Positions 1-64,000 of a DNA stretch of 64,000 nucleotides are shown one piece after another. The stretch spans positions 82,137 to 146,136 of IMG/VR virus record IMGVR_UViG_3300020424_000002; one strand, given 5' to 3'. Origin of the DNA: a virus. The position numbers and the translations under genes are program-made. Position 1 is the stretch's first letter, and each line of letters opens with the position of its first letter. Below the pieces are notes generated by a model, which saw only the letters and a list, made by a program, of their open reading frames with translations, had not been told where the DNA came from and ran no database searches.

Positions 1-322
1 TAGTAGATTTTTTGAGACCTTTAAAATACTTTGCTGGTTGAGTTCCTTTTTTATCTTTGATATCTTTGTCTTGAGGTTCTCTTTCCTCATCTCTGAGACG
101 AGGTTCAGTCCTGTTATACTTTTGTGTAACTATTGAAAGATTTGACTTATCGTTATTCATAGGATTACCATCTTTATGATGCACATCTTTACCAACAATA
201 CCTTTGGTATCTTTTAGTTGTCTTCGTGCATGATTTCTACCAGCTCTTCTTTTTTTCTGTTCTGGTTTAGAATGGTAGTTTTCGTATTCTTTTTTGTAGT
301 TCCTTTCTTTGAAAGTCTCCAT
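1..322 (-). CDS. HNH-like protein (3' end outside window)
   Basis: The start is fixed by AAGGAG six bases before the ATG; the frame runs off the left edge after 107 residues. A Lys/Arg-rich N-terminus (METFKERNYK) is followed by a segment around residues 46-67 reading DVHHKDGNPMNNDKSNLS, which resembles the HH-x-D-x-N-x(4)-N core of HNH nucleases. Phage HNH proteins are usually homing or nicking endonucleases, but this one sits next to probable structural genes, so nicking activity is only a guess. The METFKE start faintly resembles the capsid-targeting-like starts of nearby genes. Confidence 0.6.
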   Translation of the reverse strand, partial: METFKERNYKKEYENYHSKPEQKKRRAGRNHARRQLKDTKGIVGKDVHHKDGNPMNNDKSNLSIVTQKYNRTEPRLRDEEREPQDKDIKDKKGTQPAKYFKGLKKST

Positions 323-331
323 GACGACTCC

Positions 332-2929
332 TTAGAATGAACTTATAACATCTTTGTGATTTGAATACTTACTTGATGATTGTCTCATGAGATTATCATA
401 GATTTGACCTCTGGTTCTCATTAATCCATCTGGCATGTGACCGAGTGCTTTGTGAGTCATCATAATACCTTTTAATGCATCTAGTCCTTTTTTATCACCA
501 AGAAGTTTTGCAAGATGCATTAATGAACCAGTGTGGTCATTTCTATCTGTCATTTTTTTAATCTTGTTGATATCTGCAGCTGACATTTCTTTTTTCTCTA
601 CAAGTTCTTCGATACCTTCTTTGATATCTTCTATCTTCTGATGCCACTCTACCATCTCATCTGTACCTTCTTTATAGAAGATTGCTTTCTTAGTCACTGG
701 GTCTAATCCCATGTACTTACCTTTGAGAGAAGGCATCTTAACACCAATGTCTCTTAACATTGCAACCATCTTATGAAGTCTTTCCCAGTTTGCTGGTGGA
801 TGTTTTTGTTTCCAGATTTGACCCATTAATTTGTCAATACTTTTCTCTGGGTCTTTTTCATCAAATGGTAGTTTAGTCATCTTTGCCATCATCTTACCAA
901 ATGTTTTAAGTTTAACAACATTTGCTGGTGATAGGTTTTCAATCACTACATGATGACCTGTAAATTCTTTTGATTCGTTTGCATGTCTAAGTGCAAGTTT
1001 AACTGCTGGATTCTTAGATAATCCTCTTTTAAGTTTTTCTATTTCTTTGATTGCATAGTTAGTTGCACCACTTAAATCAAGTGCAAGTTCAATTGCTTTC
1101 TTAACTGTTTTATCTCTTGCAGCTGCTTTTTGTTTTGGATTGTCTCTGTAATATTTGTTTATTTCTTGACCTGTAAGTTTAGATTTACCCATCTTAGATA
1201 GTGGGTCTAACTTACCATCTTTGACTCTTTCATCTATTTTCTTACCATCTTTATCATACTTACCAGACTTTTTCTTTGCAATTGCAATTGCAGCTTGTTG
1301 TGCAAAGTTTTTACCTTTACCTTCTGATACTTCTTCTCGTATTTTTTCCATACCTTTTGGATTTTTAGTCACTATATCTCTCTGAGATAATATTTTTATT
1401 AAATCTTTGACCTCATCTGGTGCAATCATAAAACTTTCATTTCTAAATCTAATAGAATACATTGTATTCGGTGCTGGAAAGACAAGATTTATTGAGAATT
1501 TACCAGATTTTTTTAATCTAGGCATCGGTAGTGATGTTTTCATTGCTTCCTCAAGTTCTTCACTTACTGCTTTTTCTAAATCATCTGCTTGTTTTGCATG
1601 TTTCTTACTTGCTTTCTTCAACATAGTGACAATCTTTTTCACTACTGGTTTGTCGTCATTATCGAGTTCTTCTGGTAAAGGTTTTACACCTTGTTGTTTG
1701 AACATCTTCATCAAGGCATTGTTAGTTGCAAGTTTGATTTTGTTATCTTTACCCATTGCAACCATAGTATTTTTAAATCCTTGAGGATTTTGTTTTTGCA
1801 TTGCCATTGCAACTTTAACACCAGTCATGTTAAGAAGTTTTGCAACACCATACTGGAACATTTTATCACCACCAGTTTTAAATAGTTTGTCAATCATTTC
1901 ACCAGCAGATGCTTCTACTAGTTCAAAATCTTCTTTTTGCATTGCGAGTTTAGTGTTAAGAGTTCCAATCATCTTAAGGATTGTATCTCTTGCATCTAAA
2001 ACTTTTTTGTAATCTTTGTTATGAACTGTATTCTTAAGTTCTTTATCACCCATGTTTGCAATCTTCTGATAAGCTTTTAAGACACTCTGCATGTCTTTAG
2101 AAACCTTTTTCATTGCCTCGACTTCTTGTCTCTTGACTTCATCTAAAGATTCTTTTCTATACTGTCTCATTAATGAATCTATTTGTTTTTGGATTCTATG
2201 ATATTCATCACTGTCATACTTGACATCCATCTTTTTATTTCTAAGATTACTGATTCTATCTTTAACTGAATCAGGCATAGTTGTTAGTGCTTCTAACATA
2301 TTGTCATCTGGATGTATGACATGTGCAAGGTCTTTATCGTGATTTAGATTACCTTTTTTCTTCTTGACTATAAATGCATTTACTCTTGCCATTCCCCACT
2401 GCTGTGGAGTAGTTCCTGGCCTGTGTCCTGTTTTCCATGCAGCCATTCCACGATTGTAAACTTTTCTTAATGTTCCTACTGAGATACCAGATTTTTTAGC
2501 TTTAGCTGCAAGACCTTTAGATTCATCTAAATCATTATCTTCCATCATCTTCATAAGAGGTTTATCTTTTTGGATGTCTTTCATTAAGTTGTCAATATCT
2601 TTGTCATTACCCTTGAAGTTTACATTATTATCATCTACAAATTTACCTTTGGATTGTGTACCAAATGTTATTTTAACTTTTGGATGTTTTTTTGCATACT
2701 TACTGATTAATGCCTGTTGAATTTTTTTCTTGTTTTTCATTGGTACAGACATCATACCATCTTCTTCAAGATAATCTAACCAATCATTGATTTCTTCGTC
2801 ACGAACATCTTCGATGAGAGAGTCAATTAACTCCTCATTTAAGATATCTTCATTTGGTGTTGCATACATTTCTCTGTATGCATCTGCAACAGATGACAGA
2901 GTTTTTCTGTTTCTCATGTAGTTTGACAT
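332..2929 (-). CDS. large Lys-rich multidomain phage protein (DUF5824-like segment)
   Basis: This is an 865-residue protein of unknown function. Residues about 138-200 hold a segment (GISVGTLRKVYNRGMAAWKT then GHRPGTTPQQWGMARVNAF) that I recognise from marine T4-like phages as a DUF5824-type domain. Another short block, GKGKNFAQQAAIAIAKKKSG near residue 520, is also common in such phages. The rest is charged, mostly helical and Lys-rich, with no signal peptide or membrane segment. It starts directly after the stop of the upstream gene, so the two are cotranscribed, probably from the late box at 3651-3658. Late expression and composition suggest a virion or core protein. Confidence 0.65.
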   Translation of the reverse strand: MSNYMRNRKTLSSVADAYREMYATPNEDILNEELIDSLIEDVRDEEINDWLDYLEEDGMMSVPMKNKKKIQQALISKYAKKHPKVKITFGTQSKGKFVDDNNVNFKGNDKDIDNLMKDIQKDKPLMKMMEDNDLDESKGLAAKAKKSGISVGTLRKVYNRGMAAWKTGHRPGTTPQQWGMARVNAFIVKKKKGNLNHDKDLAHVIHPDDNMLEALTTMPDSVKDRISNLRNKKMDVKYDSDEYHRIQKQIDSLMRQYRKESLDEVKRQEVEAMKKVSKDMQSVLKAYQKIANMGDKELKNTVHNKDYKKVLDARDTILKMIGTLNTKLAMQKEDFELVEASAGEMIDKLFKTGGDKMFQYGVAKLLNMTGVKVAMAMQKQNPQGFKNTMVAMGKDNKIKLATNNALMKMFKQQGVKPLPEELDNDDKPVVKKIVTMLKKASKKHAKQADDLEKAVSEELEEAMKTSLPMPRLKKSGKFSINLVFPAPNTMYSIRFRNESFMIAPDEVKDLIKILSQRDIVTKNPKGMEKIREEVSEGKGKNFAQQAAIAIAKKKSGKYDKDGKKIDERVKDGKLDPLSKMGKSKLTGQEINKYYRDNPKQKAAARDKTVKKAIELALDLSGATNYAIKEIEKLKRGLSKNPAVKLALRHANESKEFTGHHVVIENLSPANVVKLKTFGKMMAKMTKLPFDEKDPEKSIDKLMGQIWKQKHPPANWERLHKMVAMLRDIGVKMPSLKGKYMGLDPVTKKAIFYKEGTDEMVEWHQKIEDIKEGIEELVEKKEMSAADINKIKKMTDRNDHTGSLMHLAKLLGDKKGLDALKGIMMTHKALGHMPDGLMRTRGQIYDNLMRQSSSKYSNHKDVISSF

Positions 2930-3622
2930 TTACTTTCCAGCTTTTCTATTATTGTATATTAAAGATTTTTCCTTAACATATCCTAACCTTCTTAAGGTTT
3001 CTTTAAATGATTTACTTCTTGCATCATATTTAATCTCAGATGCATCTTCGTTTTTACCGATTGCTTTTGAGATTGCTTTTCTTTTCTTATGCAAGAATTT
3101 ATCAGATGAATCAACATCACCATCATTGTCGATGTCTTTGTCTTTTCTATCTTTAAACTTTTTCTTAACTGCTTTTTTGTCTACTTTATCAAGTCCTTCA
3201 CCATCATCTGATTTATCATTAGATGCATCTTCTGTATTACAATGACTTGCCTTTAGGTCTTTTTTGAGTTTTTTCTTTCCATCCTCAGAACCCATATCAG
3301 CCATTTCACCGACTGTACAAGGATACTCTTTACCAGCAAACATAAAGGTTTTATCACCATTTTTCTTTGCTTGTCTTGCAGCTGCAATGAATGACCTTTT
3401 GTCATCATTTACTGCTTTTCTAAGTTCTTGTAGTTCTTTATTGAACGATTCTGCAACTTCTGGTTTGTCCTGTAAAGGATATCCCATAAGTTCTGCTTGT
3501 TGTGCAAAACGAGATTTTGCTGGTTGTCCAGAATTAAGGACTTCTGAGACCGCATCAGCAACAGATTTAGTTACTTTATCAGTCCCACTGTTGAATTTTA
3601 ATCTATCTTTTATATCTGACAT
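2930..3622 (-). CDS. late protein with EF-hand-like Asp-rich loop
   Basis: A 230-residue highly charged protein. The segment DKDIDNDGDVDSSDKFLHKK near residues 160-180 matches an EF-hand/dockerin-like calcium loop (D-x-D-x-D-G-x-V-x-x-x-D), a motif frequent in structural proteins of T4-like phages. A late box TATAAATA at 3651-3658 and a leader with AGGAG precede the ATG, so this is the first gene of a late unit that continues into the next two genes. Calcium binding is inferred from the motif only. Confidence 0.65.
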   Translation of the reverse strand: MSDIKDRLKFNSGTDKVTKSVADAVSEVLNSGQPAKSRFAQQAELMGYPLQDKPEVAESFNKELQELRKAVNDDKRSFIAAARQAKKNGDKTFMFAGKEYPCTVGEMADMGSEDGKKKLKKDLKASHCNTEDASNDKSDDGEGLDKVDKKAVKKKFKDRKDKDIDNDGDVDSSDKFLHKKRKAISKAIGKNEDASEIKYDARSKSFKETLRRLGYVKEKSLIYNNRKAGK

Positions 3623-3650
3623 TGTGGTCTCCTATTAATGTTTCCTCTAG

Positions 3651-3658
3651 TATTTATA
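3651..3658 (-). promoter_or_regulatory. late promoter box TATAAATA
   Basis: A perfect T4-type late box (minus strand) lies 28 bases upstream of the ATG at 3622, with an ordinary leader and AGGAG. It should be read by the gene-55 sigma factor encoded at 49428-49988. Confidence 0.75.
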
Positions 3659-3662
3659 TATA

Positions 3663-5084
3663 TCACTTCTTCGACTGTGATTGTCTAAACTTTTTAAGTC
3701 GTTCTACTTCACCTTTTTTAACTTTAGGGAAGAGTTTTTTACTTAATTTTGCAATTGCACTCTTCTTTTTATCTAATTTTTTACCGATTGCAATTCTAGC
3801 ACCCATTGAAAGTTCACTTGCAGCCTTACCACCAGACATTTTTTTAAATAAAATTGCTCTTGCAGTCTTCATTGCTTTTGTTTTCAATTGGTCATTAGTC
3901 TTCATTCTTTTCTTTTTACGAGCTTTAGTTCTTGCAATCTTCTGTGCAAGTCGTCTCATTCTCATACCAATTGCCCTTCTTTGTTGCATATTAAGTACTT
4001 CTAACTGTAATTGTCTTGTTAATTCACTAGTAAATTTACCTTCTGCAACCTTATGTTGTTTCTTTGCCATGTTCATTGCTGTCCCATGCATTACTTCTTT
4101 TGCTTTATCACCATACTCTTTTTCAAAGTAATCTTTCTTTTTCTTTAAATCTTTGTAAATCTTTTCTTTCGTAGCCATAACTGCATCGGATACTTCGTTT
4201 GTATCAGTCGGATTTGTACTTCTATTTTTAAGTCTAGTTAATCTTCTTCTATCTGCATCCATTTCTCTGTCATGTTTAATTTTTAATTGTTCTTTTTCTC
4301 TAGATTGTTTGTCTTTTAGGTTATCTGTAGTTTCATCTTCATTGAATAATCTTTTTTCCATATCTACTGGATGTTCATAGGAAGCTGCAAGTGCAACATT
4401 TTTCATAGGTTTCATGGTCAATGCAGATTTCCATGCAGTTGCCATTTTGTTTGAAGGGAAAGATTTTACGAATGCTCTAAGTCTAGGGAAAATTTTAGTG
4501 GTGTTTTTATCCAAATCATTCATATCACCATCATTATCTACAATAAAAAAGTTTTGTCTACCAAATGTAGCTTGTAGTTTACCCATGTTTTTTCTGACTG
4601 TTGCATGATTGCTTTGTACTATATTGTCTGGGATACTTCTTTCTCGTTGTCTATTTCTATCTAATGCAGTTTCTAATGAAGTATTTACGAATACCATTGC
4701 AGTTTCGTATCCTAAATCTTGAAGGAGTTTTCTTTGTTTTACGATATTTTTTACATCTCTTGCAGTTGAATCAATAACAAGTCCTAACCGACCTTTAATA
4801 TACATTTCTTGTCGTTTACCAGTGATTGCTTTTGCATGAACACGAATTGCATCTCTTTGTTCTTCTTCACTCTCTGGCATTTTAAGTGAAAGACCTGCTT
4901 TCTTAAGACCCATTTCAAATGATTGGTCTGAGTTTACTGGTCGTAAACCCATAGAACCGAACCCTAATTTTTTAGCTGCAAGTGATTTACCACTGCCTGG
5001 GCCACCTGCCATAAAGACAGCCTTAAATACGCCTGGGTCGTTAATTCCTTCGTTAAGCGAGTCGTATGTATTTTCCAATATCAT
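3663..5084 (-). CDS. P-loop kinase (zeta-toxin/AAA_33-like)
   Basis: A 473-residue protein. Residues 27-34 form a Walker A motif, GGPGSGKS, preceded by a hydrophobic beta strand (AVFMA). LVIDSTARD (about 103-111) and NRQRERSI (about 144-151) fit the acceptor and lid regions of P-loop kinases related to zeta toxin and polynucleotide kinases. The C-terminal 250 residues are Lys/Arg-rich and helical. The start overlaps the end of the nucleotidyltransferase gene by 32 bases, so translation is probably coupled. The substrate is unknown; adjacency to a nucleotidyltransferase suggests nucleotide, cofactor or RNA-end metabolism. Confidence 0.7.
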   Translation of the reverse strand: MILENTYDSLNEGINDPGVFKAVFMAGGPGSGKSLAAKKLGFGSMGLRPVNSDQSFEMGLKKAGLSLKMPESEEEQRDAIRVHAKAITGKRQEMYIKGRLGLVIDSTARDVKNIVKQRKLLQDLGYETAMVFVNTSLETALDRNRQRERSIPDNIVQSNHATVRKNMGKLQATFGRQNFFIVDNDGDMNDLDKNTTKIFPRLRAFVKSFPSNKMATAWKSALTMKPMKNVALAASYEHPVDMEKRLFNEDETTDNLKDKQSREKEQLKIKHDREMDADRRRLTRLKNRSTNPTDTNEVSDAVMATKEKIYKDLKKKKDYFEKEYGDKAKEVMHGTAMNMAKKQHKVAEGKFTSELTRQLQLEVLNMQQRRAIGMRMRRLAQKIARTKARKKKRMKTNDQLKTKAMKTARAILFKKMSGGKAASELSMGARIAIGKKLDKKKSAIAKLSKKLFPKVKKGEVERLKKFRQSQSKK

Positions 5085-5709
5085 CTGTTATGTACTCTGG
5101 TATATGATGGAATTCTTCTCGAATTGCCATTCCTTTTCTTACTGCTTTATACAGTTGTTTTCCTTGTCTAAAAGTTCTTGGTAATGATTTAACAAATGTT
5201 TTTTCATCACCATCGAAAGCCATTGCTCTCATCTTAGATGCAGACATACCAGATATGTCATCTGCATCTGGGTCTCTTTCACCTGCTGATACCAATTCGA
5301 TACTTTTAAAGTTATAGAAACCATGTCTACCTTTCACACCATTGTACTTTGTGAGTAGACTCTCAAATTCTCTTAGTCTATCTGAACCAGCAACCATCTT
5401 TACACTTCTGTATCCTTGGTTATACAAGTCAACCACCACATCAAATACTGTTCTAGAATTAGATGTAGAAACTGTTACTTTTGCTGGTCTAAACAAGAGT
5501 TTCATGAACTTTGTTTTGGTTCTATAATCTAGTGGATTCTTCTTTGGGTCTTGACTATGACTTGTATAGATGAATCCATCATCCGAACCAGCAACCTGTT
5601 TCACTTTCATTGCAAGTTTGAGATGTCCAGCAGTTGGTGGATTAAACCTACCGAATGCAAACACAGCAGTTTGTGAATTTATCTCAACAATGTCTTTGAA
5701 ACTTTTCAT
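5053..5709 (-). CDS. cytidylyltransferase-like nucleotidyltransferase (NMNAT-like)
   Basis: A 218-residue protein with the FGRFNPPTAGHLKL signature at residues 19-32 (the (H/T)xGH motif) and a C-terminal SASKMR segment near 152 matching the ISxTxxR motif of nucleotidyltransferases such as NMN adenylyltransferase. Expected chemistry is transfer of a nucleotidyl group, perhaps NMN to NAD; the substrate cannot be set from sequence alone. The N-terminus MKSFKDIVEI resembles the T4 capsid-targeting peptide, so the enzyme may be packaged. A late box lies exactly five bases before the ATG, which predicts a leaderless message. Confidence 0.75.
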   Translation of the reverse strand: MKSFKDIVEINSQTAVFAFGRFNPPTAGHLKLAMKVKQVAGSDDGFIYTSHSQDPKKNPLDYRTKTKFMKLLFRPAKVTVSTSNSRTVFDVVVDLYNQGYRSVKMVAGSDRLREFESLLTKYNGVKGRHGFYNFKSIELVSAGERDPDADDISGMSASKMRAMAFDGDEKTFVKSLPRTFRQGKQLYKAVRKGMAIREEFHHIPEYITDDIGKYIRLA

Positions 5710-5714
5710 GTAAG

Positions 5715-5722
5715 TATTTATG
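5715..5722 (-). promoter_or_regulatory. late promoter box CATAAATA, leaderless spacing
   Basis: The box is followed by CTTAC and then ATG (5709). In T4 the box spans about -13 to -6, so +1 falls on the A of the start codon. No Shine-Dalgarno sequence can be transcribed. Confidence 0.7.
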
Positions 5723-6905
5723 TTTTTACAAATTTCTGTTCGTTGATTTTAAGTGCATCATAATCCATTTGCACATATTCTCTACATACATCCCACCACT
5801 CTTTTAAGTCTTCATCTTCTTGTAGTTCTTCTATAACTCTTTGTCTAATTTCTGGTGTGACATTCATATGAGTATGGGCATACATGCTGTGAGATTGTTT
5901 TTGGTGAAACTTAACCTTAACTTCATCATCAATAAATCCTAAATCTATTAATGTATCAATTGCACCAGCTGTCTTTTTCAAAGATTCTTCTGATGGATGT
6001 AGAAAACCTAGTCCACTTTGTGTATAGTCTATGTCGTGTTTATAGTGTACAAGATTATCGTAAATGTCATACATTGATTTACCATTCCACAATGGTCTTG
6101 ATAATACGAAAGTATGATTCATTTGTTGTCCTTCTAATCCACCTATTAGTAATCTTTCTGGTGGACAAAAATATATTATTCTTTTTGCAGAATTGTAATA
6201 TCTTTCCCATCCTTCTTCTGTATCTGCATCTAAATCATATATCCATGGACAAGACATACCATTATCCATTTCAGTTATAAGACCAGATATAAATCTTTCC
6301 CAAGGGTCACGAACAAGTAAATACGATGTCCAATCGTTGAAAAAATTTAATTCTTGAAATGGTGGAGTCAGTTCTGAATCACGACCTTCACCATAATTTT
6401 TAGGAGTAGCTTTCATTCCATAATCCCATGGACAGTTATCACCAAAAAATTCTTTTGCTTCTTTCGAACCCCTCTTAATAATTTTTGAATATGCAGTAAG
6501 AGGATTCAAACTCCCATCAGGAGCCTGTTTCCAGTGTTCTGGAATATTTTCATAACCATGCATTACAACTCTTTTGTTAGGTTGATACATATCTGTAACA
6601 AATTGCAGATATTCTTCATCTGATAACCAAGTTCTTGGATTACGATTTTGGTCTTCAATCCAAACCCAGTCATCATCAAACATTTCGTTTTGTGCGTTTA
6701 GATAAAAACGAATTGAGGAATGTCCTACTTTACGAGGACATGTAAGTATTACTTTTCTTTTTTTAGATATGAATGTGGGATGACATCTTTCCCAACATGT
6801 TTCACCATCAAAATGTGCATTAACAGTAAAAGTTTGTTTTCCAACTGTTATTTGAACTTCATTATTTTCATTAAATGAAGCAAAAGATTTCAAAGAATCT
6901 GACAT
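5718..6905 (-). CDS. sulfotransferase-like protein
   Basis: A 395-residue protein with two hallmarks of the PAPS-dependent sulfotransferase fold. A 5'-phosphosulfate-binding-type loop reads VILTCPRKVGHSSIRFYL at residues 52-69. A 3'-phosphate-binding-type segment reads LLVRDPWERFISG near residue 200. GGAG precedes the ATG. The gene follows the ligase-like gene by 16 bases. The acceptor is unknown; surface glycans or tail proteins are possible. A second, shorter sulfotransferase-like gene lies at 45575-46375. The fold call is fairly safe but the reaction is inferred. Confidence 0.65.
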   Translation of the reverse strand: MSDSLKSFASFNENNEVQITVGKQTFTVNAHFDGETCWERCHPTFISKKRKVILTCPRKVGHSSIRFYLNAQNEMFDDDWVWIEDQNRNPRTWLSDEEYLQFVTDMYQPNKRVVMHGYENIPEHWKQAPDGSLNPLTAYSKIIKRGSKEAKEFFGDNCPWDYGMKATPKNYGEGRDSELTPPFQELNFFNDWTSYLLVRDPWERFISGLITEMDNGMSCPWIYDLDADTEEGWERYYNSAKRIIYFCPPERLLIGGLEGQQMNHTFVLSRPLWNGKSMYDIYDNLVHYKHDIDYTQSGLGFLHPSEESLKKTAGAIDTLIDLGFIDDEVKVKFHQKQSHSMYAHTHMNVTPEIRQRVIEELQEDEDLKEWWDVCREYVQMDYDALKINEQKFVKT

Positions 6906-6921
6906 AATATAACTCCATAAT

Positions 6922-8133
6922 TTATTTGTCCCAGTCTTTTTGTACTGTAAAGTTATTTAGTGAGAACTCCATTCGGTCTACTAACTTCACTGCACCACCA
7001 AGATTATTGTCAATTGCAACAAAACCCTCTGGTGCAACGACATCAAAACCATTATCTTTTTTTACAAACAATTGTGTTAATTGTTTTGCTTTATTTACTT
7101 TAGTAAGTATCTTAATCTTTGCATAGTTTATCAATGCTTGAAACTCTACTAAAGTTTTAAGTAATGTTAAATGTTTTCTAATTTGTGTAAGATGTATGTT
7201 TTTGTTTTTCTCTGCTGTCTTTTTTGCAGATGTAACTTTGAGTTTATCTATTTGTGCATCAAACTTTTCCTCTACAAATTTAAAATAACCATCTGCATGA
7301 TTCTTATAGTTTAATCGTAAAAAGTTTGTTCCTTCTCTTACTTTACTATTGTGATATGTTTTGTAACTCATGCCTGGCTTCATCTCTGATTGATGTTTTA
7401 AGAATGAATCTAGTGATGGTTTTCTTATCTTCTGAAAAACCTTACCTGTTCTGGACATCAATCTGGTTATTTCTGCACTGTCTTTTTGCGTAAAGGTTGC
7501 AGTTCCAGATACATCATTGTAGGATGCATCATCCATCCAGACCTTACTTGTTTTTTTAAGACCAGATATGTTTGCACCAAATGATGCAGTTAAATCTGAT
7601 AATGAATCTCCTGTATAAGTTGTATGAAATACAATACCCACATTTGCTCTTCTCATAGTAGATGCAAGTTTAGATGTAGAAGGTACTGCATACATGATTG
7701 TATTTGGTTGAAAGGTTTCATACGATTCACCATTGATATCTTTCTTTTCTAGGTCACCTTTTGTAAACATCAAGTCACCTTGAAGTATATCTTTAATACC
7801 GATATCTTTCAGATTGTTATAACATGCTTTGAATTTTTCTGCAAGTTGTCCAGATAAATCTGCATTTATCTCTGCAATTGATGTGTAGTATTTTGGTGTT
7901 TTGTTAAATAAACTTTTCTTTGCAACAAAGAATTTACCTGTCTCTGGGTCATTACCACAAAAGATAGCAGGAGCTCCATCCCATTTTACAGTGACATTAA
8001 CACTTCTCTTACTTCCAGACATCAACATGTCACGAAGTGACCTTATAAAGTTTATAGATGCACGACCACCATCAATACCATTATTGAATATTTCGTCTTC
8101 TATATGTTCTAAATGTACATTAGGACTTGGCAT
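6922..8133 (-). CDS. putative nucleic-acid ligase/nucleotidyltransferase-like protein
   Basis: A 403-residue protein. Residues 48-55, VKWDGAPAIF, resemble the K-x-D-G motif I of covalent nucleotidyltransferases (DNA/RNA ligases, capping enzymes), with ILQGDLMF (about 116-123) as a possible motif III and HADGYFKFV (about 279-287) as a possible downstream motif. Lys49 would be the AMP acceptor. Phages of this group carry a conserved unnamed family of this kind. The gene overlaps its upstream neighbour by 14 bases in a chain with the ParB-like and PAP2 genes. Ligase activity is a hypothesis; a catalytically dead relative is possible. Confidence 0.5.
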   Translation of the reverse strand: MPSPNVHLEHIEDEIFNNGIDGGRASINFIRSLRDMLMSGSKRSVNVTVKWDGAPAIFCGNDPETGKFFVAKKSLFNKTPKYYTSIAEINADLSGQLAEKFKACYNNLKDIGIKDILQGDLMFTKGDLEKKDINGESYETFQPNTIMYAVPSTSKLASTMRRANVGIVFHTTYTGDSLSDLTASFGANISGLKKTSKVWMDDASYNDVSGTATFTQKDSAEITRLMSRTGKVFQKIRKPSLDSFLKHQSEMKPGMSYKTYHNSKVREGTNFLRLNYKNHADGYFKFVEEKFDAQIDKLKVTSAKKTAEKNKNIHLTQIRKHLTLLKTLVEFQALINYAKIKILTKVNKAKQLTQLFVKKDNGFDVVAPEGFVAIDNNLGGAVKLVDRMEFSLNNFTVQKDWDK

Positions 8134-8452
8134 TTCTTTCCTTCGTTTTCTTTTTCATCTTGTTTATGTATGCACGATAGACAGCTGCCTGTGCATTCTT
8201 ACCCATCTCTCTTGCTCTTTGTTCCATTGCAATTGCAGCTTGTATTTTATGTGCATGAGATTTACCAGAATTTTTAATCTTAGTGACACTTGCTTTTGCA
8301 TCATCAACTGTTGCAAATTTTAATCCATGAATAGTTCCTTTAGGATTTTCATCTGTATATAAATCAGAATGTTTTTTAGAGTTTGCAGGCTGACCTTTCT
8401 TTCTAGGTATCCTAGGATTCTTTTGTTCTATAAATTGTTTGAAAGAAATCAT
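8120..8452 (-). CDS. small basic protein with capsid-targeting-like N-terminus
   Basis: A 110-residue Lys/Arg-rich protein. The N-terminus MISFKQFIEQ closely resembles the T4 internal-protein targeting peptide (MKTYQEFIxE). The rest is helical, with AHKIQAAIAMEQRAREMGKN as a central conserved-looking block. It overlaps the next gene by 14 bases and starts inside the ATGA junction with the ParB-like gene. A basic packaged DNA-binding protein is a reasonable guess; the function is not known. Confidence 0.6.
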   Translation of the reverse strand: MISFKQFIEQKNPRIPRKKGQPANSKKHSDLYTDENPKGTIHGLKFATVDDAKASVTKIKNSGKSHAHKIQAAIAMEQRAREMGKNAQAAVYRAYINKMKKKTKERNAKS

Positions 8453-9174
8453 TTGTTTCTTACATTTCCTATTGCATCTGTATATGCAAGTGTTAAAGGT
8501 AGTAAGTCTTTAATAGGTAAATCTATTTCTAATGCAGTTACTTGTATAGCTGGGTCAACCAATACAGCAGATAAGAATCTGTGGTGACCATCTATAATTC
8601 TGTCATCTTTAGATACTACATAAAAATTATTCTTAGATGCAGAAAAATCTTTAGTCCCTTTTGCACCAAACTTAGATACATTCTTAATTGACTTGTCAAA
8701 ATATATTTGACTTTGAATAGGTTTTAGTTTTCCTACTGCAATCTTTTTAATTCTAACATTTACTTTGTCATCGTCTTTATCACCATCATTCTTTGCAAGA
8801 CCACCACTTACCCATTTTTTTCCTGTCTCTTTGTCTAGTCCTTGAGGAAATGGGTCATCTGGAACTTCGTTCTTTGCAAAGGGTCTTGCAATATCAATTG
8901 CACCTGCTTTTAATCTTCTTTGTAATAGTTTGATATCTCTGTTATCGATTACAGGCATATCTTTTCTTTGTGCAAATCCCATCCTTGCAAGTTTTTTTGC
9001 AAGTTTATAGTTTCTATCGAAGTTAGGAATCTCTTTATCTATATCAAATCCTTTCTTATCAAAAAGTTTTTTTGCATATTCATATGCTTTCTTCTCATCT
9101 GTTTTGATAAGTTCCATCTTACCAGCTTCTGCACCGCCTTTACCTTCTGCTATGTATCTTCTAAAACTTTTCAT
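8449..9174 (-). CDS. ParB-like protein with capsid-targeting-like N-terminus
   Basis: A 241-residue protein. The N-terminus MKSFRRYIAE ends in IAE, a plausible gp21-type cleavage site. The C-terminal half (about 140-235) resembles a ParB/Spo0J N-terminal fold: KIAVGKLKPIQSQIY, then FYVVSKDDRIIDGHHRFLSA with the hallmark DGHHR. ParB-like domains bind CTP or act as nucleases in other systems. The combination suggests an injected DNA-interacting protein. It overlaps the following gene by four bases. Domain call moderately sure, activity unknown. Confidence 0.65.
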   Translation of the reverse strand: MKSFRRYIAEGKGGAEAGKMELIKTDEKKAYEYAKKLFDKKGFDIDKEIPNFDRNYKLAKKLARMGFAQRKDMPVIDNRDIKLLQRRLKAGAIDIARPFAKNEVPDDPFPQGLDKETGKKWVSGGLAKNDGDKDDDKVNVRIKKIAVGKLKPIQSQIYFDKSIKNVSKFGAKGTKDFSASKNNFYVVSKDDRIIDGHHRFLSAVLVDPAIQVTALEIDLPIKDLLPLTLAYTDAIGNVRNK

Positions 9175-9182
9175 ATCTTTTC

Positions 9183-11291
9183 CTATACTAATGGGAATGA
9201 TTTTGCAGATGATGTTATTTTAACAGTTTGAACTTGTAATCCAAAAAAGTTTAACAATGCATTGAACATTCCTTTTCCTAAATTTTTAATTTTTTTAAAT
9301 ACTGCTTTAACTCTTTTCATAATTGCATTTAAAATTTTCTTTGCTTGATTCTTTATTGCAGAACCCACATCTTTAACCTTTTGTACTAATCTACTAAACA
9401 TTTGAAACTCATCTAATTGTTCTACTGCACCTTCATGTAAAAGTTGCATACCCATTCTTTCTTTTTGTAATTCTTCTTTTACAATTTGTTTAAAGTTTAC
9501 TTTACCACTTCTCATGGAGAGATAAGGTTTAGAACCACCACCACCTGTTTTAAATGATACATAGAACTTGTTTGTTTGTGCAAGAACTTTTGCATCCGAT
9601 GGTTTGTTCATAGGAAGATGTTTAGTAATTGTTCCATTATCTGCATTAAACTCTACCAATTCATTTGCAACTGCAAGTGGTTCTGCAAATTTTCCTATTC
9701 CAGTTGCAGCTTCAAAGCAGAAGAATTGTTTGAAATCTAAACTTTCAAATAAAGAATCCATTTCAGCAGTTAGTTCTTTTGCAGTAAATTGTAAGTTTTC
9801 CATTTGTTCTATACTTTTCTTTTGTGCTGGTGTTAAAGGTTTACCACTATCTCTAAGTTTTTCTAATGCACCTATAGTTCCTTTTTCATTCATTTCACCC
9901 ATTTTCTTTTCTAAACTATCAATAACACTCTTAACTTGTCTAGGTGAATTTTCTCCCATCATTGACATTGCAGACTCAAATGTTGATATTGTTTCTTCTT
10001 TTTTACCAGACATTAACTGTGAACCACCAGCTTTCTTTAGAGATATTTTTCTTTTTCTTTTATTACCAAGTAAATCTGTTTTAGGTGTTTTGTTTTTACC
10101 TTTCCATTTTGGATTTAATTTTGCAGTTGAACTTCCAAACTGTTCTAGTTCAGTTATTCCTAGTTTCTTTTTGAATGTTTTTCCAAGTTTAATTGCATCC
10201 TCTCCATAGTTTGCCCAAAACTTTTCTGCTCTGTCCCACTCTGCACCTTCTTGTTTATCATTGACTGCAACTGCAATTAGAGCTTCCCAATCTTCTCCTG
10301 CTGGTGTTGGGTTTCCATCTGGTAATCTAGTAAAGTAAGAACCATAAGAACTTGAAGTACCAGCAAGTGTTATTGATTTACCATCTGGTGCTTTTAGTTG
10401 TTTTCTTGCATCACCTGTTCCTATATCTACTGGCAAATCTTTATCATCTTCAACTTCAAACACATCACCAGACTTATATCCTAATGAATTTAATTTACCC
10501 CATTTACCATTGTATAAAAATTGAAATCCTGTTTTATACTTTCCTTGCATTATAGATGCTTCATTTAAATCTGAAATACCTTCAAAGTGTAGTTTAGTTT
10601 CTTTTATACCAGACTTTTCTTTGTAGTGATTATAGAATGCACCAGCAAGTTGATGACCAAACTCTGTATCCGAAGGATAGTGAACTCCAGCAATCTGTCT
10701 AGAATTACCTATATCGTCACCTATTCTTTTGATGTTACCTTTATGTTCAAATGGTACTCTGTCTGCAAGATACAAACTTACAAACCTACCTTCGGTTGCA
10801 TGTCCAGAAGGATATGCTGGTGTCTCTGCTGTTTTTAGTGGATAAACATTGAAGTTTGCTTGACGAAAGAATGTAAGAACTTTCGACAGTTTTTGTGGTC
10901 TTGGTCTGTTGTAATGTATCTTAAGTTGTAGAACAATAGGTGCAAGTTGGTCTTTTAATTTTATAACATCTTCCAAATCTTTCATTGGTAAATCATGTTC
11001 TTTGTAATAATTCTTAAATGGTTTCATCAACTTTTGGTCAACTAAGTCCATAAATTCTCTTGCATCATTACGATAAACTTCGTAAGATTGTAATATTTTA
11101 AGTTCTTGTTTTGTTGCTACAGAAGAATTTTTGTAAGGATGATACTCTACCCACTGTTGAACTGGGAAATCTTTAAACACTCCTCTGTCTGCATTTAACT
11201 GTTTTTTTCTCTTGGGAGACATAGGCATGTTATGACCTAGATTGTCTACTGAGGAGTTGTCTTCTTTTAGGTGTTCGTAAAATGTTTGCAT
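9183..11291 (-). CDS. PAP2-family phosphatase fused to large phage domain
   Basis: I start this 702-residue protein at 11291, because the longer frame begins inside a terminator. The three PAP2 motifs are complete: KIHYNRPRP (124-132), PSGHA (161-165) and SRQIAGVHYPSD (197-208). These give acid phosphatase or lipid-phosphatase chemistry through a phosphohistidine. The N-terminus MQTFYEHLKE resembles a capsid-targeting peptide. Related FKQ motifs recur internally (LDFKQFFCFE, VNFKQIVKEE). The last 80 residues are amphipathic and Lys-rich. A late box lies five bases before the ATG. Packaging and delivery of a phosphatase is inferred. Confidence 0.75.
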   Translation of the reverse strand: MQTFYEHLKEDNSSVDNLGHNMPMSPKRKKQLNADRGVFKDFPVQQWVEYHPYKNSSVATKQELKILQSYEVYRNDAREFMDLVDQKLMKPFKNYYKEHDLPMKDLEDVIKLKDQLAPIVLQLKIHYNRPRPQKLSKVLTFFRQANFNVYPLKTAETPAYPSGHATEGRFVSLYLADRVPFEHKGNIKRIGDDIGNSRQIAGVHYPSDTEFGHQLAGAFYNHYKEKSGIKETKLHFEGISDLNEASIMQGKYKTGFQFLYNGKWGKLNSLGYKSGDVFEVEDDKDLPVDIGTGDARKQLKAPDGKSITLAGTSSSYGSYFTRLPDGNPTPAGEDWEALIAVAVNDKQEGAEWDRAEKFWANYGEDAIKLGKTFKKKLGITELEQFGSSTAKLNPKWKGKNKTPKTDLLGNKRKRKISLKKAGGSQLMSGKKEETISTFESAMSMMGENSPRQVKSVIDSLEKKMGEMNEKGTIGALEKLRDSGKPLTPAQKKSIEQMENLQFTAKELTAEMDSLFESLDFKQFFCFEAATGIGKFAEPLAVANELVEFNADNGTITKHLPMNKPSDAKVLAQTNKFYVSFKTGGGGSKPYLSMRSGKVNFKQIVKEELQKERMGMQLLHEGAVEQLDEFQMFSRLVQKVKDVGSAIKNQAKKILNAIMKRVKAVFKKIKNLGKGMFNALLNFFGLQVQTVKITSSAKSFPLV

Positions 11292-11296
11292 AATAC

Positions 11297-11304
11297 TATT
11301 TATG
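11297..11304 (-). promoter_or_regulatory. late promoter box CATAAATA, leaderless spacing
   Basis: The box is followed by GTATT and then ATG (11291), again placing the predicted +1 on the start codon. It lies just beyond the terminator at 11305-11339. Confidence 0.7.
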
Positions 11305-11339
11305 CAAATAAAAAAGGGAACAATGGCCATTGTTCCCTT
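11305..11339 (-). terminator. rho-independent terminator, perfect palindrome
   Basis: A 26-base perfect inverted repeat (AAGGGAACAATGG then CCATTGTTCCCTT, 11314-11339) is followed on the minus strand by TTTTT. It ends the small-gene unit upstream of the PAP2 gene. Confidence 0.75.
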
Positions 11340-11417
11340 AGTAGCAATTTACTCTGTTAGTTATATGTGAATGTTTTCCTAACTTGTTCCGAGCGGAAGG
11401 ACGCCAATCGACTCTAT

Positions 11418-11564
11418 CTACTGCCCTACGATTTCACTGGACTCATTTCTTTGTTTTTCTTTTTCCCAATCTTCCCAATCATGTGGTGTTCCAGCATTAG
11501 GTCTGGAATTAGATTTTGCTCTTTCCCATGCTTGTTTTTCTAATGTTCTAGGAAAATCTTTCAT
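11418..11564 (-). CDS. 48-residue hypothetical protein
   Basis: This short frame begins MKDFPRTLEKQAWERAKSNS and is charged and Trp-rich (DWEDWEKEKQ). Its ATG overlaps the stop of the upstream gene as ATGA, indicating translational coupling. The next signal downstream is the palindromic terminator at 11305-11339. About 80 bases between its stop and that terminator hold no gene that I can see. Function unknown. Confidence 0.5.
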   Translation of the reverse strand: MKDFPRTLEKQAWERAKSNSRPNAGTPHDWEDWEKEKQRNESSEIVGQ

Positions 11565-11755
11565 TTCTTTAATCTATGTTGTTTTAAAAGATTGTCGTAT
11601 TCTTCAATTTGGTTTTGAAGTTTTATTTGTTTGTCTTCGTTTACTTTGAGTTTTCTTAAGTGTATAAGTTCTTTCTTCAAAGTAACTTTTCTTTGAAGAA
11701 TATCAACTGTTGCATTACTACTTAAAGTACCAAGTTTGTTCCCATTATCAGACAT
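11561..11755 (-). CDS. 64-residue coiled-coil-like hypothetical protein
   Basis: I start this gene at the ATG at 11755 (MSDNGNKLGTLSS), which has AGGA upstream; a longer frame would overlap the membrane-protein gene by about 97 bases. Residues 20-64 are Lys/Glu/Leu-rich with heptad-like spacing, suggesting a helix or short coiled coil. It overlaps the end of the preceding gene by 34 bases. Function unknown. Confidence 0.45.
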   Translation of the reverse strand: MSDNGNKLGTLSSNATVDILQRKVTLKKELIHLRKLKVNEDKQIKLQNQIEEYDNLLKQHRLKK

Positions 11756-11898
11756 ATTATAATTATTCCTATCAAAATGTATCGATTTCTCCTTACTCTT
11801 TGACGATACTGTAACCATGGTAAAAAATCTTCACCAATTTTTGGTATATAATCCTTAAACTCTGAGTTAGGAAATATATCCTTAAAGTATTTATGCAT
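11722..11898 (-). CDS. 58-residue single-pass membrane protein
   Basis: A short frame starting MHKYFKDIFP, with a basic stretch (RQRVRRNR) followed by a C-terminal membrane segment (ILIGIIIICLIMGTNLVL). The ATG lies inside the last codons of the HAD-phosphatase gene, giving an overlapping start. A positively charged flank and one helix suggest a cytoplasmic N-terminus. Its role is not known. Confidence 0.45.
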   Translation of the reverse strand: MHKYFKDIFPNSEFKDYIPKIGEDFLPWLQYRQRVRRNRYILIGIIIICLIMGTNLVL

Positions 11899-12427
11899 TT
11901 TTAGATTCTCCTTTTACCAATTTTAATACGCTTCTCATTTTTTTAAGTTCTTCAATAGTGTGTTTTGCAGACTTATGTAAGATACCAATTCCACCAGCAT
12001 TCTCCCATGCTTCTATGTTTTTTGGTCTGTCGTCAATTAAAACATTACCTTTTTGTGCAAAAACAGCCTTTTGAGTACCACTATAAGTGCATGTAACTAC
12101 AACATAAGGGTCTACATACTGTTTAATCCACTCGTTTTTATCATAAACTACAATGTTTCTATTGATTGCACCAGCAGCTGTAAGTATTTCCCAAGGTAAT
12201 CCAGTATGTTTTACATACCCAATCAACTCATGATAATCAACCATTGGTGGTAAATTTCTAAATAATCTTTTGTTTGTTAGTTCTTCTTTTCTCTCATCAT
12301 ACTCAGAATGACCATAATCATCGGAAGTTAATGGTCTACCTAACATATCACTGACACCAGCAAGGAAATCAACAAGGACTCCATCCATGTCAATAAAAAT
12401 TCTTTTTGGTGCTACTTTATTCTCCAT
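11891..12427 (-). CDS. HAD-family phosphatase (5'-nucleotidase-like)
   Basis: A 178-residue HAD-fold protein. Motif I is FIDMDGVLVD (residues 11-20; Asp13 nucleophile, Asp15 acid/base). Motif II is the TAAG segment near 103, and motif IV is LIDDRPKNIEAW near 150. Length and motif spacing fit 5'(3')-deoxyribonucleotidases or related phage HAD enzymes, which would help recycle nucleotides. It overlaps the end of the preceding small gene by 11 bases in the early unit from 12650-12679. Confidence 0.8.
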   Translation of the reverse strand: MENKVAPKRIFIDMDGVLVDFLAGVSDMLGRPLTSDDYGHSEYDERKEELTNKRLFRNLPPMVDYHELIGYVKHTGLPWEILTAAGAINRNIVVYDKNEWIKQYVDPYVVVTCTYSGTQKAVFAQKGNVLIDDRPKNIEAWENAGGIGILHKSAKHTIEELKKMRSVLKLVKGESKNA

Positions 12428-12626
12428 GTAATGCTCTCCAGTCTGCTGGAGTATATCCAGTCATGATAAACTCCCTCTCATCATCATTAAGGTTAGGGAA
12501 GATATCTTGAATTAATCTCCTCTCTTCAGCAGGTGCATTCCACTCTGCAATTTGTTCTTGACTAATGTCAAGATACATCTTGTTAACATTACCTGTTAGG
12601 GGACTAATTCTTGTTACTTCTACCAT
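12417..12626 (-). CDS. 69-residue conserved phage protein
   Basis: This small protein starts MVEVTRISPLTGNVNKMYLD and ends with DDEREFIMTGYTPADWRALH. The pattern of an N-terminal TG motif, a helix and a C-terminal ErEFimtG-x-x-x-x-W block is one that I recognise from many tailed phages without a function. AAGGAG precedes the ATG and the early promoter at 12650-12679 drives it, so it is probably an early gene cotranscribed with the HAD phosphatase. Confidence 0.6.
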   Translation of the reverse strand: MVEVTRISPLTGNVNKMYLDISQEQIAEWNAPAEERRLIQDIFPNLNDDEREFIMTGYTPADWRALHGE

Positions 12627-12649
12627 ATTTACTCCTTTACTATGTACAT

Positions 12650-12679
12650 AGTATACAATTTTATGTACCTATGTGTCAA
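12650..12679 (-). promoter_or_regulatory. early promoter, 18-bp spacer with GGTACA
   Basis: Minus-strand TTGACA, an 18-base spacer (CATAGGTACATAAAATTG) and TATACT. A leader with AAGGAG leads to the ATG at 12626. Confidence 0.8.
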
Positions 12680-12680
12680 A

Positions 12681-13028
12681 TTACCTTAAATAGTCTGGGC
12701 CGTATATTCTCATTGAGTTAGGGTCAATTCTATATCCATCAAAAAGGTTTCCTCTTGGTGCATTCAAAGCTGGTGTTTTCCATCCAGCAGATTTGAGAAT
12801 ATCACCTTCTCTAAAAGTGATTCCACTTGGTTTAGACCATTCCTTTTTGTTAATAAAACCCCATACTGAACGATGGTCACCATGTTCACAATTGATTATA
12901 CGAATGTATTTTGGGCCAACTGAATAATCAAAAGATACTTTATCTCTACTGTGTTCCCATCTTTCATGCATTGCTTTTGTCAAACACTCACATAACCTTT
13001 CTACTTTTTCTTTTAACTCTGGACTCAT
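12681..13028 (-). CDS. 115-residue conserved hypothetical phage protein
   Basis: The protein has a helical N-terminus, then a beta-rich region with KYIRIINCE, SVWGFINKKE and GDILKSAGWKTPALNAPRG. This order (RI..., SV.GFI, W..PA..PRG) recurs in small phage proteins of unknown function that I recognise by pattern. It abuts the upstream gene (shared base 13028) and ends two bases before the next early promoter, consistent with an early transcript that also carries the 101-residue gene. Confidence 0.55.
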   Translation of the reverse strand: MSPELKEKVERLCECLTKAMHERWEHSRDKVSFDYSVGPKYIRIINCEHGDHRSVWGFINKKEWSKPSGITFREGDILKSAGWKTPALNAPRGNLFDGYRIDPNSMRIYGPDYLR

Positions 13029-13333
13029 TATGCAATCTCCCTATCATATTCAAAACCTTCTTTCATCCAATCGACTAAAGTACCTTTCATACTCCATGCA
13101 TTGTAATCACCAGTACATTTAATTCCTATACCATATGAATCAAAAACTAACTTGTAGTATTTGTTTCCATCAATCATATCGTAACCATCTTTTCCACTTA
13201 ACCAATATGCATCATATTGACCTTTAACTGGAACTAAATTTATATTACATTTTTTACGAAGAAAATTTACAACTTTATCAACTGAAATTTTTCCTTCTTT
13301 ACTTAATATTAGTTTTGCATTACCTAATTTCAT
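13028..13333 (-). CDS. 101-residue hypothetical early protein
   Basis: No family recognised. The sequence MKLGNAKLILSKEGKISVDK begins a mixed alpha/beta, Tyr/Trp/Asp-rich protein without membrane segments or signal peptide. GTGAGG precedes the ATG, and the early promoter at 13358-13387 lies upstream. The upstream element GTGAGGTATAAA is repeated before the cobS-like gene (40846), so the two leaders are related. Confidence 0.5.
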   Translation of the reverse strand: MKLGNAKLILSKEGKISVDKVVNFLRKKCNINLVPVKGQYDAYWLSGKDGYDMIDGNKYYKLVFDSYGIGIKCTGDYNAWSMKGTLVDWMKEGFEYDREIA

Positions 13334-13357
13334 TTATACCTCACAATTTATACATAT

Positions 13358-13387
13358 ATTATACTAAAATGTGTACCCTAGTGTAAA
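13358..13387 (-). promoter_or_regulatory. early promoter, 18-bp spacer with GGTACA
   Basis: Minus-strand TTTACA, 18 bases including TAGGGTACACATT, then TATAAT, followed by a leader ending GTGAGGTATAAATG. Confidence 0.75.
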
Positions 13388-13599
13388 GGTCTTTCGTCAC
13401 CATTTACAAAGATGGATACTAAGTCATAATTTCCAATGATGTCAATACCTATACGATATCTGACACTTTGACACATTAAATCCCAACTTGCATCAATATC
13501 AGATTTATCAAGTGCAAGTTGCATTTCTTTCGAATTGAGAGGGATGTTGATGAGACGAAAGTCTCCACCCCTTTGTTGTATTACTATCCCATTTTTCAT
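13378..13599 (-). CDS. 73-residue hypothetical early protein
   Basis: I start at 13599 (MKNGIVIQQRGGDFRLINIP), because codons further upstream would be read from the promoter itself. The TATAAT box lies six bases before this ATG, so the message is predicted leaderless. The product is a small mixed alpha/beta protein with no recognised family. It is one of several short early genes between the HAD phosphatase and helicase 41 that could act in host takeover, which is a guess from position. Confidence 0.5.
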   Translation of the reverse strand: MKNGIVIQQRGGDFRLINIPLNSKEMQLALDKSDIDASWDLMCQSVRYRIGIDIIGNYDLVSIFVNGDERPLH

Positions 13600-13605
13600 A
13601 CTTAT

Positions 13606-13635
13606 ATTATATGAAAAAATGTACCTATGTGTCAA
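13606..13635 (-). promoter_or_regulatory. early promoter, 18-bp spacer, leaderless spacing
   Basis: TTGACA, CATAGGTACATTTTTTCA, TATAAT, ATAAGT, ATG. The -35 overlaps the stop of the preceding oxygenase gene. The predicted +1 is the A of the start codon. Confidence 0.8.
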
Positions 13636-14285
13636 TCCCAGTGTGGTGGTTGATTTTCAAAATCGTGATGAATATTACCAGCTATACAATATCTATCTGT
13701 TTTAACTGTTACTGGTTTTACTTGATGAAAACAGTATGCTGGAAAGACTACTAATTGTCCTGTATGTGGTGGAATGCTAAGCATGGTTTTCCCCCATTGA
13801 TGTGTTTTTTCTTGCACATGGTCTGCACACATAGATAAATCCATTTCTATACTACCATCTGGGAAAGTGCATATTTCTAATGGTTGTGCAATTTCTGGAT
13901 TTTCAATATATGGATAATAGGTAAAACTTACCAATGCTGGTTCATGAGAATGTGCTGGTGTTACATCGTTTACATTATATTCCATACCCCACACCTGTGA
14001 AAATACTGGTAAAAAATCTTTGATTTGTGTCATAAAATTATTCGTAATTTCATATCCAATCCAGTCTAAAAGGTGTTGCATATGTGAACTATCAAAAGAT
14101 TTCCAACCTGTGAATTTGGAAACACCAGCATTTATTGTATCGTGGACACCTTGTCCTTTTCCATCCATGTCAAGAATGTAATTTACAAGGTGATGATTGA
14201 TGTCCATAATTTGTTGAGGAGCATCAGTTGTATAGACCTTGGTATTAGTTGATAGGTCTGGTATGAAGTTATATGTCCCATCCAT
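13632..14285 (-). CDS. 2-oxoglutarate/Fe(II) oxygenase-like protein
   Basis: I start this 217-residue protein at 14285 ([10 protein letters not shown]), overlapping helicase 41 by 17 bases; longer starts would overlap it by more than 100. The core TPAHSHEPALVSFTYYPY (about 138-155) and FPAYCFHQVKPV with a following Arg near 190 match the double-stranded beta-helix of putative phage 2OG-Fe(II) oxygenases. The substrate is unknown; protein or small-molecule hydroxylation is possible. Cotranscribed with helicase 41. One of six such genes in the window. Confidence 0.65.
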   Translation of the reverse strand: MDGTYNFIPDLSTNTKVYTTDAPQQIMDINHHLVNYILDMDGKGQGVHDTINAGVSKFTGWKSFDSSHMQHLLDWIGYEITNNFMTQIKDFLPVFSQVWGMEYNVNDVTPAHSHEPALVSFTYYPYIENPEIAQPLEICTFPDGSIEMDLSMCADHVQEKTHQWGKTMLSIPPHTGQLVVFPAYCFHQVKPVTVKTDRYCIAGNIHHDFENQPPHWD

Positions 14286-15654
14286 CGGTTTTTTCTCCAG
14301 AGATTCTCTGGCCAGATTCACTTTTATCAAATGCAGGCCCAGAGTCATGTAATTCTTCTGTTGCAGACTGTTCACAATCATACAACTTCATTCTTGCTCT
14401 GTCTACACCTATGATGAATCTTCTGAAATAAGTTGGGTCATTATATCTATTCTTCAATTGTTTGACCATGATTTGGTCAAGTTCTTCTAGTTCTTCTGTA
14501 GATATTAATGCAACCATTAAGTCAGCAGTTGCTGGTAAACCAAATGATTCGGATGTATCTTCAAGTCCTATATCTGTAGATGTAAATCCTTGTCTGTTAG
14601 TTTGTGTTGCAGTGACAATTGGTAGTTTGAATTCAACTGCAAGTCCTCTCATTTCCTCTGCAATACTCTTAACCATCGTATAAGAGTTTACACTTGAGTT
14701 TGCTCTCATTCTTGCAGATGCACAAATGTTTAGATAATCAACATAAATGATATCTGGAATAAAGTCTTTTTTAAGATTAAGTTCTTGTAGTAAATGTCTA
14801 AAATGTCCTGTATGTGCAGACGCAGTAGGATATTCTTTAACGATTAGTTTACCTGTTGTCTTATCACGAATAGATTTAACTTTCTTATCATACATATCTT
14901 TTGGTAAATTAGAAAGTTCTTGAATAGGTAAGTTCATTAGATTTGCATCGATTCTTTCTGCAATCTTTTCTTCACTCATTTCCATGGATATATAAAGTAC
15001 ATTCTTACCCATCATAAGATTGTTGGCTGCACAATGACACATGAATAATGATTTACCAACACCTGTTCCAGCCATAACAACATTCAAAGTTTTATTTGGT
15101 AAACCACCCTTTGTAATCTTGTTCATCATTTCAAGGTCGAATGGTAGTTTGTCTTCTACAGTGTTGTAGGATATAAATCTATCATCTGCATCCTCGATAA
15201 AATCATGACCAATGTGTTGGTCAAAAGAAACTGACAATGCATCTTTTAGAATATCTGGAATCTCACCCTTTTCTCTTTTGGATGATTTATCAATAATCTG
15301 AATACTTTCCATAACTGCATTATAGATTGCTCTATCTTTACACCACTTCTCAGTTTCATCTACAAGAAAATCATGTGGTGTTTCTTCACTATTTTCTTTA
15401 CATGCATTGATTATGTTTTGTGCATTCTTAATCTCTTCATCATTATGACCAGACAAATCATTTAGTTGAATATTCAAAGCTTCATGAGTAGGACACTCAT
15501 TATACTTCATAAAGTATTCAGTGATTTGTTTATATACTAATCTTTCTGACCTATCTGTAAAATAGTCTTCCTCTAGATATGGAAGGACTTTTCTTGTAAA
15601 ATTATCAGATGTAAAAAGATTTTTTAATATTGATTCTTCAATTCTATTCTGCAA
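14269..15654 (-). CDS. 41: replicative DNA helicase gp41 (DnaB family)
   Basis: A 461-residue helicase that unwinds the fork ahead of polymerase 43 and, in T4, pairs with primase 61. The N-terminal helical domain (about 1-150) is followed by a RecA-like core with Walker A AGTGVGKS (195-202), [15 protein letters not shown] in the typical H1a position, and IIYVDYLN as Walker B. The length equals T4 gp41. It overlaps uvsX by 11 bases. No primase gene is in this window. Confidence 0.93.
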
Positions 15655-16696
15655 TTACTTCACCTGTTTCTGTATCAATAACTTCTTCTCTACCATACTT
15701 AAACTCTTTTTTTGCACACTCGTTGAGTTGTGTTAAGACTTCTTCTGTAAAGTATTTCTCTGGATTATTATTAATAGTTTTACCGAACTGAGTTGTACCA
15801 TCTGGAAGTTCAATTCTTGTTGATGTCTGTTTAAAGATACCATACTTTAGTGCTAAGTCAAGTAAACCATAGTATCTATCAAGACCTTTGTCATATGTTA
15901 ACCTAACATCAACCATTTTGTTTTCCACTGTAAGTCTTGATTTATGATTCTTACAATGAATAATATTACCAATAATCTCTGTTCCATCTTTTTCTTTTTT
16001 CTTAGATAGATAAATGATTGAAGAGGCTGCATACTTCAATCCACTACCACCACCCATTTCTTTTTGTGGGAACATAGAACCAATCACATCATAGGTATGG
16101 TTCGTTACTATCATCGGTATTCCTACTTTACCAAGTTTCAAAGTTAACACTCTGAATGTACCCTTGATAACTTGTGCCTTGGTCATGTCTCTAACATTTT
16201 TACCAGACCCAATATCTTCTGTTTCTTTGATTGTAGATAACATACCTAGTGAATCAAGAACAAAGAAAAGTTTCTCATCACCTTTCTTTCCTTTCTCAAA
16301 TCCATCGATAATGTTTACAGCTTGAGTTCTAAACTCTTCAATAGTTGTCACTGGAACAAGAAGTATTCGACTTGTATCAATACCTCTTTCCTCTAACATT
16401 TCTTGAGTCAATGCAGATTCAGACTCAAAGTAAACGACATTACCCTCTGGGTTGTCTTCTAAAAACTTTTGTACCATTCCTAATGCAAAGAATGTTTTAC
16501 CTGTTGCAGACTCACCTGCTAATGCAGTTATCTTATTAGATGGGATACCACGATAGATATCACCACTTACTAATGCATTAAAAATATAAGAACCTGTATC
16601 GATATAACCATCAACATCACCTGCTACGATTCCATCGGATACAACTCCTGCTAACTCATTACCACTTGCTTTTGCAAGGTCTTTTAATAAATCCAT
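15644..16696 (-). CDS. uvsX: UvsX recombinase (RecA-like)
   Basis: A 350-residue strand-exchange protein. Walker A is GESATGKT (61-68) and Walker B is [11 protein letters not shown] near 145. The segment [14 protein letters not shown] matches the UvsX/RecA L2 region. In T4, UvsX forms filaments on single-stranded DNA with help from UvsY (here 52649-53095) and drives recombination-dependent replication. The gene has its own early promoter and AGGA-type ribosome site. Confidence 0.95.
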
Positions 16697-16721
16697 AATA
16701 TATTCCTCGACTTGTTATACT

Positions 16722-16749
16722 ATTATACTATCAATCTCTATTCTGTCAA
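16722..16749 (-). promoter_or_regulatory. early promoter of uvsX
   Basis: TTGACA, 16 bases, TATAAT on the minus strand, with a leader holding GAGGAA before the ATG at 16696. The -35 overlaps the end of the polymerase gene. Confidence 0.75.
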
Positions 16750-19226
16750 CTGAAAAAATTTTCTAGGGATGATACTGGTTCAGTTGACCACCCTATTTTT
16801 TCAAGTATTAGTTTTAGAGGTTCAATGAATGATTTGTCAAATTGCAAATCATAATCTATGTAAGGATGAAGTTCAAACTCTCTAGGTAAAGTATTGATAA
16901 ATCCTATGACATTCTCTTTGATTGGATTTGGTATTTTTAAATATAAAAACTTCATATGTTCTCCACTTGAAATGCTTTCATATTTCATTCCTATATCTTT
17001 TTTACCCAGATAATGATTATATAATAAAGATGCTCTGACATGCATAGGTGTAGATTTTTTGTATATGGTTACTGCATTTTCATATTCATTAATACCATTA
17101 ACTCTTCTAGGGAATGCAATATCATTTGGTTCTAATCCTTTAAATTCTTTTCTTGCATCATCTACAAATTCATGTACAAGTTTTTCATCACCTTTCATGA
17201 CAACCTTCAATGCATCCTCTAGTTTATCACGAACCCATGCTGGTGTTGACGACTTTGCAGTTTCAATACCCATCATTTTAAGTTTAGGTTCGTGCAGTCT
17301 TACACCTTCATTATCATGTACATTGAGAATGTATCTTTTCTTTGCAGTCCAGATTGCTTTGTCAGCAATTACTTCACGACCCATGACCATCTTGTTTTGA
17401 TATGCATTTGTATAATCTGCAAGCTCTTGATAACATTTATTAATAACATCTTGCATTTTACCCTTTGCAACTTGGTCAAGAAAATCTATAGGGTTTTTTG
17501 GTTGAACACTCTTGATTAGTTCATCAAATCTTACATAAATTGAATCTGTATCAATTGCAACAACATAATCATCTTCTGTATTTAAAATGGTATTTAAGTA
17601 CTTGTTAACAGCCTTTTCGACCCATTTAATTGCTAGTTGACCACTACTTGTTACTGCTTCTGCATTTGATAACTCAAAGTATCTAAACCACTCATTACCA
17701 ATTGCACCATAGGCACTGTTCAAAGAAATCTTACGAACCATCTGGTTGTTATATGCAATTGCAATCTTTCTGTTCAATTCTTGTTTTAGTTTAGGGTCAT
17801 CTGTAGACTCAAACTCTTTCTGGTGTTCAATCATCTTATTCTTCCACAACACCCTTTCATCATATAAGTTTTCTAGAATCTCTGGAAGAAATCCTTGTTT
17901 TCTTTTACTAAATCTTGCACCATTTGGTGTAGTTGCATAATGACTTTGTATGTCCAGTTCTTTGTCTAACATTTTATCAACTGATAAACTCATATCAGAA
18001 GATTCTACAGCAGTTTCTGGGCTGATATTGTATTGCATAATTAAATGTGGATATAGACTATTTAAGTCAAAAGATACTACCCACTCATGCATTCCTACTT
18101 GAGGTTCTTTAACATATGCACCCATGAACTTTTGTTTTTTGGGTTGTCCAGTTCTAGATGGTGGAACAATAATGTTCTGTTGTCTTAAACGATTGAAGAT
18201 TAAAATATCCCAGTATCTTACTTGTCTGAATGCATCAAGATAATTACACTTTGCAGAATATGACATTGCAAGTAGTAATCCCATTAATCCTAGTTTATCT
18301 TCAAGTTCCTCTACCAAAGTCACATCACGAACATTATACTCTAGAAACTTTTGATAATCTTTTCTATAGAATAGATGCATTGCACCAAACTCTTCGTAAT
18401 TGATTTTACCTTTACCAAGTTCTATCTGACAAATGTTTTCTAGTTTGTAACTATCTCGTCTTTTAAAAGTAAACTTTTGATAAAGTTGTAAGTAATCTAC
18501 AACTTCAATACCTGTTAGTGTATATGCTTGTTGTTTCTTATTGAATGTATCCCACTCACGAACTGTGGTTATATTCCATGGAGATAGTTGGTCTGCAATT
18601 GTAGAACCAAATAACTTGTTGATTCTATTATAAAGATAAGTGATATCAAACTGGTCAACATTCCAACCAGTTATAATGTCTGGATAATTTTTTTTGTATT
18701 CTTCTAGGAAAGTTTTAAGAAGTTGTTTTTCATTTCGACAATGAAAGTATTTTATCGTTGGGTCATTGTGTTCCCATACTTGTGTTCCGAACACATACTT
18801 GGTATCTTGTCCAAAAAACTTATATGTAATTGCATTAATTTCTTCTGCAGCTTCTGTAGGTTCTGGAAATCCATCTTCACACTCACACTCAATATCAAGA
18901 TTCATAATACGAATGTGTCTCATCATCCATTCAATTTCTTGAGGGAAATACTCTGCAATATAAGCGTAAGGATGTCTTTCTATTCCATGAATATCGAACC
19001 CTTCTACATCTTTCCATTTCTCACGAAACTGTCTTGCTTGTGCAATGGAAGTAAATTTTTTGGGTTCTAGGTTTTTACCTTTGATACTTCTGAATGAAGA
19101 ATCTTTATTTGTTGGAACATAGAAAGTAGGTTTGTATTGTACTTGTTTTTGAATATACTCCCCATCCTTGAACTCACGAACAAGGATTAGGTTTCTATGT
19201 TGATAAACATTTGTGTAAAAGTGCAT
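16746..19226 (-). CDS. 43: DNA polymerase gp43 (family B)
   Basis: An 826-residue replicative polymerase. The exonuclease domain begins with IRIMNLDIECE (Exo I) and includes IITGWNVDQFD (Exo II). The polymerase domain has SFDLNSLYPHLIMQYN (motif A), KISLNSAYGAIGN (motif B) and AIDTDSIYV (motif C, two catalytic Asp). T4 gp43 is 898 residues, so this is a slightly compact version. The early promoter puts +1 on the ATG, which suggests a leaderless message and would also remove the leader region where T4 gp43 autoregulates. Confidence 0.96.
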   Translation of the reverse strand: MHFYTNVYQHRNLILVREFKDGEYIQKQVQYKPTFYVPTNKDSSFRSIKGKNLEPKKFTSIAQARQFREKWKDVEGFDIHGIERHPYAYIAEYFPQEIEWMMRHIRIMNLDIECECEDGFPEPTEAAEEINAITYKFFGQDTKYVFGTQVWEHNDPTIKYFHCRNEKQLLKTFLEEYKKNYPDIITGWNVDQFDITYLYNRINKLFGSTIADQLSPWNITTVREWDTFNKKQQAYTLTGIEVVDYLQLYQKFTFKRRDSYKLENICQIELGKGKINYEEFGAMHLFYRKDYQKFLEYNVRDVTLVEELEDKLGLMGLLLAMSYSAKCNYLDAFRQVRYWDILIFNRLRQQNIIVPPSRTGQPKKQKFMGAYVKEPQVGMHEWVVSFDLNSLYPHLIMQYNISPETAVESSDMSLSVDKMLDKELDIQSHYATTPNGARFSKRKQGFLPEILENLYDERVLWKNKMIEHQKEFESTDDPKLKQELNRKIAIAYNNQMVRKISLNSAYGAIGNEWFRYFELSNAEAVTSSGQLAIKWVEKAVNKYLNTILNTEDDYVVAIDTDSIYVRFDELIKSVQPKNPIDFLDQVAKGKMQDVINKCYQELADYTNAYQNKMVMGREVIADKAIWTAKKRYILNVHDNEGVRLHEPKLKMMGIETAKSSTPAWVRDKLEDALKVVMKGDEKLVHEFVDDARKEFKGLEPNDIAFPRRVNGINEYENAVTIYKKSTPMHVRASLLYNHYLGKKDIGMKYESISSGEHMKFLYLKIPNPIKENVIGFINTLPREFELHPYIDYDLQFDKSFIEPLKLILEKIGWSTEPVSSLENFFS

Positions 19227-19232
19227 ATATCT

Positions 19233-19261
19233 AGTATACTACTAGTTTTAGTTTTCGTCAA
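19233..19261 (-). promoter_or_regulatory. early promoter of gene 43, leaderless spacing
   Basis: TTGACG, 17 bases, TATACT, AGATAT, ATG. Six bases separate the -10 from the start codon. Confidence 0.7.
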
Positions 19262-19478
19262 TCTGAATTGAGTTGTGGTCATTGAAATGTTTTTTCAATG
19301 TATTGATATTGTCTTCAGCCTCAGATATTTTTTGTATTTGAGAATGAATTGCATCGATAACATCTGGATGTTCTCCGATACCAGCTGGGTTATGTAAATA
19401 GATATCTACATTTGCTTTTGCCTCTGCAATATGTCCTTTATACTTTTGATATAATGCTTGTACTATTGGGTCTTTCAT
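19248..19478 (-). CDS. 76-residue helical hypothetical protein
   Basis: This mainly helical acidic protein starts MKDPIVQALYQKYKGHIAEA and is rich in charged residues, with no membrane segment. Its ATG overlaps the stop of the LSm-like gene (shared base at 19478). It forms the last gene of the unit running from the heat-shock/peroxiredoxin region. Similar small proteins occur in other T4-like phages by my recollection, without function. Confidence 0.55.
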   Translation of the reverse strand: MKDPIVQALYQKYKGHIAEAKANVDIYLHNPAGIGEHPDVIDAIHSQIQKISEAEDNINTLKKHFNDHNSIQIDEN

Positions 19479-19777
19479 TATGTTACTATTTGTGGGGTTG
19501 GTGGTGTAATTACTCCACCTGTTATTGATTCGTATTGATTACGAAGTTTTTGTTCTGGTTCTGCTGTAAAAACAATATTTTTATAGTTAACCATAATCTC
19601 CTCATTGTCTGCCATTGCACCATAAGGAACTAACTGTATGTTAAATCCTTTCTCAGTTTGAGACATGAGTATACCTAAAGGTTTCTTTAGTTTAACCTCT
19701 GTATCATATTTTGAGTTTTCTATAAACTCTGATACGAGTTCTTCACCTGTAACTAATTTCAAATATTTTATATTCAT
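19478..19777 (-). CDS. LSm-like small phage protein (paralogue of 50101-50565)
   Basis: A 99-residue beta-rich protein. It begins MNIKYLKLVTGEELVSEF, matching the start of the 154-residue product at 50101-50565 (YRYLKLRNGEDIVAM). The YLKL-x-x-GE pattern resembles the first strands of LSm/Hfq-like barrels, which bind RNA, but no decisive motif is present. It overlaps the lysozyme gene by four bases. RNA binding is a hypothesis. Confidence 0.5.
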   Translation of the reverse strand: MNIKYLKLVTGEELVSEFIENSKYDTEVKLKKPLGILMSQTEKGFNIQLVPYGAMADNEEIMVNYKNIVFTAEPEQKLRNQYESITGGVITPPTPQIVT

Positions 19778-20223
19778 ACTTCCTCTAACATTGTCATCAA
19801 TCGTTCTGCACGATTAGTGACTTGGTTGTACCATCTAGAATCTCTTCCTTCTACTGCAGCTTGTTTCCAATCATTTCTTTCGATTGCAGCTTTGAAGTTT
19901 TTAAATTTAGATAGTCTTGTCATACCCATGTTAAAGGTCATATTAACTAAAACTCTTTGAACCTCATCTGGATAATTTTCTAAATCTGGATAAAGTTTTC
20001 CACATTCTTCTACATGTTCTGCATAGTCATGTTCCCATACTTCATCCACTCTTTCTTGGGACACTGGTGTCCCTACTGGTTGACCTTTCTCTGGGTCATC
20101 ATCTTTTACTAGATGTCCTATTCCAAAGGTTGCATAACCTAAATGGTCGTTATAAATCTCATATACAACACCTTCGTCTCGTATAATTTCTTCTTTTAGT
20201 TTACTTGGATTCTTGATGTTCAT
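19774..20223 (-). CDS. T4-type lysozyme (endolysin, GH24)
   Basis: I start this 149-residue protein at 20223 (MNIKNPSKLKEEIIRDEGVV); a longer frame would overlap the upstream gene by 110 bases. The catalytic region is complete: Glu17 in RDEG, Asp26 in YNDHLGY and Thr32 in ATFGIGHL, aligning with Glu11/Asp20/Thr26 of T4 lysozyme. It should cut the glycan strands of peptidoglycan at lysis. It has no signal peptide, so a holin is needed for access; none is certain in the window. Confidence 0.9.
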   Translation of the reverse strand: MNIKNPSKLKEEIIRDEGVVYEIYNDHLGYATFGIGHLVKDDDPEKGQPVGTPVSQERVDEVWEHDYAEHVEECGKLYPDLENYPDEVQRVLVNMTFNMGMTRLSKFKNFKAAIERNDWKQAAVEGRDSRWYNQVTNRAERLMTMLEEV

Positions 20224-20512
20224 CTTTGAGTAACTCCACGGCTTTATCACCTTGTTCTTTAAGCAGTTCAATAAGAATATCACCCATGATTTGATTGAAT
20301 CCCTTATCATCTGATATGGTTTCTTTCATTGAGTCTGGACACTTACGAACTGCTCTAGTAAAATTAATTGTTGGTGGTTCATCATCTTCTACTGGTAGAA
20401 ATTGAACTTCACCATAGGTATATATGACTCCTTCATATTTACCCTCAGTAATTTCTATACCATTCTCACCATCTTTTGCATTGACGACAAGTTTGTATTT
20501 TGGTACAGACAT
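20201..20512 (-). CDS. 103-residue hypothetical protein
   Basis: The N-terminal half is beta-rich (MSVPKYKLVVNAKDGENGIE, then GVIYTYGEVQFLPVEDDEPP), and the C-terminal half is an acidic helix with MGDILIELLKEQGDKAVELL. No membrane segment or known motif is seen. It starts on the last base of the membrane/SAP-like gene and overlaps the lysozyme start by 23 bases, so it belongs to the lysis/stress unit. A chaperone or assembly role is possible but unsupported. Confidence 0.5.
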   Translation of the reverse strand: MSVPKYKLVVNAKDGENGIEITEGKYEGVIYTYGEVQFLPVEDDEPPTINFTRAVRKCPDSMKETISDDKGFNQIMGDILIELLKEQGDKAVELLKDEHQESK

Positions 20513-20772
20513 TACTGTGCTTTGTAAACTTGGTTTACGATTTTAGATTTAACTTCTCTAGAGTTAACCTTAACACCAAGTTCATTTCCTTTTTCAACCA
20601 ATTGTGCTTTGGTAAGTGCAGTTAGTCTTGCTTTAGAGAGTTTCGCTGGTTTTGTTTCTACTACTGGTGGTTCACCAACGATATTATCTGCTTGTTTAAT
20701 ACCTTGATAAACAATACCAATAACAATACCTAGGACACCAAGTCCTATTATATAATCAACAATATTTTCCAT
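20512..20772 (-). CDS. small membrane-anchored protein with SAP/Rho-N-like C-terminus
   Basis: An 86-residue protein with an N-terminal membrane helix (VDYIIGLGVLGIVIGIVYQG), a Pro/Lys linker and a helical C-terminus (LSKARLTALTKAQLVEKGNE) resembling a SAP or Rho-N helix-extended-loop-helix motif, which often binds nucleic acid. Its position just upstream of the lysozyme gene makes a holin or spanin-like role worth considering, but the SAP-like tail argues for a membrane-tethered nucleic-acid binder. Both are inference. Confidence 0.5.
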   Translation of the reverse strand: MENIVDYIIGLGVLGIVIGIVYQGIKQADNIVGEPPVVETKPAKLSKARLTALTKAQLVEKGNELGVKVNSREVKSKIVNQVYKAQ

Positions 20773-21323
20773 TATTTATCCTCGTCTTCATTATTAATAA
20801 AATTCAAACCAAAGTGGGTTTTTACTTCTTCTAAAAACACCTCTGGTTTACTCTTTTCGTATGGGTCTGTTTGACAATTATCTTGTAGATTAGGTTCAAT
20901 GTTCATTATTTCGACTGTTCCATCGGAAACTAACATTGCATATCTCCAAGACCTTAACCCAAAACCTAGATTTTCTTTTTTAACAAGAAGACCTAGTTGT
21001 CTTGCAAGTTCTCCATTACCATCTGGTAAAGGTTTTACTTTCTCGATACCTTGTTGTTCGAACCATGCATTCATAACGAATGTATCGTTTACAGATGTGC
21101 AGTAAACTTCGTCAACACCAGATTCTATGAACTGGTCATACATTTCTTCGAAGGTAGGTAATTGGAAGGTTGAACATGTTGGTGTAAATGCGCCAGGCAA
21201 TCCAAACACCACGATAGTCTTATCTTCCATTAGACTATCTAAACTGACCTCATCCCAGTCACCATCCTTTCTCATTTGAAATCGGACATCGTGAAGGTCA
21301 TTTAAATTTCCTTTATTTAACAT
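20772..21323 (-). CDS. peroxiredoxin (Prx5/redoxin-like)
   Basis: A 183-residue thioredoxin-fold peroxidase. The peroxidatic site is GLPGAFTPTCS with Cys50; a downstream Arg (about 125, FGLRSWRYAM) fits the conserved active-site Arg of the Prx5 group. It would reduce peroxides using host reductants. Both an early promoter (21358-21385) and a late box (21342-21349) precede it, so it could be expressed throughout infection. Together with the adjacent Hsp20 it looks like stress protection of the infected cell. Confidence 0.85.
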   Translation of the reverse strand: MLNKGNLNDLHDVRFQMRKDGDWDEVSLDSLMEDKTIVVFGLPGAFTPTCSTFQLPTFEEMYDQFIESGVDEVYCTSVNDTFVMNAWFEQQGIEKVKPLPDGNGELARQLGLLVKKENLGFGLRSWRYAMLVSDGTVEIMNIEPNLQDNCQTDPYEKSKPEVFLEEVKTHFGLNFINNEDEDK

Positions 21324-21341
21324 AATATAATCCTATAAAAA

Positions 21342-21349
21342 TATTTATA
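21342..21349 (-). promoter_or_regulatory. late promoter box TATAAATA
   Basis: The box lies 18 bases before the peroxiredoxin ATG, with AGGA in the leader, just downstream of an early promoter. Confidence 0.65.
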
Positions 21350-21357
21350 CTATATTT

Positions 21358-21385
21358 AGTATACCACGAGACTGGGATGTGTCAA
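21358..21385 (-). promoter_or_regulatory. early promoter upstream of peroxiredoxin
   Basis: TTGACA, 16 bases (CATCCCAGTCTCGTGG), TATACT on the minus strand. In tandem with the late box at 21342-21349. Confidence 0.7.
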
Positions 21386-21396
21386 CCTTTTATTTA

Positions 21397-21891
21397 CTAA
21401 AATCCTCTACCATGTTCTGTTAAGAACTCTTTAGGTAATTTCTTAGTTCCAATAGAAACCTTTCTAGGTTTCTTTTCTTCTGGAATAATTTTAGTAATAG
21501 GAATACCAAGAATACCATCTTGTATAGATGCAGAACCAACTTCTACATCATCTGCAAGAATAAATTTTCTTGACCATTTCCTAGCTGCAATACCAGTATG
21601 AACTGCATGACCATTTCCAACTCTTTCTGGATTTGGATTCTCTTTATCACCAACGACTTTTAGTTCATTTTCTTGAACTGTAATGTCGATATGGTCTTTA
21701 CCGAATCCAGCACATGCAATCTCGATAACGAAGTGTTCGTCATCAATTTTTGTGATATTATAAGGTGGGTATGATTGACTATTGTTTCTTTGAACATCAT
21801 CTATTCTTCGAAAGAAGTCATCCACACCAATTGAGAATGGACTTGTCAGTCTTAACATTTCCTGTAAGTCCAGCGTAGATAATTTTACCAT
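21397..21891 (-). CDS. small heat-shock protein (Hsp20/alpha-crystallin)
   Basis: A 164-residue protein with an alpha-crystallin domain at about 42-140: YNITKIDDEHFVIEIACAGF, HIDITVQENELKVVGDK and WSRKFILADDVEVGSASIQDGILGI. The C-terminal IPIT segment is the IxI/V-type tail motif of sHSPs. These chaperones hold unfolding proteins, and T4-like marine phages commonly carry one, perhaps to aid capsid assembly. A strong AGGAGG precedes the ATG. Confidence 0.92.
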   Translation of the reverse strand: MVKLSTLDLQEMLRLTSPFSIGVDDFFRRIDDVQRNNSQSYPPYNITKIDDEHFVIEIACAGFGKDHIDITVQENELKVVGDKENPNPERVGNGHAVHTGIAARKWSRKFILADDVEVGSASIQDGILGIPITKIIPEEKKPRKVSIGTKKLPKEFLTEHGRGF

Positions 21892-21968
21892 TTTTGCCTC
21901 CTGTATTTAGCAAGGTTAAATTGTATTTGGAATCTCCCAATGAGCATTCCTATTAATATATATAAGGA

Positions 21969-22145
21969 TTAATCTTTAGATTTCAAGTATTTTTCAACAA
22001 TTTCTTTAATTTTATCTAATTTATACCATAAACTAGAGTAAACTTCTATTTTATTGTCTGGATATTCTACAATATATCGTTTATATCCAAATATCCTCTC
22101 TGAGAAGATTCTGACATCTCCATAACTTTCTTCTAATAATCTCAT
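21969..22145 (-). CDS. 58-residue hypothetical early protein
   Basis: This short frame starts MRLLEESYGDVRIFSERIFG and continues as a Tyr/Lys-rich alpha/beta protein. A consensus-like promoter (22154-22181) lies eight bases upstream of the ATG with no ribosome-binding site in between, so the message is leaderless or nearly so. The promoter placement supports a real gene. Function unknown. Confidence 0.5.
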   Translation of the reverse strand: MRLLEESYGDVRIFSERIFGYKRYIVEYPDNKIEVYSSLWYKLDKIKEIVEKYLKSKD

Positions 22146-22153
22146 ATATATCC

Positions 22154-22181
22154 ATTATCTCATAAAACTTGTATTTGTCAA
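22154..22181 (-). promoter_or_regulatory. early promoter, near-leaderless
   Basis: TTGACA, AATACAAGTTTTATGA (16), GATAAT, then eight bases to the ATG at 22145. It shares TTGACAAATACnAGTT with 37678-37705 and, apart from one -35 base, with 53102-53129. Confidence 0.65.
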
Positions 22182-22215
22182 CTAAAAGTTAAAGAGTATT
22201 ATATCACTTTTGATA

Positions 22216-24069
22216 TTAAGTGGGATTCGTTTCCAGTGGTGTGTAAATTCGAACTTTTTCTGATTTTCCTTTAACGAGGATTTTATCGATTTCCTTGAAT
22301 GCTCTTGATGGACATAAGTGATAAGTTCGTTCCGATAACAACAAGTCAACCCCATCATAATTTCTTGTTTGTCCTTCGAGTCTAGCACCCAAGTTGACTG
22401 CATCTCCGATGACTGAATAGTCAAATCTAATTTCTGAACCCATGTTTCCGACAATACATTCTCCTGTGCTGATGCCAATGCCGACATTAATAGGAGGCAG
22501 GTTGAGAGGAGAAAGCTCTTCATTAAGTTTCTGTGTTGCATCTAATACTTCCAATGCAGATTTAACTGCTAATTCAGCATGGTCTTTGCAATCAAGAGGT
22601 GCATTCCAGAATGCCATGATGCAGTCGCCCATGTATTTATCTATTGTTCCTTTATTATTTATTATGATTTTAGTTTGAACATCTAAGAACCTATTGATAA
22701 GTTTTACTAATCCTTCTGGGTCATCTTTGTTTTTATAAGCTTCACTAATGGGAGTAAACCCACATATGTCCATGAACATGAAAGTCATTTCTTTTCTTTC
22801 ACCACCAAGTTTTAATAACTCTGGGTTATTAGCAAGTTTGTCGACCATCTCTGGTGATAAGTATTTTTTAAATTGTCCTTTAATTTGTTCCTTTAGCTTG
22901 TAGGTTACAAAGTATTTGTTGAAAGATGCGTGTCCAAAGACTACAATTCCTGTAAGTGCAGAATACAATGCATCAAATAGTATTAGATATTCTATCCATA
23001 ACCAGTATGACATCCCAACTGAAAGTCCTATTGTACCGATTGATAATATACCAGATAGATATGTTGGAAGTTGATATACCATCAACAATACCAAAAGACC
23101 CAGACCGATAACCAGAATTATTTCTACAAAGTCCAGAAGAAAATTGTTCTGGATAGTTTCACCAGATATGACAGTTTGTAGTAAGTTAGCTTGTACTTCA
23201 TGAGGATACATGACACCATATGGAGTAGAAACTGGATTATTAAATCCTTCTGCTGTCATCCCCCAGATAAGTATTTTATTCTGGTATGATTCATTTAGTT
23301 CAGATGCACTTACTCTATCAAAGTCATTCCAGTATGTAATCATAACATCTGCTGTGGATGTAGTTTCTATAGGTGGTTGTCTACCCATTCGTATCCATTC
23401 GATACCTACTTCTGGTGTTACTCTGGTTTGATAATTAGGTTGGTCATAGAATGCACGAAGAGTTTCAAGTGCAACCGATGGATATATCTGGTCATTTGCA
23501 GATACGATAAGTGGTGCAGACCGAACAGTTCCATCAAAGTTTGGTGTATCTGGTAAAGGTGGTGTTGTCACTGTCACTCCTACACCATAAGTGTTATCTT
23601 GTAGTAGTTTGATTGGTGCAGACATTCCAGAAAAGTCCCAGATAACATCTCCGATATTTCCACCACCGAATACCGATGTTCTTACATAAGGTGCAGAACC
23701 AGTGTCCTTTTGACTTGTTGGAGCTGCAGATAAGATACTTAATCTGTTTACCAGACCAGTTGCAAATTCTACATCTCCACCAAATCTATCTGGTTGATTG
23801 AATACTTGAGTAAATACATGAGTATTGGTATGATGATTTTCTAACATAATATCTGAATAGATATTACGAGGCCATGGATATTGACCATACTTGTCTAATG
23901 ATTTTTCATCAATATCTACAAGTACAATGTTGTCTATGTGTTGAGATTCTTTTTGTTGATGTAATACATCAAAGTAAGACCACTTGATATTATCTATTAG
24001 ATATGGTGACCATATCTTTAAACCTACTAACACTCCAAGTGTAAGTAGAACAGTTTTCCAATTATACAT
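22216..24069 (-). CDS. CHASE2-domain class III adenylate cyclase
   Basis: A 617-residue membrane protein. An N-terminal membrane helix (about 5-25) is followed by a CHASE2 sensor domain (about 30-305, with IVLVDIDEKSLDKYGQYPWP near its start), three membrane helices (about 310-378), then a catalytic domain (425-610). Metal-binding Asp434 (FMDICGFT) and Asp482 (YMGDC), adenine-selecting Lys478 and Asp550, and transition-state Asn559 and Arg563 are all present, so an active cyclase making cAMP is predicted. It lies at the end of the curli-like operon. A nucleotide cyclase in a phage is very unusual. Confidence 0.9.
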   Translation of the reverse strand: MYNWKTVLLTLGVLVGLKIWSPYLIDNIKWSYFDVLHQQKESQHIDNIVLVDIDEKSLDKYGQYPWPRNIYSDIMLENHHTNTHVFTQVFNQPDRFGGDVEFATGLVNRLSILSAAPTSQKDTGSAPYVRTSVFGGGNIGDVIWDFSGMSAPIKLLQDNTYGVGVTVTTPPLPDTPNFDGTVRSAPLIVSANDQIYPSVALETLRAFYDQPNYQTRVTPEVGIEWIRMGRQPPIETTSTADVMITYWNDFDRVSASELNESYQNKILIWGMTAEGFNNPVSTPYGVMYPHEVQANLLQTVISGETIQNNFLLDFVEIILVIGLGLLVLLMVYQLPTYLSGILSIGTIGLSVGMSYWLWIEYLILFDALYSALTGIVVFGHASFNKYFVTYKLKEQIKGQFKKYLSPEMVDKLANNPELLKLGGERKEMTFMFMDICGFTPISEAYKNKDDPEGLVKLINRFLDVQTKIIINNKGTIDKYMGDCIMAFWNAPLDCKDHAELAVKSALEVLDATQKLNEELSPLNLPPINVGIGISTGECIVGNMGSEIRFDYSVIGDAVNLGARLEGQTRNYDGVDLLLSERTYHLCPSRAFKEIDKILVKGKSEKVRIYTPLETNPT

Positions 24070-24277
24070 TTAATTCTTTTTCTAGTTCTACTATATAGTC
24101 TTTCATATCAGTCATCCATTCTTTAAGCCTACGATATTGTTTATCATGAAAGTCTTTGTAGTGTTTATCGGTTGATAGGATTGACATCTTTTGATGATAA
24201 TCCATAGTTTTGAGTACCAAAGATATTGCATCTTGGTAAGGCATCCTTACTATAGTTGAAAATTCTCTTTTTGACAC
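24062..24277 (-). CDS. 71-residue helical hypothetical protein
   Basis: A small charged helical protein starting MSKREFSTIVRMPYQDAISL, with no membrane segment or signal peptide. It overlaps the cyclase start by eight bases, so it is probably translationally coupled to it and may be a cytoplasmic partner. No family recognised. Confidence 0.5.
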   Translation of the reverse strand: MSKREFSTIVRMPYQDAISLVLKTMDYHQKMSILSTDKHYKDFHDKQYRRLKEWMTDMKDYIVELEKELNV

Positions 24278-24289
24278 TCAAAAGAACTC

Positions 24290-25000
24290 CTAGTTTCCTT
24301 GGGTAACATTTACATTACAACCACCAGATGTGTAGCAATAATTAGTTATACTATATGACTTACTATTCCAACCATTTTGTATTACACTAATATCAGTTGG
24401 TTCTGTTCCTCTTAGAATGACACTCATATAATGGTCTCCACTATTTGTTTGTCGAAGGTCAACTTCATTGTAATCGTTGTAAATATCTAAATTGATATAT
24501 TGACTTCCACCTTCTCTTTGGACTGTGTATATATCATTGTTATCACCTTCAAGATGCAACCAATATTCATGACCAGAAGAATTACTATTTGTTCTTTGTG
24601 TCATTAAAACTTGGTTATTATCACCTGTAATATTAATATGTGCAAAGGTATCACCATATTCTGCATAGTCTCTATTAAAGTTTCCATTAGTTCCTACTTG
24701 ATATCCTTGACCAAGTTTTAAAGTATTTCCATCTCCCCAAAGTCTTCGAAGTTCTATAGTGTTTGGTTGTGTTTTATTACCTCTATCTCTAGCTTGTTTT
24801 ATAATAATAGTATTATCACTACCATCTATTCCTTCTGATGATGTCCATTGTTTTACAACATTATTATATCCAATTTGAGTTATATCAAGTTCAAAGTTAT
24901 CACCTTCTTGTTTGATTGTAATTTCATTATCGTCTGCAAATACTGGATTACAAAATCCTACAAAACTAATTAGACTGATTAATAATAATTTGTGAATCAT
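24290..25000 (-). CDS. secreted curlin-repeat protein 2
   Basis: I start at the second ATG (25000; 236 residues), which has AGGAG at good spacing. A signal peptide (MIHKLLLISLISFVGFCNPVFA) is followed by repeats in which short strands with alternating hydrophobic/polar residues end in GD/GY-N-x turns: EITIKQEGDNFELDITQIGY, TGDNNQVLMTQ, EGDNNDIYTVQ. The Q-x-G-x-x-N pattern is that of curlin (CsgA/CsgB) repeats. Two Cys near the C-terminus could form a disulfide. It is a probable CsgG substrate and fibre subunit or nucleator. Confidence 0.75.
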   Translation of the reverse strand: MIHKLLLISLISFVGFCNPVFADDNEITIKQEGDNFELDITQIGYNNVVKQWTSSEGIDGSDNTIIIKQARDRGNKTQPNTIELRRLWGDGNTLKLGQGYQVGTNGNFNRDYAEYGDTFAHINITGDNNQVLMTQRTNSNSSGHEYWLHLEGDNNDIYTVQREGGSQYINLDIYNDYNEVDLRQTNSGDHYMSVILRGTEPTDISVIQNGWNSKSYSITNYCYTSGGCNVNVTQGN

Positions 25001-26108
25001 CTCCATCTCCTATGAGGATTACTCCCTCATACCCTTCTACTATTGTTTGTAGATATACATTTGAACCACTATCAAATGCAATCTCAATAACACCATTTAC
25101 ATCTCTAAAGAAAATTAACTTTTCATCTTCGATAAAGACATTGTATTGTGAACCTTGGTTTAACCCTAATGTTGCACCTTCTACTTTAAATTGTCCTATG
25201 TTAGTACTACCACCTTCTGTTGATGCACCTCTTATTTTCTTATCTAGTTCTTCTATAACATCAAGAACATCTACAAGTAAATCTACATTTAATGCATCAA
25301 TATCTAATGCAGAATATTCTAGGTCTCCTTCTGTTTCTTTGAGTTCATCTTTTTCTAACTCATTAAACTCTAGAAAATCTACATCTAAAATTCCTTGGTC
25401 ATCATTCATGTCATCTGCAGCTTGTTCTTCTACTGCAATTCTGACTTCCTGTGGTGGATTGACAATAAACATATTATCAATCATTGAAGGTGTAATGTTC
25501 TGAATCGTTACTGCAACTGTTGGTGGTGACTCATAGGATGACACCATAGTTGCTTGATAAGGTTGATTCAGTATTCTTTCTCCACCTTCATTTGTTACCA
25601 CTATTTCTCCAGATGCATTTCCATCATCATCTGGTAGCAAAACTACAAGTGACCTACCAAGCTCATCAATTGTAGTTGTAAAATCTGTTCCATTTATAGC
25701 AATCTGTGCTGTAGGTGTGGATACCTGTATGTTTGCTTTCTTAATCTTCTTCCCAGTTCCACTTGCAAACCTTGCTGTCCCTTGTGCCATTCTAATTGCC
25801 ATCTTGGACTTACTTGGGTCTGGGTCATAATAAACTTCATCAATGTACACTCTAGTATGTTCAGTCAATGCAAGTTCTTCTTCGTCTAAGAACTCTATCA
25901 ACATACGACCATTTACTGTTGCAGCTTCATCATATAAATTGATATCTGAACCGACATCATTAGGTAAGGTTTCATTATTTCTAATAATACCACCTACACC
26001 TGTGGACTCTACAATATCTCCGATGGAGTCTGCATAAACAGACCCCATGAAGATAAATGCACTAACTATCGTTAGATGAATCTTTTTGATTAATTTGAAT
26101 TGTCGCAT
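24966..26108 (-). CDS. secreted FecR-domain protein
   Basis: A 380-residue exported protein: signal peptide to about residue 26 (SVYA-DS), then a FecR domain (about 28-165) with DEEELALTEHTRVYIDEVYY, KMAIRMAQGTARFASGTG and STPTAQIAINGTDFTTTI. A long acidic helical segment follows, ending in a beta-rich C-terminus (VILIGDGDDSQIIINQ) that itself resembles a curlin repeat. FecR domains act in periplasmic sensing or surface assembly. Overlaps with both curlin-like genes (35 and 47 bases) indicate coordinated expression. It could anchor or nucleate the fibre. Confidence 0.8.
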   Translation of the reverse strand: MRQFKLIKKIHLTIVSAFIFMGSVYADSIGDIVESTGVGGIIRNNETLPNDVGSDINLYDEAATVNGRMLIEFLDEEELALTEHTRVYIDEVYYDPDPSKSKMAIRMAQGTARFASGTGKKIKKANIQVSTPTAQIAINGTDFTTTIDELGRSLVVLLPDDDGNASGEIVVTNEGGERILNQPYQATMVSSYESPPTVAVTIQNITPSMIDNMFIVNPPQEVRIAVEEQAADDMNDDQGILDVDFLEFNELEKDELKETEGDLEYSALDIDALNVDLLVDVLDVIEELDKKIRGASTEGGSTNIGQFKVEGATLGLNQGSQYNVFIEDEKLIFFRDVNGVIEIAFDSGSNVYLQTIVEGYEGVILIGDGDDSQIIINQSN

Positions 26109-26802
26109 TGTCAGAATCTATATCCATAACGATTTTTGCATCTGGACTTGCACATGAATTACCAGCACCAGAAACACATGTTCCAGATACTTGGTTAATA
26201 TCAATGTCCCCACCATCACCTGTATAATCTACAGTCTGTGTATGAGCTCCATCCTTCATTAATACATTTAGATTGTTACTGTCCCCAGTAATTTCCCAAT
26301 TAAATGTATTATCATCTGATTCAAAGTCTAAATCAAAGACATTTGAATTACCTAAAATCGTCATATCCAAATCCAATCTTTCGGCACTAAACTGGTAACC
26401 TTGGTCTAAATCCCAAGTATTACTATCACCTGTAACTGTGATATCATATACTGAATCGTCAGCAGACCCAGTATCACCTATATTCCAATCAAAAACATTG
26501 GAATCACCTGTGAATGATAAATCAAAATCCGATGTATCGGCAACTAGTGGCCCATACAACTTGTTTGAATTACCAATCATGTCGATATCTATAGTTAAAG
26601 TAGTACCAGTAATAACCATTTTGTCATCGAAAGCAGATGTTTGTGATATCTTGTTTCCAAATCCAACTTGGTCAATGTAAAGAGTTAGTGTATCTCCTTC
26701 TTGGTCTATTCTTATTTCATTATCATCAGTTGCTTGTGCGAAAAGAATATTAGTCGACAATAGGGTTACTAACCCCAAACTAAAAAATAGTTTTTTATTC
26801 AT
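26062..26802 (-). CDS. secreted curlin-repeat protein 1
   Basis: A 246-residue Asp-rich protein with a signal peptide (LGLVTLLSTNILFAQA). The mature start, DDNEIRIDQEGDTLTLYIDQ, parallels curlin-repeat protein 2. At least six repeats end in G(D/N)SN (GNSNKLY, GDSNVFDW, GDSNTWDL, GNSNVFDL, GDSNNLNV), predicting a beta-solenoid. The composition is far more acidic than CsgA. It directly follows csgG, so it is the best candidate for the main exported fibre subunit. Fibre formation is inferred from the repeat. Confidence 0.75.
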   Translation of the reverse strand: MNKKLFFSLGLVTLLSTNILFAQATDDNEIRIDQEGDTLTLYIDQVGFGNKISQTSAFDDKMVITGTTLTIDIDMIGNSNKLYGPLVADTSDFDLSFTGDSNVFDWNIGDTGSADDSVYDITVTGDSNTWDLDQGYQFSAERLDLDMTILGNSNVFDLDFESDDNTFNWEITGDSNNLNVLMKDGAHTQTVDYTGDGGDIDINQVSGTCVSGAGNSCASPDAKIVMDIDSDNATIQINQKDSSNDS

Positions 26803-26811
26803 TTCGTACTC

Positions 26812-27741
26812 CTATTCGAGGTCGTGTTTATCGTTTTTCCCATCACTATTATGGGGATGACGATGGTCTCCCTCTATAATCCAAAAACCTCTATCGTGTC
26901 CTTGGTAAATTAATTCCAACACTCCTGCCTCAATAGCAGCTCGTGTTGCATATGTCACCGACTCATTATTACCCACTCCATCCTCTATCTCAACTAGTTG
27001 TGTTCCTTCCTCGATAAATCGGAAGACATCACCACCAGAACCATAACTTAATATGGTTTTACGACTTTGGACATTCAATAATACTTCACCTGTCAGAACT
27101 GAAACAGCTCTAATACTAACAGTTACAGCATCTTGTCGATACTGTTTACTAAACCCAATACCAAGTGTCCTTGCGCCTCGACCACCTGTTTTAAGATTAG
27201 TATCATAACCAATGATTCCACCTTCTATTATCATCCCTGCGAATAGAAGTGGTGCAATACCATTGGATTCTTCACCCTTTGCCTCTGCCCATTCTTGACG
27301 AGCAGAACGAATGATTTGTCTTTCTCTTACTAAATGGTCTAGTCCTGTTCTTTCAACAACTCTAAACCATGTACCCCCACCAGCAGTTTTAAGTGCATCT
27401 ACTAACATTGCATTTGCACCTTGAGTTACAGCAGTTGAAAAAGATGCATACTGGTCTAATTGTTTTCTTTGACCAGTTAAATCTTGGAATTGATAAACTG
27501 CAACTATTGGTTTTTCTTTTGCTGGTGGTAAATTTAAAAGTTCAATATATGCAGGCAATCTTACTACTGTAGGATATTCTACACAAATGTATTTTCTTGA
27601 TAGTTGTTTTTTAACACCTGTATAAAGGTCTTTTGAGAAACCTTCATTCCATCTTGAACAGTCCTGTGGGTTCTCACTCCATTGAGGGAACGATGCACAC
27701 CCACTAAGAACCGAAAGTGTTAATATAAGAAACCATTTCAT
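26812..27741 (-). CDS. csgG: CsgG-like curli secretion channel lipoprotein
   Basis: A 309-residue protein starting with a lipoprotein signal, ILTLSVLSGCAS (lipobox LSGC). The body matches CsgG: KPIVAVYQFQDLTGQRK, ATTQ-like SFSTAVTQGANAML, WFRVVERTGLDHLVRERQII and the strand-forming VSVLTGEVLLNVQSRKTILS. CsgG forms a nonameric outer-membrane pore for curli subunits. It follows csgF with a one-base overlap. C-terminal region 262-309 ends His/Asp-rich. CsgG in a phage implies remodelling of the host surface or use of the pore in uptake or lysis. Confidence 0.9.
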   Translation of the reverse strand: MKWFLILTLSVLSGCASFPQWSENPQDCSRWNEGFSKDLYTGVKKQLSRKYICVEYPTVVRLPAYIELLNLPPAKEKPIVAVYQFQDLTGQRKQLDQYASFSTAVTQGANAMLVDALKTAGGGTWFRVVERTGLDHLVRERQIIRSARQEWAEAKGEESNGIAPLLFAGMIIEGGIIGYDTNLKTGGRGARTLGIGFSKQYRQDAVTVSIRAVSVLTGEVLLNVQSRKTILSYGSGGDVFRFIEEGTQLVEIEDGVGNNESVTYATRAAIEAGVLELIYQGHDRGFWIIEGDHRHPHNSDGKNDKHDLE

Positions 27742-28274
27742 TAACCGCCTCCATCACCATCACCACTACCATCATCACCAAAGTAACCTGTACCGATTGG
27801 TATTTCGATAACTGTGGTTGAACCTTCTTGGTCGACAATAGTCATTCTGATGAACTCTGTCCCATCTTCGTTAGTAATAACTTCGTATGTTACTGTAGAA
27901 CCTTCTAATACAAATGACCCAAACCTTACTGGATTGTCGTTAGAGAACATTGACTCTACTAACTGTTTTGCCATCTGAGCATAGATACGGCTTTCTAAGT
28001 TTCTAATAAATTTTGCAAGCGTTGTGTTATCTGCTTCTCTTTCTGCAGCTTTTCTAGCTGCTTCCAGAGCATCTTCTATTTGTTTCTTACGCGAGAACTC
28101 TTGATTCTCAATTGTGAGATAGTGGGCTCCAGTTCCAATTCCACTGAAGCTTGGATTTTTAAATCCGAATTTAATTTCATCTGCATGTGCTGGAGTTATT
28201 GCAAGGATTGAGAGTAAGAATATCCCAATCAACGCAGATACTTCTAGTTTATCTTTAATCCTTTCTTTGTTCAC
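27741..28274 (-). CDS. csgF: CsgF-like curli assembly protein
   Basis: A 177-residue protein with a signal peptide (ALIGIFLLSILAITPAHA). The mature N-terminus contains IKFGFKNPSFSGIGTGAHYL, then a Gln- and Phe-containing helix, as in CsgF, whose N-terminal peptide (F-x-NPxFGG) inserts into the CsgG constriction. A helical middle and a beta-rich end (STTVIEIPIGTGYFGDDG) follow. It lies immediately upstream of csgG. CsgE was not found. Partnership with CsgG is well supported by order and motif. Confidence 0.8.
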   Translation of the reverse strand: MNKERIKDKLEVSALIGIFLLSILAITPAHADEIKFGFKNPSFSGIGTGAHYLTIENQEFSRKKQIEDALEAARKAAEREADNTTLAKFIRNLESRIYAQMAKQLVESMFSNDNPVRFGSFVLEGSTVTYEVITNEDGTEFIRMTIVDQEGSTTVIEIPIGTGYFGDDGSGDGDGGG

Positions 28275-28560
28275 TTTTTAATTTCTCCAATTCCTCTTCT
28301 TCCTCATGTTCTTCTATGAATTTCTGACGCTCACGATATTCTAGAACTACATTAATTTTCTGTTGCAGTCTAATCATATCTTGGTCAAGCATTCTTAACT
28401 GGTCAGTAAGTTTGATACTTGATGCAAACATACGACCTAATGAGGGTTTTACTTCGTCAGTTATAAACTTCCATGTGTAATAGATAAAATATCCCATCCC
28501 CAATGCCATTGCGACTGGGAATCCGAACTCTGCAATTATCTTTATAATGTTTTCCATCAA
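28255..28560 (-). CDS. single-pass membrane protein, holin-like or anchor (paralogue A)
   Basis: A 101-residue protein with one N-terminal membrane helix (FGFPVAMALGMGYFIYYTWK) and a long charged C-terminal helix (LEEHEEEEELEKL-like). The topology and the E-F/V-G-x-P start resemble its neighbour at 28557-28850, so the two are probably paralogues. Small one-helix proteins with coiled tails include holins of the BhlA/YvrJ type. Their place at the head of the curli operon suggests a linked membrane function. The assignment is uncertain. Confidence 0.5.
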   Translation of the reverse strand: MMENIIKIIAEFGFPVAMALGMGYFIYYTWKFITDEVKPSLGRMFASSIKLTDQLRMLDQDMIRLQQKINVVLEYRERQKFIEEHEEEEELEKLKSEQRKD

Positions 28561-28850
28561 TCTCTTCTTGCATCAATTTCTCCATCCTCTATAAAGTTTT
28601 CAGCTCTTGCAACCCTATCTATAGGTGGTGTTAGTTCTAATGCACTACTAACTAACAAATCAATTTTCAATATGTCATTATTCATAACTTTTGCACGAGT
28701 CTCCAACATATTGATAATATTTTCAGTACTTTTAATCTGTGAAATAACAGAGTCGAATATGTACTTCATACTTAAAAATATGAAGAATGCCATGACAAGG
28801 GCACCAAAAATAGGTACACCCACTTCACTTAAAAAATCTAATATAGACAT
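28557..28850 (-). CDS. single-pass membrane protein, holin-like or anchor (paralogue B)
   Basis: A 97-residue protein: EVGVPIFGALVMAFFIFLSM forms one membrane helix, followed by a helical cytoplasmic tail. It is the first gene of the curli-like operon, with late box 28870-28877 and AGGAGAG before the ATG. Four bases overlap the next gene. Function unknown; see paralogue A. Confidence 0.5.
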   Translation of the reverse strand: MSILDFLSEVGVPIFGALVMAFFIFLSMKYIFDSVISQIKSTENIINMLETRAKVMNNDILKIDLLVSSALELTPPIDRVARAENFIEDGEIDARRD

Positions 28851-28869
28851 AATCTCTCCTGTTCGTAAG

Positions 28870-28877
28870 TATTTATA
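28870..28877 (-). promoter_or_regulatory. late promoter box TATAAATA for curli-like operon
   Basis: TATAAATA on the minus strand followed by ACTTACGAACAGGAGAG leader and ATG at 28850. No other promoter is seen before the operon end at 22216, so the whole set is probably late. Confidence 0.75.
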
Positions 28878-28889
28878 ATAGGAGAGGTC

Positions 28890-29249
28890 TTAAACTGGGT
28901 TAAAAGTCATAGAAACACCACATCCACATGATGCAGTGACATTTGGATTGTTAAATATGAACTCTTCACCTAATCCAGTTTTTGTAAAGTCTAAAACTAA
29001 ATTATCTAGAAAAGGTCTAGAGTTATTATCGATGTGAATAGAGAATTTACCAAAATCCATTACTTGGTCAGAAGGTTCATTGGTGGTATTGAAATCGAAT
29101 ATGTATTCATACCCATTGCAACCACCACCAGTGATACCTAATCTGATTTCAGAAAAACCTCGTTCCTCTGTTTTCTTAACTAATTGTAAGATTGCAGAGT
29201 CAGTTAACTCAATGTTAACTGTCGGCTTTGAATATGCGATAGGCTCCAT
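28890..29249 (-). CDS. A-type Fe-S cluster carrier (IscA/ErpA-like)
   Basis: I start this 119-residue protein at 29249, which has AGGA seven bases upstream. The family's three cysteines are present: Cys44 in GGGCNGYEY, and Cys108 and Cys110 in ASCGCGVSM. These proteins pass Fe-S clusters to apo-enzymes. In the phage it could support host or phage Fe-S proteins; the many Fe(II) oxygenases encoded here are not Fe-S enzymes, so no direct client is evident. It overlaps the upstream small membrane gene by 35 bases. Confidence 0.88.
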   Translation of the reverse strand: MEPIAYSKPTVNIELTDSAILQLVKKTEERGFSEIRLGITGGGCNGYEYIFDFNTTNEPSDQVMDFGKFSIHIDNNSRPFLDNLVLDFTKTGLGEEFIFNNPNVTASCGCGVSMTFNPV

Positions 29250-29394
29250 AGACCAGTCCTGCCCAAGCAAGATACTTGACTATTGGTGCAAGTAATATTG
29301 CTCCTAATGATATTCCGACTATGACAGCACCATCCAAAGATGATAACTCCCCTAGTCTCCCTTTAATGTATTCTTTAATGAAATTGATATCCAT
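29215..29394 (-). CDS. 59-residue small membrane protein
   Basis: This short frame begins MDINFIKEYIKGRLGELSSL with GGGAG upstream. A Gly/Ala-rich hydrophobic stretch (VIVGISLGAILLAPIV then LAWAGLVYGAYRIF) gives one long or two short membrane helices. It overlaps the Fe-S carrier gene by 35 bases. It is similar in style to small proteins of other marine phages; a pore-like role is possible but not shown. Confidence 0.5.
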   Translation of the reverse strand: MDINFIKEYIKGRLGELSSLDGAVIVGISLGAILLAPIVKYLAWAGLVYGAYRIFKADS

Positions 29395-29406
29395 TTATAA
29401 TACTCC

Positions 29407-29646
29407 CTATTTGAACTCAGATACTTCACCAGCTTCATCCCTAGTTACTATATTAACTAGTCCCAACTTCTGTCGTCTAATCAACTCATTCTTTACTTTT
29501 TGTCTGAGTTTTGGTTTTGTGTTATCATTATTATAACATTCTAACAACTCATTTATTGATTGAGTTTTCATATAGTAGTGAGTAGTGGTAACTTTTTTGC
29601 TACCTCTTTGCACTACTGATTGAGTTGGTTTATATTTAACTGGCAT
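29407..29646 (-). CDS. 79-residue conserved T4-like phage protein
   Basis: I start at 29646 (MPVKYKPTQSVVQRGSKKVT). The later segment THYYMKTQSINELLEC and the basic LRQKVKNELIRRQK are a pattern seen in marine T4-like phages without assigned function. The late box at 29655-29662 is only eight bases from the ATG, giving at most a two- or three-base leader. The protein is basic and probably late. Confidence 0.55.
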   Translation of the reverse strand: MPVKYKPTQSVVQRGSKKVTTTHYYMKTQSINELLECYNNDNTKPKLRQKVKNELIRRQKLGLVNIVTRDEAGEVSEFK

Positions 29647-29654
29647 AGTATCTG

Positions 29655-29662
29655 TATTTATA
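29655..29662 (-). promoter_or_regulatory. late promoter box TATAAATA, near-leaderless
   Basis: TATAAATA, CAGATACT, ATG on the minus strand. It faces away from the 11-bp repeats at 29673-29711. Confidence 0.65.
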
Positions 29663-29672
29663 ATAATTGAAA

Positions 29673-29711
29673 TGTGTCTTAATTGTGACAAATGTGTGAC
29701 AATTATGTGAC
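29673..29711. repeat. four TGTGAC-type direct repeats at exact 11-bp spacing
   Basis: Hexamers begin at 29673 (TGTGTC), 29684, 29695 and 29706 (TGTGAC). The 11-bp step puts all four on one face of the helix. They fill the gap between a minus-strand late promoter and the only plus-strand protein frame, so an operator or iteron-like protein-binding array is likely. Confidence 0.6.
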
Positions 29712-29722
29712 TAAATATATGT

Positions 29723-29884
29723 ATGAATATAATTAATGTACTTATATTATTATCTTTACCATTTGGAATCGTTGGATGGTATCTGTTATTGAGTGACCCT
29801 ACAGATAATAGGTCAATATGGAAAAAATTTCATTCATTAATGAAATCTGGTAGACTTAATAAAATTGTCAAAAAAATTACTTAG
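29723..29884 (+). CDS. 53-residue membrane protein on the plus strand
   Basis: The frame starts MNIINVLILLSLPFGIVGWY: an N-terminal membrane helix followed by a basic tail (WKKFHSLMKSGRLNKIVKKI). It is the only plus-strand protein gene that I can support. It lies directly behind the 11-bp repeats, and its stop overlaps the end of the next minus-strand gene by eight bases. No clear ribosome-binding site is seen, which lowers confidence. Confidence 0.4.
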   Translation: MNIINVLILLSLPFGIVGWYLLLSDPTDNRSIWKKFHSLMKSGRLNKIVKKIT

Positions 29885-30101
29885 AATTAACTTTCTTATA
29901 TAAATCGTCTAGGTCTTCTTCTAGTGCTTTTATACGCTCTTCTAAAAGTGGATGTTTCTCAAACCACTTCTTTTCTTGTTTGATAATATCAATACCTATC
30001 TTTTTTTCTAACCACTTATCAAGTTTCAGAACTTTTGGATGATTTTTAACATATGGTATTTTCAGAAGTATTCTGAACAATGTCATTACTATTCTAAACA
30101 T
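29877..30101 (-). CDS. 74-residue basic helical protein
   Basis: Starts MFRIVMTLFRILLKIPYVKN; an amphipathic or weakly hydrophobic N-terminal helix is followed by a charged coiled-coil-like tail (LEERIKALEEDLDDLYKKV). It begins on the last base of regA and probably shares its transcript. Function unknown; a membrane-associated coiled coil is plausible. Confidence 0.5.
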   Translation of the reverse strand: MFRIVMTLFRILLKIPYVKNHPKVLKLDKWLEKKIGIDIIKQEKKWFEKHPLLEERIKALEEDLDDLYKKVNSK

Positions 30102-30499
30102 TACTTGTTAACTACTCCGATGTTGTACTTTGGAACTAAATCCCATTCGTTTTTCTCCCTATGTGGAAGAACTTTAATCTGACTCATTGGTGCAATTGGG
30201 TCTTGATGATTATTAGATATAACTTTGAGTAATCCCCATTCTTCTAGAAGTTTTGCAATAGCATTTCTTCTACCGATATCAGATTCGACAAAAGAACTAT
30301 CTTTACCATCAAGTAAAAACAATTCTTTAAAGTGGACAAGGTAGTATTTACCTCGTTTGTGTAATATGTGGCAAGATTGGTAAAGTATTTTTTCTTTACG
30401 AGATGCAACTCCTATACGAGTTAATGTTTCTTTTACTTTTAGAAAATCATCCTGTTGTTTCAACTCTACCTCTACCATATTGGAGAGGTCATAGCTCAT
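30101..30499 (-). CDS. regA: RegA translational repressor
   Basis: A 132-residue protein matching T4 RegA over its length: FLKVKETLTRIGVASRKEKI, LYQSCHILHKRGKYYLVHFK, RRNAIAKLLEEWGLL and the C-terminal EWDLVPKYNIG. RegA binds the start regions of early phage mRNAs and blocks translation. In this phage several early messages appear leaderless, which would change how a start-site repressor could act. It lies directly after gene 62, the same order as in T4. Confidence 0.95.
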   Translation of the reverse strand: MSYDLSNMVEVELKQQDDFLKVKETLTRIGVASRKEKILYQSCHILHKRGKYYLVHFKELFLLDGKDSSFVESDIGRRNAIAKLLEEWGLLKVISNNHQDPIAPMSQIKVLPHREKNEWDLVPKYNIGVVNK

Positions 30500-30876
30500 T
30501 ACTTTCTCCCACCTGTTTTCATTCTCTCTTTCATAATTCCTATTTCCTTTGCAGTAAGAATCTTGTAATATTCTTCTGCTTTACTCATAGAACAGTCATA
30601 ATAAGTTTGGATGACTTTCATATCTTCCAACACTCTAGGTTTGTTCCATTTTGCAAACCTTTTTCTTTTTCTTAAAGTATTTAGGAAATAATGGAATTGT
30701 AGAGACGAATCTAGGTGCTTTCTAGAGTTCATTTCGTTAACATACATGATGCAATCTTGATGATAAGACAAAGATTTATTAGTAAGAAATGGTGAATATG
30801 ACCTTTCTGCAATATCATCCACCATGATATCTTTCTTGGAAAAGGTTATTGCAGTTACAAAATCAAAGGGATTCAT
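30499..30876 (-). CDS. 62: clamp-loader small subunit gp62
   Basis: A 125-residue protein, shorter than T4 gp62 (187), but recognisable from marine T4-like phages by its N-terminal FDFVTAITFSKKDIM, the LRKRKRFAKWNKP segment and C-terminal MKERMKTGGRK. With gp44 it loads the gp45 clamp. In T4, 44 and 62 are adjacent; here five modification-type genes and one small gene lie between them. It overlaps the upstream kinase gene by 14 bases. Confidence 0.85.
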   Translation of the reverse strand: MNPFDFVTAITFSKKDIMVDDIAERSYSPFLTNKSLSYHQDCIMYVNEMNSRKHLDSSLQFHYFLNTLRKRKRFAKWNKPRVLEDMKVIQTYYDCSMSKAEEYYKILTAKEIGIMKERMKTGGRK

Positions 30877-31393
30877 ATATTCTATACTCTAAATTTCTTC
30901 TATCTTCGTTTGAATTATTTTTTATTACTTCTATTTTACCCATAAGATTCATATTCGTCAAGATATTATTTATCTGACTTCTTCTACCTTTTAACCAGAC
31001 TTCGGACTGGGTATCTCCTCGGTCTTTGTGTCTCTGGTGTTCTATATCAGAATCACAAGTGAGAACATAAACAGTTGCATCATAGTTATCAACTAACCAT
31101 TCAATGTCTTGTCCTCTAAAATATCTATCCCCCTCAATTAGAATGTGTTTATATTTGGGTTGAACCATAGTTATAAATTCTCTAAATTGTGGTATAGAAC
31201 CATGGGATAGTTTATCAGTACCACCAAAAGTTTCTCCTTCTGGATACTGGCCAAGAACTAATATATCATCATGTTCTTGACACTTGAACAATGGCATAGG
31301 TTCTATTAGTTTTGGTTTAGGTAAATGAGAAAGCAACCCTCTCATGAGGGTTGACTTTCCACTACATGGTATTCCACCAATTAAAGTTATCAT
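30863..31393 (-). CDS. P-loop nucleotide/base kinase
   Basis: A 176-residue P-loop protein with Walker A GGIPCSGKS (6-14), HILIEGDRYF (about 84-93) in the Walker B position and HKDRGDTQSE plus LKGRRSQINN as a probable Arg-containing lid. Size and motifs fit small phage kinases. Kinases of this type phosphorylate hydroxymethylated bases in DNA hypermodification pathways, and this gene follows a methyltransferase, a TET/JBP-like oxygenase and a ParB-like gene in tight overlap (four bases). A free-nucleotide kinase is the alternative. Confidence 0.65.
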   Translation of the reverse strand: MITLIGGIPCSGKSTLMRGLLSHLPKPKLIEPMPLFKCQEHDDILVLGQYPEGETFGGTDKLSHGSIPQFREFITMVQPKYKHILIEGDRYFRGQDIEWLVDNYDATVYVLTCDSDIEHQRHKDRGDTQSEVWLKGRRSQINNILTNMNLMGKIEVIKNNSNEDRRNLEYRIYESL

Positions 31394-32379
31394 CCTATAG
31401 ATTTACCATTTACATCTACTAGAATATCTTCTTTAGATAATCCATGATTTAATGTATCCTTAGTTGTTATTTGTCCTAAGAATCCACCAAATTCAAAGAT
31501 ATCATGATACTCTTCAGCAAGATGTTGTTTTATCCAATGAATTGTATATTCATATTTTTTTAACCAAGCTTTTCTTTGATTTTTAATTCTTGCTGGGTCA
31601 ACATTTAAAATAAAACCAAAGATTTGAACAGGCACTTGATAACTGTCATATAAGTCAATCATTTGTTTTATTTTTGAACCAAAGTCACCATCTGACCTTG
31701 CAAAACCAATCTGTCCTAAGTCGAGAACATATCCTTTAGCAGGAAAATCATTTTCTTCTAGAATTTGATTTGCAATGTTTTGGTCAATATCTTTAACAAA
31801 ATCATAAGAAGAAAAGTTTTTTCTAAACTTTTTAAAGATTGCAGTTCTTTGTGCTTTTGATTTAGAAGGTGCTATTCTATCTAAGAAGTCTTTAAGATAA
31901 GCATCATCATTCCTTTCACAACATCCTTGTATTACAAGTTGTTTTAAAGCTTGTGCATAATCTCTATCATCATTATCTTCTGCAATATCATGATACTCAT
32001 TTGAAAGTATTCCATGTGCAATAGATTCTGCTGGATTGTCATACCGAACTACATCAACAATTACTTTAGGTTGATTTAGTTCTTCATAACATTGTCTTCT
32101 ATTGAACCCTGCTTTTAAATACAGATTATCATCCAGACCCAATTCACAAACCATTACTGGTTTAGTGTAATCATATCTATGTGATATTGAGTCTTTTAGT
32201 TTGTTTACATTAGTTCTTACAGTATCAAATACACGAGGTTGTAAAGAATTATTATCTTTATCCTTGTATATAATATCTGAAAGTTTTACTAATCTTCTAT
32301 CGATGTATTGCACACCGACACCATAGTTGGGTTTGAAACCCTTCTTAGACCTTTCGAGGTCAAAGTTTATATTTCTCAT
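31390..32379 (-). CDS. ParB-like domain protein of the modification cassette
   Basis: A 329-residue protein. Residues about 20-125 resemble a ParB/Spo0J N-terminal domain: VGVQYIDRRLVKLSDIIYKD, RPVxV-like TKPVMVCELG and LKAGFNRRQCYEEL (the G-x-x-R-R box). The C-terminal 200 residues are helical without a recognised fold. ParB-like domains recur in predicted phage base-modification clusters. It overlaps the kinase gene by four bases. About 90 bases upstream (32380-32472) hold no gene. Confidence 0.6.
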   Translation of the reverse strand: MRNINFDLERSKKGFKPNYGVGVQYIDRRLVKLSDIIYKDKDNNSLQPRVFDTVRTNVNKLKDSISHRYDYTKPVMVCELGLDDNLYLKAGFNRRQCYEELNQPKVIVDVVRYDNPAESIAHGILSNEYHDIAEDNDDRDYAQALKQLVIQGCCERNDDAYLKDFLDRIAPSKSKAQRTAIFKKFRKNFSSYDFVKDIDQNIANQILEENDFPAKGYVLDLGQIGFARSDGDFGSKIKQMIDLYDSYQVPVQIFGFILNVDPARIKNQRKAWLKKYEYTIHWIKQHLAEEYHDIFEFGGFLGQITTKDTLNHGLSKEDILVDVNGKSIG

Positions 32380-32472
32380 TTGTATTTCCTCATACTAGAA
32401 ATGTTTATAATATGTTTAAAAATGTTCTCGTCTAATTGCGTTAGTTTAATTCTTAAACTCCAATAAAAGTAT

Positions 32473-33477
32473 TTAGGAAAGAAAAGATTCTAAACTTCCC
32501 TTTTCTTCATACTTACTTGCATGTGGCCCAATAGGTTTTTCTGATTTACCAGCTTGTCCTTTAGTTGCAACATGTTCATCACAATACGCAACACACGACA
32601 ATCTAACTCCATCACCTGTTATTGGAGTAACCCCATGTAATTCATTTGAGTCTGCAATCAAAACATCACCATCGTCAGCTTCAATTGCAATCCCATATCT
32701 TGGGAAACATAGATATGCACCCCCAAAATTACCGATTCGAAAAACACACATTGTGGTTAATCCGAATTCTAAATCCTTTCCATCAAGATGTGCAGACATC
32801 TTTGCAGTGCCTTCACTTGAGTATCTATTTGCAGATAAAGCTGTAATTGGAGCTCCACCTATTTGATATTGTTTTTCAATACATTCATCTGCAAAGTTTC
32901 TTTGTAGTTTCCATACTTCTGGAACACCTTTCTTTAATGCTTTTTCATTTTCAATTGCAATATTTTTTAGTATTTCATACTTAGGTTTGTTTGCTTTCTT
33001 TTCCATCCAACCACTTGCACCAATCATTCCAGTGAATCTACCTCTTTTATATCCTATTAGTACAGAATGTATTGCATTTGCAGATGCAATTCTATTAAAC
33101 TCACCATTCTTTTTAAGTGGGTAATATGAGTTTGGTGTCCTTAAGACATAATCTTTACCTTCTATCAATCCTCGTTTTTTCATTTCCTCTGGGTCAATAG
33201 GCCCAGCTGCATTTGCTCTCATGGTTGATACATCATCTATAGAATATAGAGTATCTTTTACTTGTTGATATATATCACCAGTATATGCATTCTTTACAAT
33301 ACATGCAAGAATAGGTTTATCAAATAATGAACCACTTGGTTTATATACTTTTATGATATCATCTTTAACTCCAATAGAAGATACAACAGTATCGTAAGAG
33401 GTTTCATCCAACCACTTACCATTCCATTTATCGAATGTTTCTTTAAATCCTAAGTCTTTGTTTGCAGTAATTTCCAT
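32473..33477 (-). CDS. TET/JBP-like 2OG-Fe(II) DNA dioxygenase
   Basis: A 334-residue protein whose C-terminal half is the TET/JBP dioxygenase core. It shows SANRYSSEGTAKMSAHLDG with the H-x-D pair His230/Asp232, GNFGGAYLCFPRYGIAIE, GDVLIADSNELHGVTPI with distal His281, and Arg292 in VRLSC for 2-oxoglutarate. The GGAYL-x-x-P-x-YG and ELHG-x-TP blocks are typical of this family. Its neighbour is a cytosine-C5 methyltransferase (28-base overlap), so oxidation of 5-methylcytosine in phage DNA is the expected reaction. Confidence 0.75.
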   Translation of the reverse strand: MEITANKDLGFKETFDKWNGKWLDETSYDTVVSSIGVKDDIIKVYKPSGSLFDKPILACIVKNAYTGDIYQQVKDTLYSIDDVSTMRANAAGPIDPEEMKKRGLIEGKDYVLRTPNSYYPLKKNGEFNRIASANAIHSVLIGYKRGRFTGMIGASGWMEKKANKPKYEILKNIAIENEKALKKGVPEVWKLQRNFADECIEKQYQIGGAPITALSANRYSSEGTAKMSAHLDGKDLEFGLTTMCVFRIGNFGGAYLCFPRYGIAIEADDGDVLIADSNELHGVTPITGDGVRLSCVAYCDEHVATKGQAGKSEKPIGPHASKYEEKGSLESFLS

Positions 33478-34715
33478 GGTTCTAAGATTTGTTTCTTTAT
33501 CTCCTCTACTATGTAGTACAACTGTAATGGTGCAACCATTAATCCTATTCTTGCACCTTTATCGTTGTAGTCTCCTGTCATCTTATAATCATTTGGTAAT
33601 GTCATAAGTCTGACCATTTCTTTTGGTGTGTATATTCTCTTACCACTGTAATGAAAATGATTACCACCCATGAACTTTGGTTGACATCCTTGTTCAGTTA
33701 AGGAATGTGCTGGAAGATGTTTTGGAACAATTCTTGACATATAGTAAGAATGTTTTTCATCTTCTGGTTTTAAATGACCATTTTTAATTTGTTCTTGAAA
33801 CCAAGGTTTAACAATATCATCACCTATTGATATATAAGGTCTGTTACCCATTTGGTCTCTAACACCATCTAATCCTTTACATGGCCCACAATGTTTTAAA
33901 TCTGGGTCTGGATGTTTTTCAAATCCATTTACCCAATGTGATTTTGATGATTCGTTCATTGCATCTACAAGATATTCTGCATCTTTAATGTTTTCTTCAT
34001 CATCTATCAAGTCATCTATGGCTTCACCTATTGATACTCTTCGACTTGTTGGTTCTGGAAACAAACCACTAAGACACATAAAGGGTAATCCAATTGCATC
34101 TAATACATCATCCCTAACTGCAATAATAAAAACCCTCTCTCTTTTTTGTGGTACTCCATGTTCGTGTCCTTTAGTAATTTTCCATGTTACTGAGTATCCT
34201 ATCTTTTCAAAGTCTACAATCATTTTATTAAGATGGTCTCTTGCATAATCCATTGATAGACCTTTTACATTTTCACATACAATAACTTTAGGCATCATTT
34301 CTTCTGCAATTCGTATTTGTTCCCAAGTAAGGTCTTCAATGTTTTGTTGTTTCATTCCATATGCAACTTTTTCTTGATTCCACCCTTCTCTTTTGGAGCC
34401 TGCCATAGAGAAAGGTGGACAAGGTGGTGAACCATCTAAAATGTCTAATTCATATTTTTGAATACCTGTCATTTCCATTATACTTTTTCCAGTGACTTCT
34501 TTAATATCTTTACATTCATGCACTGTATTAGGAAAATTTGCAAGATAAGTATCAACATGTATTTGTTGAAACTCATTCATATACTTTACATCACCGCCTG
34601 CAAGTTTATATGCACACGATGAACCACCACCGCCTGCAAAAAAAGTAATGTAATCAAACTCTTTTCTTGCAGAGTTTTTGTGTAAATCATCTAATGTGTA
34701 TTGAAAATAACTCAT
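33450..34715 (-). CDS. DNA cytosine-C5 methyltransferase
   Basis: A 421-residue enzyme with the ordered C5-MTase motifs: motif I ITFFAGGGGSS (23-33) for AdoMet, motif IV LDGSPPCPPFSMAG with catalytic Cys99, motif VI ENV (148-150), motif VIII GVPQKRERVFIIA (187-199) and a C-terminal motif IX/X region (ARIGLMVAPL). No restriction endonuclease is nearby, so it is an orphan. Linked to a TET-like oxygenase, it probably makes 5mC as substrate for further modification rather than as simple protection. Confidence 0.92.
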   Translation of the reverse strand: MSYFQYTLDDLHKNSARKEFDYITFFAGGGGSSCAYKLAGGDVKYMNEFQQIHVDTYLANFPNTVHECKDIKEVTGKSIMEMTGIQKYELDILDGSPPCPPFSMAGSKREGWNQEKVAYGMKQQNIEDLTWEQIRIAEEMMPKVIVCENVKGLSMDYARDHLNKMIVDFEKIGYSVTWKITKGHEHGVPQKRERVFIIAVRDDVLDAIGLPFMCLSGLFPEPTSRRVSIGEAIDDLIDDEENIKDAEYLVDAMNESSKSHWVNGFEKHPDPDLKHCGPCKGLDGVRDQMGNRPYISIGDDIVKPWFQEQIKNGHLKPEDEKHSYYMSRIVPKHLPAHSLTEQGCQPKFMGGNHFHYSGKRIYTPKEMVRLMTLPNDYKMTGDYNDKGARIGLMVAPLQLYYIVEEIKKQILEPWKLLQTKT

Positions 34716-35479
34716 CTTTCATTCATCCATAAATCTGGAAATGGTATTGCTTGATACATTTCTCCTTCAAGTCCCCATTGAAATTCTATATGTTTTTGTT
34801 CAGAAAAATAAATAGATTCTGGAAAAATATCAAATGCAACTGTTACTCTAGGTTTGTCTTCCATCCATGGAGACGATGCATGTTGAAATCCACTTGCAGA
34901 GTATATTAACATATCATTATAGTCTTGATGCACCACCCACTCACTCTCTGGTTGTTCTGGCCCTATTCTATAAGAAGTCGTAGATGGTTCTACATTTGCA
35001 CAATAGAATCCATGGTAGATATGTGGATGCATATCTTCAATATGTTTATGAAAAGGTATATGGTCGTATCCTTTATCGTCTTTTCTTTTTGTATAAACAT
35101 TAAACCATCCATGTATGTAATATGATTCACCAGCTTCTCTTACTTGAGGATTACTATAAAAAAATCGATTTAGTTTCCAATAGATATCTGCAAATGGTCT
35201 TAAACCAAATGTAAAAGGATTATAGGTATTAAATTTTTGTACTTCTTTTGTATCTAATTCAAATTGATGCTCTATTTCTTCTTTAGATAAATCTGCACCT
35301 TCTTTAGATGCACGAACATATGCACGAAGATTATTACTAAATTGATTTGGTGTTGCCATCCCATCTTCATCATGTGCAAAGTATGGATGATTTTCATTTT
35401 CAATACACCAATTAGTAATAAACTCATGGTCTATTTCACAATTTTTTTGTATAAAAAAATCAGAACTCTTTAGTTCCAC
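34712..35479 (-). CDS. 2OG-Fe(II) oxygenase-like protein of the modification cassette
   Basis: A 255-residue protein with HIPFHKHIEDMHPHIYHGFY (about 145-164) as the metal-binding region and FQHASSPWMEDKPRVTVAFD near 205-224 as the distal His/Arg region. This fits a prolyl-hydroxylase-like oxygenase from marine phages. It overlaps the methyltransferase by four bases and the small membrane gene by 20. It could act on DNA, protein or a cofactor; only its location ties it to DNA modification. Confidence 0.55.
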   Translation of the reverse strand: MELKSSDFFIQKNCEIDHEFITNWCIENENHPYFAHDEDGMATPNQFSNNLRAYVRASKEGADLSKEEIEHQFELDTKEVQKFNTYNPFTFGLRPFADIYWKLNRFFYSNPQVREAGESYYIHGWFNVYTKRKDDKGYDHIPFHKHIEDMHPHIYHGFYCANVEPSTTSYRIGPEQPESEWVVHQDYNDMLIYSASGFQHASSPWMEDKPRVTVAFDIFPESIYFSEQKHIEFQWGLEGEMYQAIPFPDLWMNER

Positions 35480-35657
35480 TTCTATCCTCGTATTCTAGTT
35501 TAACAATAACATGGTCGTTTTTTCTGACACCTTGATTATAAAGGTGTGTATACATTTCATTTGCACCTTTTCGTATTCCATTATATTCTCCCCATGAGTA
35601 TATAGCAAAAAACGAAATGCAAAGAAATATAAATGTAATAGTTATTTCCATCGACAC
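35460..35657 (-). CDS. 65-residue membrane-anchored protein
   Basis: An N-terminal membrane helix (ITITFIFLCISFFAIYSW) is followed by a 45-residue soluble tail (EMYTHLYNQGVRKNDHVIVK). Its start overlaps the end of gene 44 by 16 bases. No family recognised. It is the first of the genes separating 44 from 62. Confidence 0.5.
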   Translation of the reverse strand: MSMEITITFIFLCISFFAIYSWGEYNGIRKGANEMYTHLYNQGVRKNDHVIVKLEYEDRSGTKEF

Positions 35658-36574
35658 TCCATCATTAATTCAGTTAGACAAGCAACGATATTCACTTCTT
35701 GGTCAACTACAAATGCAGACTTATAACTGTAATCTGCAATGATAATTACAGCCTGTGGTATACTTTGTGGTTCTAATACATTGTAAAGTGTATCGTAAAT
35801 CTTTCTAAATAATTTTACTGGGTCGTTGTCGATATTAGTTGCAACCCATTTTCTCATATCTGTAAATCTTTTTGCTTTGATATGACCAAGTAATTCTTGG
35901 AGACTTTCTTCTGCAATATTAGATAGTATTCCTACATCTATCTTACCACTTACTGCATATCTTTGTAGTTCATTAATGGTTCTACGAAAGTCTGGAAAAT
36001 ATTTCATAACTAATTCTTGTAGAACTTCGTTATTATATTCCACACCTTCATCGTCAAGAATCAACATAAGTCTTGCAAGAAATACAGATGCAAGTCTTGG
36101 TCTTTCCTTTGGTGGTATCTTAAAGTCAATAACAGTGCATCTTGAATGCAAAGGTGCAATCAATCTGTTTTTATAATTACATGTAAAGATAAATCTACAA
36201 TTTTTATGAAACTCTTCTATGAATCCACGAAGAGCTGGTTGAGTTGATTGTGGATTAAGATAGTCAGCCTCATCAAGAATAACTACTTTGTTTCCACCAC
36301 CAAGTGAAACTGTAGATGCAAAGTTTTTGATTTTGGTTCTTAGAACATCAATACCACTTTCCTCAGAACCATTGATTAAAATATAATCACAATTGTGCAT
36401 TTCACATAATGCTTTTGCAATTGTAGTCTTACCTGTACCTGCTGTACCAGTAAGAATCATGTTTGGTATTTCGTCTTTGATATCAAAGAAAGTTTGTTTG
36501 ATATCAGCTGGAAGGACACAATCCTCTATTGTTTTTGGTCGATACTTTTCAACCCATAAGAAATCTTCATTCAT
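35642..36574 (-). CDS. 44: clamp-loader ATPase gp44
   Basis: A 310-residue AAA+ protein. It has WVEKYRPKTIEDCVLP at the start, Walker A LTGTAGTGKTT (41-51), Walker B KVVILDEADYL, sensor 1 CRFIFTCNYKNRL and the Arg-finger motif HSRC, as in RFC-type loaders. With gp62 it opens and loads the gp45 clamp. The length is close to T4 gp44 (319). The upstream gap (36575-36696) holds a 7-bp hairpin (TCATAAT/ATTATGA at 36602-36608 and 36615-36621) and no gene. Confidence 0.95.
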   Translation of the reverse strand: MNEDFLWVEKYRPKTIEDCVLPADIKQTFFDIKDEIPNMILTGTAGTGKTTIAKALCEMHNCDYILINGSEESGIDVLRTKIKNFASTVSLGGGNKVVILDEADYLNPQSTQPALRGFIEEFHKNCRFIFTCNYKNRLIAPLHSRCTVIDFKIPPKERPRLASVFLARLMLILDDEGVEYNNEVLQELVMKYFPDFRRTINELQRYAVSGKIDVGILSNIAEESLQELLGHIKAKRFTDMRKWVATNIDNDPVKLFRKIYDTLYNVLEPQSIPQAVIIIADYSYKSAFVVDQEVNIVACLTELMMECRWK

Positions 36575-36696
36575 TCACACACCTCATAATAAAAAGAAGA
36601 CTCATAATCCCACCATTATGAATCGAGTCAATCCCCAAGAGAGAGAACAGATTGACACCCTCAGATACCAATGTCTAGTACCTACAAAAGTATTTA

Positions 36697-37368
36697 TCAC
36701 GAACCGAATGTTGAATCTGGTTCTAGTGCAATAAAATATTCAAGTCCTTTATTCTTTGCAATGAATTGTGATAAACCTTTGGATGATACCTTAACAGTAT
36801 ATTCATCCTTTACCACTTTAATGTTTTCCATTTTAAAGTTCATTGAATATGTTTGTCCATCACCATCCATGATTACTTCACTGAATTGATTAGTTGATGG
36901 ATTCTTTTTATCTCTAACAGATAATGATACTACAGTCCCATTACTTTCCAGTACTAAGTCTGGAAGAGATAACACTGCACTTGCTTTTTGCAACTTAGTT
37001 AACAAGTTAGTATCCAAATCAAAAACTACTTCTGGGTTAGGCATAGTAATATCTTTTTCTGGTGGTGCAATAATCATTGATGCATCTGCATAATTATATG
37101 TTGCACTTGCACCATTACCACTAATGTTTACAGATTTTTCACCAAAGTCAAACTCTGCATCATTACCTAACAATGAAATAGTTGCAAGAAACTCTGGTAA
37201 ATCATATACAGAAAACTCACTTGTAAAGTTATCTGATATCGTTGCTTTACCAAAGATATTTTTCATCGGTGAAATCGTTTTGATTTCACTTCCTTGTTGT
37301 ACTGTAATACCATTATTGATACTACTAAAGTTTTGTAAAACTTCTAAAGTACTTTCACTTATTTTCAT
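36697..37368 (-). CDS. 45: sliding clamp gp45
   Basis: A 223-residue clamp (T4 gp45 is 228). It starts MKISESTLEVLQNFSSINNG and shows SEFSVYDLPEFLATISLLGN and the C-terminal ARNKGLEYF-like segment. It forms a trimeric ring that tethers polymerase 43 and, in T4, activates late transcription through gp55 and gp33. No gp33 candidate was identified here. Confidence 0.93.
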   Translation of the reverse strand: MKISESTLEVLQNFSSINNGITVQQGSEIKTISPMKNIFGKATISDNFTSEFSVYDLPEFLATISLLGNDAEFDFGEKSVNISGNGASATYNYADASMIIAPPEKDITMPNPEVVFDLDTNLLTKLQKASAVLSLPDLVLESNGTVVSLSVRDKKNPSTNQFSEVIMDGDGQTYSMNFKMENIKVVKDEYTVKVSSKGLSQFIAKNKGLEYFIALEPDSTFGS

Positions 37369-37377
37369 AATTTACTC

Positions 37378-37671
37378 CTATAAGGCTGCTCTTTTGTCCA
37401 CTTCTAAATCATGCACATAAAGAGCAAATAGTGCATAGTGTAAAACTTTCATGAGGTCAGCACGATTATGTCCTTGTTTCTTTCCATATCTCTGTGCATA
37501 TTTAAGAATGTTTCCAATACAGAAACCTTCTCCATGACCACCATCTATAATAAATTCTGTTGCTTGGTATTGATTTTGTGAATAATGTTGGTCGTATGTT
37601 TTATTCACATATTCAATTAATTGTGCGATATACTCGTCTTCATTGTATTTGTATTCTATTTTCTCACTCAT
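37378..37671 (-). CDS. DUF3310-like small protein
   Basis: A 97-residue protein with the pattern GHGEGFCIGNILKYAQRYGK followed by ADLMKVLHYALFAL, which matches the phage DUF3310 family (F-x-x-GN-x-x-KY-x-x-R, then D-x-x-KA-x-x-Y). The family is sometimes labelled nucleotide kinase-like, without firm evidence. The promoter at 37678-37705 puts +1 at the ATG, so this early gene appears leaderless. Confidence 0.75.
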   Translation of the reverse strand: MSEKIEYKYNEDEYIAQLIEYVNKTYDQHYSQNQYQATEFIIDGGHGEGFCIGNILKYAQRYGKKQGHNRADLMKVLHYALFALYVHDLEVDKRAAL

Positions 37672-37677
37672 ATTACT

Positions 37678-37705
37678 ATTATATTACAGAACTCGTATTT
37701 GTCAA
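37678..37705 (-). promoter_or_regulatory. early promoter, leaderless spacing
   Basis: TTGACA, AATACGAGTTCTGTAA (16), TATAAT, AGTAAT, ATG at 37671. Confidence 0.8.
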
Positions 37706-37857
37706 CCAAACTTAGCTCCACTGTTAACATCATCTTTCTTTTTCTCTCTAAAAGTAAAGAACCTTTTAAATCCACCACTTAATCCCCAAACAGTAAATAG
37801 ATAAACTAAAGTTAGTATACCTATTATTTGTAAGATTGCTTCAATCCATTCTACCAT
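37702..37857 (-). CDS. 51-residue small membrane protein
   Basis: The frame starts MVEWIEAILQIIGILTLVYL, forming one membrane helix, followed by a Lys/Arg/Phe-rich tail (GFKRFFTFREKKKDD). The ATG overlaps the stop of the upstream gene. Its own stop overlaps the -35 of the DUF3310 promoter. No function known. Confidence 0.5.
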   Translation of the reverse strand: MVEWIEAILQIIGILTLVYLFTVWGLSGGFKRFFTFREKKKDDVNSGAKFG

Positions 37858-38153
37858 TTGTCTAAGTTAACTCCTCTAGTATTGAATGTTCCCATTGTTC
37901 TACATTCTCTATAATCAAATGGAACACTTACACTATATGGGTCTGATATTCCAGTACCTACCCACTCAGCAGTATTGTAAATTGTAGATGGGTTTACATG
38001 GTCTAGATATTTGTCAACCCACATATCATTCTTTTCACACCAGTCTTCAATCTCTTCATATGTTCCATATACAAGTGTACCCATTTTGTATTCACTACCA
38101 TCTGCATGAAGTACCCTTGCAATTTCTTGATGTGTTATACAGTTTGATGTCAT
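37851..38153 (-). CDS. 100-residue hypothetical protein
   Basis: The protein starts MTSNCITHQEIARVLHADGS and is alpha/beta with an acidic, Trp-rich centre (EEIEDWCEKNDMWVDKY). No membrane segment and no recognised family. It overlaps the SleB-like hydrolase gene by four bases and the next membrane gene by seven, so it is part of the same unit. Confidence 0.5.
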   Translation of the reverse strand: MTSNCITHQEIARVLHADGSEYKMGTLVYGTYEEIEDWCEKNDMWVDKYLDHVNPSTIYNTAEWVGTGISDPYSVSVPFDYRECRTMGTFNTRGVNLDKW

Positions 38154-38686
38154 TTGTAAAATATGTGTTCGTTAATTATTACAGTTTCATTTAGTGAATC
38201 TGCCCAGTATGGATTTACATATATCGAATGATAATGTGTTGCACCCTCTGTAATGTCTCCATATGCACCTTGTAAGATATCCCTTGCAAGAGTTAAACAT
38301 TGTACCCAAGTTTTTGAATCCTCTGGGTCGTCTGACTTACCATCACAAAACCAACTAAACTGACATTGATTTCTGATAGGCATCATATTACCTTTCCAGT
38401 TTTCTCTCCACTTTGCTTGGTAAACAACACCACAAATATCAGATGGATAATTCATGTGTTGAGTCCTATTAATAACCACTTGGGAAACTGCAATCTTACC
38501 AGCCTTTGGTTGATTACCAGCTTCAAAGTACATGTTCTGTGCAAGACAATATGCATCGTTATTTTCATCATATGCAAACACTTTGTTAATAAAAAATGAT
38601 GCAATTATAACTAACATCATTAATCCTATATGAAGTGGAACAAACCACTTAGAATCACTTGACCAAATTCTCTTTTTCATATCCAC
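38150..38686 (-). CDS. SleB/CwlJ-type cell-wall hydrolase with signal anchor
   Basis: A 178-residue protein with an N-terminal membrane segment (VPLHIGLMMLVIIASFFINK) and a Hydrolase_2 domain: CLAQNMYFEAGNQPKAGKIA (with the catalytic-type Glu), VSQVVINRTQHMNYPSDICG, VVYQ and CQFSWFCDGK, then ATHYHS. This family cleaves peptidoglycan, typically as a lytic transglycosylase or amidase-like enzyme. With the T4-type lysozyme it gives the phage two wall hydrolases; this one can reach the periplasm by itself. Confidence 0.85.
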   Translation of the reverse strand: MDMKKRIWSSDSKWFVPLHIGLMMLVIIASFFINKVFAYDENNDAYCLAQNMYFEAGNQPKAGKIAVSQVVINRTQHMNYPSDICGVVYQAKWRENWKGNMMPIRNQCQFSWFCDGKSDDPEDSKTWVQCLTLARDILQGAYGDITEGATHYHSIYVNPYWADSLNETVIINEHIFYK

Positions 38687-38904
38687 GAATACCCCATATT
38701 TAATAAATCTTTTTGTTCTTCGATTGCTTTATCAATATCTATTTTTTTAACAGATATCATTGCACCATTAGTATTAGTCACTTCAACAGAATCATCTTCA
38801 ATATTAAAAGTTACTGAATGACCTTCATTATGAAGTGTTCCTTTAAACACCATGTTTGGATGTTCTCTACATTTTAATGTTTCATGGAATTGTTTTTTAT
38901 TCAT
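38677..38904 (-). CDS. 75-residue hypothetical protein
   Basis: A small beta-rich protein starting MNKKQFHETLKCREHPNMVF, with GHSVTFNIEDDSVEVTNTNG in the middle. It overlaps the hydrolase start by ten bases. No family recognised. Confidence 0.45.
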   Translation of the reverse strand: MNKKQFHETLKCREHPNMVFKGTLHNEGHSVTFNIEDDSVEVTNTNGAMISVKKIDIDKAIEEQKDLLNMGYSWI

Positions 38905-39009
38905 ATTCTACTCCAAAAACTGGTGGGATGGAGAACAGTTATACAAACAAAAGCTGTAATAAAAGTGTTCTTTTTTGTAATGGTCGTTCTCCTGTCCCAT
39001 ACCCGAGCC
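38905..39009. other. gap with long inverted repeat
   Basis: GGGATGGAGAAC (38925-38936) can pair with GTTCTCCTGTCCC (38986-38998), giving an 11-bp interrupted stem around about 50 bases. A 30-codon minus-strand frame lies within it but has no ribosome site. I see no gene; it may be a regulatory leader of the 75-residue gene downstream. Confidence 0.35.
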
Positions 39010-39225
39010 TTAGCCCCTATTATTAAAATAATTTCTTATTATGTAAACTCTAGTATATGCAACTAAAGTAATGATACCTGTAACAACTGTACCGATTAAA
39101 AAAGTATTACTCCATGCAAATACATCTATAAAAAGAAACAACAAAAATACATTAAGAGGGTAGTTTATAATTAAACCAGTTCCTACTGTAGTTGCAGTTT
39201 CTTTATGAATTTCTCTGTTAATCAT
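39010..39225 (-). CDS. 71-residue two-helix membrane protein (DUF7220-like)
   Basis: The protein starts MINREIHKETATTVGTGLII and has two membrane segments (NYPLNVFLLFLFIDVFAW; IGTVVTGIITLVAYTRVYII) ending in an RNYFNNRG tail. The E-T-x-x-T-x-x-G start and the R-x-Y-x-x-R-x-x-FN end match a small phage membrane family that I recall as DUF7220. The function is unknown. Confidence 0.6.
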   Translation of the reverse strand: MINREIHKETATTVGTGLIINYPLNVFLLFLFIDVFAWSNTFLIGTVVTGIITLVAYTRVYIIRNYFNNRG

Positions 39226-39506
39226 GCTGTTCCTTTTTGATATGCATCAATTAAATCGTCACCAGTTTTTCTAATTCCAAAGGTGCAAATTTCTTTACCA
39301 TTCCTTTCCCTAACAATGAGTCCACTGTTATATTCTGTATCAGTAACATATCCATTCTTTTCAATATCTGCTTTTGTTTCAGCAGTTTCATAATACATAG
39401 ATGTTAGTGAATGTGTATGAACAGATTTAATACCATCTGCCCACTCTTCTGCTTCTAATAAGATTCTTTGTCTTTGCACCCTATAATCATATTCACCCAT
39501 TGTCAA
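39222..39506 (-). CDS. 94-residue hypothetical protein
   Basis: Starts MTMGEYDYRVQRQRILLEAE; an N-terminal helix, then a beta-rich part with ERNGKEICTFGIRKTGDDLI. No membrane segment. It overlaps its neighbours by four and 14 bases. No family recognised. Confidence 0.5.
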   Translation of the reverse strand: MTMGEYDYRVQRQRILLEAEEWADGIKSVHTHSLTSMYYETAETKADIEKNGYVTDTEYNSGLIVRERNGKEICTFGIRKTGDDLIDAYQKGTA

Positions 39507-39684
39507 AACTCCTTATCCTTGCTGGGATAACTTTATTCCAATTACAATCATCACAAACTCTAGCATTGATATCTTCAAGAATTGGTTGTGGATTATTTCC
39601 ATGACCCTCATATGACCCTGTGCATAAAGCACAAGGTCGAGGAGAACTAGATGACTCTAGTGAGGTCTTAGATTGTAAAGTCAT
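39493..39684 (-). CDS. 63-residue CxxC zinc-ribbon-like protein
   Basis: I start at 39684 (MTLQSKTSLESSSSPRPCAL) to limit overlap with the cobS-like gene to 17 bases; an ATG nine bases upstream is possible. CALC and CDDC pairs 27 residues apart form a zinc-ribbon-like arrangement. Such small proteins often bind nucleic acid or partner proteins. No family recognised. Confidence 0.5.
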   Translation of the reverse strand: MTLQSKTSLESSSSPRPCALCTGSYEGHGNNPQPILEDINARVCDDCNWNKVIPARIRSFDNG

Positions 39685-40846
39685 CTTTGACATTCTCCTC
39701 TTCAAACTTTTCAAAGTGTTCTTCTTGAACATTGACTCCTTCATCAACCTTAGTGTAAAGGTCAAGGAAGGATGCTTTGGTGTCTTCATCGAATCTTGCA
39801 AGACACACCTCAATGGACTTCAACTTGTCGTTGAACATTGAGTATGCTTTTGCAATGTGAACTAATCTTCTAGTTGATATCACTTCATCAACTGCACCTT
39901 CGTAGAAGGACTTTCTAATGACATCTGCCCAGTCAACAAGTTTGTTTGCAAACTCATCATCGTTGACACCAAGGATTGCAAAGTCACCTTTGACAATTTT
40001 CTTCTCAGTAGTCACTGGTGGATATTCTTGTTCAAGACATATTGCAAACCTTTCAAGGAATGCTTCGTTCAAGATGTTAGTTCCAATGAATCTACCATCC
40101 TCAGAACCTTTACCTTTAGTGTTTGCAGTTGCAACCACTGTGAACCCATCTGCTGGTTTTACAAACTCACCAGTTTTCTTGATTAAGTAACCACCACCTT
40201 CTAGGATGGATTGTAAACACATAATCTTGTTTGATGCAAGGTCAACCTCATCAAGAAGTAACACTGCACCTTTTCTCATTGCTTTAAGAACAGGGCCTTC
40301 TTTGAAAACAATGTTACCATTGATTAGAGTATTTGAACCAATCAAATCATCCTCATCTGTCTCGATGGTGATGTTAACTCTGAATAACTCCTTCTTGAGT
40401 TTTGCACAAATTTGTTCGACCATCAAAGTCTTACCATTACCACTGAGACCAGTAATAAACACTGGAAAGAAAACTCCAGATTTAAGAATTGACTTAAGGT
40501 CTTTGAAGTGACCAAAAGGAACATAGTTATCCATCACTGTAGGAATAACTGAAATATTCTCATCGAGAACATTCACACCAACAGTAGATGTTGGAACTGG
40601 AACTGTCTCAACAGTTTGAACAGCTTGCACTGGAGCTGGTTGAGTATAATTCTCTGGAACTACAGATTCAATGGAATATGTACCATAACCTGCTTTGAAT
40701 TGTGGATTTCTAAATAACCACGATGGTTTAGGAATACCTGCTGTAGCACAGATTTTCTTTACTGTGGATTTTGAAAACTCCACTTGATTAGGAAACTGTT
40801 CTGCAGCTGCATCAAGAAACCTATAATGATTTGCATTTAAATTCAT
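39668..40846 (-). CDS. cobS: CobS/MoxR-type AAA+ ATPase
   Basis: A 392-residue protein: N-terminal domain (1-60), Pro/Val-rich linker (about 65-100), then an AAA+ core with Walker A GLSGNGKT (133-140), Walker B AVLLLDEVDLA and sensor 1 FTVVATANT. It belongs to the CobS/NorQ/MoxR group. CobS in bacteria is a cobaltochelatase ATPase, and marine T4-like phages are known to carry it. The VWA protein upstream is its likely CobT-like partner, so the pair may remodel a metal enzyme or protein complex rather than make cobalamin. Confidence 0.85.
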   Translation of the reverse strand: MNLNANHYRFLDAAAEQFPNQVEFSKSTVKKICATAGIPKPSWLFRNPQFKAGYGTYSIESVVPENYTQPAPVQAVQTVETVPVPTSTVGVNVLDENISVIPTVMDNYVPFGHFKDLKSILKSGVFFPVFITGLSGNGKTLMVEQICAKLKKELFRVNITIETDEDDLIGSNTLINGNIVFKEGPVLKAMRKGAVLLLDEVDLASNKIMCLQSILEGGGYLIKKTGEFVKPADGFTVVATANTKGKGSEDGRFIGTNILNEAFLERFAICLEQEYPPVTTEKKIVKGDFAILGVNDDEFANKLVDWADVIRKSFYEGAVDEVISTRRLVHIAKAYSMFNDKLKSIEVCLARFDEDTKASFLDLYTKVDEGVNVQEEHFEKFEEENVKDDFTI

Positions 40847-40887
40847 AATTTATACCTCACTATTTTTGAATTTTTTACCATATGTGT

Positions 40888-40917
40888 ATTATACTAAAAA
40901 GTGTACCCATCATGCAA
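40888..40917 (-). promoter_or_regulatory. early promoter of cobS-like gene, GGTACA spacer
   Basis: TTGCAT, 18 bases containing GGGTACACTTTTTAG, TATAAT. The leader ends GTGAGGTATAAATT before the ATG at 40846. The -35 lies in the last codons of the VWA gene. Confidence 0.7.
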
Positions 40918-43231
40918 CCTTCTTAACGAAGTGTTGAAGAATTTTTCTTTGGGACATTTTGTTGTTACCCATTCTTTTCATTGCACCCTTCAATGCTTGT
41001 TTACTTGCACCAGCTTGTACATCTAAAGTGTCATCTTCTGATACTATACCCATTTTTCTTTTGTTTAGAATGTAGAACTCTTTGTATCCACTTTTCTCAG
41101 TAGTTGGAACTGAGTATCCACCTTCTTTTCTGAATACTTTGTATCCATCTTGTTTTGTATCCCAGTCTTGATACTCACCACTAAACATGTCAACTGCACT
41201 ATCGAAGTCTCTGTGAGAGTTCTTACAAATAAAGAACCCAACAGTATCAACACCAGTAGTTTGTTCAATCCATTTTAGAAGATTATCTGTACCTCTTCTA
41301 CTACCTTTTTTACAATATGCATAGGTGTTTTTAGTTCTTCTATCGTGGAAGAATTTATCATCACTGTATGGAAAACAACCTAGTTGAAAACTTTGACCAT
41401 CGGTAAGAGTCACAAATTGTAGTTTGTCAATTCCATAGTTGTGTTTGAAATCTGCAATGTAGTCTCTGATTACCATCAATGAATCGTCAAGTGGTGTGCC
41501 ACCTAAAGAATAGTCGTAATTTTGACCATAATCTGCTTGGAATCTGTCACCTTTACCAGCACCATGGTAGTAATAACTTCTTCCATTACACATTGATTCA
41601 AGTTGTGCATTCATAACTACTGCACCCTCAAAGAAATCTTTTTTGTTCATCTTGTCAGAGAATAACTCGATAAGTTTGAAGGAAGTCTTAGGATGAAACT
41701 TGTATCTATCATATTCTTTTTTTGCAATTAGTTCTCCTAATTCTTGTTCAGCAGCATTATATCCAGCACCTCTATATGCATCAGTAAATGCATAGACTCT
41801 GTGGGGAATACCAACTCTTCTACAGAACATTGTAAGAACTATTGTTTGTTCATAAGTCTCTCTGATTACATCGTACATAGACCCAGACCAGTCAACCAAC
41901 ATGATAACACCATGGTTTTTACCATCAGGAATTACAGTTGCTCTTTTGAATATATCATCTTTGAGTAAATACTGGTGGATTCTTGACATATCAATTTCAC
42001 CAGTTTTTGCAGACATTGACTTCTTGTATGCATCTGCAGCTTTTCTCATATCAAATTCTTTTGCCATGTAGTTGATTATGTTCTTATTGAAGTCAAAGAA
42101 CTTTTGAGTATACTCTCTAGAGTTTGCAAGAGTATCACAATATTCAGATTTTTCTTTTGTAAATGAACTAGTAATTTCACTCATCACTCTTTTGTAAGGA
42201 AGAACTAAATCTTTGAATTTGATTTCTTTAGAATTGAACTCTATGTAAGCAGGTTCTCTTTCCCAATTATCCAAATCTTTGTGAAGTTTGTCTTCGTTGT
42301 TTCTGAAATTCTTATCAGTGATAGACTCATTAGGTTTGTCTTCTGCATTACCACTTTGACCACCTTCACCTTCACCACCTTTTAGATTTCTACCTTTTTC
42401 TTCTTCACCTTCACCAAGTTCTTCTGATTCGTTCTCACCTTCTGCATCTTCATCGTCAGATTGTTCACCACCTTTTGTACTATCTTCTTCACCCTTTTCC
42501 TCAGACTCTTCTTCTGATTCCATGTCACCACCAATTGAATCTTCTGCATCACCTTCTTGTTCTTGTTCATCGAAGTCTTGAGGCATTGAATCACCATCAC
42601 CTTCTGAGGTTTCTACACTTTGTGCAGAAGTATCTGTTTGTGGTTGTAAATCTTCTAACTTAGATAACTCATAAAGATAGTCTGCCATCTTGACAACTTT
42701 TTCCCAAGTATCCATTTTAGTATCCATCATGGTTACAAGTTTTTGTTCCTCTGGAGAGAACTCAACCATAAGTTTGTGACCAATTTTGAAATAAAGATTA
42801 ATTCTGTCTATGAATGCAAGTTTGTTTACATCATAGTTTTTGACCCCAAAGAAATCAAGGTCGACATGTAATTCTTTGTATGCATCGTAGAAGATTCTTC
42901 TAAGACCAGCATATTTGTTCTTGATATGTTTTTCTATTCTGATATCTTCTAAAACATTAAGATATCCTTTGTAAGTTGCACCTTTTTCACATACTGCATC
43001 GTGCCATCCATCAGCTGGAGTAATAAGTGCATGACCAACTTCATGACCCATGAATAAGTCATATAGTTGATTAGACATATCGTCTTTAAGAATAGGACAA
43101 ACTAATTTTCTAGTATCTGGTTCGAAATATGCAGTAGGAACTTTTTTATGTTCTATAATTAAATCCTCAGTTGCAAGTAATCTTGCAAGTGAGTCTTTTC
43201 TTGTTCTAAGTATTTCTGTATTCGACCTCAT
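40910..43231 (-). CDS. CobT-like VWA protein with HEXXH motif
   Basis: I start this 773-residue protein at 43231; codons further upstream are promoter sequence. A metallopeptidase-type motif, MGHEVGHALI, sits at about residue 61-70 (HEVGH). A long acidic Glu/Gly/Asp linker (about 195-315) precedes a C-terminal VWA domain with the MIDAS motif VDWSGSM and later SLGGTPLDDSL and TLTDGQS. Acidic linker plus VWA next to a CobS-type ATPase is the CobT arrangement. HEXXH with VWA suggests a metal-dependent hydrolase or a chelatase module. Confidence 0.85.
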   Translation of the reverse strand: MRSNTEILRTRKDSLARLLATEDLIIEHKKVPTAYFEPDTRKLVCPILKDDMSNQLYDLFMGHEVGHALITPADGWHDAVCEKGATYKGYLNVLEDIRIEKHIKNKYAGLRRIFYDAYKELHVDLDFFGVKNYDVNKLAFIDRINLYFKIGHKLMVEFSPEEQKLVTMMDTKMDTWEKVVKMADYLYELSKLEDLQPQTDTSAQSVETSEGDGDSMPQDFDEQEQEGDAEDSIGGDMESEEESEEKGEEDSTKGGEQSDDEDAEGENESEELGEGEEEKGRNLKGGEGEGGQSGNAEDKPNESITDKNFRNNEDKLHKDLDNWEREPAYIEFNSKEIKFKDLVLPYKRVMSEITSSFTKEKSEYCDTLANSREYTQKFFDFNKNIINYMAKEFDMRKAADAYKKSMSAKTGEIDMSRIHQYLLKDDIFKRATVIPDGKNHGVIMLVDWSGSMYDVIRETYEQTIVLTMFCRRVGIPHRVYAFTDAYRGAGYNAAEQELGELIAKKEYDRYKFHPKTSFKLIELFSDKMNKKDFFEGAVVMNAQLESMCNGRSYYYHGAGKGDRFQADYGQNYDYSLGGTPLDDSLMVIRDYIADFKHNYGIDKLQFVTLTDGQSFQLGCFPYSDDKFFHDRRTKNTYAYCKKGSRRGTDNLLKWIEQTTGVDTVGFFICKNSHRDFDSAVDMFSGEYQDWDTKQDGYKVFRKEGGYSVPTTEKSGYKEFYILNKRKMGIVSEDDTLDVQAGASKQALKGAMKRMGNNKMSQRKILQHFVKKVA

Positions 43232-43237
43232 GTAAGT

Positions 43238-43267
43238 ATTATATGAAAAAATGTACCTATAAGTCAA
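43238..43267 (-). promoter_or_regulatory. early promoter, GGTACA spacer, leaderless spacing
   Basis: TTGACT, TATAGGTACATTTTTTCA (18), TATAAT, ACTTAC, ATG at 43231. The -35 abuts the CCA end of tRNA-Asp. Confidence 0.8.
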
Positions 43268-43342
43268 TGGCGGTCTCTAGGAGAATCGAACTCCTCTCTC
43301 TGCCGTGACAAGGCAGTATTCTTACCGATGAACTAAGAGACC
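43268..43342 (-). tRNA. tRNA-Asp (GTC)
   Basis: A 75-base cloverleaf with encoded CCA. The acceptor is GGTCTCT/AGAGACC with discriminator G, the anticodon stem is CTGCC/GGCAG around loop TTGTCAC (anticodon GTC), and the T arm is AGGAG-TTCGATT-CTCCT. The D arm is short but has GG. It is transcribed with the leader from 43633. Confidence 0.95.
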
Positions 43343-43633
43343 ATCATTATTTAGTAGAATTATCTCCATTTGTTCTAGGGTAACACCCTATTCTATCACC
43401 GAGTCCTTCTAGTGAGGCCTTACCTCAATTTTATCTAGGTCAATAGGCAGTGACCATAATGTGACTTCGTTTTAACCCAATCCCACCACTACTAATGGAT
43501 TTCATGGAATCATTTCAAACTATGGGGATATCTGCTGGAGTCTTGTCATTTTACAGATTTTAAACGATATCCTCACTTCGTTTTTTCTCCTCTCAACCAA
43601 CCTACCAACACAACGAGGAGTTCAATCACACGA
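43343..43633 (-). ncRNA. structured non-coding leader upstream of tRNA-Asp
   Basis: About 290 bases lie between an early promoter and the tRNA with no open frame of note. Read on the minus strand the RNA can form CTCCTC/GAGGAG, GGATATC/GATATCC (7 bp), TGAGG/CCTCA and TAGGGT-GTT-ACCCTA. It could be a separate small RNA processed from the tRNA precursor. No known family recognised. Confidence 0.5.
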
Positions 43634-43639
43634 TAGAAT

Positions 43640-43669
43640 ATTATATGAAATTATGTACCTATGAGTCAA
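43640..43669 (-). promoter_or_regulatory. early promoter for leader RNA and tRNA-Asp
   Basis: TTGACT, CATAGGTACATAATTTCA (18), TATAAT on the minus strand. It overlaps the end of the oxygenase gene at 43659. Confidence 0.8.
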
Positions 43670-44462
43670 TTTTTTCTATATTAAAATAGTTTGCCCACCA
43701 CTGTCTAACTGGTTCAGATGATGCTGTAGTATTAGTTGTTGATGGGTCTGGATTAGGTATTAAATCTCTCCATCCACCTTCTTTATTAGTACCTTGCGTA
43801 CCATGGGATTGTAGTTCCATTTCTTCTGCTTGAGTTGTATACCATATTGGTGCAGTATACCTATCTTCTCTAGTTCCATCTACATTTGCTGGTTTGACAC
43901 CATGAAAATGTTTCATACTTTCAAATATTACACATGTTCCTTGTTCTGGTTTTAAAACTGTACCATCTTCAAAATATGTCTCACCACCTTCAAAGTTGTC
44001 GTTAAGATACAAGATAGATGCAAAATCTGTAAATGGAACTACATTAATAACATCCTCTTCATTCTCCATAAACTCTAAAGGAGTTCCTTTTCTTGTTTCT
44101 ATTGGAACTTCATATAATGGTTTTGCCATGACATCAATATGCATTTCTTGACCTTTACCAGATGGCCACCACATAAGTTCTGATTGTTCTGGATATGCTC
44201 TTTGACCATAGACTTTCCAGATTTCTGATATTGCTTTGTATTGATATTCTGCAAGGATTCTTTTGACTTCTAAATTACGAATACTGACCATAGGTATCCT
44301 ACGACCATTGTATTGTTCAGCTGCATCATCGTGTGTAACTAGATTAAAATTAATCTTGTGATACTGTATCAGTTTCTTGCACTGTTCCTTCGTCAGGCAG
44401 TTTGGGATTGTTGCGATAATGTTCTCTGGCAATTTGTATAAATTGTTCTCTTGCTCTTGCAT
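43659..44462 (-). CDS. 2OG-Fe(II) oxygenase (prolyl-4-hydroxylase-like)
   Basis: A 267-residue protein with an N-terminal IIATIPNCLTKEQCKKLIQY typical of this family, then EMHIDVM (H-x-D metal ligands), FASILYLNDNFEGGETYF, and FESMKHFHGVKPA with a following RYTAPIWYT (distal His and 2OG-binding Arg). The family-typical N-terminus lies in a region that also encodes the end of the deformylase, so a true overlap of up to 113 bases is likely. The substrate is unknown. Confidence 0.75.
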   Translation of the reverse strand: MQEQENNLYKLPENIIATIPNCLTKEQCKKLIQYHKINFNLVTHDDAAEQYNGRRIPMVSIRNLEVKRILAEYQYKAISEIWKVYGQRAYPEQSELMWWPSGKGQEMHIDVMAKPLYEVPIETRKGTPLEFMENEEDVINVVPFTDFASILYLNDNFEGGETYFEDGTVLKPEQGTCVIFESMKHFHGVKPANVDGTREDRYTAPIWYTTQAEEMELQSHGTQGTNKEGGWRDLIPNPDPSTTNTTASSEPVRQWWANYFNIEKIDS

Positions 44463-44961
44463 ATTGCTTTTCTCTTTTCTGTTTCTTTTTCATTGCTCTT
44501 TCTAATTTTAATCTAGAAAGATAATCTATAAACAGAACACCTTGTAAGTGGTCATACTCATGTTGAAAACATCTACATGTCATACCACTAAATTCTAATT
44601 CTTTTAATTCTCCATGTTCATCTTGCCACCTTGCACGAATCCAACTAGGTCTGGAGATATGTGCAAAAATTCCATCACAGCCTGGAGTAAGACATCCTTC
44701 TTCCATTAATACAGTATCTTCTGATACTTCTAGTATCTCTGGATTTGCAATGAACATAGATTGTTCTTTGTTTGCACCTTTCATTACAAATACTGAACAG
44801 TCATACCCAACTTGATTTGCAGATAATCCTACACCACCATTATCAAACATTTCATCTATTAATTCATTTCTTAATTCAATAGGGTCTTTAAGTGGTTTAT
44901 CAAAATCAAAAAATTTTGTTTTAGTTCTTAATAGTGGATGGTCTTTATGTAATAGTTTCAT
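44350..44961 (-). CDS. def: peptide deformylase
   Basis: A 203-residue enzyme that removes the formyl group from nascent proteins. All three motifs are present: GVGLSANQ (43-50), EGCLT (88-92, metal Cys90) and QHEYDHLQG (His134, Glu135, His138). A Lys/Arg-rich C-terminal extension (150-203) is longer than in phage-type minimal deformylases. Marine T4-like phages often carry one. It overlaps oxygenase genes on both sides. Confidence 0.93.
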   Translation of the reverse strand: MKLLHKDHPLLRTKTKFFDFDKPLKDPIELRNELIDEMFDNGGVGLSANQVGYDCSVFVMKGANKEQSMFIANPEILEVSEDTVLMEEGCLTPGCDGIFAHISRPSWIRARWQDEHGELKELEFSGMTCRCFQHEYDHLQGVLFIDYLSRLKLERAMKKKQKREKQYARAREQFIQIAREHYRNNPKLPDEGTVQETDTVSQD

Positions 44962-45593
44962 GGTGCAATGTGTCTAAAATTGTTGTTTAAATCTATCCAT
45001 TCATACCAACCAGTGACAACATATTTAGTTTCACTAATTGGTGGATTTCCTCTATGGATATGTGTATAGTGTGCAGGCCACACTAAGAAATCACCCTTTT
45101 TTGGTGGATATCTTAATTTTTGATTCAAAAATTCTGTTTCTCCACCCTCTTCAATATCATTAAGATACAACATCCATGCAAGGACTCTTGTAGAATTACT
45201 AGGTGATTGTTCACAATGCCACACATGATATCCTTCGCCTGGTTGAGTTTTTTGTATTTTACAATCAATTGCCATTGGTCTATCAAAGCCTGGATACTCT
45301 TTCATGTAACATTCTAAGATATCACCATTTATATACTTTAAAAAATCATGAAATTTATCATCACCCATTATTTCATCATCTTTACTTGGTACAGCTGGTT
45401 GCATATGATTAAAACAAGTAGAGGTGTCAGCTTTTTGCAATTTAGTACCATCATCATTTTCTTGTCTTGTACCAACTGCTCTTACTGATTCACAAAACTT
45501 ATAGTAGTTTATAAAGTCTTCTATGTGTTCTGGTTTAAACCAATTTTGAAAATGACCGATGAAATCAGTATATTCTACTTTTCGTTCTTCCAT
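44958..45593 (-). CDS. 2OG-Fe(II) oxygenase
   Basis: A 211-residue protein with GYHVWHCEQSPSNSTRVLAW (metal His and neighbouring residues), MLYLNDIEEGGETEFL, KKGDFLVWPAHYTHIHRGNP and YVVTGWYEW. The EGGETEF and distal His region are characteristic of prolyl-4-hydroxylase-like oxygenases. It overlaps the deformylase by four bases and the sulfotransferase-like gene by 19. The substrate is unknown. Confidence 0.75.
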   Translation of the reverse strand: MEERKVEYTDFIGHFQNWFKPEHIEDFINYYKFCESVRAVGTRQENDDGTKLQKADTSTCFNHMQPAVPSKDDEIMGDDKFHDFLKYINGDILECYMKEYPGFDRPMAIDCKIQKTQPGEGYHVWHCEQSPSNSTRVLAWMLYLNDIEEGGETEFLNQKLRYPPKKGDFLVWPAHYTHIHRGNPPISETKYVVTGWYEWIDLNNNFRHIAP

Positions 45594-46375
45594 ACTTCAC
45601 TCCAAACCCTATCAAACTTGTTGGGGTCTTCATAATATTCATTCACATTACTCACTGGTTGTGGTATTTTTCTCGTAACTAATTTATCCATATTAACTTT
45701 TTTAGTTGTATCTAATCCTACAGTTTCAATAATAGATTGTGGATTACTAACTAGGTCTTCATATGCAATCCATCCATCTGTAACTGGTATTGAATTGATT
45801 ATGTATCTTTCTATAGATTCTTTGAAGTCTTCTATGTTTTTTCTTATTACTTCAATCCTACCAACTAAAGTTTTTCTTTTGTTAAGTATATAGTCTGCTG
45901 TTGTATCATCAACTGCATGAAAGGATTTAATTCCAGCAACAAATGCTAACTCTAATGATACATACCATGCTTTAATATCTTTTCTATATAATGTAAATAC
46001 TTTATACCCATACTTTTCTTTAAGTACTTCTGGTTTTACATAATCAGATTCATTCCAAATATTTGCACTAGTAAGTGGAAGTTTTTTACCACTTTCAAGT
46101 AACCCAAAAAACTCGTCTGAAATTTCTTGAAAGTTACTACCAAATGGATGTTCTATACCATGATTATCTAAACTTACTCCTAGAAATGGTTCTAATGGAT
46201 TTTTTATTTTTTTAAAATAAGTTGGTAACTCTGTACCATGTAATGCATTTATTATTGCACCAAGGTTTGCTTCTCCATCTTCTTTTGATAATACTTTTGA
46301 TTGTATAAGGTTGTTTATTATTAATTGTATTGCTAAGTAAGAGCCTGTTCGGGCATGTGTATTTAATAATATCAT
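45575..46375 (-). CDS. sulfotransferase-like protein
   Basis: A 266-residue protein. The N-terminal NTHARTGSYLAIQLIINNLI (5-24) matches the P-loop-like PAPS site (PRTGSTxL in relatives), FTLYRKDIKAWYVSL (about 127-141) the 3'-phosphate segment, and IAYEDLVSNPQSIIETVGL the typical C-terminal Y-E-D-L block. A sulfotransferase fold is well supported; donor and acceptor are not known. It sits between two oxygenases and gene 46. Confidence 0.65.
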   Translation of the reverse strand: MILLNTHARTGSYLAIQLIINNLIQSKVLSKEDGEANLGAIINALHGTELPTYFKKIKNPLEPFLGVSLDNHGIEHPFGSNFQEISDEFFGLLESGKKLPLTSANIWNESDYVKPEVLKEKYGYKVFTLYRKDIKAWYVSLELAFVAGIKSFHAVDDTTADYILNKRKTLVGRIEVIRKNIEDFKESIERYIINSIPVTDGWIAYEDLVSNPQSIIETVGLDTTKKVNMDKLVTRKIPQPVSNVNEYYEDPNKFDRVWSEVWKNEK

Positions 46376-48087
46376 TTACTATTCACTATTCTACTAAAGT
46401 TTTTTACTTTCTCAAATGTCATAGTGTGTCTGAACTTTTCTGTTAAAACATCACCTTTATGAGATATGATAAAAGTATTAGTATCTCCATCTAATGTATG
46501 TAATATTTTCATAAACTCATCTGTTCCACCCTCATCAAGTGAACTATCAAACACTTCATCTAATACTAAAAGATTTGTGTTTACAGAGTTTTTTAATTTT
46601 GCAACTGCTCTCCATGTAAACAATAGTGCAAGGTCAATTCTCATCTTTTCACCTTCACTAAAGTTTGCATATGAGAATGCATCACGATATCTTGATTTGA
46701 TAGATTCATTAAATCCTTCATCAAGATTAAATTGAACAAAGAAGTCCATAGATGCAAGATACTTATTAATTAACTTATTCATAATAGGTAAGTACTGTCT
46801 TATGATTTTAGTTTTGATACCACTATCCTGTAATAACAAAGCTGCAATATCATAATAAGACCTTTTATCTATGAGACTTTCTTTTTCTGTGTTATGTCCT
46901 TTGAGAACCTTTAACTCTTTATTAAGTTTATCAGATTCATCTGTTTGAGATTCAGATTTTAGTTTTTCAATCTCTGCATTTATTTTTGTGATGTATTGAT
47001 TTGACGCAGATATCTCATTCTGTTTTTGTGCAACTTGTCTGTTGAGAGTGTCGACCTTACTTTGAATCTCTTGTATTTCCTCGATTCGTTTGTTGATATC
47101 TCTGACATTCTTCTCAATCTCATTGATTGCTTTATCAATCTCTGATAGTTTTCCCTCTGTTGTTGATATCTTTTCTTGTTTAAAGTCGTCTTCCATATCT
47201 CTGTGACAGGTTGGACATTCGTCATTATCCTCATAGAATTTTATCTCCGATTCACCCCTTTTCTTTGCATTTTCTAATTGTGTATGCAAATCAAGAGTCT
47301 TGGTTAGTTTTTGTTTTATTGTTTCACTATCCGAAGAATCATTCTGTAGGGACTCAACATCTTCTAATAACAAATTACATTCTTCTTGTAGATTGTCAAT
47401 GTTCTGTTGAGCTGTTTCAACACTTTCATTAAAATCTTGAATCTTTTGTCTACGATTTTCACCAAGAGATTTGATGTGTTTTTTGTAGGTATCGATTCTA
47501 TCTTCTGAAAGTCGGATTTCATAATCTAAATCCTTAAGTTCAGTTTTCAATCCATTCATTCTTACTTTGAGTAAGTTATTCATAATAGAAAATATATTAA
47601 TATCCAAGATATCTTCTATGATACCTCTTCTATCAGTTTGATTCATTTGCATGAATGGTGTGAAAGTTGAACTACCTAAAATAACCACTTGAGTGAAAGT
47701 CTTGTAGTTGAGTTTTAGGATTTGTTTCTCAAGTTGTTCTTGATAATCCCTCATGTTTGCATCTTGATTGATAATTCTATCGTTCAAGAATATCTCAAAC
47801 ACATTTGGTTTTGCACCACGAACAACTCGATACTGTTTTGACCCAATTGCAAACTCAACCTCGACCACCATCCCTCTTTGGTTGACCGAGTTGATGAGTG
47901 AGTTCTTGGATATCTTACGAAAACCCTTTCCAAATAATCCGAAACATAGTGCATCTAACATTGTAGATTTACCACTACCATTCTCACCTAAGATGAGAGT
48001 AGCTTTTCTATTATCTAAAAAGATTTCTGTAAACTGGTTTCCAGTGGAAAGTAAATTTTTCCATTTAACTGATTTAAATTTTATCAT
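46372..48087 (-). CDS. 46: recombination nuclease subunit gp46 (Rad50/SbcC-like)
   Basis: A 571-residue SMC-like ATPase. Walker A is GENGSGKST (34-42). Two coiled-coil arms flank a zinc hook DECPTCHRD, and the C-terminal signature NFSEGEKMRIDLALLF plus Walker B LLVLDEVFDSSLD complete the ABC head. With gp47 it resects DNA ends and helps degrade host DNA. The length equals the T4 protein (560). It overlaps 47 by four bases. Confidence 0.95.
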   Translation of the reverse strand: MIKFKSVKWKNLLSTGNQFTEIFLDNRKATLILGENGSGKSTMLDALCFGLFGKGFRKISKNSLINSVNQRGMVVEVEFAIGSKQYRVVRGAKPNVFEIFLNDRIINQDANMRDYQEQLEKQILKLNYKTFTQVVILGSSTFTPFMQMNQTDRRGIIEDILDINIFSIMNNLLKVRMNGLKTELKDLDYEIRLSEDRIDTYKKHIKSLGENRRQKIQDFNESVETAQQNIDNLQEECNLLLEDVESLQNDSSDSETIKQKLTKTLDLHTQLENAKKRGESEIKFYEDNDECPTCHRDMEDDFKQEKISTTEGKLSEIDKAINEIEKNVRDINKRIEEIQEIQSKVDTLNRQVAQKQNEISASNQYITKINAEIEKLKSESQTDESDKLNKELKVLKGHNTEKESLIDKRSYYDIAALLLQDSGIKTKIIRQYLPIMNKLINKYLASMDFFVQFNLDEGFNESIKSRYRDAFSYANFSEGEKMRIDLALLFTWRAVAKLKNSVNTNLLVLDEVFDSSLDEGGTDEFMKILHTLDGDTNTFIISHKGDVLTEKFRHTMTFEKVKNFSRIVNSK

Positions 48088-49145
48088 GAAGCAACATCTA
48101 AGGCCTCTGTGTATAGAGACCTAATAATATTTTGTAGTTTTTCTTTGTCCTGTGATATTTCCATTGACTCTATGTGTTTTGATAATATTGTCAATGTGTC
48201 TTCTGCATCTTGGGCCATGTCTTCATCTGACATGTCACCTAGGTTGCCATGGTCTTCAACAACTTTAAAGTCTATGACATCTGCCTTTCCTAACCTTTCT
48301 ATGAATAAATCAAACCAATATGGATTCTCTTTGTTGATGACAATAACTTTAGTAAACATGCCTTTTAAATGTGAAAAATCCATTGCAAGTATTTCTTCTT
48401 GAGTTAGTTTGCTGTCATCGTAAAATATTTTTTCAAACATACGAATAGGATTTACAATCTTTTTCATTTCTCTAGTATCTGTATCAAAGATATGAAATCC
48501 TTTTGTATCTCCATAGTCTGACCAAGTAAATTCCATTTGAGAACCTAGATAGGTAATGTTATCCATAGTTGAACCAGTATGAAAGTGACCACTGTATACA
48601 TGTTCGAATCGTTTAAAAGTTTCTTTTGATGTTCCATGTGAAGAATAATAGCCAGGCATCATGATTGCACCTTCGATTTCTAAATGACCCATTGCAATTT
48701 GACCATCGGTAAATTGTAAATGTTCCATAGTATCTTCTAAATTATTTTTATGTATCCAAGGAATCAAACAAATTTTTAATCCATCATAGTCTTTTGTAAT
48801 AGTATCTTTATAGATTGTAATGTTGTCATACTTTAATAATGCATCACATGAGTTTACTTCACTAGTGTTCTTGTAATATAAATCATGATTACCTAATGTT
48901 AAATCCATAGTCATATCATTCTTTAAAAGATGTTCTATAAAGTGTTCTTTGTTTCTTTGTAAAGATAAGAAGTTAATACCAGTTCGTTTATCGAAGTAGT
49001 CTCCTAAGTGGACGATGTGTTTGATATCATTTTCAATACAATAAGGAAAGAAGACTTCTTCATAAAATCTTCTCATGTATTCGTGAAAATGTATACTATC
49101 GTTTCTGACACCCGCATGAGTGTCATTTAATACTGCAAATTTCAT
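48084..49145 (-). CDS. 47: recombination nuclease gp47 (Mre11/SbcD-like)
   Basis: A 353-residue metallophosphatase-fold nuclease with NDTHAG (7-12), HLGDYFD, LGNHD and SGHFHTGS as the metal-binding motifs in order. T4 gp47 is 339 residues. It forms the complex with gp46. The start is nearly adjacent to the membrane gene upstream. Confidence 0.95.
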   Translation of the reverse strand: MKFAVLNDTHAGVRNDSIHFHEYMRRFYEEVFFPYCIENDIKHIVHLGDYFDKRTGINFLSLQRNKEHFIEHLLKNDMTMDLTLGNHDLYYKNTSEVNSCDALLKYDNITIYKDTITKDYDGLKICLIPWIHKNNLEDTMEHLQFTDGQIAMGHLEIEGAIMMPGYYSSHGTSKETFKRFEHVYSGHFHTGSTMDNITYLGSQMEFTWSDYGDTKGFHIFDTDTREMKKIVNPIRMFEKIFYDDSKLTQEEILAMDFSHLKGMFTKVIVINKENPYWFDLFIERLGKADVIDFKVVEDHGNLGDMSDEDMAQDAEDTLTILSKHIESMEISQDKEKLQNIIRSLYTEALDVAS

Positions 49146-49146
49146 A

Positions 49147-49431
49147 TTAGTTTGTCATTAGGTCTATGACCCAAAAATTAAATAGCATAAAACCCATTGC
49201 ACCAAATTGTATTAGACTTGCAATGATTACAAACATCAATGCTCTGTCACCCCACCATTTACCTTCTGTTTCATGCCATTCCTTAACTTGTTCTGGAGTT
49301 GCATTTTCAGGCACCCAACGAATACCTTGTTGTTGTGCAGTTTTTAGGTCTGGTGTTGTGAAGTCTAATTTCATTTGTTTAGGGTCGTCAAGATTAGGTT
49401 CTTCTGTTGGTCTTTTCCAAGGGTCTGTCAT
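49147..49431 (-). CDS. 94-residue C-terminal-anchored membrane protein
   Basis: A soluble Pro/Asp-rich N-terminus (MTDPWKRPTEEPNLDDPKQM) is followed by a membrane segment LMFVIIASLIQFGAMGFMLF near the C-terminus. It starts four bases inside the end of gene 55. Function unknown. Confidence 0.5.
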   Translation of the reverse strand: MTDPWKRPTEEPNLDDPKQMKLDFTTPDLKTAQQQGIRWVPENATPEQVKEWHETEGKWWGDRALMFVIIASLIQFGAMGFMLFNFWVIDLMTN

Positions 49432-49988
49432 TTTTTCTTGGTTGAATTAAAATATTTTTCTACACCCACTGGTCTACTATCATCGGTTTTTTTCTTTTTA
49501 CCTCTGGGTTTATAGTTAGGTTCTTCTAAATTGTTTTGTAAGAAGTCTACATATGAATTATCGTAACCAGTAGTTTCACCATCTATAGTTGCTACTGCAT
49601 CATCAATAATACCACTATTCATAATTGCTTTATGTTTAATAGCAGCTTGTTTCTTTTCTTTCTGTATTCTTCTCAAGAATGCATAGTATATAATTTGGGT
49701 TATATAGGCAAATGCATTTTGTGACTTCTCTGGATTAAAGTTGTTTATGTATTGTAAACAGTTTTCGATTCCATCACAAATCATTTCATCCCTATAAGAA
49801 TAGTTAATGAAGTTTGGTTTGGTTGATAATCTCGTTGCAATTTTGTAAATACATTCACCTATGTATTCTGATACTCTAGGTGGTTCTTTACCATCTTTGA
49901 TTGCTTGTTTTACTGCATAATTGTGTTCTGCTATTGCAGCGGTAAACTCTTTATTATTTACATAATGTTCTGGTTTTGCTTTACTCAT
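49428..49988 (-). CDS. 55: late sigma factor gp55
   Basis: A 186-residue sigma-70-related factor matching T4 gp55 (185). It has KIATRLSTKPNFINYSYRDE, CDGIENCLQYINNFNPEKSQ and NAFAYITQIIYYAFLRRIQK, the region-2-like core that reads TATAAATA. The abundant late boxes in this window agree with it. It lacks a sigma region 4, so clamp-linked coactivation is expected. Its own early promoter puts +1 at the ATG. Confidence 0.93.
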   Translation of the reverse strand: MSKAKPEHYVNNKEFTAAIAEHNYAVKQAIKDGKEPPRVSEYIGECIYKIATRLSTKPNFINYSYRDEMICDGIENCLQYINNFNPEKSQNAFAYITQIIYYAFLRRIQKEKKQAAIKHKAIMNSGIIDDAVATIDGETTGYDNSYVDFLQNNLEEPNYKPRGKKKKTDDSRPVGVEKYFNSTKKK

Positions 49989-49994
49989 ATATCT

Positions 49995-50022
49995 ATTATC
50001 TCATCATATTGTTATTTGTCAA
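49995..50022 (-). promoter_or_regulatory. early promoter of gene 55, leaderless spacing
   Basis: TTGACA, AATAACAATATGATGA (16), GATAAT, AGATAT, ATG at 49988. Confidence 0.75.
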
Positions 50023-50100
50023 GTATAAGCTTTTGCCTTGACAGATTTAAAATCACATGTTACCCTAGATATGTACCTTGGAAAGGATGGATATAGCTAA

Positions 50101-50565
50101 TTAATGCAATATCTTTTCATCATCTTTAGTAATCATATCCAAGTCCATTTCCTCTTCTAAGAATATCTCTTCTTCTGGTGAAAGCATCTTATCTTTCATT
50201 TCAGATGCAAACTTTTCGAGTAAATGCTGTCCTGTGGTTAATTCTTGTTTAGGAGACATAACATTTAAACCTATTTCATCCCTAAGATGAATCCAGTCTT
50301 TACATGCTTTATCGTAGAATTGAATAAATTTATCGTCAATTGTTGTCGTGTATACAACCTCATTAGCTGCAATAACAACTCTATTATCTTTTGTAAATGG
50401 AACAAGAGGAGACAATTTTATAACTGTTCCCTTTCCTATCATTGATGGTGTAAGTGCAATATTACATGGAAGAGTCATTTCTACTGTTCCATTAGTATCA
50501 TTAACCACTGTCATTGCAACAATGTCTTCACCATTTCTTAATTTTAGATATCTATATTGACTCAA
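50101..50565 (-). CDS. LSm-like phage protein (paralogue of 19478-19777)
   Basis: A 154-residue protein. The N-terminal MSQYRYLKLRNGEDIVAMTV and the strand-rich first 90 residues resemble the product at 19478-19777. The C-terminal part is acidic and helical (MLSPEEEIFLEEEMDLDMI). An RNA-binding barrel is possible but unproven. It overlaps uvsW by four bases. About 110 bases downstream to the gene 55 promoter contain nothing evident. Confidence 0.5.
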   Translation of the reverse strand: MSQYRYLKLRNGEDIVAMTVVNDTNGTVEMTLPCNIALTPSMIGKGTVIKLSPLVPFTKDNRVVIAANEVVYTTTIDDKFIQFYDKACKDWIHLRDEIGLNVMSPKQELTTGQHLLEKFASEMKDKMLSPEEEIFLEEEMDLDMITKDDEKILH

Positions 50566-51995
50566 AACTTTACCTCATGTATTGTATAATTAAATTTCTC
50601 TTTACTATAGGTATTTATTCTTTCTTTAAAGTGTCTTAAAGTATAATTATCTCTATTCTTATAACTTAAATCATCTGCAATATCAAAAAGAGTTGCATTA
50701 AATTTATCTTTACTCGTTCTTAACACCCTACCAATTGATTGCAATACACGAATTTTAGATTTACTTGGACTTGCAAATATAATATTATGTAGGTTTTTAA
50801 TATTTATACCTGTAGAAAAAGTACCATATGATGCAATAATTACACATCCACTTTCTCTTTCCATCAACTCTCTAACATGTTCTCTGTTTTTAGTATCAGT
50901 TCCACCATAGATAAAAAATGATTTGATACCTGCTCTCTGAAATGCATCAAATATCTTCCTACCATGTTTATCTACATACTGAAATAGTATCAATGTATTA
51001 CCCTTCTTATCCAAGGTTAGGTTTTTTATAAATTGTGTTCGTCTTTCATTGTCTGCAAGAAACTCCATTTCTCTAGGATAATCCATTTGCACAACTTCTT
51101 TGGATACTTCTGGTGGATATTTAAGAACTAAACATTGTATATCTAACTCTGCAAGGATACCTTCATCCATAAGTTCTGCACTAGTAGTCACATAATGAGT
51201 CGGGCCAAACAATCCCTCTAATACAAGTTTATGTGTTTGAGTATCATCTAAAGTACCAGTTAGACCCCATCGATGTCCTATATCTTTCATCTTTTCTATG
51301 ATACCTGTAAGAGTTTTTGCTTTAAATAAATGTGCTTCATCACCAAATACTGCACCAAACTGGTCGTAAAAAGATTTTGGCATTGTAGATAATGTTTGCC
51401 ATGTAGTCACTACTATGTCTGTTGTTCCCTTTTTATCACCACCATACATCTTATCAATAGGTTTATCGTATCCATAGTCTGCAAAGTCTTTTGACATTTG
51501 TTCTACTAATGATGTGGTAGGAACAACAACTAAAACTTTTTTCTTATGCATAGATATAAAATGTCTTGCAATACAATATATGATTGCAGATTTACCACTT
51601 GCAGTTGGAGATACTAATAATTGTCTTCTAAATTTTATACCACGAGATATTGCTTCTACTTGATAATTTCTTAATGCAAATCCCATATTTAAGTTATCGG
51701 TAAAGTCTGGAACTTCTAAATCAGTTTCCCATTGATATCCACTTATGGTATATTCTCTATCTTTTGCAAATTGTTCTACTGCATAATATAATCCAGTATA
51801 AATTTTACCAGTTGTTTGTGCAAACAATCTTATATTACCATCCCAGTATTTGTTGCGTACAGAAGGCATAAACTTTGCGCCTGGAACTGGGAAAGTAAAA
51901 TAGTCTGATAATTCTCTTTTGATAGATTCTTCTGCATCTATCTTTATGTGAGTATTATCGACTTTGGTTATCTGAATGTCGGGCCTGCTATCCAT
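50562..51995 (-). CDS. uvsW: UvsW helicase
   Basis: A 477-residue superfamily-2 helicase. Walker A is LVSPTASGKSAII (about 128-140), the DEAH box is in FGDEAHLFKA, motif III is GLTGTLDD and motif VI is QSIGRVLRTSKDK. T4 UvsW (503 residues) unwinds R-loops and branched DNA and switches off origin-dependent replication late. The C-terminus overlaps nothing; the start overlaps the oxygenase gene by 28 bases. Confidence 0.95.
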   Translation of the reverse strand: MDSRPDIQITKVDNTHIKIDAEESIKRELSDYFTFPVPGAKFMPSVRNKYWDGNIRLFAQTTGKIYTGLYYAVEQFAKDREYTISGYQWETDLEVPDFTDNLNMGFALRNYQVEAISRGIKFRRQLLVSPTASGKSAIIYCIARHFISMHKKKVLVVVPTTSLVEQMSKDFADYGYDKPIDKMYGGDKKGTTDIVVTTWQTLSTMPKSFYDQFGAVFGDEAHLFKAKTLTGIIEKMKDIGHRWGLTGTLDDTQTHKLVLEGLFGPTHYVTTSAELMDEGILAELDIQCLVLKYPPEVSKEVVQMDYPREMEFLADNERRTQFIKNLTLDKKGNTLILFQYVDKHGRKIFDAFQRAGIKSFFIYGGTDTKNREHVRELMERESGCVIIASYGTFSTGINIKNLHNIIFASPSKSKIRVLQSIGRVLRTSKDKFNATLFDIADDLSYKNRDNYTLRHFKERINTYSKEKFNYTIHEVKF

Positions 51996-52642
51996 CCTAC
52001 TAATGATTGTCTTAATCCTCTAAGTACTGGGGTTACTTGGTGATATACAAAAGATGGAAATATAATTATACTTCCCTGTTCTCTTGCATTTTGTTGAGCT
52101 CTAAATTTAATATTGTCTGGTGTCATAGATTGTGGATTTTGCATAAATGGGTCTGTCCATTCAAAATGTCCACCTTCGTATTCATCTGGATGTGTAAGAT
52201 TTACACTATACGAAAGTTTTCTATAGGTATTTAATCGTTCATCTTTATTTGGGTCATTTTTACAGTCTTCTTCATTATATGGTTCGAAGTGTCCATCACA
52301 ATGCCAACTATAAAATTCTGGTGCATCTGGGTCATATTTATATGAAGTAAATTGATATGTTTCATGGTAAGATAAATCAAATTTAAAGTAGTCTTCATTT
52401 ACCTTCCTTACATGTGGAGTAATATGGTCAAATATTGTAAGTCCATCTTGTAGTTTTGCTTCTCTATCTAACCATGCAACACCAGATTTACGAGTCTTAT
52501 GGTCTTCTATTCCATCGTTACTTCCACCTATTTGGCCATATTCATTGTAAGAGTTTTGTCCTATTTCTATAATTTCTTCACATATATTTGGTGGGATTGC
52601 TCTGGATAGAGTTACACAATGTTCTGGAATAAAAGATGGCAT
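51968..52642 (-). CDS. 2OG-Fe(II) oxygenase (prolyl-4-hydroxylase-like)
   Basis: A 224-residue protein with FTSYKYDPDAPEFYSWHCDG (H-x-D metal ligands), YSVNLTHPDEYEGGHFEW and IIFPSFVYHQVTPVLRGLRQ with SLVGWIAGP, the full oxygenase core. Its N-terminal IPEHCVTLSRAIPPNICEEI is also family-like. It lies between uvsY and uvsW, where other T4-like marine phages also carry such genes by my recollection. Substrate unknown. Confidence 0.8.
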   Translation of the reverse strand: MPSFIPEHCVTLSRAIPPNICEEIIEIGQNSYNEYGQIGGSNDGIEDHKTRKSGVAWLDREAKLQDGLTIFDHITPHVRKVNEDYFKFDLSYHETYQFTSYKYDPDAPEFYSWHCDGHFEPYNEEDCKNDPNKDERLNTYRKLSYSVNLTHPDEYEGGHFEWTDPFMQNPQSMTPDNIKFRAQQNAREQGSIIIFPSFVYHQVTPVLRGLRQSLVGWIAGPTFR

Positions 52643-52648
52643 AATATA

Positions 52649-53095
52649 TTAACCTGCTGGGTTAGTAAACTTCAACCAATCGATTGCATTCTTTATTGAT
52701 TGATGTCTCCATGTAATAATATTTAGTATCTCTTTTAAAGCATCAACACATTCAGTTAAATATTCTACCTTTAGTTTAAGGTCTGATAAATCTTTGTCTG
52801 CATTGAAATAGTAATTGAAGTCTTGTTTGATAACTCTATGACCATCGAATGGGTCATATGACCAACCTAGTTCATCTATCTCTTCTTTAGATAGTTTATC
52901 TGTATACCATAACCATTTCGTTTTAAGTAATGTATTGTATTTAACCTCATAAGATTTAAGAGATAATCTTTTTTCGTTTAAGAGTTCTAGGTATTTTGCA
53001 TGTAAAGAAGGTGTATTTAAGGATGCTTTATCCAAATCAATCTGGTCGATTACAGAATCAACCTTCCACATACTTTGTATTTCTTCTAATGTCAT
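52649..53095 (-). CDS. uvsY: UvsY recombination mediator
   Basis: A 148-residue helical protein starting MTLEEIQSMWKVDSVIDQID, a start that I recognise for marine T4-like UvsY. It contains LNADKDLS-like NADKDLSDLKLKVEYL and ends with WRHQSIKNAIDWLKF. T4 UvsY (137 residues) loads UvsX on gp32-coated DNA. Promoter spacing predicts a leaderless early message. Confidence 0.85.
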   Translation of the reverse strand: MTLEEIQSMWKVDSVIDQIDLDKASLNTPSLHAKYLELLNEKRLSLKSYEVKYNTLLKTKWLWYTDKLSKEEIDELGWSYDPFDGHRVIKQDFNYYFNADKDLSDLKLKVEYLTECVDALKEILNIITWRHQSIKNAIDWLKFTNPAG

Positions 53096-53101
53096 ACTAT
53101 A

Positions 53102-53129
53102 ATTATACCACTAAACTGGTATTTGTCCA
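53102..53129 (-). promoter_or_regulatory. early promoter of uvsY, leaderless spacing
   Basis: TGGACA, AATACCAGTTTAGTGG (16), TATAAT, TATAGT, ATG at 53095. Confidence 0.75.
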
Positions 53130-53134
53130 CTATT

Positions 53135-53716
53135 TTATGATGAGGATGCTATTTCAAATGTAGTAAATTGGAAAGATGCACTGCATGTTACATAGGTAAT
53201 TCCACCAGCAACAGTAGTATCCATTGTAATCTCACTTAACGATGTAGGAAATGCACCTTGTATTCTAACATATCTGTTAGGATTATTTGCAGCTGTTGTA
53301 ATTACAATAGTCATATCTGAGTATAATGCATCATAATCACCAGAACCATCATATGGTTGTTCTGCTCTTCGATTTGCACCTACTAGACTTCTAAATTTTT
53401 CTGGGTCTGTAGAACTAGTAATTTGAGACATCCATGTATATAACTCAGTCCAGTTTTCCATGTTTTCATCGACAATAAAATTAACAGTTAATTCACCAAG
53501 GTTTATTTTATCGCCTGGAACTATAACATTTCTACCTAGGTTAGTAGGTTGTTGAATTTCTGCAACACTTACAGATGGAACATTAACACCAGTTGCAAAG
53601 TATTTTGTATTAGGTAATTTCTTAACTAATAATTCGAATTGAGTTGGTGCAAGATAGGATAGATTATCTGGAAGATTACCCGCCCATGTTGCAGTTGAGA
53701 TTTGTCTTGTAGTCAT
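53135..53716 (-). CDS. tail-tube-like structural protein (possible baseplate tube initiator)
   Basis: A 193-residue protein related in pattern to the tube protein gp19: a start like FELLVKKLPNTKYFATGVNV, a centre LGELTVNFIVDENMENWTEL and a C-terminal IQGAFPTSLSEITMD followed by SFQFTTFEI. The true gp19 is at 61148-61645, so this is a paralogue, perhaps the gp54-like initiator or another tube-fold baseplate protein. A late box five bases before the ATG predicts a leaderless message. Confidence 0.65.
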   Translation of the reverse strand: MTTRQISTATWAGNLPDNLSYLAPTQFELLVKKLPNTKYFATGVNVPSVSVAEIQQPTNLGRNVIVPGDKINLGELTVNFIVDENMENWTELYTWMSQITSSTDPEKFRSLVGANRRAEQPYDGSGDYDALYSDMTIVITTAANNPNRYVRIQGAFPTSLSEITMDTTVAGGITYVTCSASFQFTTFEIASSS

Positions 53717-53721
53717 ATATG

Positions 53722-53729
53722 TATTTATA
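53722..53729 (-). promoter_or_regulatory. late promoter box TATAAATA, leaderless spacing
   Basis: TATAAATA, CATAT, ATG at 53716. It lies directly downstream of a terminator, so the unit starts afresh here. Confidence 0.75.
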
Positions 53730-53731
53730 TC

Positions 53732-53760
53732 AAAAAGAAAGGGAGTTTTTCAACTCCCTT
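53732..53760 (-). terminator. rho-independent terminator
   Basis: Minus-strand AAGGGAGTT-GAAA-AACTCCCTT followed by TCTTTTT, after the 38-residue gene. Confidence 0.85.
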
Positions 53761-53771
53761 CCTAAAATCAC

Positions 53772-53888
53772 TTAAGCAGCAACTTTGCCAGTAATTCCAC
53801 GATAAGTAACTTCTTTACCTTTCTTGGATTTTCTTGCTTTGCTTTTAAGAGTTTTTGCATCGTATTTGATACCTCTGTAGCAATACAT
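53772..53888 (-). CDS. 38-residue DUF4278-like microprotein
   Basis: The frame begins MYCYRGIKYDAKTLKSKARK and ends GITGKVAA, with GGAGG seven bases before the ATG. The Y-x-YRG-x-x-Y start is the DUF4278 pattern known from cyanobacteria and their phages. It has its own terminator (53732-53760) and a long leader of about 200 bases from the late box at 54099-54106, so it forms a single-gene late unit. The function is not known. Confidence 0.65.
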   Translation of the reverse strand: MYCYRGIKYDAKTLKSKARKSKKGKEVTYRGITGKVAA

Positions 53889-54098
53889 AATAGCCTCCAG
53901 TTTTCATTTCGATTTCGTACATACAACTTTCGTTGCACACCCTTCTCCATGCGTTCCTTCGGTAAGATGTCGGTCTCTGTTCCCACTTGGGTACTTAGCT
54001 TGCCTTTCTTCTATTGCAGAAAAAAGAGGTTTTCTTGTCTTCCTACTTCCGACTCCAAGAATGGAGTTGAACGAGTTGATACTTTTCAGTATCATTAA

Positions 54099-54106
54099 TA
54101 TTTATA
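54099..54106 (-). promoter_or_regulatory. late promoter box TATAAATA for the microprotein unit
   Basis: A perfect box facing left, about 30 bases from the divergent plus-strand promoter at 54140-54169. The leader (53889-54095) contains a weak 63-codon frame without a ribosome site; I treat it as untranslated. Confidence 0.6.
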
Positions 54107-54139
54107 GCTTAAAAAAGTCCAACTTTTTGGCGATTTTTG

Positions 54140-54169
54140 TTGACAGGCAGGTGCATTTTTTTGTATAAT
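54140..54169 (+). promoter_or_regulatory. early-type promoter of the large RNA (plus strand)
   Basis: TTGACA, GGCAGGTGCATTTTTTTG (18), TATAAT. The spacer is a close match to the GGTACATTTTTT spacer of the minus-strand early promoters. Confidence 0.85.
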
Positions 54170-54175
54170 ACCCTT

Positions 54176-55343
54176 GTAATTGAGAATTACCGAGTGCTTG
54201 AGGATTCGACCTCGTAAAAAACCAGTGAAAATCCTACTTGATTAAGGTTTAATCCAGATGATACTTGTGTTGCAAGGTTCTTAATCATTAGAAACAGTTC
54301 ACGAAGTTCAAAAGTCTTGAGAGGTCACAGGTTCGAATCCTGTCTGTCGCCGAGGGCACAGTGGAGAAGTGGTGTGTATCTCTTGAAATGTCAATTGGAT
54401 GTTGCTATTGCAGTTAAACATTTGAGACAGAGCATAAGACTTATCGTAAATCGTAGAGTCATGTGAGTAAGCATGTGGTGAGAATGTCCCTAGTGACAAT
54501 CAATATAACCAGTAACTACTTCACTACCTTGATTCAACCATTACACAACTTTGTCCATCCTCTAGTTAAAGTGTGAGGATTGTAAGATATCTTACCACTA
54601 AGGGACATTGTAAAAGAGAACGAGTACCATATGGATGCTAGATTCGTTGACCTTGTTAATCTGACAAGGTAGAGTTTACGCACATTGAAAGTTCGGTGGG
54701 TTGATACTGTATCAATACTGGGAGACATAACAAACGAAGGTATTTAACGCGAAAAAAGGGGACTAGACATGGTTAACTAACGAGGGCATCTGGTGGTAAA
54801 AAAATCAGATTTTATTGAATTCCTGTTGGGGTCAGTGATGACTTTCCTAACTTTAGTAGTGGTGATATATGAGTACAAGATAGAAGCGTGTTGACTGTTT
54901 GTTGTAAAAACAAGAGATGAGACTCAAGCGTGCAACAGACAGATAGTCGGAGACCTATACAGAATCCGAGCGTAGAAAGAACTCTTGAGTCAGAATATGA
55001 TGGTAAGTGTATGGATGTGAGTTGAAAACGATTGGTGTCTGGTACTTGTTAGATTCTTGGAGAATAAGAGGGTATAGTCGTCTAACAGTTAGTAGGGAAT
55101 ACGAAATCTCGCTCAAGGTGGTGATGAAACAGTGGTTGCAAACACCGAGTAGTCATTAACGAACTTCACCTTTTTTTAAATGAAATAGTTTCGAGGGGTC
55201 GTTCCCTTGCCTGAAAGATGGAGACAAGAACTTATTTACGATAAGTGAGTTAAAATTATTTTATTAGAGACTTGATTCGACAAGAATGAAGATTGATTGA
55301 TGCAGACAAGTCTCGAAACCCACCTTTATGGTGGGTTTTTTTT
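54176..55343 (+). ncRNA. giant structured RNA of about 1.17 kb
   Basis: A plus-strand transcription unit, opposite to all neighbouring genes, with a consensus promoter, a terminator and no plus-strand frame of 60 codons. Many complementary segments support folding. Examples are 54483-54495 with 54596-54609 (13 bp, one bulge), 54557-54562/54575-54580, 54650-54656/54664-54670, 54701-54706/54710-54715, 54895-54904/54933-54942, 55048-55053/55081-55086, 55230-55235/55241-55246 and 55267-55274/55307-55314. Three stems close TTCGA-type loops. A tRNA 3'-half-like segment lies at 54323-54343. It resembles GOLLD or ROOL phage RNAs in scale and setting only; homology was not tested. Confidence 0.85.
55317..55343 (+). 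terminator. terminator of the large RNA
   Basis: AACCCACC-TTTAT-GGTGGGTT followed by a run of T on the plus strand. Confidence 0.9.
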
Positions 55344-55348
55344 AGCAT

Positions 55349-55377
55349 AAAAAAAGGGACTCCGAAGAGTCCCTTTT
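55349..55377 (-). terminator. terminator of the capsid gene
   Basis: Minus-strand AAAAGGGACTC-TTCG-GAGTCCCTTTT with a T run. It faces the terminator of the plus-strand RNA, so the two convergent units are insulated. Confidence 0.88.
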
Positions 55378-55404
55378 AGAAAAGTCTACGACTTTTAAAA
55401 AACC

Positions 55405-56715
55405 TTATAGAATATTTTCTATTTCGATTTTTCTGTAGTAGAAGTTTGAACCAGCAGACGCTAAACCATCACTTGGAGCACTACCTACGAAAGGATTAGA
55501 AATCATTCCATATCTAGTTTTGAATCCAATTTTTGGTTGGAAGCTGTTCTCACCAACTGCACGAACCATTTGTAATGGAACATATGGGCAGTAGAAGACA
55601 CCAGCGTCGTATGGGTTTGAACCTCTGTAACCAACAGTCATGTAACCTTCGTTGTTGTGACCACTTACTGGGTCAAGAGTGTAATATGGGTCGATGTACA
55701 CTTTGTACTTACCATTTAGAACACCAACAAAAGTGTTACCAGCATCATCAACATTTAACTCAGTGTTAAGTGCTGGTGCATAGTCTAATACACCCGCCAT
55801 TGATAATGCAGAAGCTACATCAGATGAACAAAGGATAAAGTTACCTTTACCTCTTCTTGATTCTCTTGCGATTACATTAGCATCTCTTTCAACTTGGAAG
55901 AGTAAACCTTTGAACTTCTCAACTGACCATCTACCAGATGAATCAACATCTAAGTCGAATCTACCAGCATTAGCAACACCAGTTTGAGCACCATTTTTTG
56001 CTTGGATGTTAACAGTTCTTACAACTTCTCTGTTAATCTCTGCAAGTATTTCAGCAGATAAGATGTTTGCAAGTTCTGTTTCTGCATCTAAACCATGAAT
56101 TGCTTTAAGGTCTTGTGCAAGTTCTATTGTGTATTCAGCTTTAAGAGCTCTTGACTTAGCAGTAACAGTTGCTTTCTCGATTGTGAAAGCCATTGATGCA
56201 AATGGGTTACTCGCAGAGTCACCTTTTGCTTCTGCAGCTGCTGTAGTCATACCAGTACCAGTTGCATAAGTAGCTGCATCCCCAAATGGGTCTGTACCTG
56301 CTTGTGTTCCTGCTCCAGCAAAGTCTGAATCAGCTTCGTCAAACAATGCTTCAGTCATAGCTAATCTTGAAGTATTGTCGTTATATCTAGCCTTCATACA
56401 GAATACTAATCCTGTTGGGCCAGTCATTGGTTGCACACCACAGATGTCGTATGCAATTAGGTTTGGAAGAGACCTACGAACTAAAGAAATTAGAATAGGA
56501 TTCCAGTTGTCAACACCTGTTCCACCAACAGCACCACCGGCGTTGTTGATAGGTGCATCCTCTGAAAGGATTCCATTCTCTTCATTAAAGGCTCTTTCTT
56601 GGTTCTCTAGAACCACAGAAGTTACAGCTTTTTTGTAAGGGTCACTGATTTCTGGTAAATCTGGATGACTCAATACTGGCTGCCACTTCTCTTGTAAGTT
56701 TTCTGACATAAACAT
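55405..56715 (-). CDS. 23: major capsid protein gp23
   Basis: A 436-residue capsid protein (T4 gp23 521). It has ENLQEKWQPVLSHPDLPEIS at the start, LIAYDICGVQPMTGPTGLVF, TVTAKSRALKAEYTIELAQD and FQPKIGFKTRYGMISNPF, all hallmarks of the family. In T4 the first 65 residues are removed by gp21; here the AFNEENG/ILSEDAP region near 38-50 would be the equivalent. A GGGG-type site precedes the ATG; an ATG two codons later is possible. Confidence 0.95.
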   Translation of the reverse strand: MFMSENLQEKWQPVLSHPDLPEISDPYKKAVTSVVLENQERAFNEENGILSEDAPINNAGGAVGGTGVDNWNPILISLVRRSLPNLIAYDICGVQPMTGPTGLVFCMKARYNDNTSRLAMTEALFDEADSDFAGAGTQAGTDPFGDAATYATGTGMTTAAAEAKGDSASNPFASMAFTIEKATVTAKSRALKAEYTIELAQDLKAIHGLDAETELANILSAEILAEINREVVRTVNIQAKNGAQTGVANAGRFDLDVDSSGRWSVEKFKGLLFQVERDANVIARESRRGKGNFILCSSDVASALSMAGVLDYAPALNTELNVDDAGNTFVGVLNGKYKVYIDPYYTLDPVSGHNNEGYMTVGYRGSNPYDAGVFYCPYVPLQMVRAVGENSFQPKIGFKTRYGMISNPFVGSAPSDGLASAGSNFYYRKIEIENIL

Positions 56716-56759
56716 TTTATGTTTCCCCTTATTTAAAAAGTGTTAATAATAAATTGACC

Positions 56760-58115
56760 TTACTTGTATAAGTTAGGGTCAACTTTTCCTATTGCGGCAG
56801 AATATGCAGCCATACTTGGGTCAAGGATTTTATCCTCAGTCGAAGTATTTTCATCGCTATCACTAACCACTTCTTCATCTAACTGTAATTTCGATTTCTC
56901 TCCACTAAAGTAAGACTCCTTAATTGTTTTGACATTAGACTCAAAATCTTCATCTTGGTCTATGTCTTCAATCAATTTTGTAAGTTTCTCAACTTCACTT
57001 GTAGTCAAGTCACTTGAAACTTCTGAAACCACTTTGTTTCGTACAAGTTCATCTCTTTCAGATGTTAAGTCGATGTTTTTAGAAACTTCTTCATTTAGTT
57101 TAGCTTCAACATCTTCTATTTTACTTGCAAGTTCGTCAACGACATCTAATTTGTCATCTGGAACTTCAACATAATGGTCTTCGAATAGTGCTTTAAGTCC
57201 TTGTATAAAGTTTTCTGTTAACTCAGACTTAAGTCCTCTTTCGATTGCAAGTTCGTTATCTTTAACCCACTCTTCTGCAACATAACCTAAGAAAGAGTCA
57301 ACTTTGTTAACTAAATCTTCTTTGATTTCGTTAGATGCTTCAACAATCTCGTCTCTCTTCTGAGATTCAAGTTCTTCTTTGATTTCACTAACTTTTGCAG
57401 ATACAGCAGCTTCGAATACTACTTTTGCTTTGTTTTTGAATTCTTCTGAAAGGTCTTCACCACCGACTAATGCATCGATATCGTCTGACATATCGAAAGA
57501 TTCTTTCTTAGACTCTTCTTTTTCGTCTTCGTCATCATCTTCGTCTTCGTCATCACCATGAGAAGCTTCTTTCTTAGTAGCTTCATCCATATCTTCTTCA
57601 TCGTCTTCATCTTCGTCATCTTCTTTAGATGCTTCTAAGATTGCAGTTAAAGATTCTTTCACAACTTCTTCGTCCTCTGATTTGAAATGTTCAGCAATTT
57701 TCTTAAGAAGGTCTGCTTTTGTAGACTCTGATTTTTCATCTTCGTCTTCATCTTCGTCTTCTTCGTCATCTTTCTTCATCATTTCATTGACTAAGGACTG
57801 GATGTCATCCTTATCAAGACCTTTAAGTTCTTCAATGATTTTTCTTAATGCTTCCATCTTAGTCATATCTTCAACTACGATTTCCTCATCATTTTCTGTT
57901 TCTTCATAGTTTGAAGCTGCAGATAATTTTTGAGGTGCATCTTTCTTATCACTGTCACCTTTTCTCTTTTTACTAGGTTTAGTAGAATCTGCAGCTTTAT
58001 CTACAGATGCTAGAGATTTAGGCACTGGGTCTTTATCTGGAGTAACGACACCTTTATTAGCAACTGGTGCAGATGCCTCAGTCACTTCGTCTTGATTTTT
58101 AATATCTTCTGACAT
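56760..58115 (-). CDS. 22: prohead scaffold gp22-like
   Basis: A 451-residue acidic protein in the gene 22 position. Long Asp/Glu runs (around 118-130 and 165-205) lie in the first half, followed by predicted coiled coil (VVDELASKIEDVEAKLNEEV) and a C-terminal DPSMAAYSAAIGKVDPNLYK that is typical of T4-like scaffolds. It should fill the prohead and be degraded by gp21. It is much longer than T4 gp22 (269), mainly through the acidic insert. Confidence 0.85.
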   Translation of the reverse strand: MSEDIKNQDEVTEASAPVANKGVVTPDKDPVPKSLASVDKAADSTKPSKKRKGDSDKKDAPQKLSAASNYEETENDEEIVVEDMTKMEALRKIIEELKGLDKDDIQSLVNEMMKKDDEEDEDEDEDEKSESTKADLLKKIAEHFKSEDEEVVKESLTAILEASKEDDEDEDDEEDMDEATKKEASHGDDEDEDDDEDEKEESKKESFDMSDDIDALVGGEDLSEEFKNKAKVVFEAAVSAKVSEIKEELESQKRDEIVEASNEIKEDLVNKVDSFLGYVAEEWVKDNELAIERGLKSELTENFIQGLKALFEDHYVEVPDDKLDVVDELASKIEDVEAKLNEEVSKNIDLTSERDELVRNKVVSEVSSDLTTSEVEKLTKLIEDIDQDEDFESNVKTIKESYFSGEKSKLQLDEEVVSDSDENTSTEDKILDPSMAAYSAAIGKVDPNLYK

Positions 58116-58178
58116 GTGTATTTCCCCTGTAAATTACTATAATTACAAATTAAGAACGAAATATTGTTCTTTACAATG

Positions 58179-58186
58179 TATTTATA
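58179..58186 (-). promoter_or_regulatory. late promoter box TATAAATA upstream of gene 22
   Basis: Minus-strand box about 63 bases upstream of the scaffold ATG (58115); the leader carries AGGGGAAA. Confidence 0.65.
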
Positions 58187-58190
58187 ACTT

Positions 58191-58841
58191 TTATAACTTT
58201 GAAAAGAAGCTTTTCATGATTTCTAACTTCTTTTCTTCCAAATGGCGTTGTTTGGTTTGTCGAATCTGGTCTTTCCAAGATTCAATCTCTACGGCTCTAA
58301 ACACTCCGCTTTCTTTTATCCATTCAACACCTTCCATAATACCATCCACAAAAGCGTCTGGTGCAGAAGGGTCTGCCACGATGTCAGCTGCAGTTGCAAG
58401 CATGAAGTCGTCTTGGACATATTGTGCATCATTTTTTTGGGATACTGACCCCATACCCCTACTGGAAACGCCTAGTTTTGCACCATCATTCAATAGTCCT
58501 TTAACTATATTACCCATCGGAGTATTCATTATTTTTGCCTTACCGACAAAATTATTACCATCTTTCTCTAAAGAAGTAATCAAATGACTAACTCTCTCAA
58601 GATTAATGGTAGGGCCTTCTGGATGTCCCAGTTCCCCATATGCACGATTTTTCTTAATGAATTCTTTATTATATCGGTTTACCTCTTTCTCCATGATATT
58701 CATAGGGTAAACACGACCATTTCTGTTCTTTAAATTTGTTTGGAGAAAGACTCCTTCAATGAAGGTATCTTTACCCCCACTTGCATTTTTTTCTGTTATT
58801 AAATTAACTTCTTCTGATTGTTGTTCTGAAATTAAAAACAT
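58191..58841 (-). CDS. 21: prohead protease gp21
   Basis: A 216-residue serine protease of the herpesvirus-assemblin type. GRVYPMNIMEKEV leads into RAYGELGHPEGPTI (catalytic His) and GAKLGVSSRGMGSV (catalytic Ser), with TAADIVADPSAPDAFV at the core end. It matures the prohead and, in T4, cleaves internal proteins after Glu. Substrates here probably include gp22, gp23 and the proteins with targeting-like N-termini. Confidence 0.93.
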   Translation of the reverse strand: MFLISEQQSEEVNLITEKNASGGKDTFIEGVFLQTNLKNRNGRVYPMNIMEKEVNRYNKEFIKKNRAYGELGHPEGPTINLERVSHLITSLEKDGNNFVGKAKIMNTPMGNIVKGLLNDGAKLGVSSRGMGSVSQKNDAQYVQDDFMLATAADIVADPSAPDAFVDGIMEGVEWIKESGVFRAVEIESWKDQIRQTKQRHLEEKKLEIMKSFFSKL

Positions 58842-58855
58842 TTCTTTCTCCCTTT

Positions 58856-59029
58856 TTATAACCTTACTTGTCCTATTACTCTCTGTAATGCTTTGAAATC
58901 ATCTTTAGGTATTTCAAACCTGCCTGAATTTTTTCCAATCATGACAACTTTACCACCAATTAATTCAAACTTCCATCCTGTAGGACTTTTATAAAGCATC
59001 TTCTCTCTAATAGTTTTTTCTAAGGTCAC
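58856..59029 (-). CDS. 57-residue small protein with GTG start
   Basis: The frame begins with GTG behind AAAGGAG (MTLEKTIREKMLYKSPTGWK if initiated there); an internal ATG at 58999 has no better site. It is a mixed alpha/beta, basic protein between the prohead protease and a core-type gene. In T4-like phages small core proteins occupy this stretch, so a head role is likely. No family recognised. Confidence 0.5.
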   Translation of the reverse strand: MTLEKTIREKMLYKSPTGWKFELIGGKVVMIGKNSGRFEIPKDDFKALQRVIGQVRL

Positions 59030-59039
59030 TCCTTTCTCC

Positions 59040-59408
59040 TTATTCTATAGTTGCAATTTTCTTTGCAACATCATCATAGGTTTGATTACCTTTTAAACCA
59101 TTTGCAAATCCAAATGAGTCTTCTATAGATGATTCTGGTTCTGTTAAAACATCTTCTATAAAAGATTCAAAATCTTCACCTAATAACGAAATTAATTGTT
59201 TTGCATTTTTCCTTGCCTCTTTTTCATTTTTGTATTGAGCAAGTTCTTGTCCATCTACATAAACTTTAAATTTATTAGATTTTTTTGCAATAACAACTGG
59301 TACTTTCTTTCCTTTTGCACCCTTTTCCATGTAGGAATCAATCTCCTGTTCCCCACGAGGTAATTTAAATTTTCTTATCTCTTTGACAAGTTCTTTAAAT
59401 TTCTTCAT
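59040..59408 (-). CDS. prohead core protein (gp68-like position)
   Basis: A 122-residue protein starting MKKFKELVKEIRKFKLPRGE, again similar to a capsid-targeting start. The rest is Lys-rich, with KFKVYVDGQELAQYKNEKEA and an acidic C-terminal half. It sits between the gp67-like gene and gp21, where T4 has gp68. The assignment rests on position and composition. Confidence 0.55.
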   Translation of the reverse strand: MKKFKELVKEIRKFKLPRGEQEIDSYMEKGAKGKKVPVVIAKKSNKFKVYVDGQELAQYKNEKEARKNAKQLISLLGEDFESFIEDVLTEPESSIEDSFGFANGLKGNQTYDDVAKKIATIE

Positions 59409-59577
59409 TTGCTTGAGTTTCCTGTTTGTTCAACCAATCAAGTTGTACATCCAACCTTTTACCCTCAATAGCATCTCTTTGTTTGTCAACCATAGCAGCT
59501 GCAAACGCATCAGAAGCTGCAACATTATCTCCAGATTCTACTGAATCTATAATTTTTTTGATATCTGTCTTTGCCAT
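59395..59577 (-). CDS. prohead core protein (gp67-like position)
   Basis: A 60-residue protein: MAKTDIKKIIDSVESGDNVA followed by an Ala-rich helix and a C-terminal LDWLNKQETQANEEI. The pattern D-x-x-x-I-I-D-x-x-E-S-G-D is shared with small head genes next to the portal in marine T4-like phages. It overlaps the next gene by 14 bases. The gp67 label rests mainly on position. Confidence 0.55.
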   Translation of the reverse strand: MAKTDIKKIIDSVESGDNVAASDAFAAAMVDKQRDAIEGKRLDVQLDWLNKQETQANEEI

Positions 59578-59590
59578 AATTTATTTCCTC

Positions 59591-61114
59591 TTACATGTCA
59601 AAGGAGTCCTCTCCTTCCCCATCTTCGTTTTCTTTTTCGTTTTCGATTTGTCCATCAATCATTTCTATCTCTTCTTCGGATTGTCTAAGAACATTCTTTC
59701 TAACCCATTGTTGAGAGAAATATTTACCTACAAATTCATCCAACTCCCTAAGTGTAGCGACTCTTTCTCTTTGAATCTCTGCATCTTTAAGTTCTACAAA
59801 ATGAGAATCTTTTTGATAATCGAACCTAATGTTCTCTTTCTCGTATTCCCATTCTTCAATTGGTAAAACTCCTTTGAGTGCCAATTGAGCTCGTAATATA
59901 TCCATGAACATACTACTAAACTTATTTCTAAGTCTATCTACAAAACGAGAAAACTTAACCTCGTCTCTTGATATCTCAGTTGTCCTACCTAAAGAGAATC
60001 CACTTTCAGTTTCTAACCTAGAGATAGGCACATTTAAACTTCGGAACAGTTTTCTTTGGAAGTATATAATATCTTCGATTTCACCTAGGTTTTGTCCGCC
60101 TGGTAAGGTGGTTATCTCTGTTCCTCTACCACCTTCTCTTCTTGGTAACCAGAAATCTTCCAACATACTCATATGTTTTCTATCATCTCTGATTTCACCT
60201 GTATCTGCATTATAGACTAGTTTATTTTTATATCTAGTCATAGTATCTGCAAGATACTGTTCTGCTTTTGCCTTTGGAAGGTTACCTACATCAATATAGA
60301 ATATCCTTCTTTCTGGAGCTCTTGATATCCTATAGATAACAAGTGCATCTTCCATCATTCTTAATTGGTTAGCTGCTTTCAATCCTTTGTGCATGTAACC
60401 AATTACATGTCGTCTATTTGCATCCATCATTCCAGATGTAGTATAGACGATTGCATCTGGAGATATCTTCAAGGTTTGAGAACCTACACCAGCAACATAG
60501 GTTTTTTCAAACCCACCTTGGTTATAGGTATAGTATTCATCAACCTTGTCGATAACTTCGATACCTTGTGCATTTTTCTTTTTCTGCACTTCCCTAATCT
60601 TTTTAATTTGAATAGGGTCTATCATTCTGACCCCAACAATACCTTTTTTAGGATTCTTTGGGTCAACTAGTAAATGAAAGTACATCCTTCCATCTACATA
60701 CCACTTACGAAATACATCGTTTGCAGTTTGATTGAATCTAAGAAGTCTTAAAACTTCTACAAATTCTTCTCTTATTTTGGATTTAATTGAATCTGAAAAC
60801 TTAGTACCATCCAAGTTGATTCCAACTGGACTGTCTAAATCATTAGAAGATATAGCTTCTTGAACGATATCGTCAATTGCCATATCTACTTCTGGAATGA
60901 GAGACATTTGTCTGTATCGAACAATTAAGTCCTGTTCAGACTTTACACCACCTTCCATGTCAACGAATTGACCAGAAGATAATCCCCCACCTACTGCATA
61001 ACCGCCCTGTCCTATTTCTAGAACTTGAGCTCCATCGTCATTAATAGGTGCAACGAAGGATGGTGCGTTATCCTCGTCGCTCTTCCTCTTTATTTCAAAT
61101 CCAAATATTTCCAT
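59591..61114 (-). CDS. 20: portal protein gp20
   Basis: A 507-residue portal (T4 524). Recognisable segments are IVRYRQMSLIPEVDMAIDDI, VGINLDGTKFSDSIKSKIRE, RMIDPIQIKKIREVQK and FWLPRREGGRGTEITTLPGG, followed by QNLGEIEDIIYFQRKLFRSL. It forms the dodecameric ring through which DNA enters and on which prohead assembly starts. A late box is six bases before the ATG. Confidence 0.95.
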   Translation of the reverse strand: MEIFGFEIKRKSDEDNAPSFVAPINDDGAQVLEIGQGGYAVGGGLSSGQFVDMEGGVKSEQDLIVRYRQMSLIPEVDMAIDDIVQEAISSNDLDSPVGINLDGTKFSDSIKSKIREEFVEVLRLLRFNQTANDVFRKWYVDGRMYFHLLVDPKNPKKGIVGVRMIDPIQIKKIREVQKKKNAQGIEVIDKVDEYYTYNQGGFEKTYVAGVGSQTLKISPDAIVYTTSGMMDANRRHVIGYMHKGLKAANQLRMMEDALVIYRISRAPERRIFYIDVGNLPKAKAEQYLADTMTRYKNKLVYNADTGEIRDDRKHMSMLEDFWLPRREGGRGTEITTLPGGQNLGEIEDIIYFQRKLFRSLNVPISRLETESGFSLGRTTEISRDEVKFSRFVDRLRNKFSSMFMDILRAQLALKGVLPIEEWEYEKENIRFDYQKDSHFVELKDAEIQRERVATLRELDEFVGKYFSQQWVRKNVLRQSEEEIEMIDGQIENEKENEDGEGEDSFDM

Positions 61115-61120
61115 AATATA

Positions 61121-61128
61121 TATTTATA
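61121..61128 (-). promoter_or_regulatory. late promoter box TATAAATA of gene 20, leaderless spacing
   Basis: TATAAATA, TATATT, ATG at 61114. With a five-to-six-base offset, +1 lies on or next to the start codon. Confidence 0.7.
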
Positions 61129-61147
61129 ACACTTGAGAAGAACTCTA

Positions 61148-61645
61148 TTAAAGAGTTCTTTCCCAGTGTGAATAACTGAATGTTACATCAAAAGTCTGTA
61201 TCTCATCCTGTGTATCGAAACTTAAATCGATTTGGTTTAGAGTGCTAGGATACATATTATACAACTCGTAAGTTGCAAGTATACTGTCATCTCTGTTTAA
61301 TTGAGATATAGTTGCTCTTGAAACTAGATAGTCTAGGTCTGTCGCACCGACACCACTATCTAATTCTTGAATGCTTTCCATCCATGCTTCTACTGCTGTT
61401 CTTGTAGTAAAGTTTACATCATTAATGATGCTTACTGTCCAGTCTTCAAATGTTCTATCCCCTGCTACTTTCAGTTTATGTCCTCTAAAAGGAACTTCAA
61501 TAGCTGGTAAGGTTGAGCCAGGAATCGCTGCACTTTTGCACATAAATTCTATGTTCTCTCCCATTCTAGGAATATACACAGAAAACCTGTTACCACGAAC
61601 ACCACCAGCAATTAACTGGGCTTTAAATTCGTCTATAGTTGCCAT
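61148..61645 (-). CDS. 19: tail tube protein gp19
   Basis: A 165-residue protein (T4 163) with NRFSVYIPRMGENIEFMCKS, AAIPGSTLPAIEVPFRGHKL, VAGDRTFEDWTVSIINDVNF and C-terminal DEIQTFDVTFSYSHWE, all aligned with T4 gp19. It polymerises as the inner tail tube. It sits ten bases after the sheath gene. Confidence 0.95.
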   Translation of the reverse strand: MATIDEFKAQLIAGGVRGNRFSVYIPRMGENIEFMCKSAAIPGSTLPAIEVPFRGHKLKVAGDRTFEDWTVSIINDVNFTTRTAVEAWMESIQELDSGVGATDLDYLVSRATISQLNRDDSILATYELYNMYPSTLNQIDLSFDTQDEIQTFDVTFSYSHWERTL

Positions 61646-61655
61646 GTCTTACTCC

Positions 61656-63662
61656 TTAGTTACCATATTGGGTATTAGTTGCACCATATACTTCTTCAAA
61701 CTCTACACCAGACCTAGCTGCAACGAAGTTTAGTGTAATGAAGTTGATGCTTCTATTAGGTTTAACAAAAATTGAAGCTTGGAATTGATTTGCGTCCACA
61801 ACTGATTGTGGGTTATTTGTGTCATCACAAACAACTTGGAAATCAACGATTCCTCGTCTTCCCTTAACTTGTCTTAAGAAAGGTTCGATAGTTGCTCTAA
61901 ATTGAGCTCTTGTAAATGCATCGTTAAATTCAAATAATTGGAATTTAGCTGCAGTTGCAATTGCTTTCTCCATAACTATGAACAATCTTCTAACATTAAT
62001 TCTATCAAATGCACTTGCACTTGAAAGTAAAGTTTTATCTCCAAACAATACAGTCCCTTGGCCAGGGAAAGTTACTATTGGATTAACTCTCTTCTTATAT
62101 AGTGCATCTCTTTCAGCTTGATTTGGGTTGAAAGACAACTTAGTAATACCTAATATTTGTCCTCTATTAAATCCTGCTGGTGAGAACCATGCATCTCTTT
62201 CTTGGTCAGACCTTGCCATTACACCTGCTGTGTGTCCACATGCTGGTACATAACAGTAGTTATCAGTATACTTATCGTATTGATAACACCATGCACTGTC
62301 CATTACTGCATAAGAACTTGAAGATAAAGTATCTGCAAGTGCTATTATTGAGGCGGACTCTGAACCATCATTGTTAACACAATCTTGTTTTCTTGGTGAA
62401 ATGATTGCCATACAGTCTTTTCTTGCATTTGCAATTGAAATTAAGTTATTTGCTTGAGTTGTTGCTTCTGCTAATGTTGTTACATCGTTACCAGAACCAT
62501 CGTCTCCATTAAGAGGCCCAGATATTAAGAAATCAACATCTTGGGTTTCTGCGTCACCGAGATAAGTCTCGATTCCAGCTTTCTTCTGACCAGAAGTTAA
62601 GCAATAACCATCTGTACCATTTGTAAATGATTGTGTGATTGGTAATGTGTGTGTATCAAATATTGCACCCGCTGAAGCGAATGTATTACCAGATTCACTT
62701 AAATTTGAATTGTGGTTGGAGAAGAAGATGTAGTTTGAATTATATCTTAGTTTATCTACAAAGTAGTTAGAACTTCCTTCTGAGTCTTTTGCATCAGATG
62801 CCATAGATACACCTTCGTATATCTCAAGAATTTCTCCTACTATACCTGTAATTAAACCATCCTCATCAATAACAGCAATATGTATTTCATCTAAAGATGA
62901 ACTGTTTGCAAGAGCATCTGGACTTGAGCCAGGTGCTTTTGAAAAACTAGATGCAAATTCCCATTCTCTGTTTACATTGGCGTTGTTTGCAACTACAGTC
63001 TGTAAACCAGAACTTCCATCACTTGCTAATGCAAATGTAATGTCATTAGAGTTAATTTCAGAGATTTTATACTTATCAGTATCACTACCAAAAGTAATTA
63101 TATCTCCAACAACTAATGCAGCTCCACTTGTTACTGTCATTGATGTATCTCCCAATGCAATCGAACTGTCATTTACAGTTGTTGCAGCGGATTGTGAAAA
63201 TGCATTTGCACTTGCACAAACAGATACTTTTAAACTATTACCTAAAACACCAACACATCTTGCAACAAAATCTCCTACATTAGCAGCAGCTGCACCTGTA
63301 TGATAATTGTTATCATAGTAATGTGTCGCATTCTTAACTAGTAAACCAGCTGAACCAGTGGATGCATTCAACATTCCTGTTGAAACTGCACGAACCACCT
63401 TTAAGTTATTTCCATATTTCAAGAAATTTGCAGCTGAGTAAAAGTGTTCTTTCTTCTTTACAGAAGTAAGATAGGTGTCATCACCAGATGGCTCACCAAA
63501 TACACTTACTAAATCCTTTTCGGATGTAATAGTTCTAACTTCATCAACTGGGCCCCAACTAAAAGAACCTACATAACCACCTATACTAGATGATACCGCT
63601 GGTACTACATTTGAAACATCTATTTCTCTGACTTGAACGCCAGGACTTACTAGAAATGCCAT
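61656..63662 (-). CDS. 18: tail sheath protein gp18
   Basis: A 668-residue contractile sheath protein (T4 659). It starts MAFLVSPGVQVREIDVSNVV and shows GGYVGSFSWGPVDEVRTITS near the N-terminus, the central FLISGPLNGD segment and the conserved C-terminal domain with VFGDKTLL-like VLFGDKTLLSSASAFDRINV and RRLFIVMEKAIATAAKFQLF. The Ser/Asn-rich middle is the variable surface domain. Late box at 63685-63692 with GGGAG in the leader. Confidence 0.96.
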   Translation of the reverse strand: MAFLVSPGVQVREIDVSNVVPAVSSSIGGYVGSFSWGPVDEVRTITSEKDLVSVFGEPSGDDTYLTSVKKKEHFYSAANFLKYGNNLKVVRAVSTGMLNASTGSAGLLVKNATHYYDNNYHTGAAAANVGDFVARCVGVLGNSLKVSVCASANAFSQSAATTVNDSSIALGDTSMTVTSGAALVVGDIITFGSDTDKYKISEINSNDITFALASDGSSGLQTVVANNANVNREWEFASSFSKAPGSSPDALANSSSLDEIHIAVIDEDGLITGIVGEILEIYEGVSMASDAKDSEGSSNYFVDKLRYNSNYIFFSNHNSNLSESGNTFASAGAIFDTHTLPITQSFTNGTDGYCLTSGQKKAGIETYLGDAETQDVDFLISGPLNGDDGSGNDVTTLAEATTQANNLISIANARKDCMAIISPRKQDCVNNDGSESASIIALADTLSSSSYAVMDSAWCYQYDKYTDNYCYVPACGHTAGVMARSDQERDAWFSPAGFNRGQILGITKLSFNPNQAERDALYKKRVNPIVTFPGQGTVLFGDKTLLSSASAFDRINVRRLFIVMEKAIATAAKFQLFEFNDAFTRAQFRATIEPFLRQVKGRRGIVDFQVVCDDTNNPQSVVDANQFQASIFVKPNRSINFITLNFVAARSGVEFEEVYGATNTQYGN

Positions 63663-63684
63663 TTTAGTTTTCTCCCATAAAGTT

Positions 63685-63692
63685 TATTTATG
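63685..63692 (-). promoter_or_regulatory. late promoter box CATAAATA of gene 18
   Basis: Minus-strand box, then AACTTTATGGGAGAAAACTAAA before the ATG at 63662. The rest of the 63663-63742 gap holds no gene. Confidence 0.65.
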
Positions 63693-63742
63693 ACCGACCA
63701 CATTTATTGTGTTCGTCCATAGTATTTAGTATTTTATTGTTT

Positions 63743-64000
63743 TTAAAACACTCCATAATTGTTTCCTTCGTCCACAACTGTCCAGACATCACCATCTTCT
63801 TCAAAGGTATCTACACCTTTACCACTGTCTATAATACCTATTGGGACTATATCGTCTTCGATTTCTTTTTGTTTTTCTGCATATAACATAGATTTTAAGT
63901 CTGCACTTGACATATCTTTAAATAATGGTGTACTAACAAACCATGCAAACATAACACAATTCATCACCATATCGTCATGACAACCACCATCTGCTTGCCA
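63743..64000 (-). CDS. 17: terminase large subunit gp17, C-terminal end (5' part outside window)
   Basis: The last 86 codons of a frame that enters from the right edge. QADGGCHDDMVMNCVMFAWF is the C-terminal end of the T4 gp17 nuclease domain, including the catalytic Asp of GCHDD. The tail IEDDIVPIGIIDSGKGVD also fits marine T4-like terminases. The missing part would hold the packaging ATPase. Next in line is gene 18, the T4 order. Confidence 0.85.
   Translation of the reverse strand, partial: WQADGGCHDDMVMNCVMFAWFVSTPLFKDMSSADLKSMLYAEKQKEIEDDIVPIGIIDSGKGVDTFEEDGDVWTVVDEGNNYGVF

Follow-up and report, generated by a model that had tools for sequence, protein, structure and literature searches.

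The gap between the capsid gene gp23 and a gp19-like tail tube gene of a T4-like phage encodes a large phage RNA of a class not catalogued before, as judged against Rfam 15 and the open-access literature. This RNA is very probably structured and trans-acting, and copies of it probably associate with one another: in its mode of action it seems to resemble the ornate RNAs and, by the tests made, it is not GOLLD, ROOL or OLE. The analyzed stretch of 64,000 nucleotides (hereafter the window) comes from an IMG/VR virus record of 146,136 bases, and its sequence places the source among T4-like phages close to Melnitz and the pelagimyophages, with a gp23 that is 68% identical to that of Melnitz and 62-64% identical to those of Mosig and HTVC008M.

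On the minus strand, gp20, gp21, gp22 and gp23 (55405-56715) are followed by the gap, then by the tail tube gene (53135-53716) and the genes for UvsY and a helicase. The same gap holds a glutamine riboswitch (53948-54075, minus strand; Rfam match of 46 bits), upstream of which a T4-type late promoter, TATAAATA (54099-54106, minus strand), lies divergent from the sigma70 promoter of the RNA. A 72-aa GTG frame overlaps the riboswitch, and a 38-codon ORF with a GGAGG site, MYCYRGIKYDAKTLKSKARKSKKGKEVTYRGITGKVAA (53772-53888, minus strand), comes after it; the latter resembles DUF4278 at just below the Pfam cut-off and is likely the actual microprotein gene. At the other end of the gap, the gp23 terminator (55352-55377, minus strand) separates the gp23 transcript from the RNA.

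The RNA itself lies on the plus strand. A promoter scan placed a sigma70-type promoter, TTGACA-18-TATAAT, at 54140-54169, matching 12/12 consensus positions, together with an extended motif, AGGTGCATTTTTTTGTATAATAC (54149-54171), that is found ~8 times in the genome. Copies of the pattern AGGTNCATTTTTTNNTATAATAC numbered 5 in the window vs. 0.03 expected, and 8 across the whole genome vs. 1 for a control pattern. The predicted transcript would start ~7 nt past the -10 box and run through the T-run of the terminator, spanning 54176-55343, i.e., ~1.17 kb (~1,170 nt). Its intrinsic terminator, CCCACC-TTTAT-GGTGGG-TTTTTTTT (55319-55343), can be read directly from the sequence and was not listed by a pattern scan for terminators; most homologues have comparable ends. 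Within the transcript, alignment of homologues delineates a conserved core of ~985 nt (54185-55170), beyond which (from ~55170) the sequence is variable among homologues. Two length-variable segments, 54780-54818 and 55170-55310, are candidate flexible linkers. Promoters of this sigma70 kind are regarded as early ones in the related phage Melnitz (PMC9004378). By its promoter class, the new RNA is probably early-transcribed and sigma70-driven, and abundant expression would fit the same class.

The RNA is not protein-coding. No plus-strand ORF >50 aa was found in 54176-55175, the longest ORFs over the homologue set reach 67 aa (plus strand) and 103 aa (minus strand), and most indels among homologues, counted over related rows, have a length that is not a multiple of three. 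An initial annotation of this DNA had described a consensus promoter, a strong terminator at the end of the RNA, the lack of a long plus-strand frame and neighboring protein genes all on the opposite strand, and each of these features was recovered here, the neighbors being gp19, gp23, gp22, gp21 and gp20.

Homologues of the RNA, 65-97% identical, are carried by ~29 further IMG/VR contigs of T4-like phages. Sister phages were found via a scan for the tail tube gene (in L094-L099, the RNA is present at 88-95% identity) and further homologues via pattern scans with conserved stretches, until the set stopped growing in the last relaxed scan; the 13 loci which that scan had added were all unrelated by profile search. 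Outside this set, the most conserved 22-mer (one exact 22-mer searched) had no match in GTDB species genomes, blastn with three family members against annotated phages returned terminator matches only, and neither the corresponding site of Melnitz, HTVC008M and Mosig nor any part of 36 further virus records held a convincing homologue. Across the family, the RNA is conserved as a full-length unit even at ~35% sequence divergence. The homologue sequences form two main clades with block recombination, so that independent changes are fewer than alignment rows. Three homologues (L094, L169 and L172) share a diverged block at window positions 54580-54712, including a CCATGG hairpin, and are closer to other rows outside it, which indicates recombination inside the RNA gene. 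Of the two length-variable segments, one is a hairpin limited to one clade and the other, a 3' region, is missing in L097 and L099.

The fold of the RNA was evaluated comparatively. Because a fold computed from the single sequence is only slightly more stable than those of shuffled versions (minimum free energy z = -1.6 with the terminator and -0.8 without), folding energy alone proves nothing. In contrast, the RIBOSUM-scored consensus fold of a 20-sequence alignment (A2) comprises 256 pairs in 43 helices, with 91.6% of cells paired and an energy 7.8 sd below that of column-shuffled alignments (z = -7.8). The fold displays 60 pairs changed on both sides (vs. 40.7 in shuffles and 12-19 when partners were slid), 233 cells with both-sided changes (vs. 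77 in shuffles and ≤54 when slid) and a covariation score of 0.185 (vs. 0.114 in shuffles, matched in 0/500 of them, and ≤0.061 when slid), where the slide contrast is inflated by a structure derived from the same sequences it is tested on and the shuffle contrast by sequence kinship, both-sided changes being the safer measure. Since G-U cells far outnumber A-C cells (748 vs. 78), the plus strand is the functional strand. The initial annotation had listed at least eight complementary helices and had called for comparative folding of homologues, with conserved codons in place of covarying pairs as the outcome that would speak against an RNA; the alignment instead yielded strongly covarying pairs, and most indels break the reading frame.

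Several elements of this fold stand out. At the 5' end, a hairpin at 54191-54214 (helix 1, four both-sided pairs) has a CGAG/CTCG stem that covaries to CAAG/CTTG and CATG/CATG. The structure is closed by a long-range helix between 54303-54309 and 55161-55167 (helix 7, paired in 100% of cells), and a second long-range helix joins 54315-54325 to 55106-55118 (helix 8, 98.4% paired) and is probably the 13-bp long-range pair seen at the outset, now recovered in 98% of cells. A 12-bp helix between 54361-54373 and 54515-54527 (helix 11, 99.6% paired) is near-invariant, with no pair changed on both sides, and hence carries no covariation evidence. Looking for stacks that do not nest within this fold revealed two pseudoknots: one between a hairpin loop at 54201-54206 (AGGATT) and 54230-54235 (AATCCT), 98.2% paired with 3/6 pairs both-sided, and a long-range pseudoknot or loop contact between 54955-54960 (CTATAC) and 55072-55077 (GTATAG), 99.1% paired with 3/6 pairs both-sided, each in one sequence only. 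Together, the two are 98.6% paired, with 6/12 pairs changed on both sides and a covariation score of 0.306 vs. 0.153 in shuffles. An elaborate covarying fold with pseudoknots and no ORF is what is looked for in the large ornate phage RNAs as a functional kind, and the locus has all of these; we regard it as almost certain that the product is a structured noncoding RNA.

One module of the fold resembles part of a tRNA. A T-arm-like hairpin, ACAGG-TTCGAAT-CCTGT (54327-54343, plus strand; helix 9), varies in its loop only as TTCGA(A/G/T)T across the family, with a first pair that covaries between A-U and G-C. Abutting it is a second, covarying hairpin that is acceptor-stem-like with a loop cap (54344-54361, plus strand; helix 10), and the stem of which reads CTGTcGCC/GGCACAG in the window, CACAAC/GTTGTG in L154 and CATAAC/GTTATG in L182. 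Neither Rfam nor ARAGORN matched a tRNA or tmRNA model to the whole module; relaxed ARAGORN calls on the RNA were inconsistent between homologues, and a D-arm-like reading of GGAGAAGTGGT, beside the acceptor-like hairpin, is at best tentative, as it conflicts with the near-invariant helix 11, which for its part carries no covariation evidence. From its sequence, the T-arm-like hairpin can be read as a T-loop structural module or a partial tRNA mimic, and it hints at contact with tRNA-binding factors.

Two hairpin loops are self-complementary. The first, K1 (54582-54595, plus strand), is a proposed homotypic kissing loop formed by the palindromic hairpin GTAAGATATCTTAC with core GATATC at 54586-54591. 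A perfect palindrome of 10-16 nt occupies this site in 25/26 of the homologues spanning it, taking the forms GTAAGATATCTTAC, ATTACCATGGTAAT, CATCCTAGGATG, TATCCTAGGATA, CACCATGGTG, ATTCACCATGGTGAAT and ATCTAGATATCTAGAT with core variants GATATC, CCATGG and CCTAGG; palindromes were tabulated per homologue, as MAFFT misaligned the isolated 16-mers. L155 is the lone exception, having lost the palindrome. Across the 20 rows, K1 is the sole alignment site where almost every row has a palindrome of ≥8 nt and several palindrome types occur, and on a tree built without the K1 columns its core changed at least five times, four of these from palindrome to palindrome. The second, K2, is a 3' hairpin (55130-55147, plus strand; helices 42-43) proposed as a second homotypic loop, with core TTGCAA at 55136-55141. 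Its loop is palindromic in 18/18 rows reaching it (TTGCAA in 14, TTCGAA in four), with at least three changes on the tree, all variation being limited to GC/CG.

Retroviral dimerization hairpins, e.g., HIV-1 DIS, pair two copies of one RNA through a 6-nt palindromic loop; the likeness lies in the palindromic loop, the biology is different and no relation is implied. Because adjacent bases of one loop cannot pair within the chain, palindromes kept through change point to pairing between copies. The same argument was used by Kretsch et al. for OLE L9.3 (GGCC/GAUC/AGCU) and GOLLD L21a (GC/CG), both of which are symmetric intermolecular kissing loops by cryo-EM (PMC12286853). GOLLD half-shells are joined by two self-interacting loops of this kind. 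Self-complementary loops kept through change, another feature of the large ornate phage RNAs, were found in all homologues reaching these loops except for K1 in L155, and the pattern of change makes it likely that copies of the RNA self-associate. The K2 hexamer could be a tertiary motif instead of an intermolecular contact, and the K1 palindrome may have a role at the DNA level.

The promoter, RNA and terminator form a free-standing, mobile cassette (approximately 54107-55346, plus strand) found in several genomic contexts. The cassette is missing from an empty site in the sister phage L093, where gp19 shares 99% and gp23 98% identity with the genes of the window and the gap measures 478 bases vs. 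~1,690: promoter, RNA and terminator are lacking, and the riboswitch and gp23 terminator are retained. Elsewhere, the RNA adjoins gp2/gp4/gp48-type genes (genes typed in L174; ORF sizes point to the same layout in L152, L155, L158, L163, L165, L166 and L172), a DnaB-type helicase (L182 and L188), a phosphatase-like gene by our own reading of the protein (L159 and L162), or yet another genomic context (L183). Since it has no fixed neighbor gene, the RNA most likely acts in trans, and as many close relatives lack it, it is dispensable. In L098, the RNA is 95% identical to that of the window and the adjacent gp23 only 65%, which indicates that recombination has taken place at the capsid gene next to the cassette. 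In two other sister phages (L111 and L114), the same gap contains a different insert with an opposite-strand ORF of ~85 codons, and the gp19-gp23 gap is possibly an insertion hotspot.

Searches with the whole Rfam 15 library of the RNA and six homologue loci gave no match, including to GOLLD, ROOL, OLE and tmRNA, nor did the RNA match models of group I or II introns or other catalogued ribozymes; sub-threshold matches at the RNA (e.g., EF3314_EF3315) cover terminators only. GOLLD and ROOL were absent at E-values up to 10 for the window RNA and up to 1 for the six homologue loci, and their covariance models (RF02032 and RF03087) found nothing at the RNA in 14 records, a scan in which no positive control was matched for ROOL. 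The proposal of a giant phage RNA in the initial annotation, which had named a covariance-model search for GOLLD, ROOL and OLE as one check, was therefore upheld as to a new class, given the covariation, palindromic loops and lack of any Rfam match, and not as to descent from GOLLD or ROOL. In kind, the new RNA resembles GOLLD as a phage-encoded large ornate RNA with self-complementary loops, which in GOLLD are symmetric kissing loops, one switching an internal GC/CG dinucleotide in evolution as K2 does (PMC12286853). It differs in size (833 nt for solved GOLLD vs. a ~985-nt core and ~1.17-kb transcript) and in that scanned copies lack an adjacent tRNA gene, except for L159. There, the RNA is preceded, ~1.6 kb upstream and on its own strand, by a tRNA-Ala gene (L159:7871-7946, minus strand), which recalls the tRNA-island neighborhood of GOLLD and ROOL. 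ROOL, also a large phage RNA, forms a homo-octameric cage using kissing loops (PMC12286853, PMC12515178), whereas the new RNA is about twice the length of the 574-position ROOL model. OLE likewise has a palindrome that changes sequence yet stays palindromic, a symmetric intermolecular kissing loop (PMC12286853), but is a dimer mainly of extremophilic bacteria, not phages. Phage ICP1 makes an abundant noncoding transcript of ~800 nt, similarly a large orphan RNA encoded by a lytic phage in a gap lacking ORFs (PMC7567579); the blastn searches with three family members, which matched no phage record beyond terminators, set the two apart.

Taken together, we consider it fairly likely that the locus represents a new large ornate RNA family, i.e., a trans-acting cassette expressed early and self-associating into a homo-oligomer, perhaps a cage. 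The RNA folds up so that helices bridging ~860 nt close the structure, which includes at least two covarying pseudoknots, and it would have its role early in infection. Copies would pair through the palindromic K1 loop (GAUAUC/CCAUGG/CCUAGG), with K2 (UUGCAA/UUCGAA) probably providing a second contact between copies, and the K1 and K2 contacts would yield a homo-oligomer, which may be a closed cage like those of GOLLD and ROOL; in principle, a closed dihedral particle could arise from two homotypic contacts per chain. That the RNA does form a closed cage is a tentative proposal. More speculative still is a further natural class of phage RNA forming a closed, RNA-only cage, one that shares no descent with GOLLD and ROOL and moves as a cassette among ocean T4-like phages; its tRNA-elbow-like arms could recruit tRNA-binding host factors or cargo early in infection.

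An unlikely but serious alternative is a structured noncoding RNA that acts as a monomer or RNP (a decoy, scaffold or host-factor regulator, e.g., via the T-arm), the palindromes being stems close to the loop. The T-arm-like hairpin is indeed nearly invariant and keeps the T-loop rule, every K1 palindrome can form a hairpin with four loop nucleotides, and L155 does without a loop palindrome. However, a hairpin needs no self-complementary loop, and across five or more different stem backgrounds the inner loop is always AUAU, CAUG or CUAG; by our arithmetic, ~1.7% of random hexamers of the same base composition would be palindromic. Descent from a diverged GOLLD or ROOL would account for the size, phage location, ornate fold, symmetric loops and the GC/CG switch shared with GOLLD L21a, but is very improbable given the unmatched covariance models.

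We give hardly any credence to a degenerate or unusual permuted tmRNA. Melnitz does carry one beside a glutamine riboswitch, and the order of T-arm, 3' acceptor strand, loop and 5' acceptor strand appears similar; however, the Rfam models tmRNA_permuted and alpha_tmRNA detect Melnitz ssrA as a positive control and not the new RNA, ARAGORN at normal stringency reports no tmRNA in it, the loop has no CCA, homologues differ in the length of the capped stem, and the Melnitz tmRNA and the new RNA share no sequence similarity. Just as remote is control of gp23 or gp19 by the RNA as an antisense or cis-regulatory transcript: the RNA lies opposite late genes in the window, yet overlaps neither gp23 nor gp19, the RNA and gp23 terminators separate the transcripts, and homologues adjoin quite different genes, some of them codirectional. 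Finally, a chance structure in a spacer with no functional RNA, for which the modest single-sequence energy (z of only -1.6) could be invoked, is contradicted by the covariation and by full-length conservation at ~35% divergence, and we give it virtually no weight.

Few large ornate RNAs have so far been described from bacteria and phages. For the RNA described here, otherwise near-identical sister phages missing it offer natural comparisons, and the comparative evidence already pinpoints which bases to mutate. If this reading is true, an independent ~1-kb family in marine T4-like phages, its loops still self-complementary after sequence change, would indicate repeated origins of homo-oligomeric RNA assemblies in phages.
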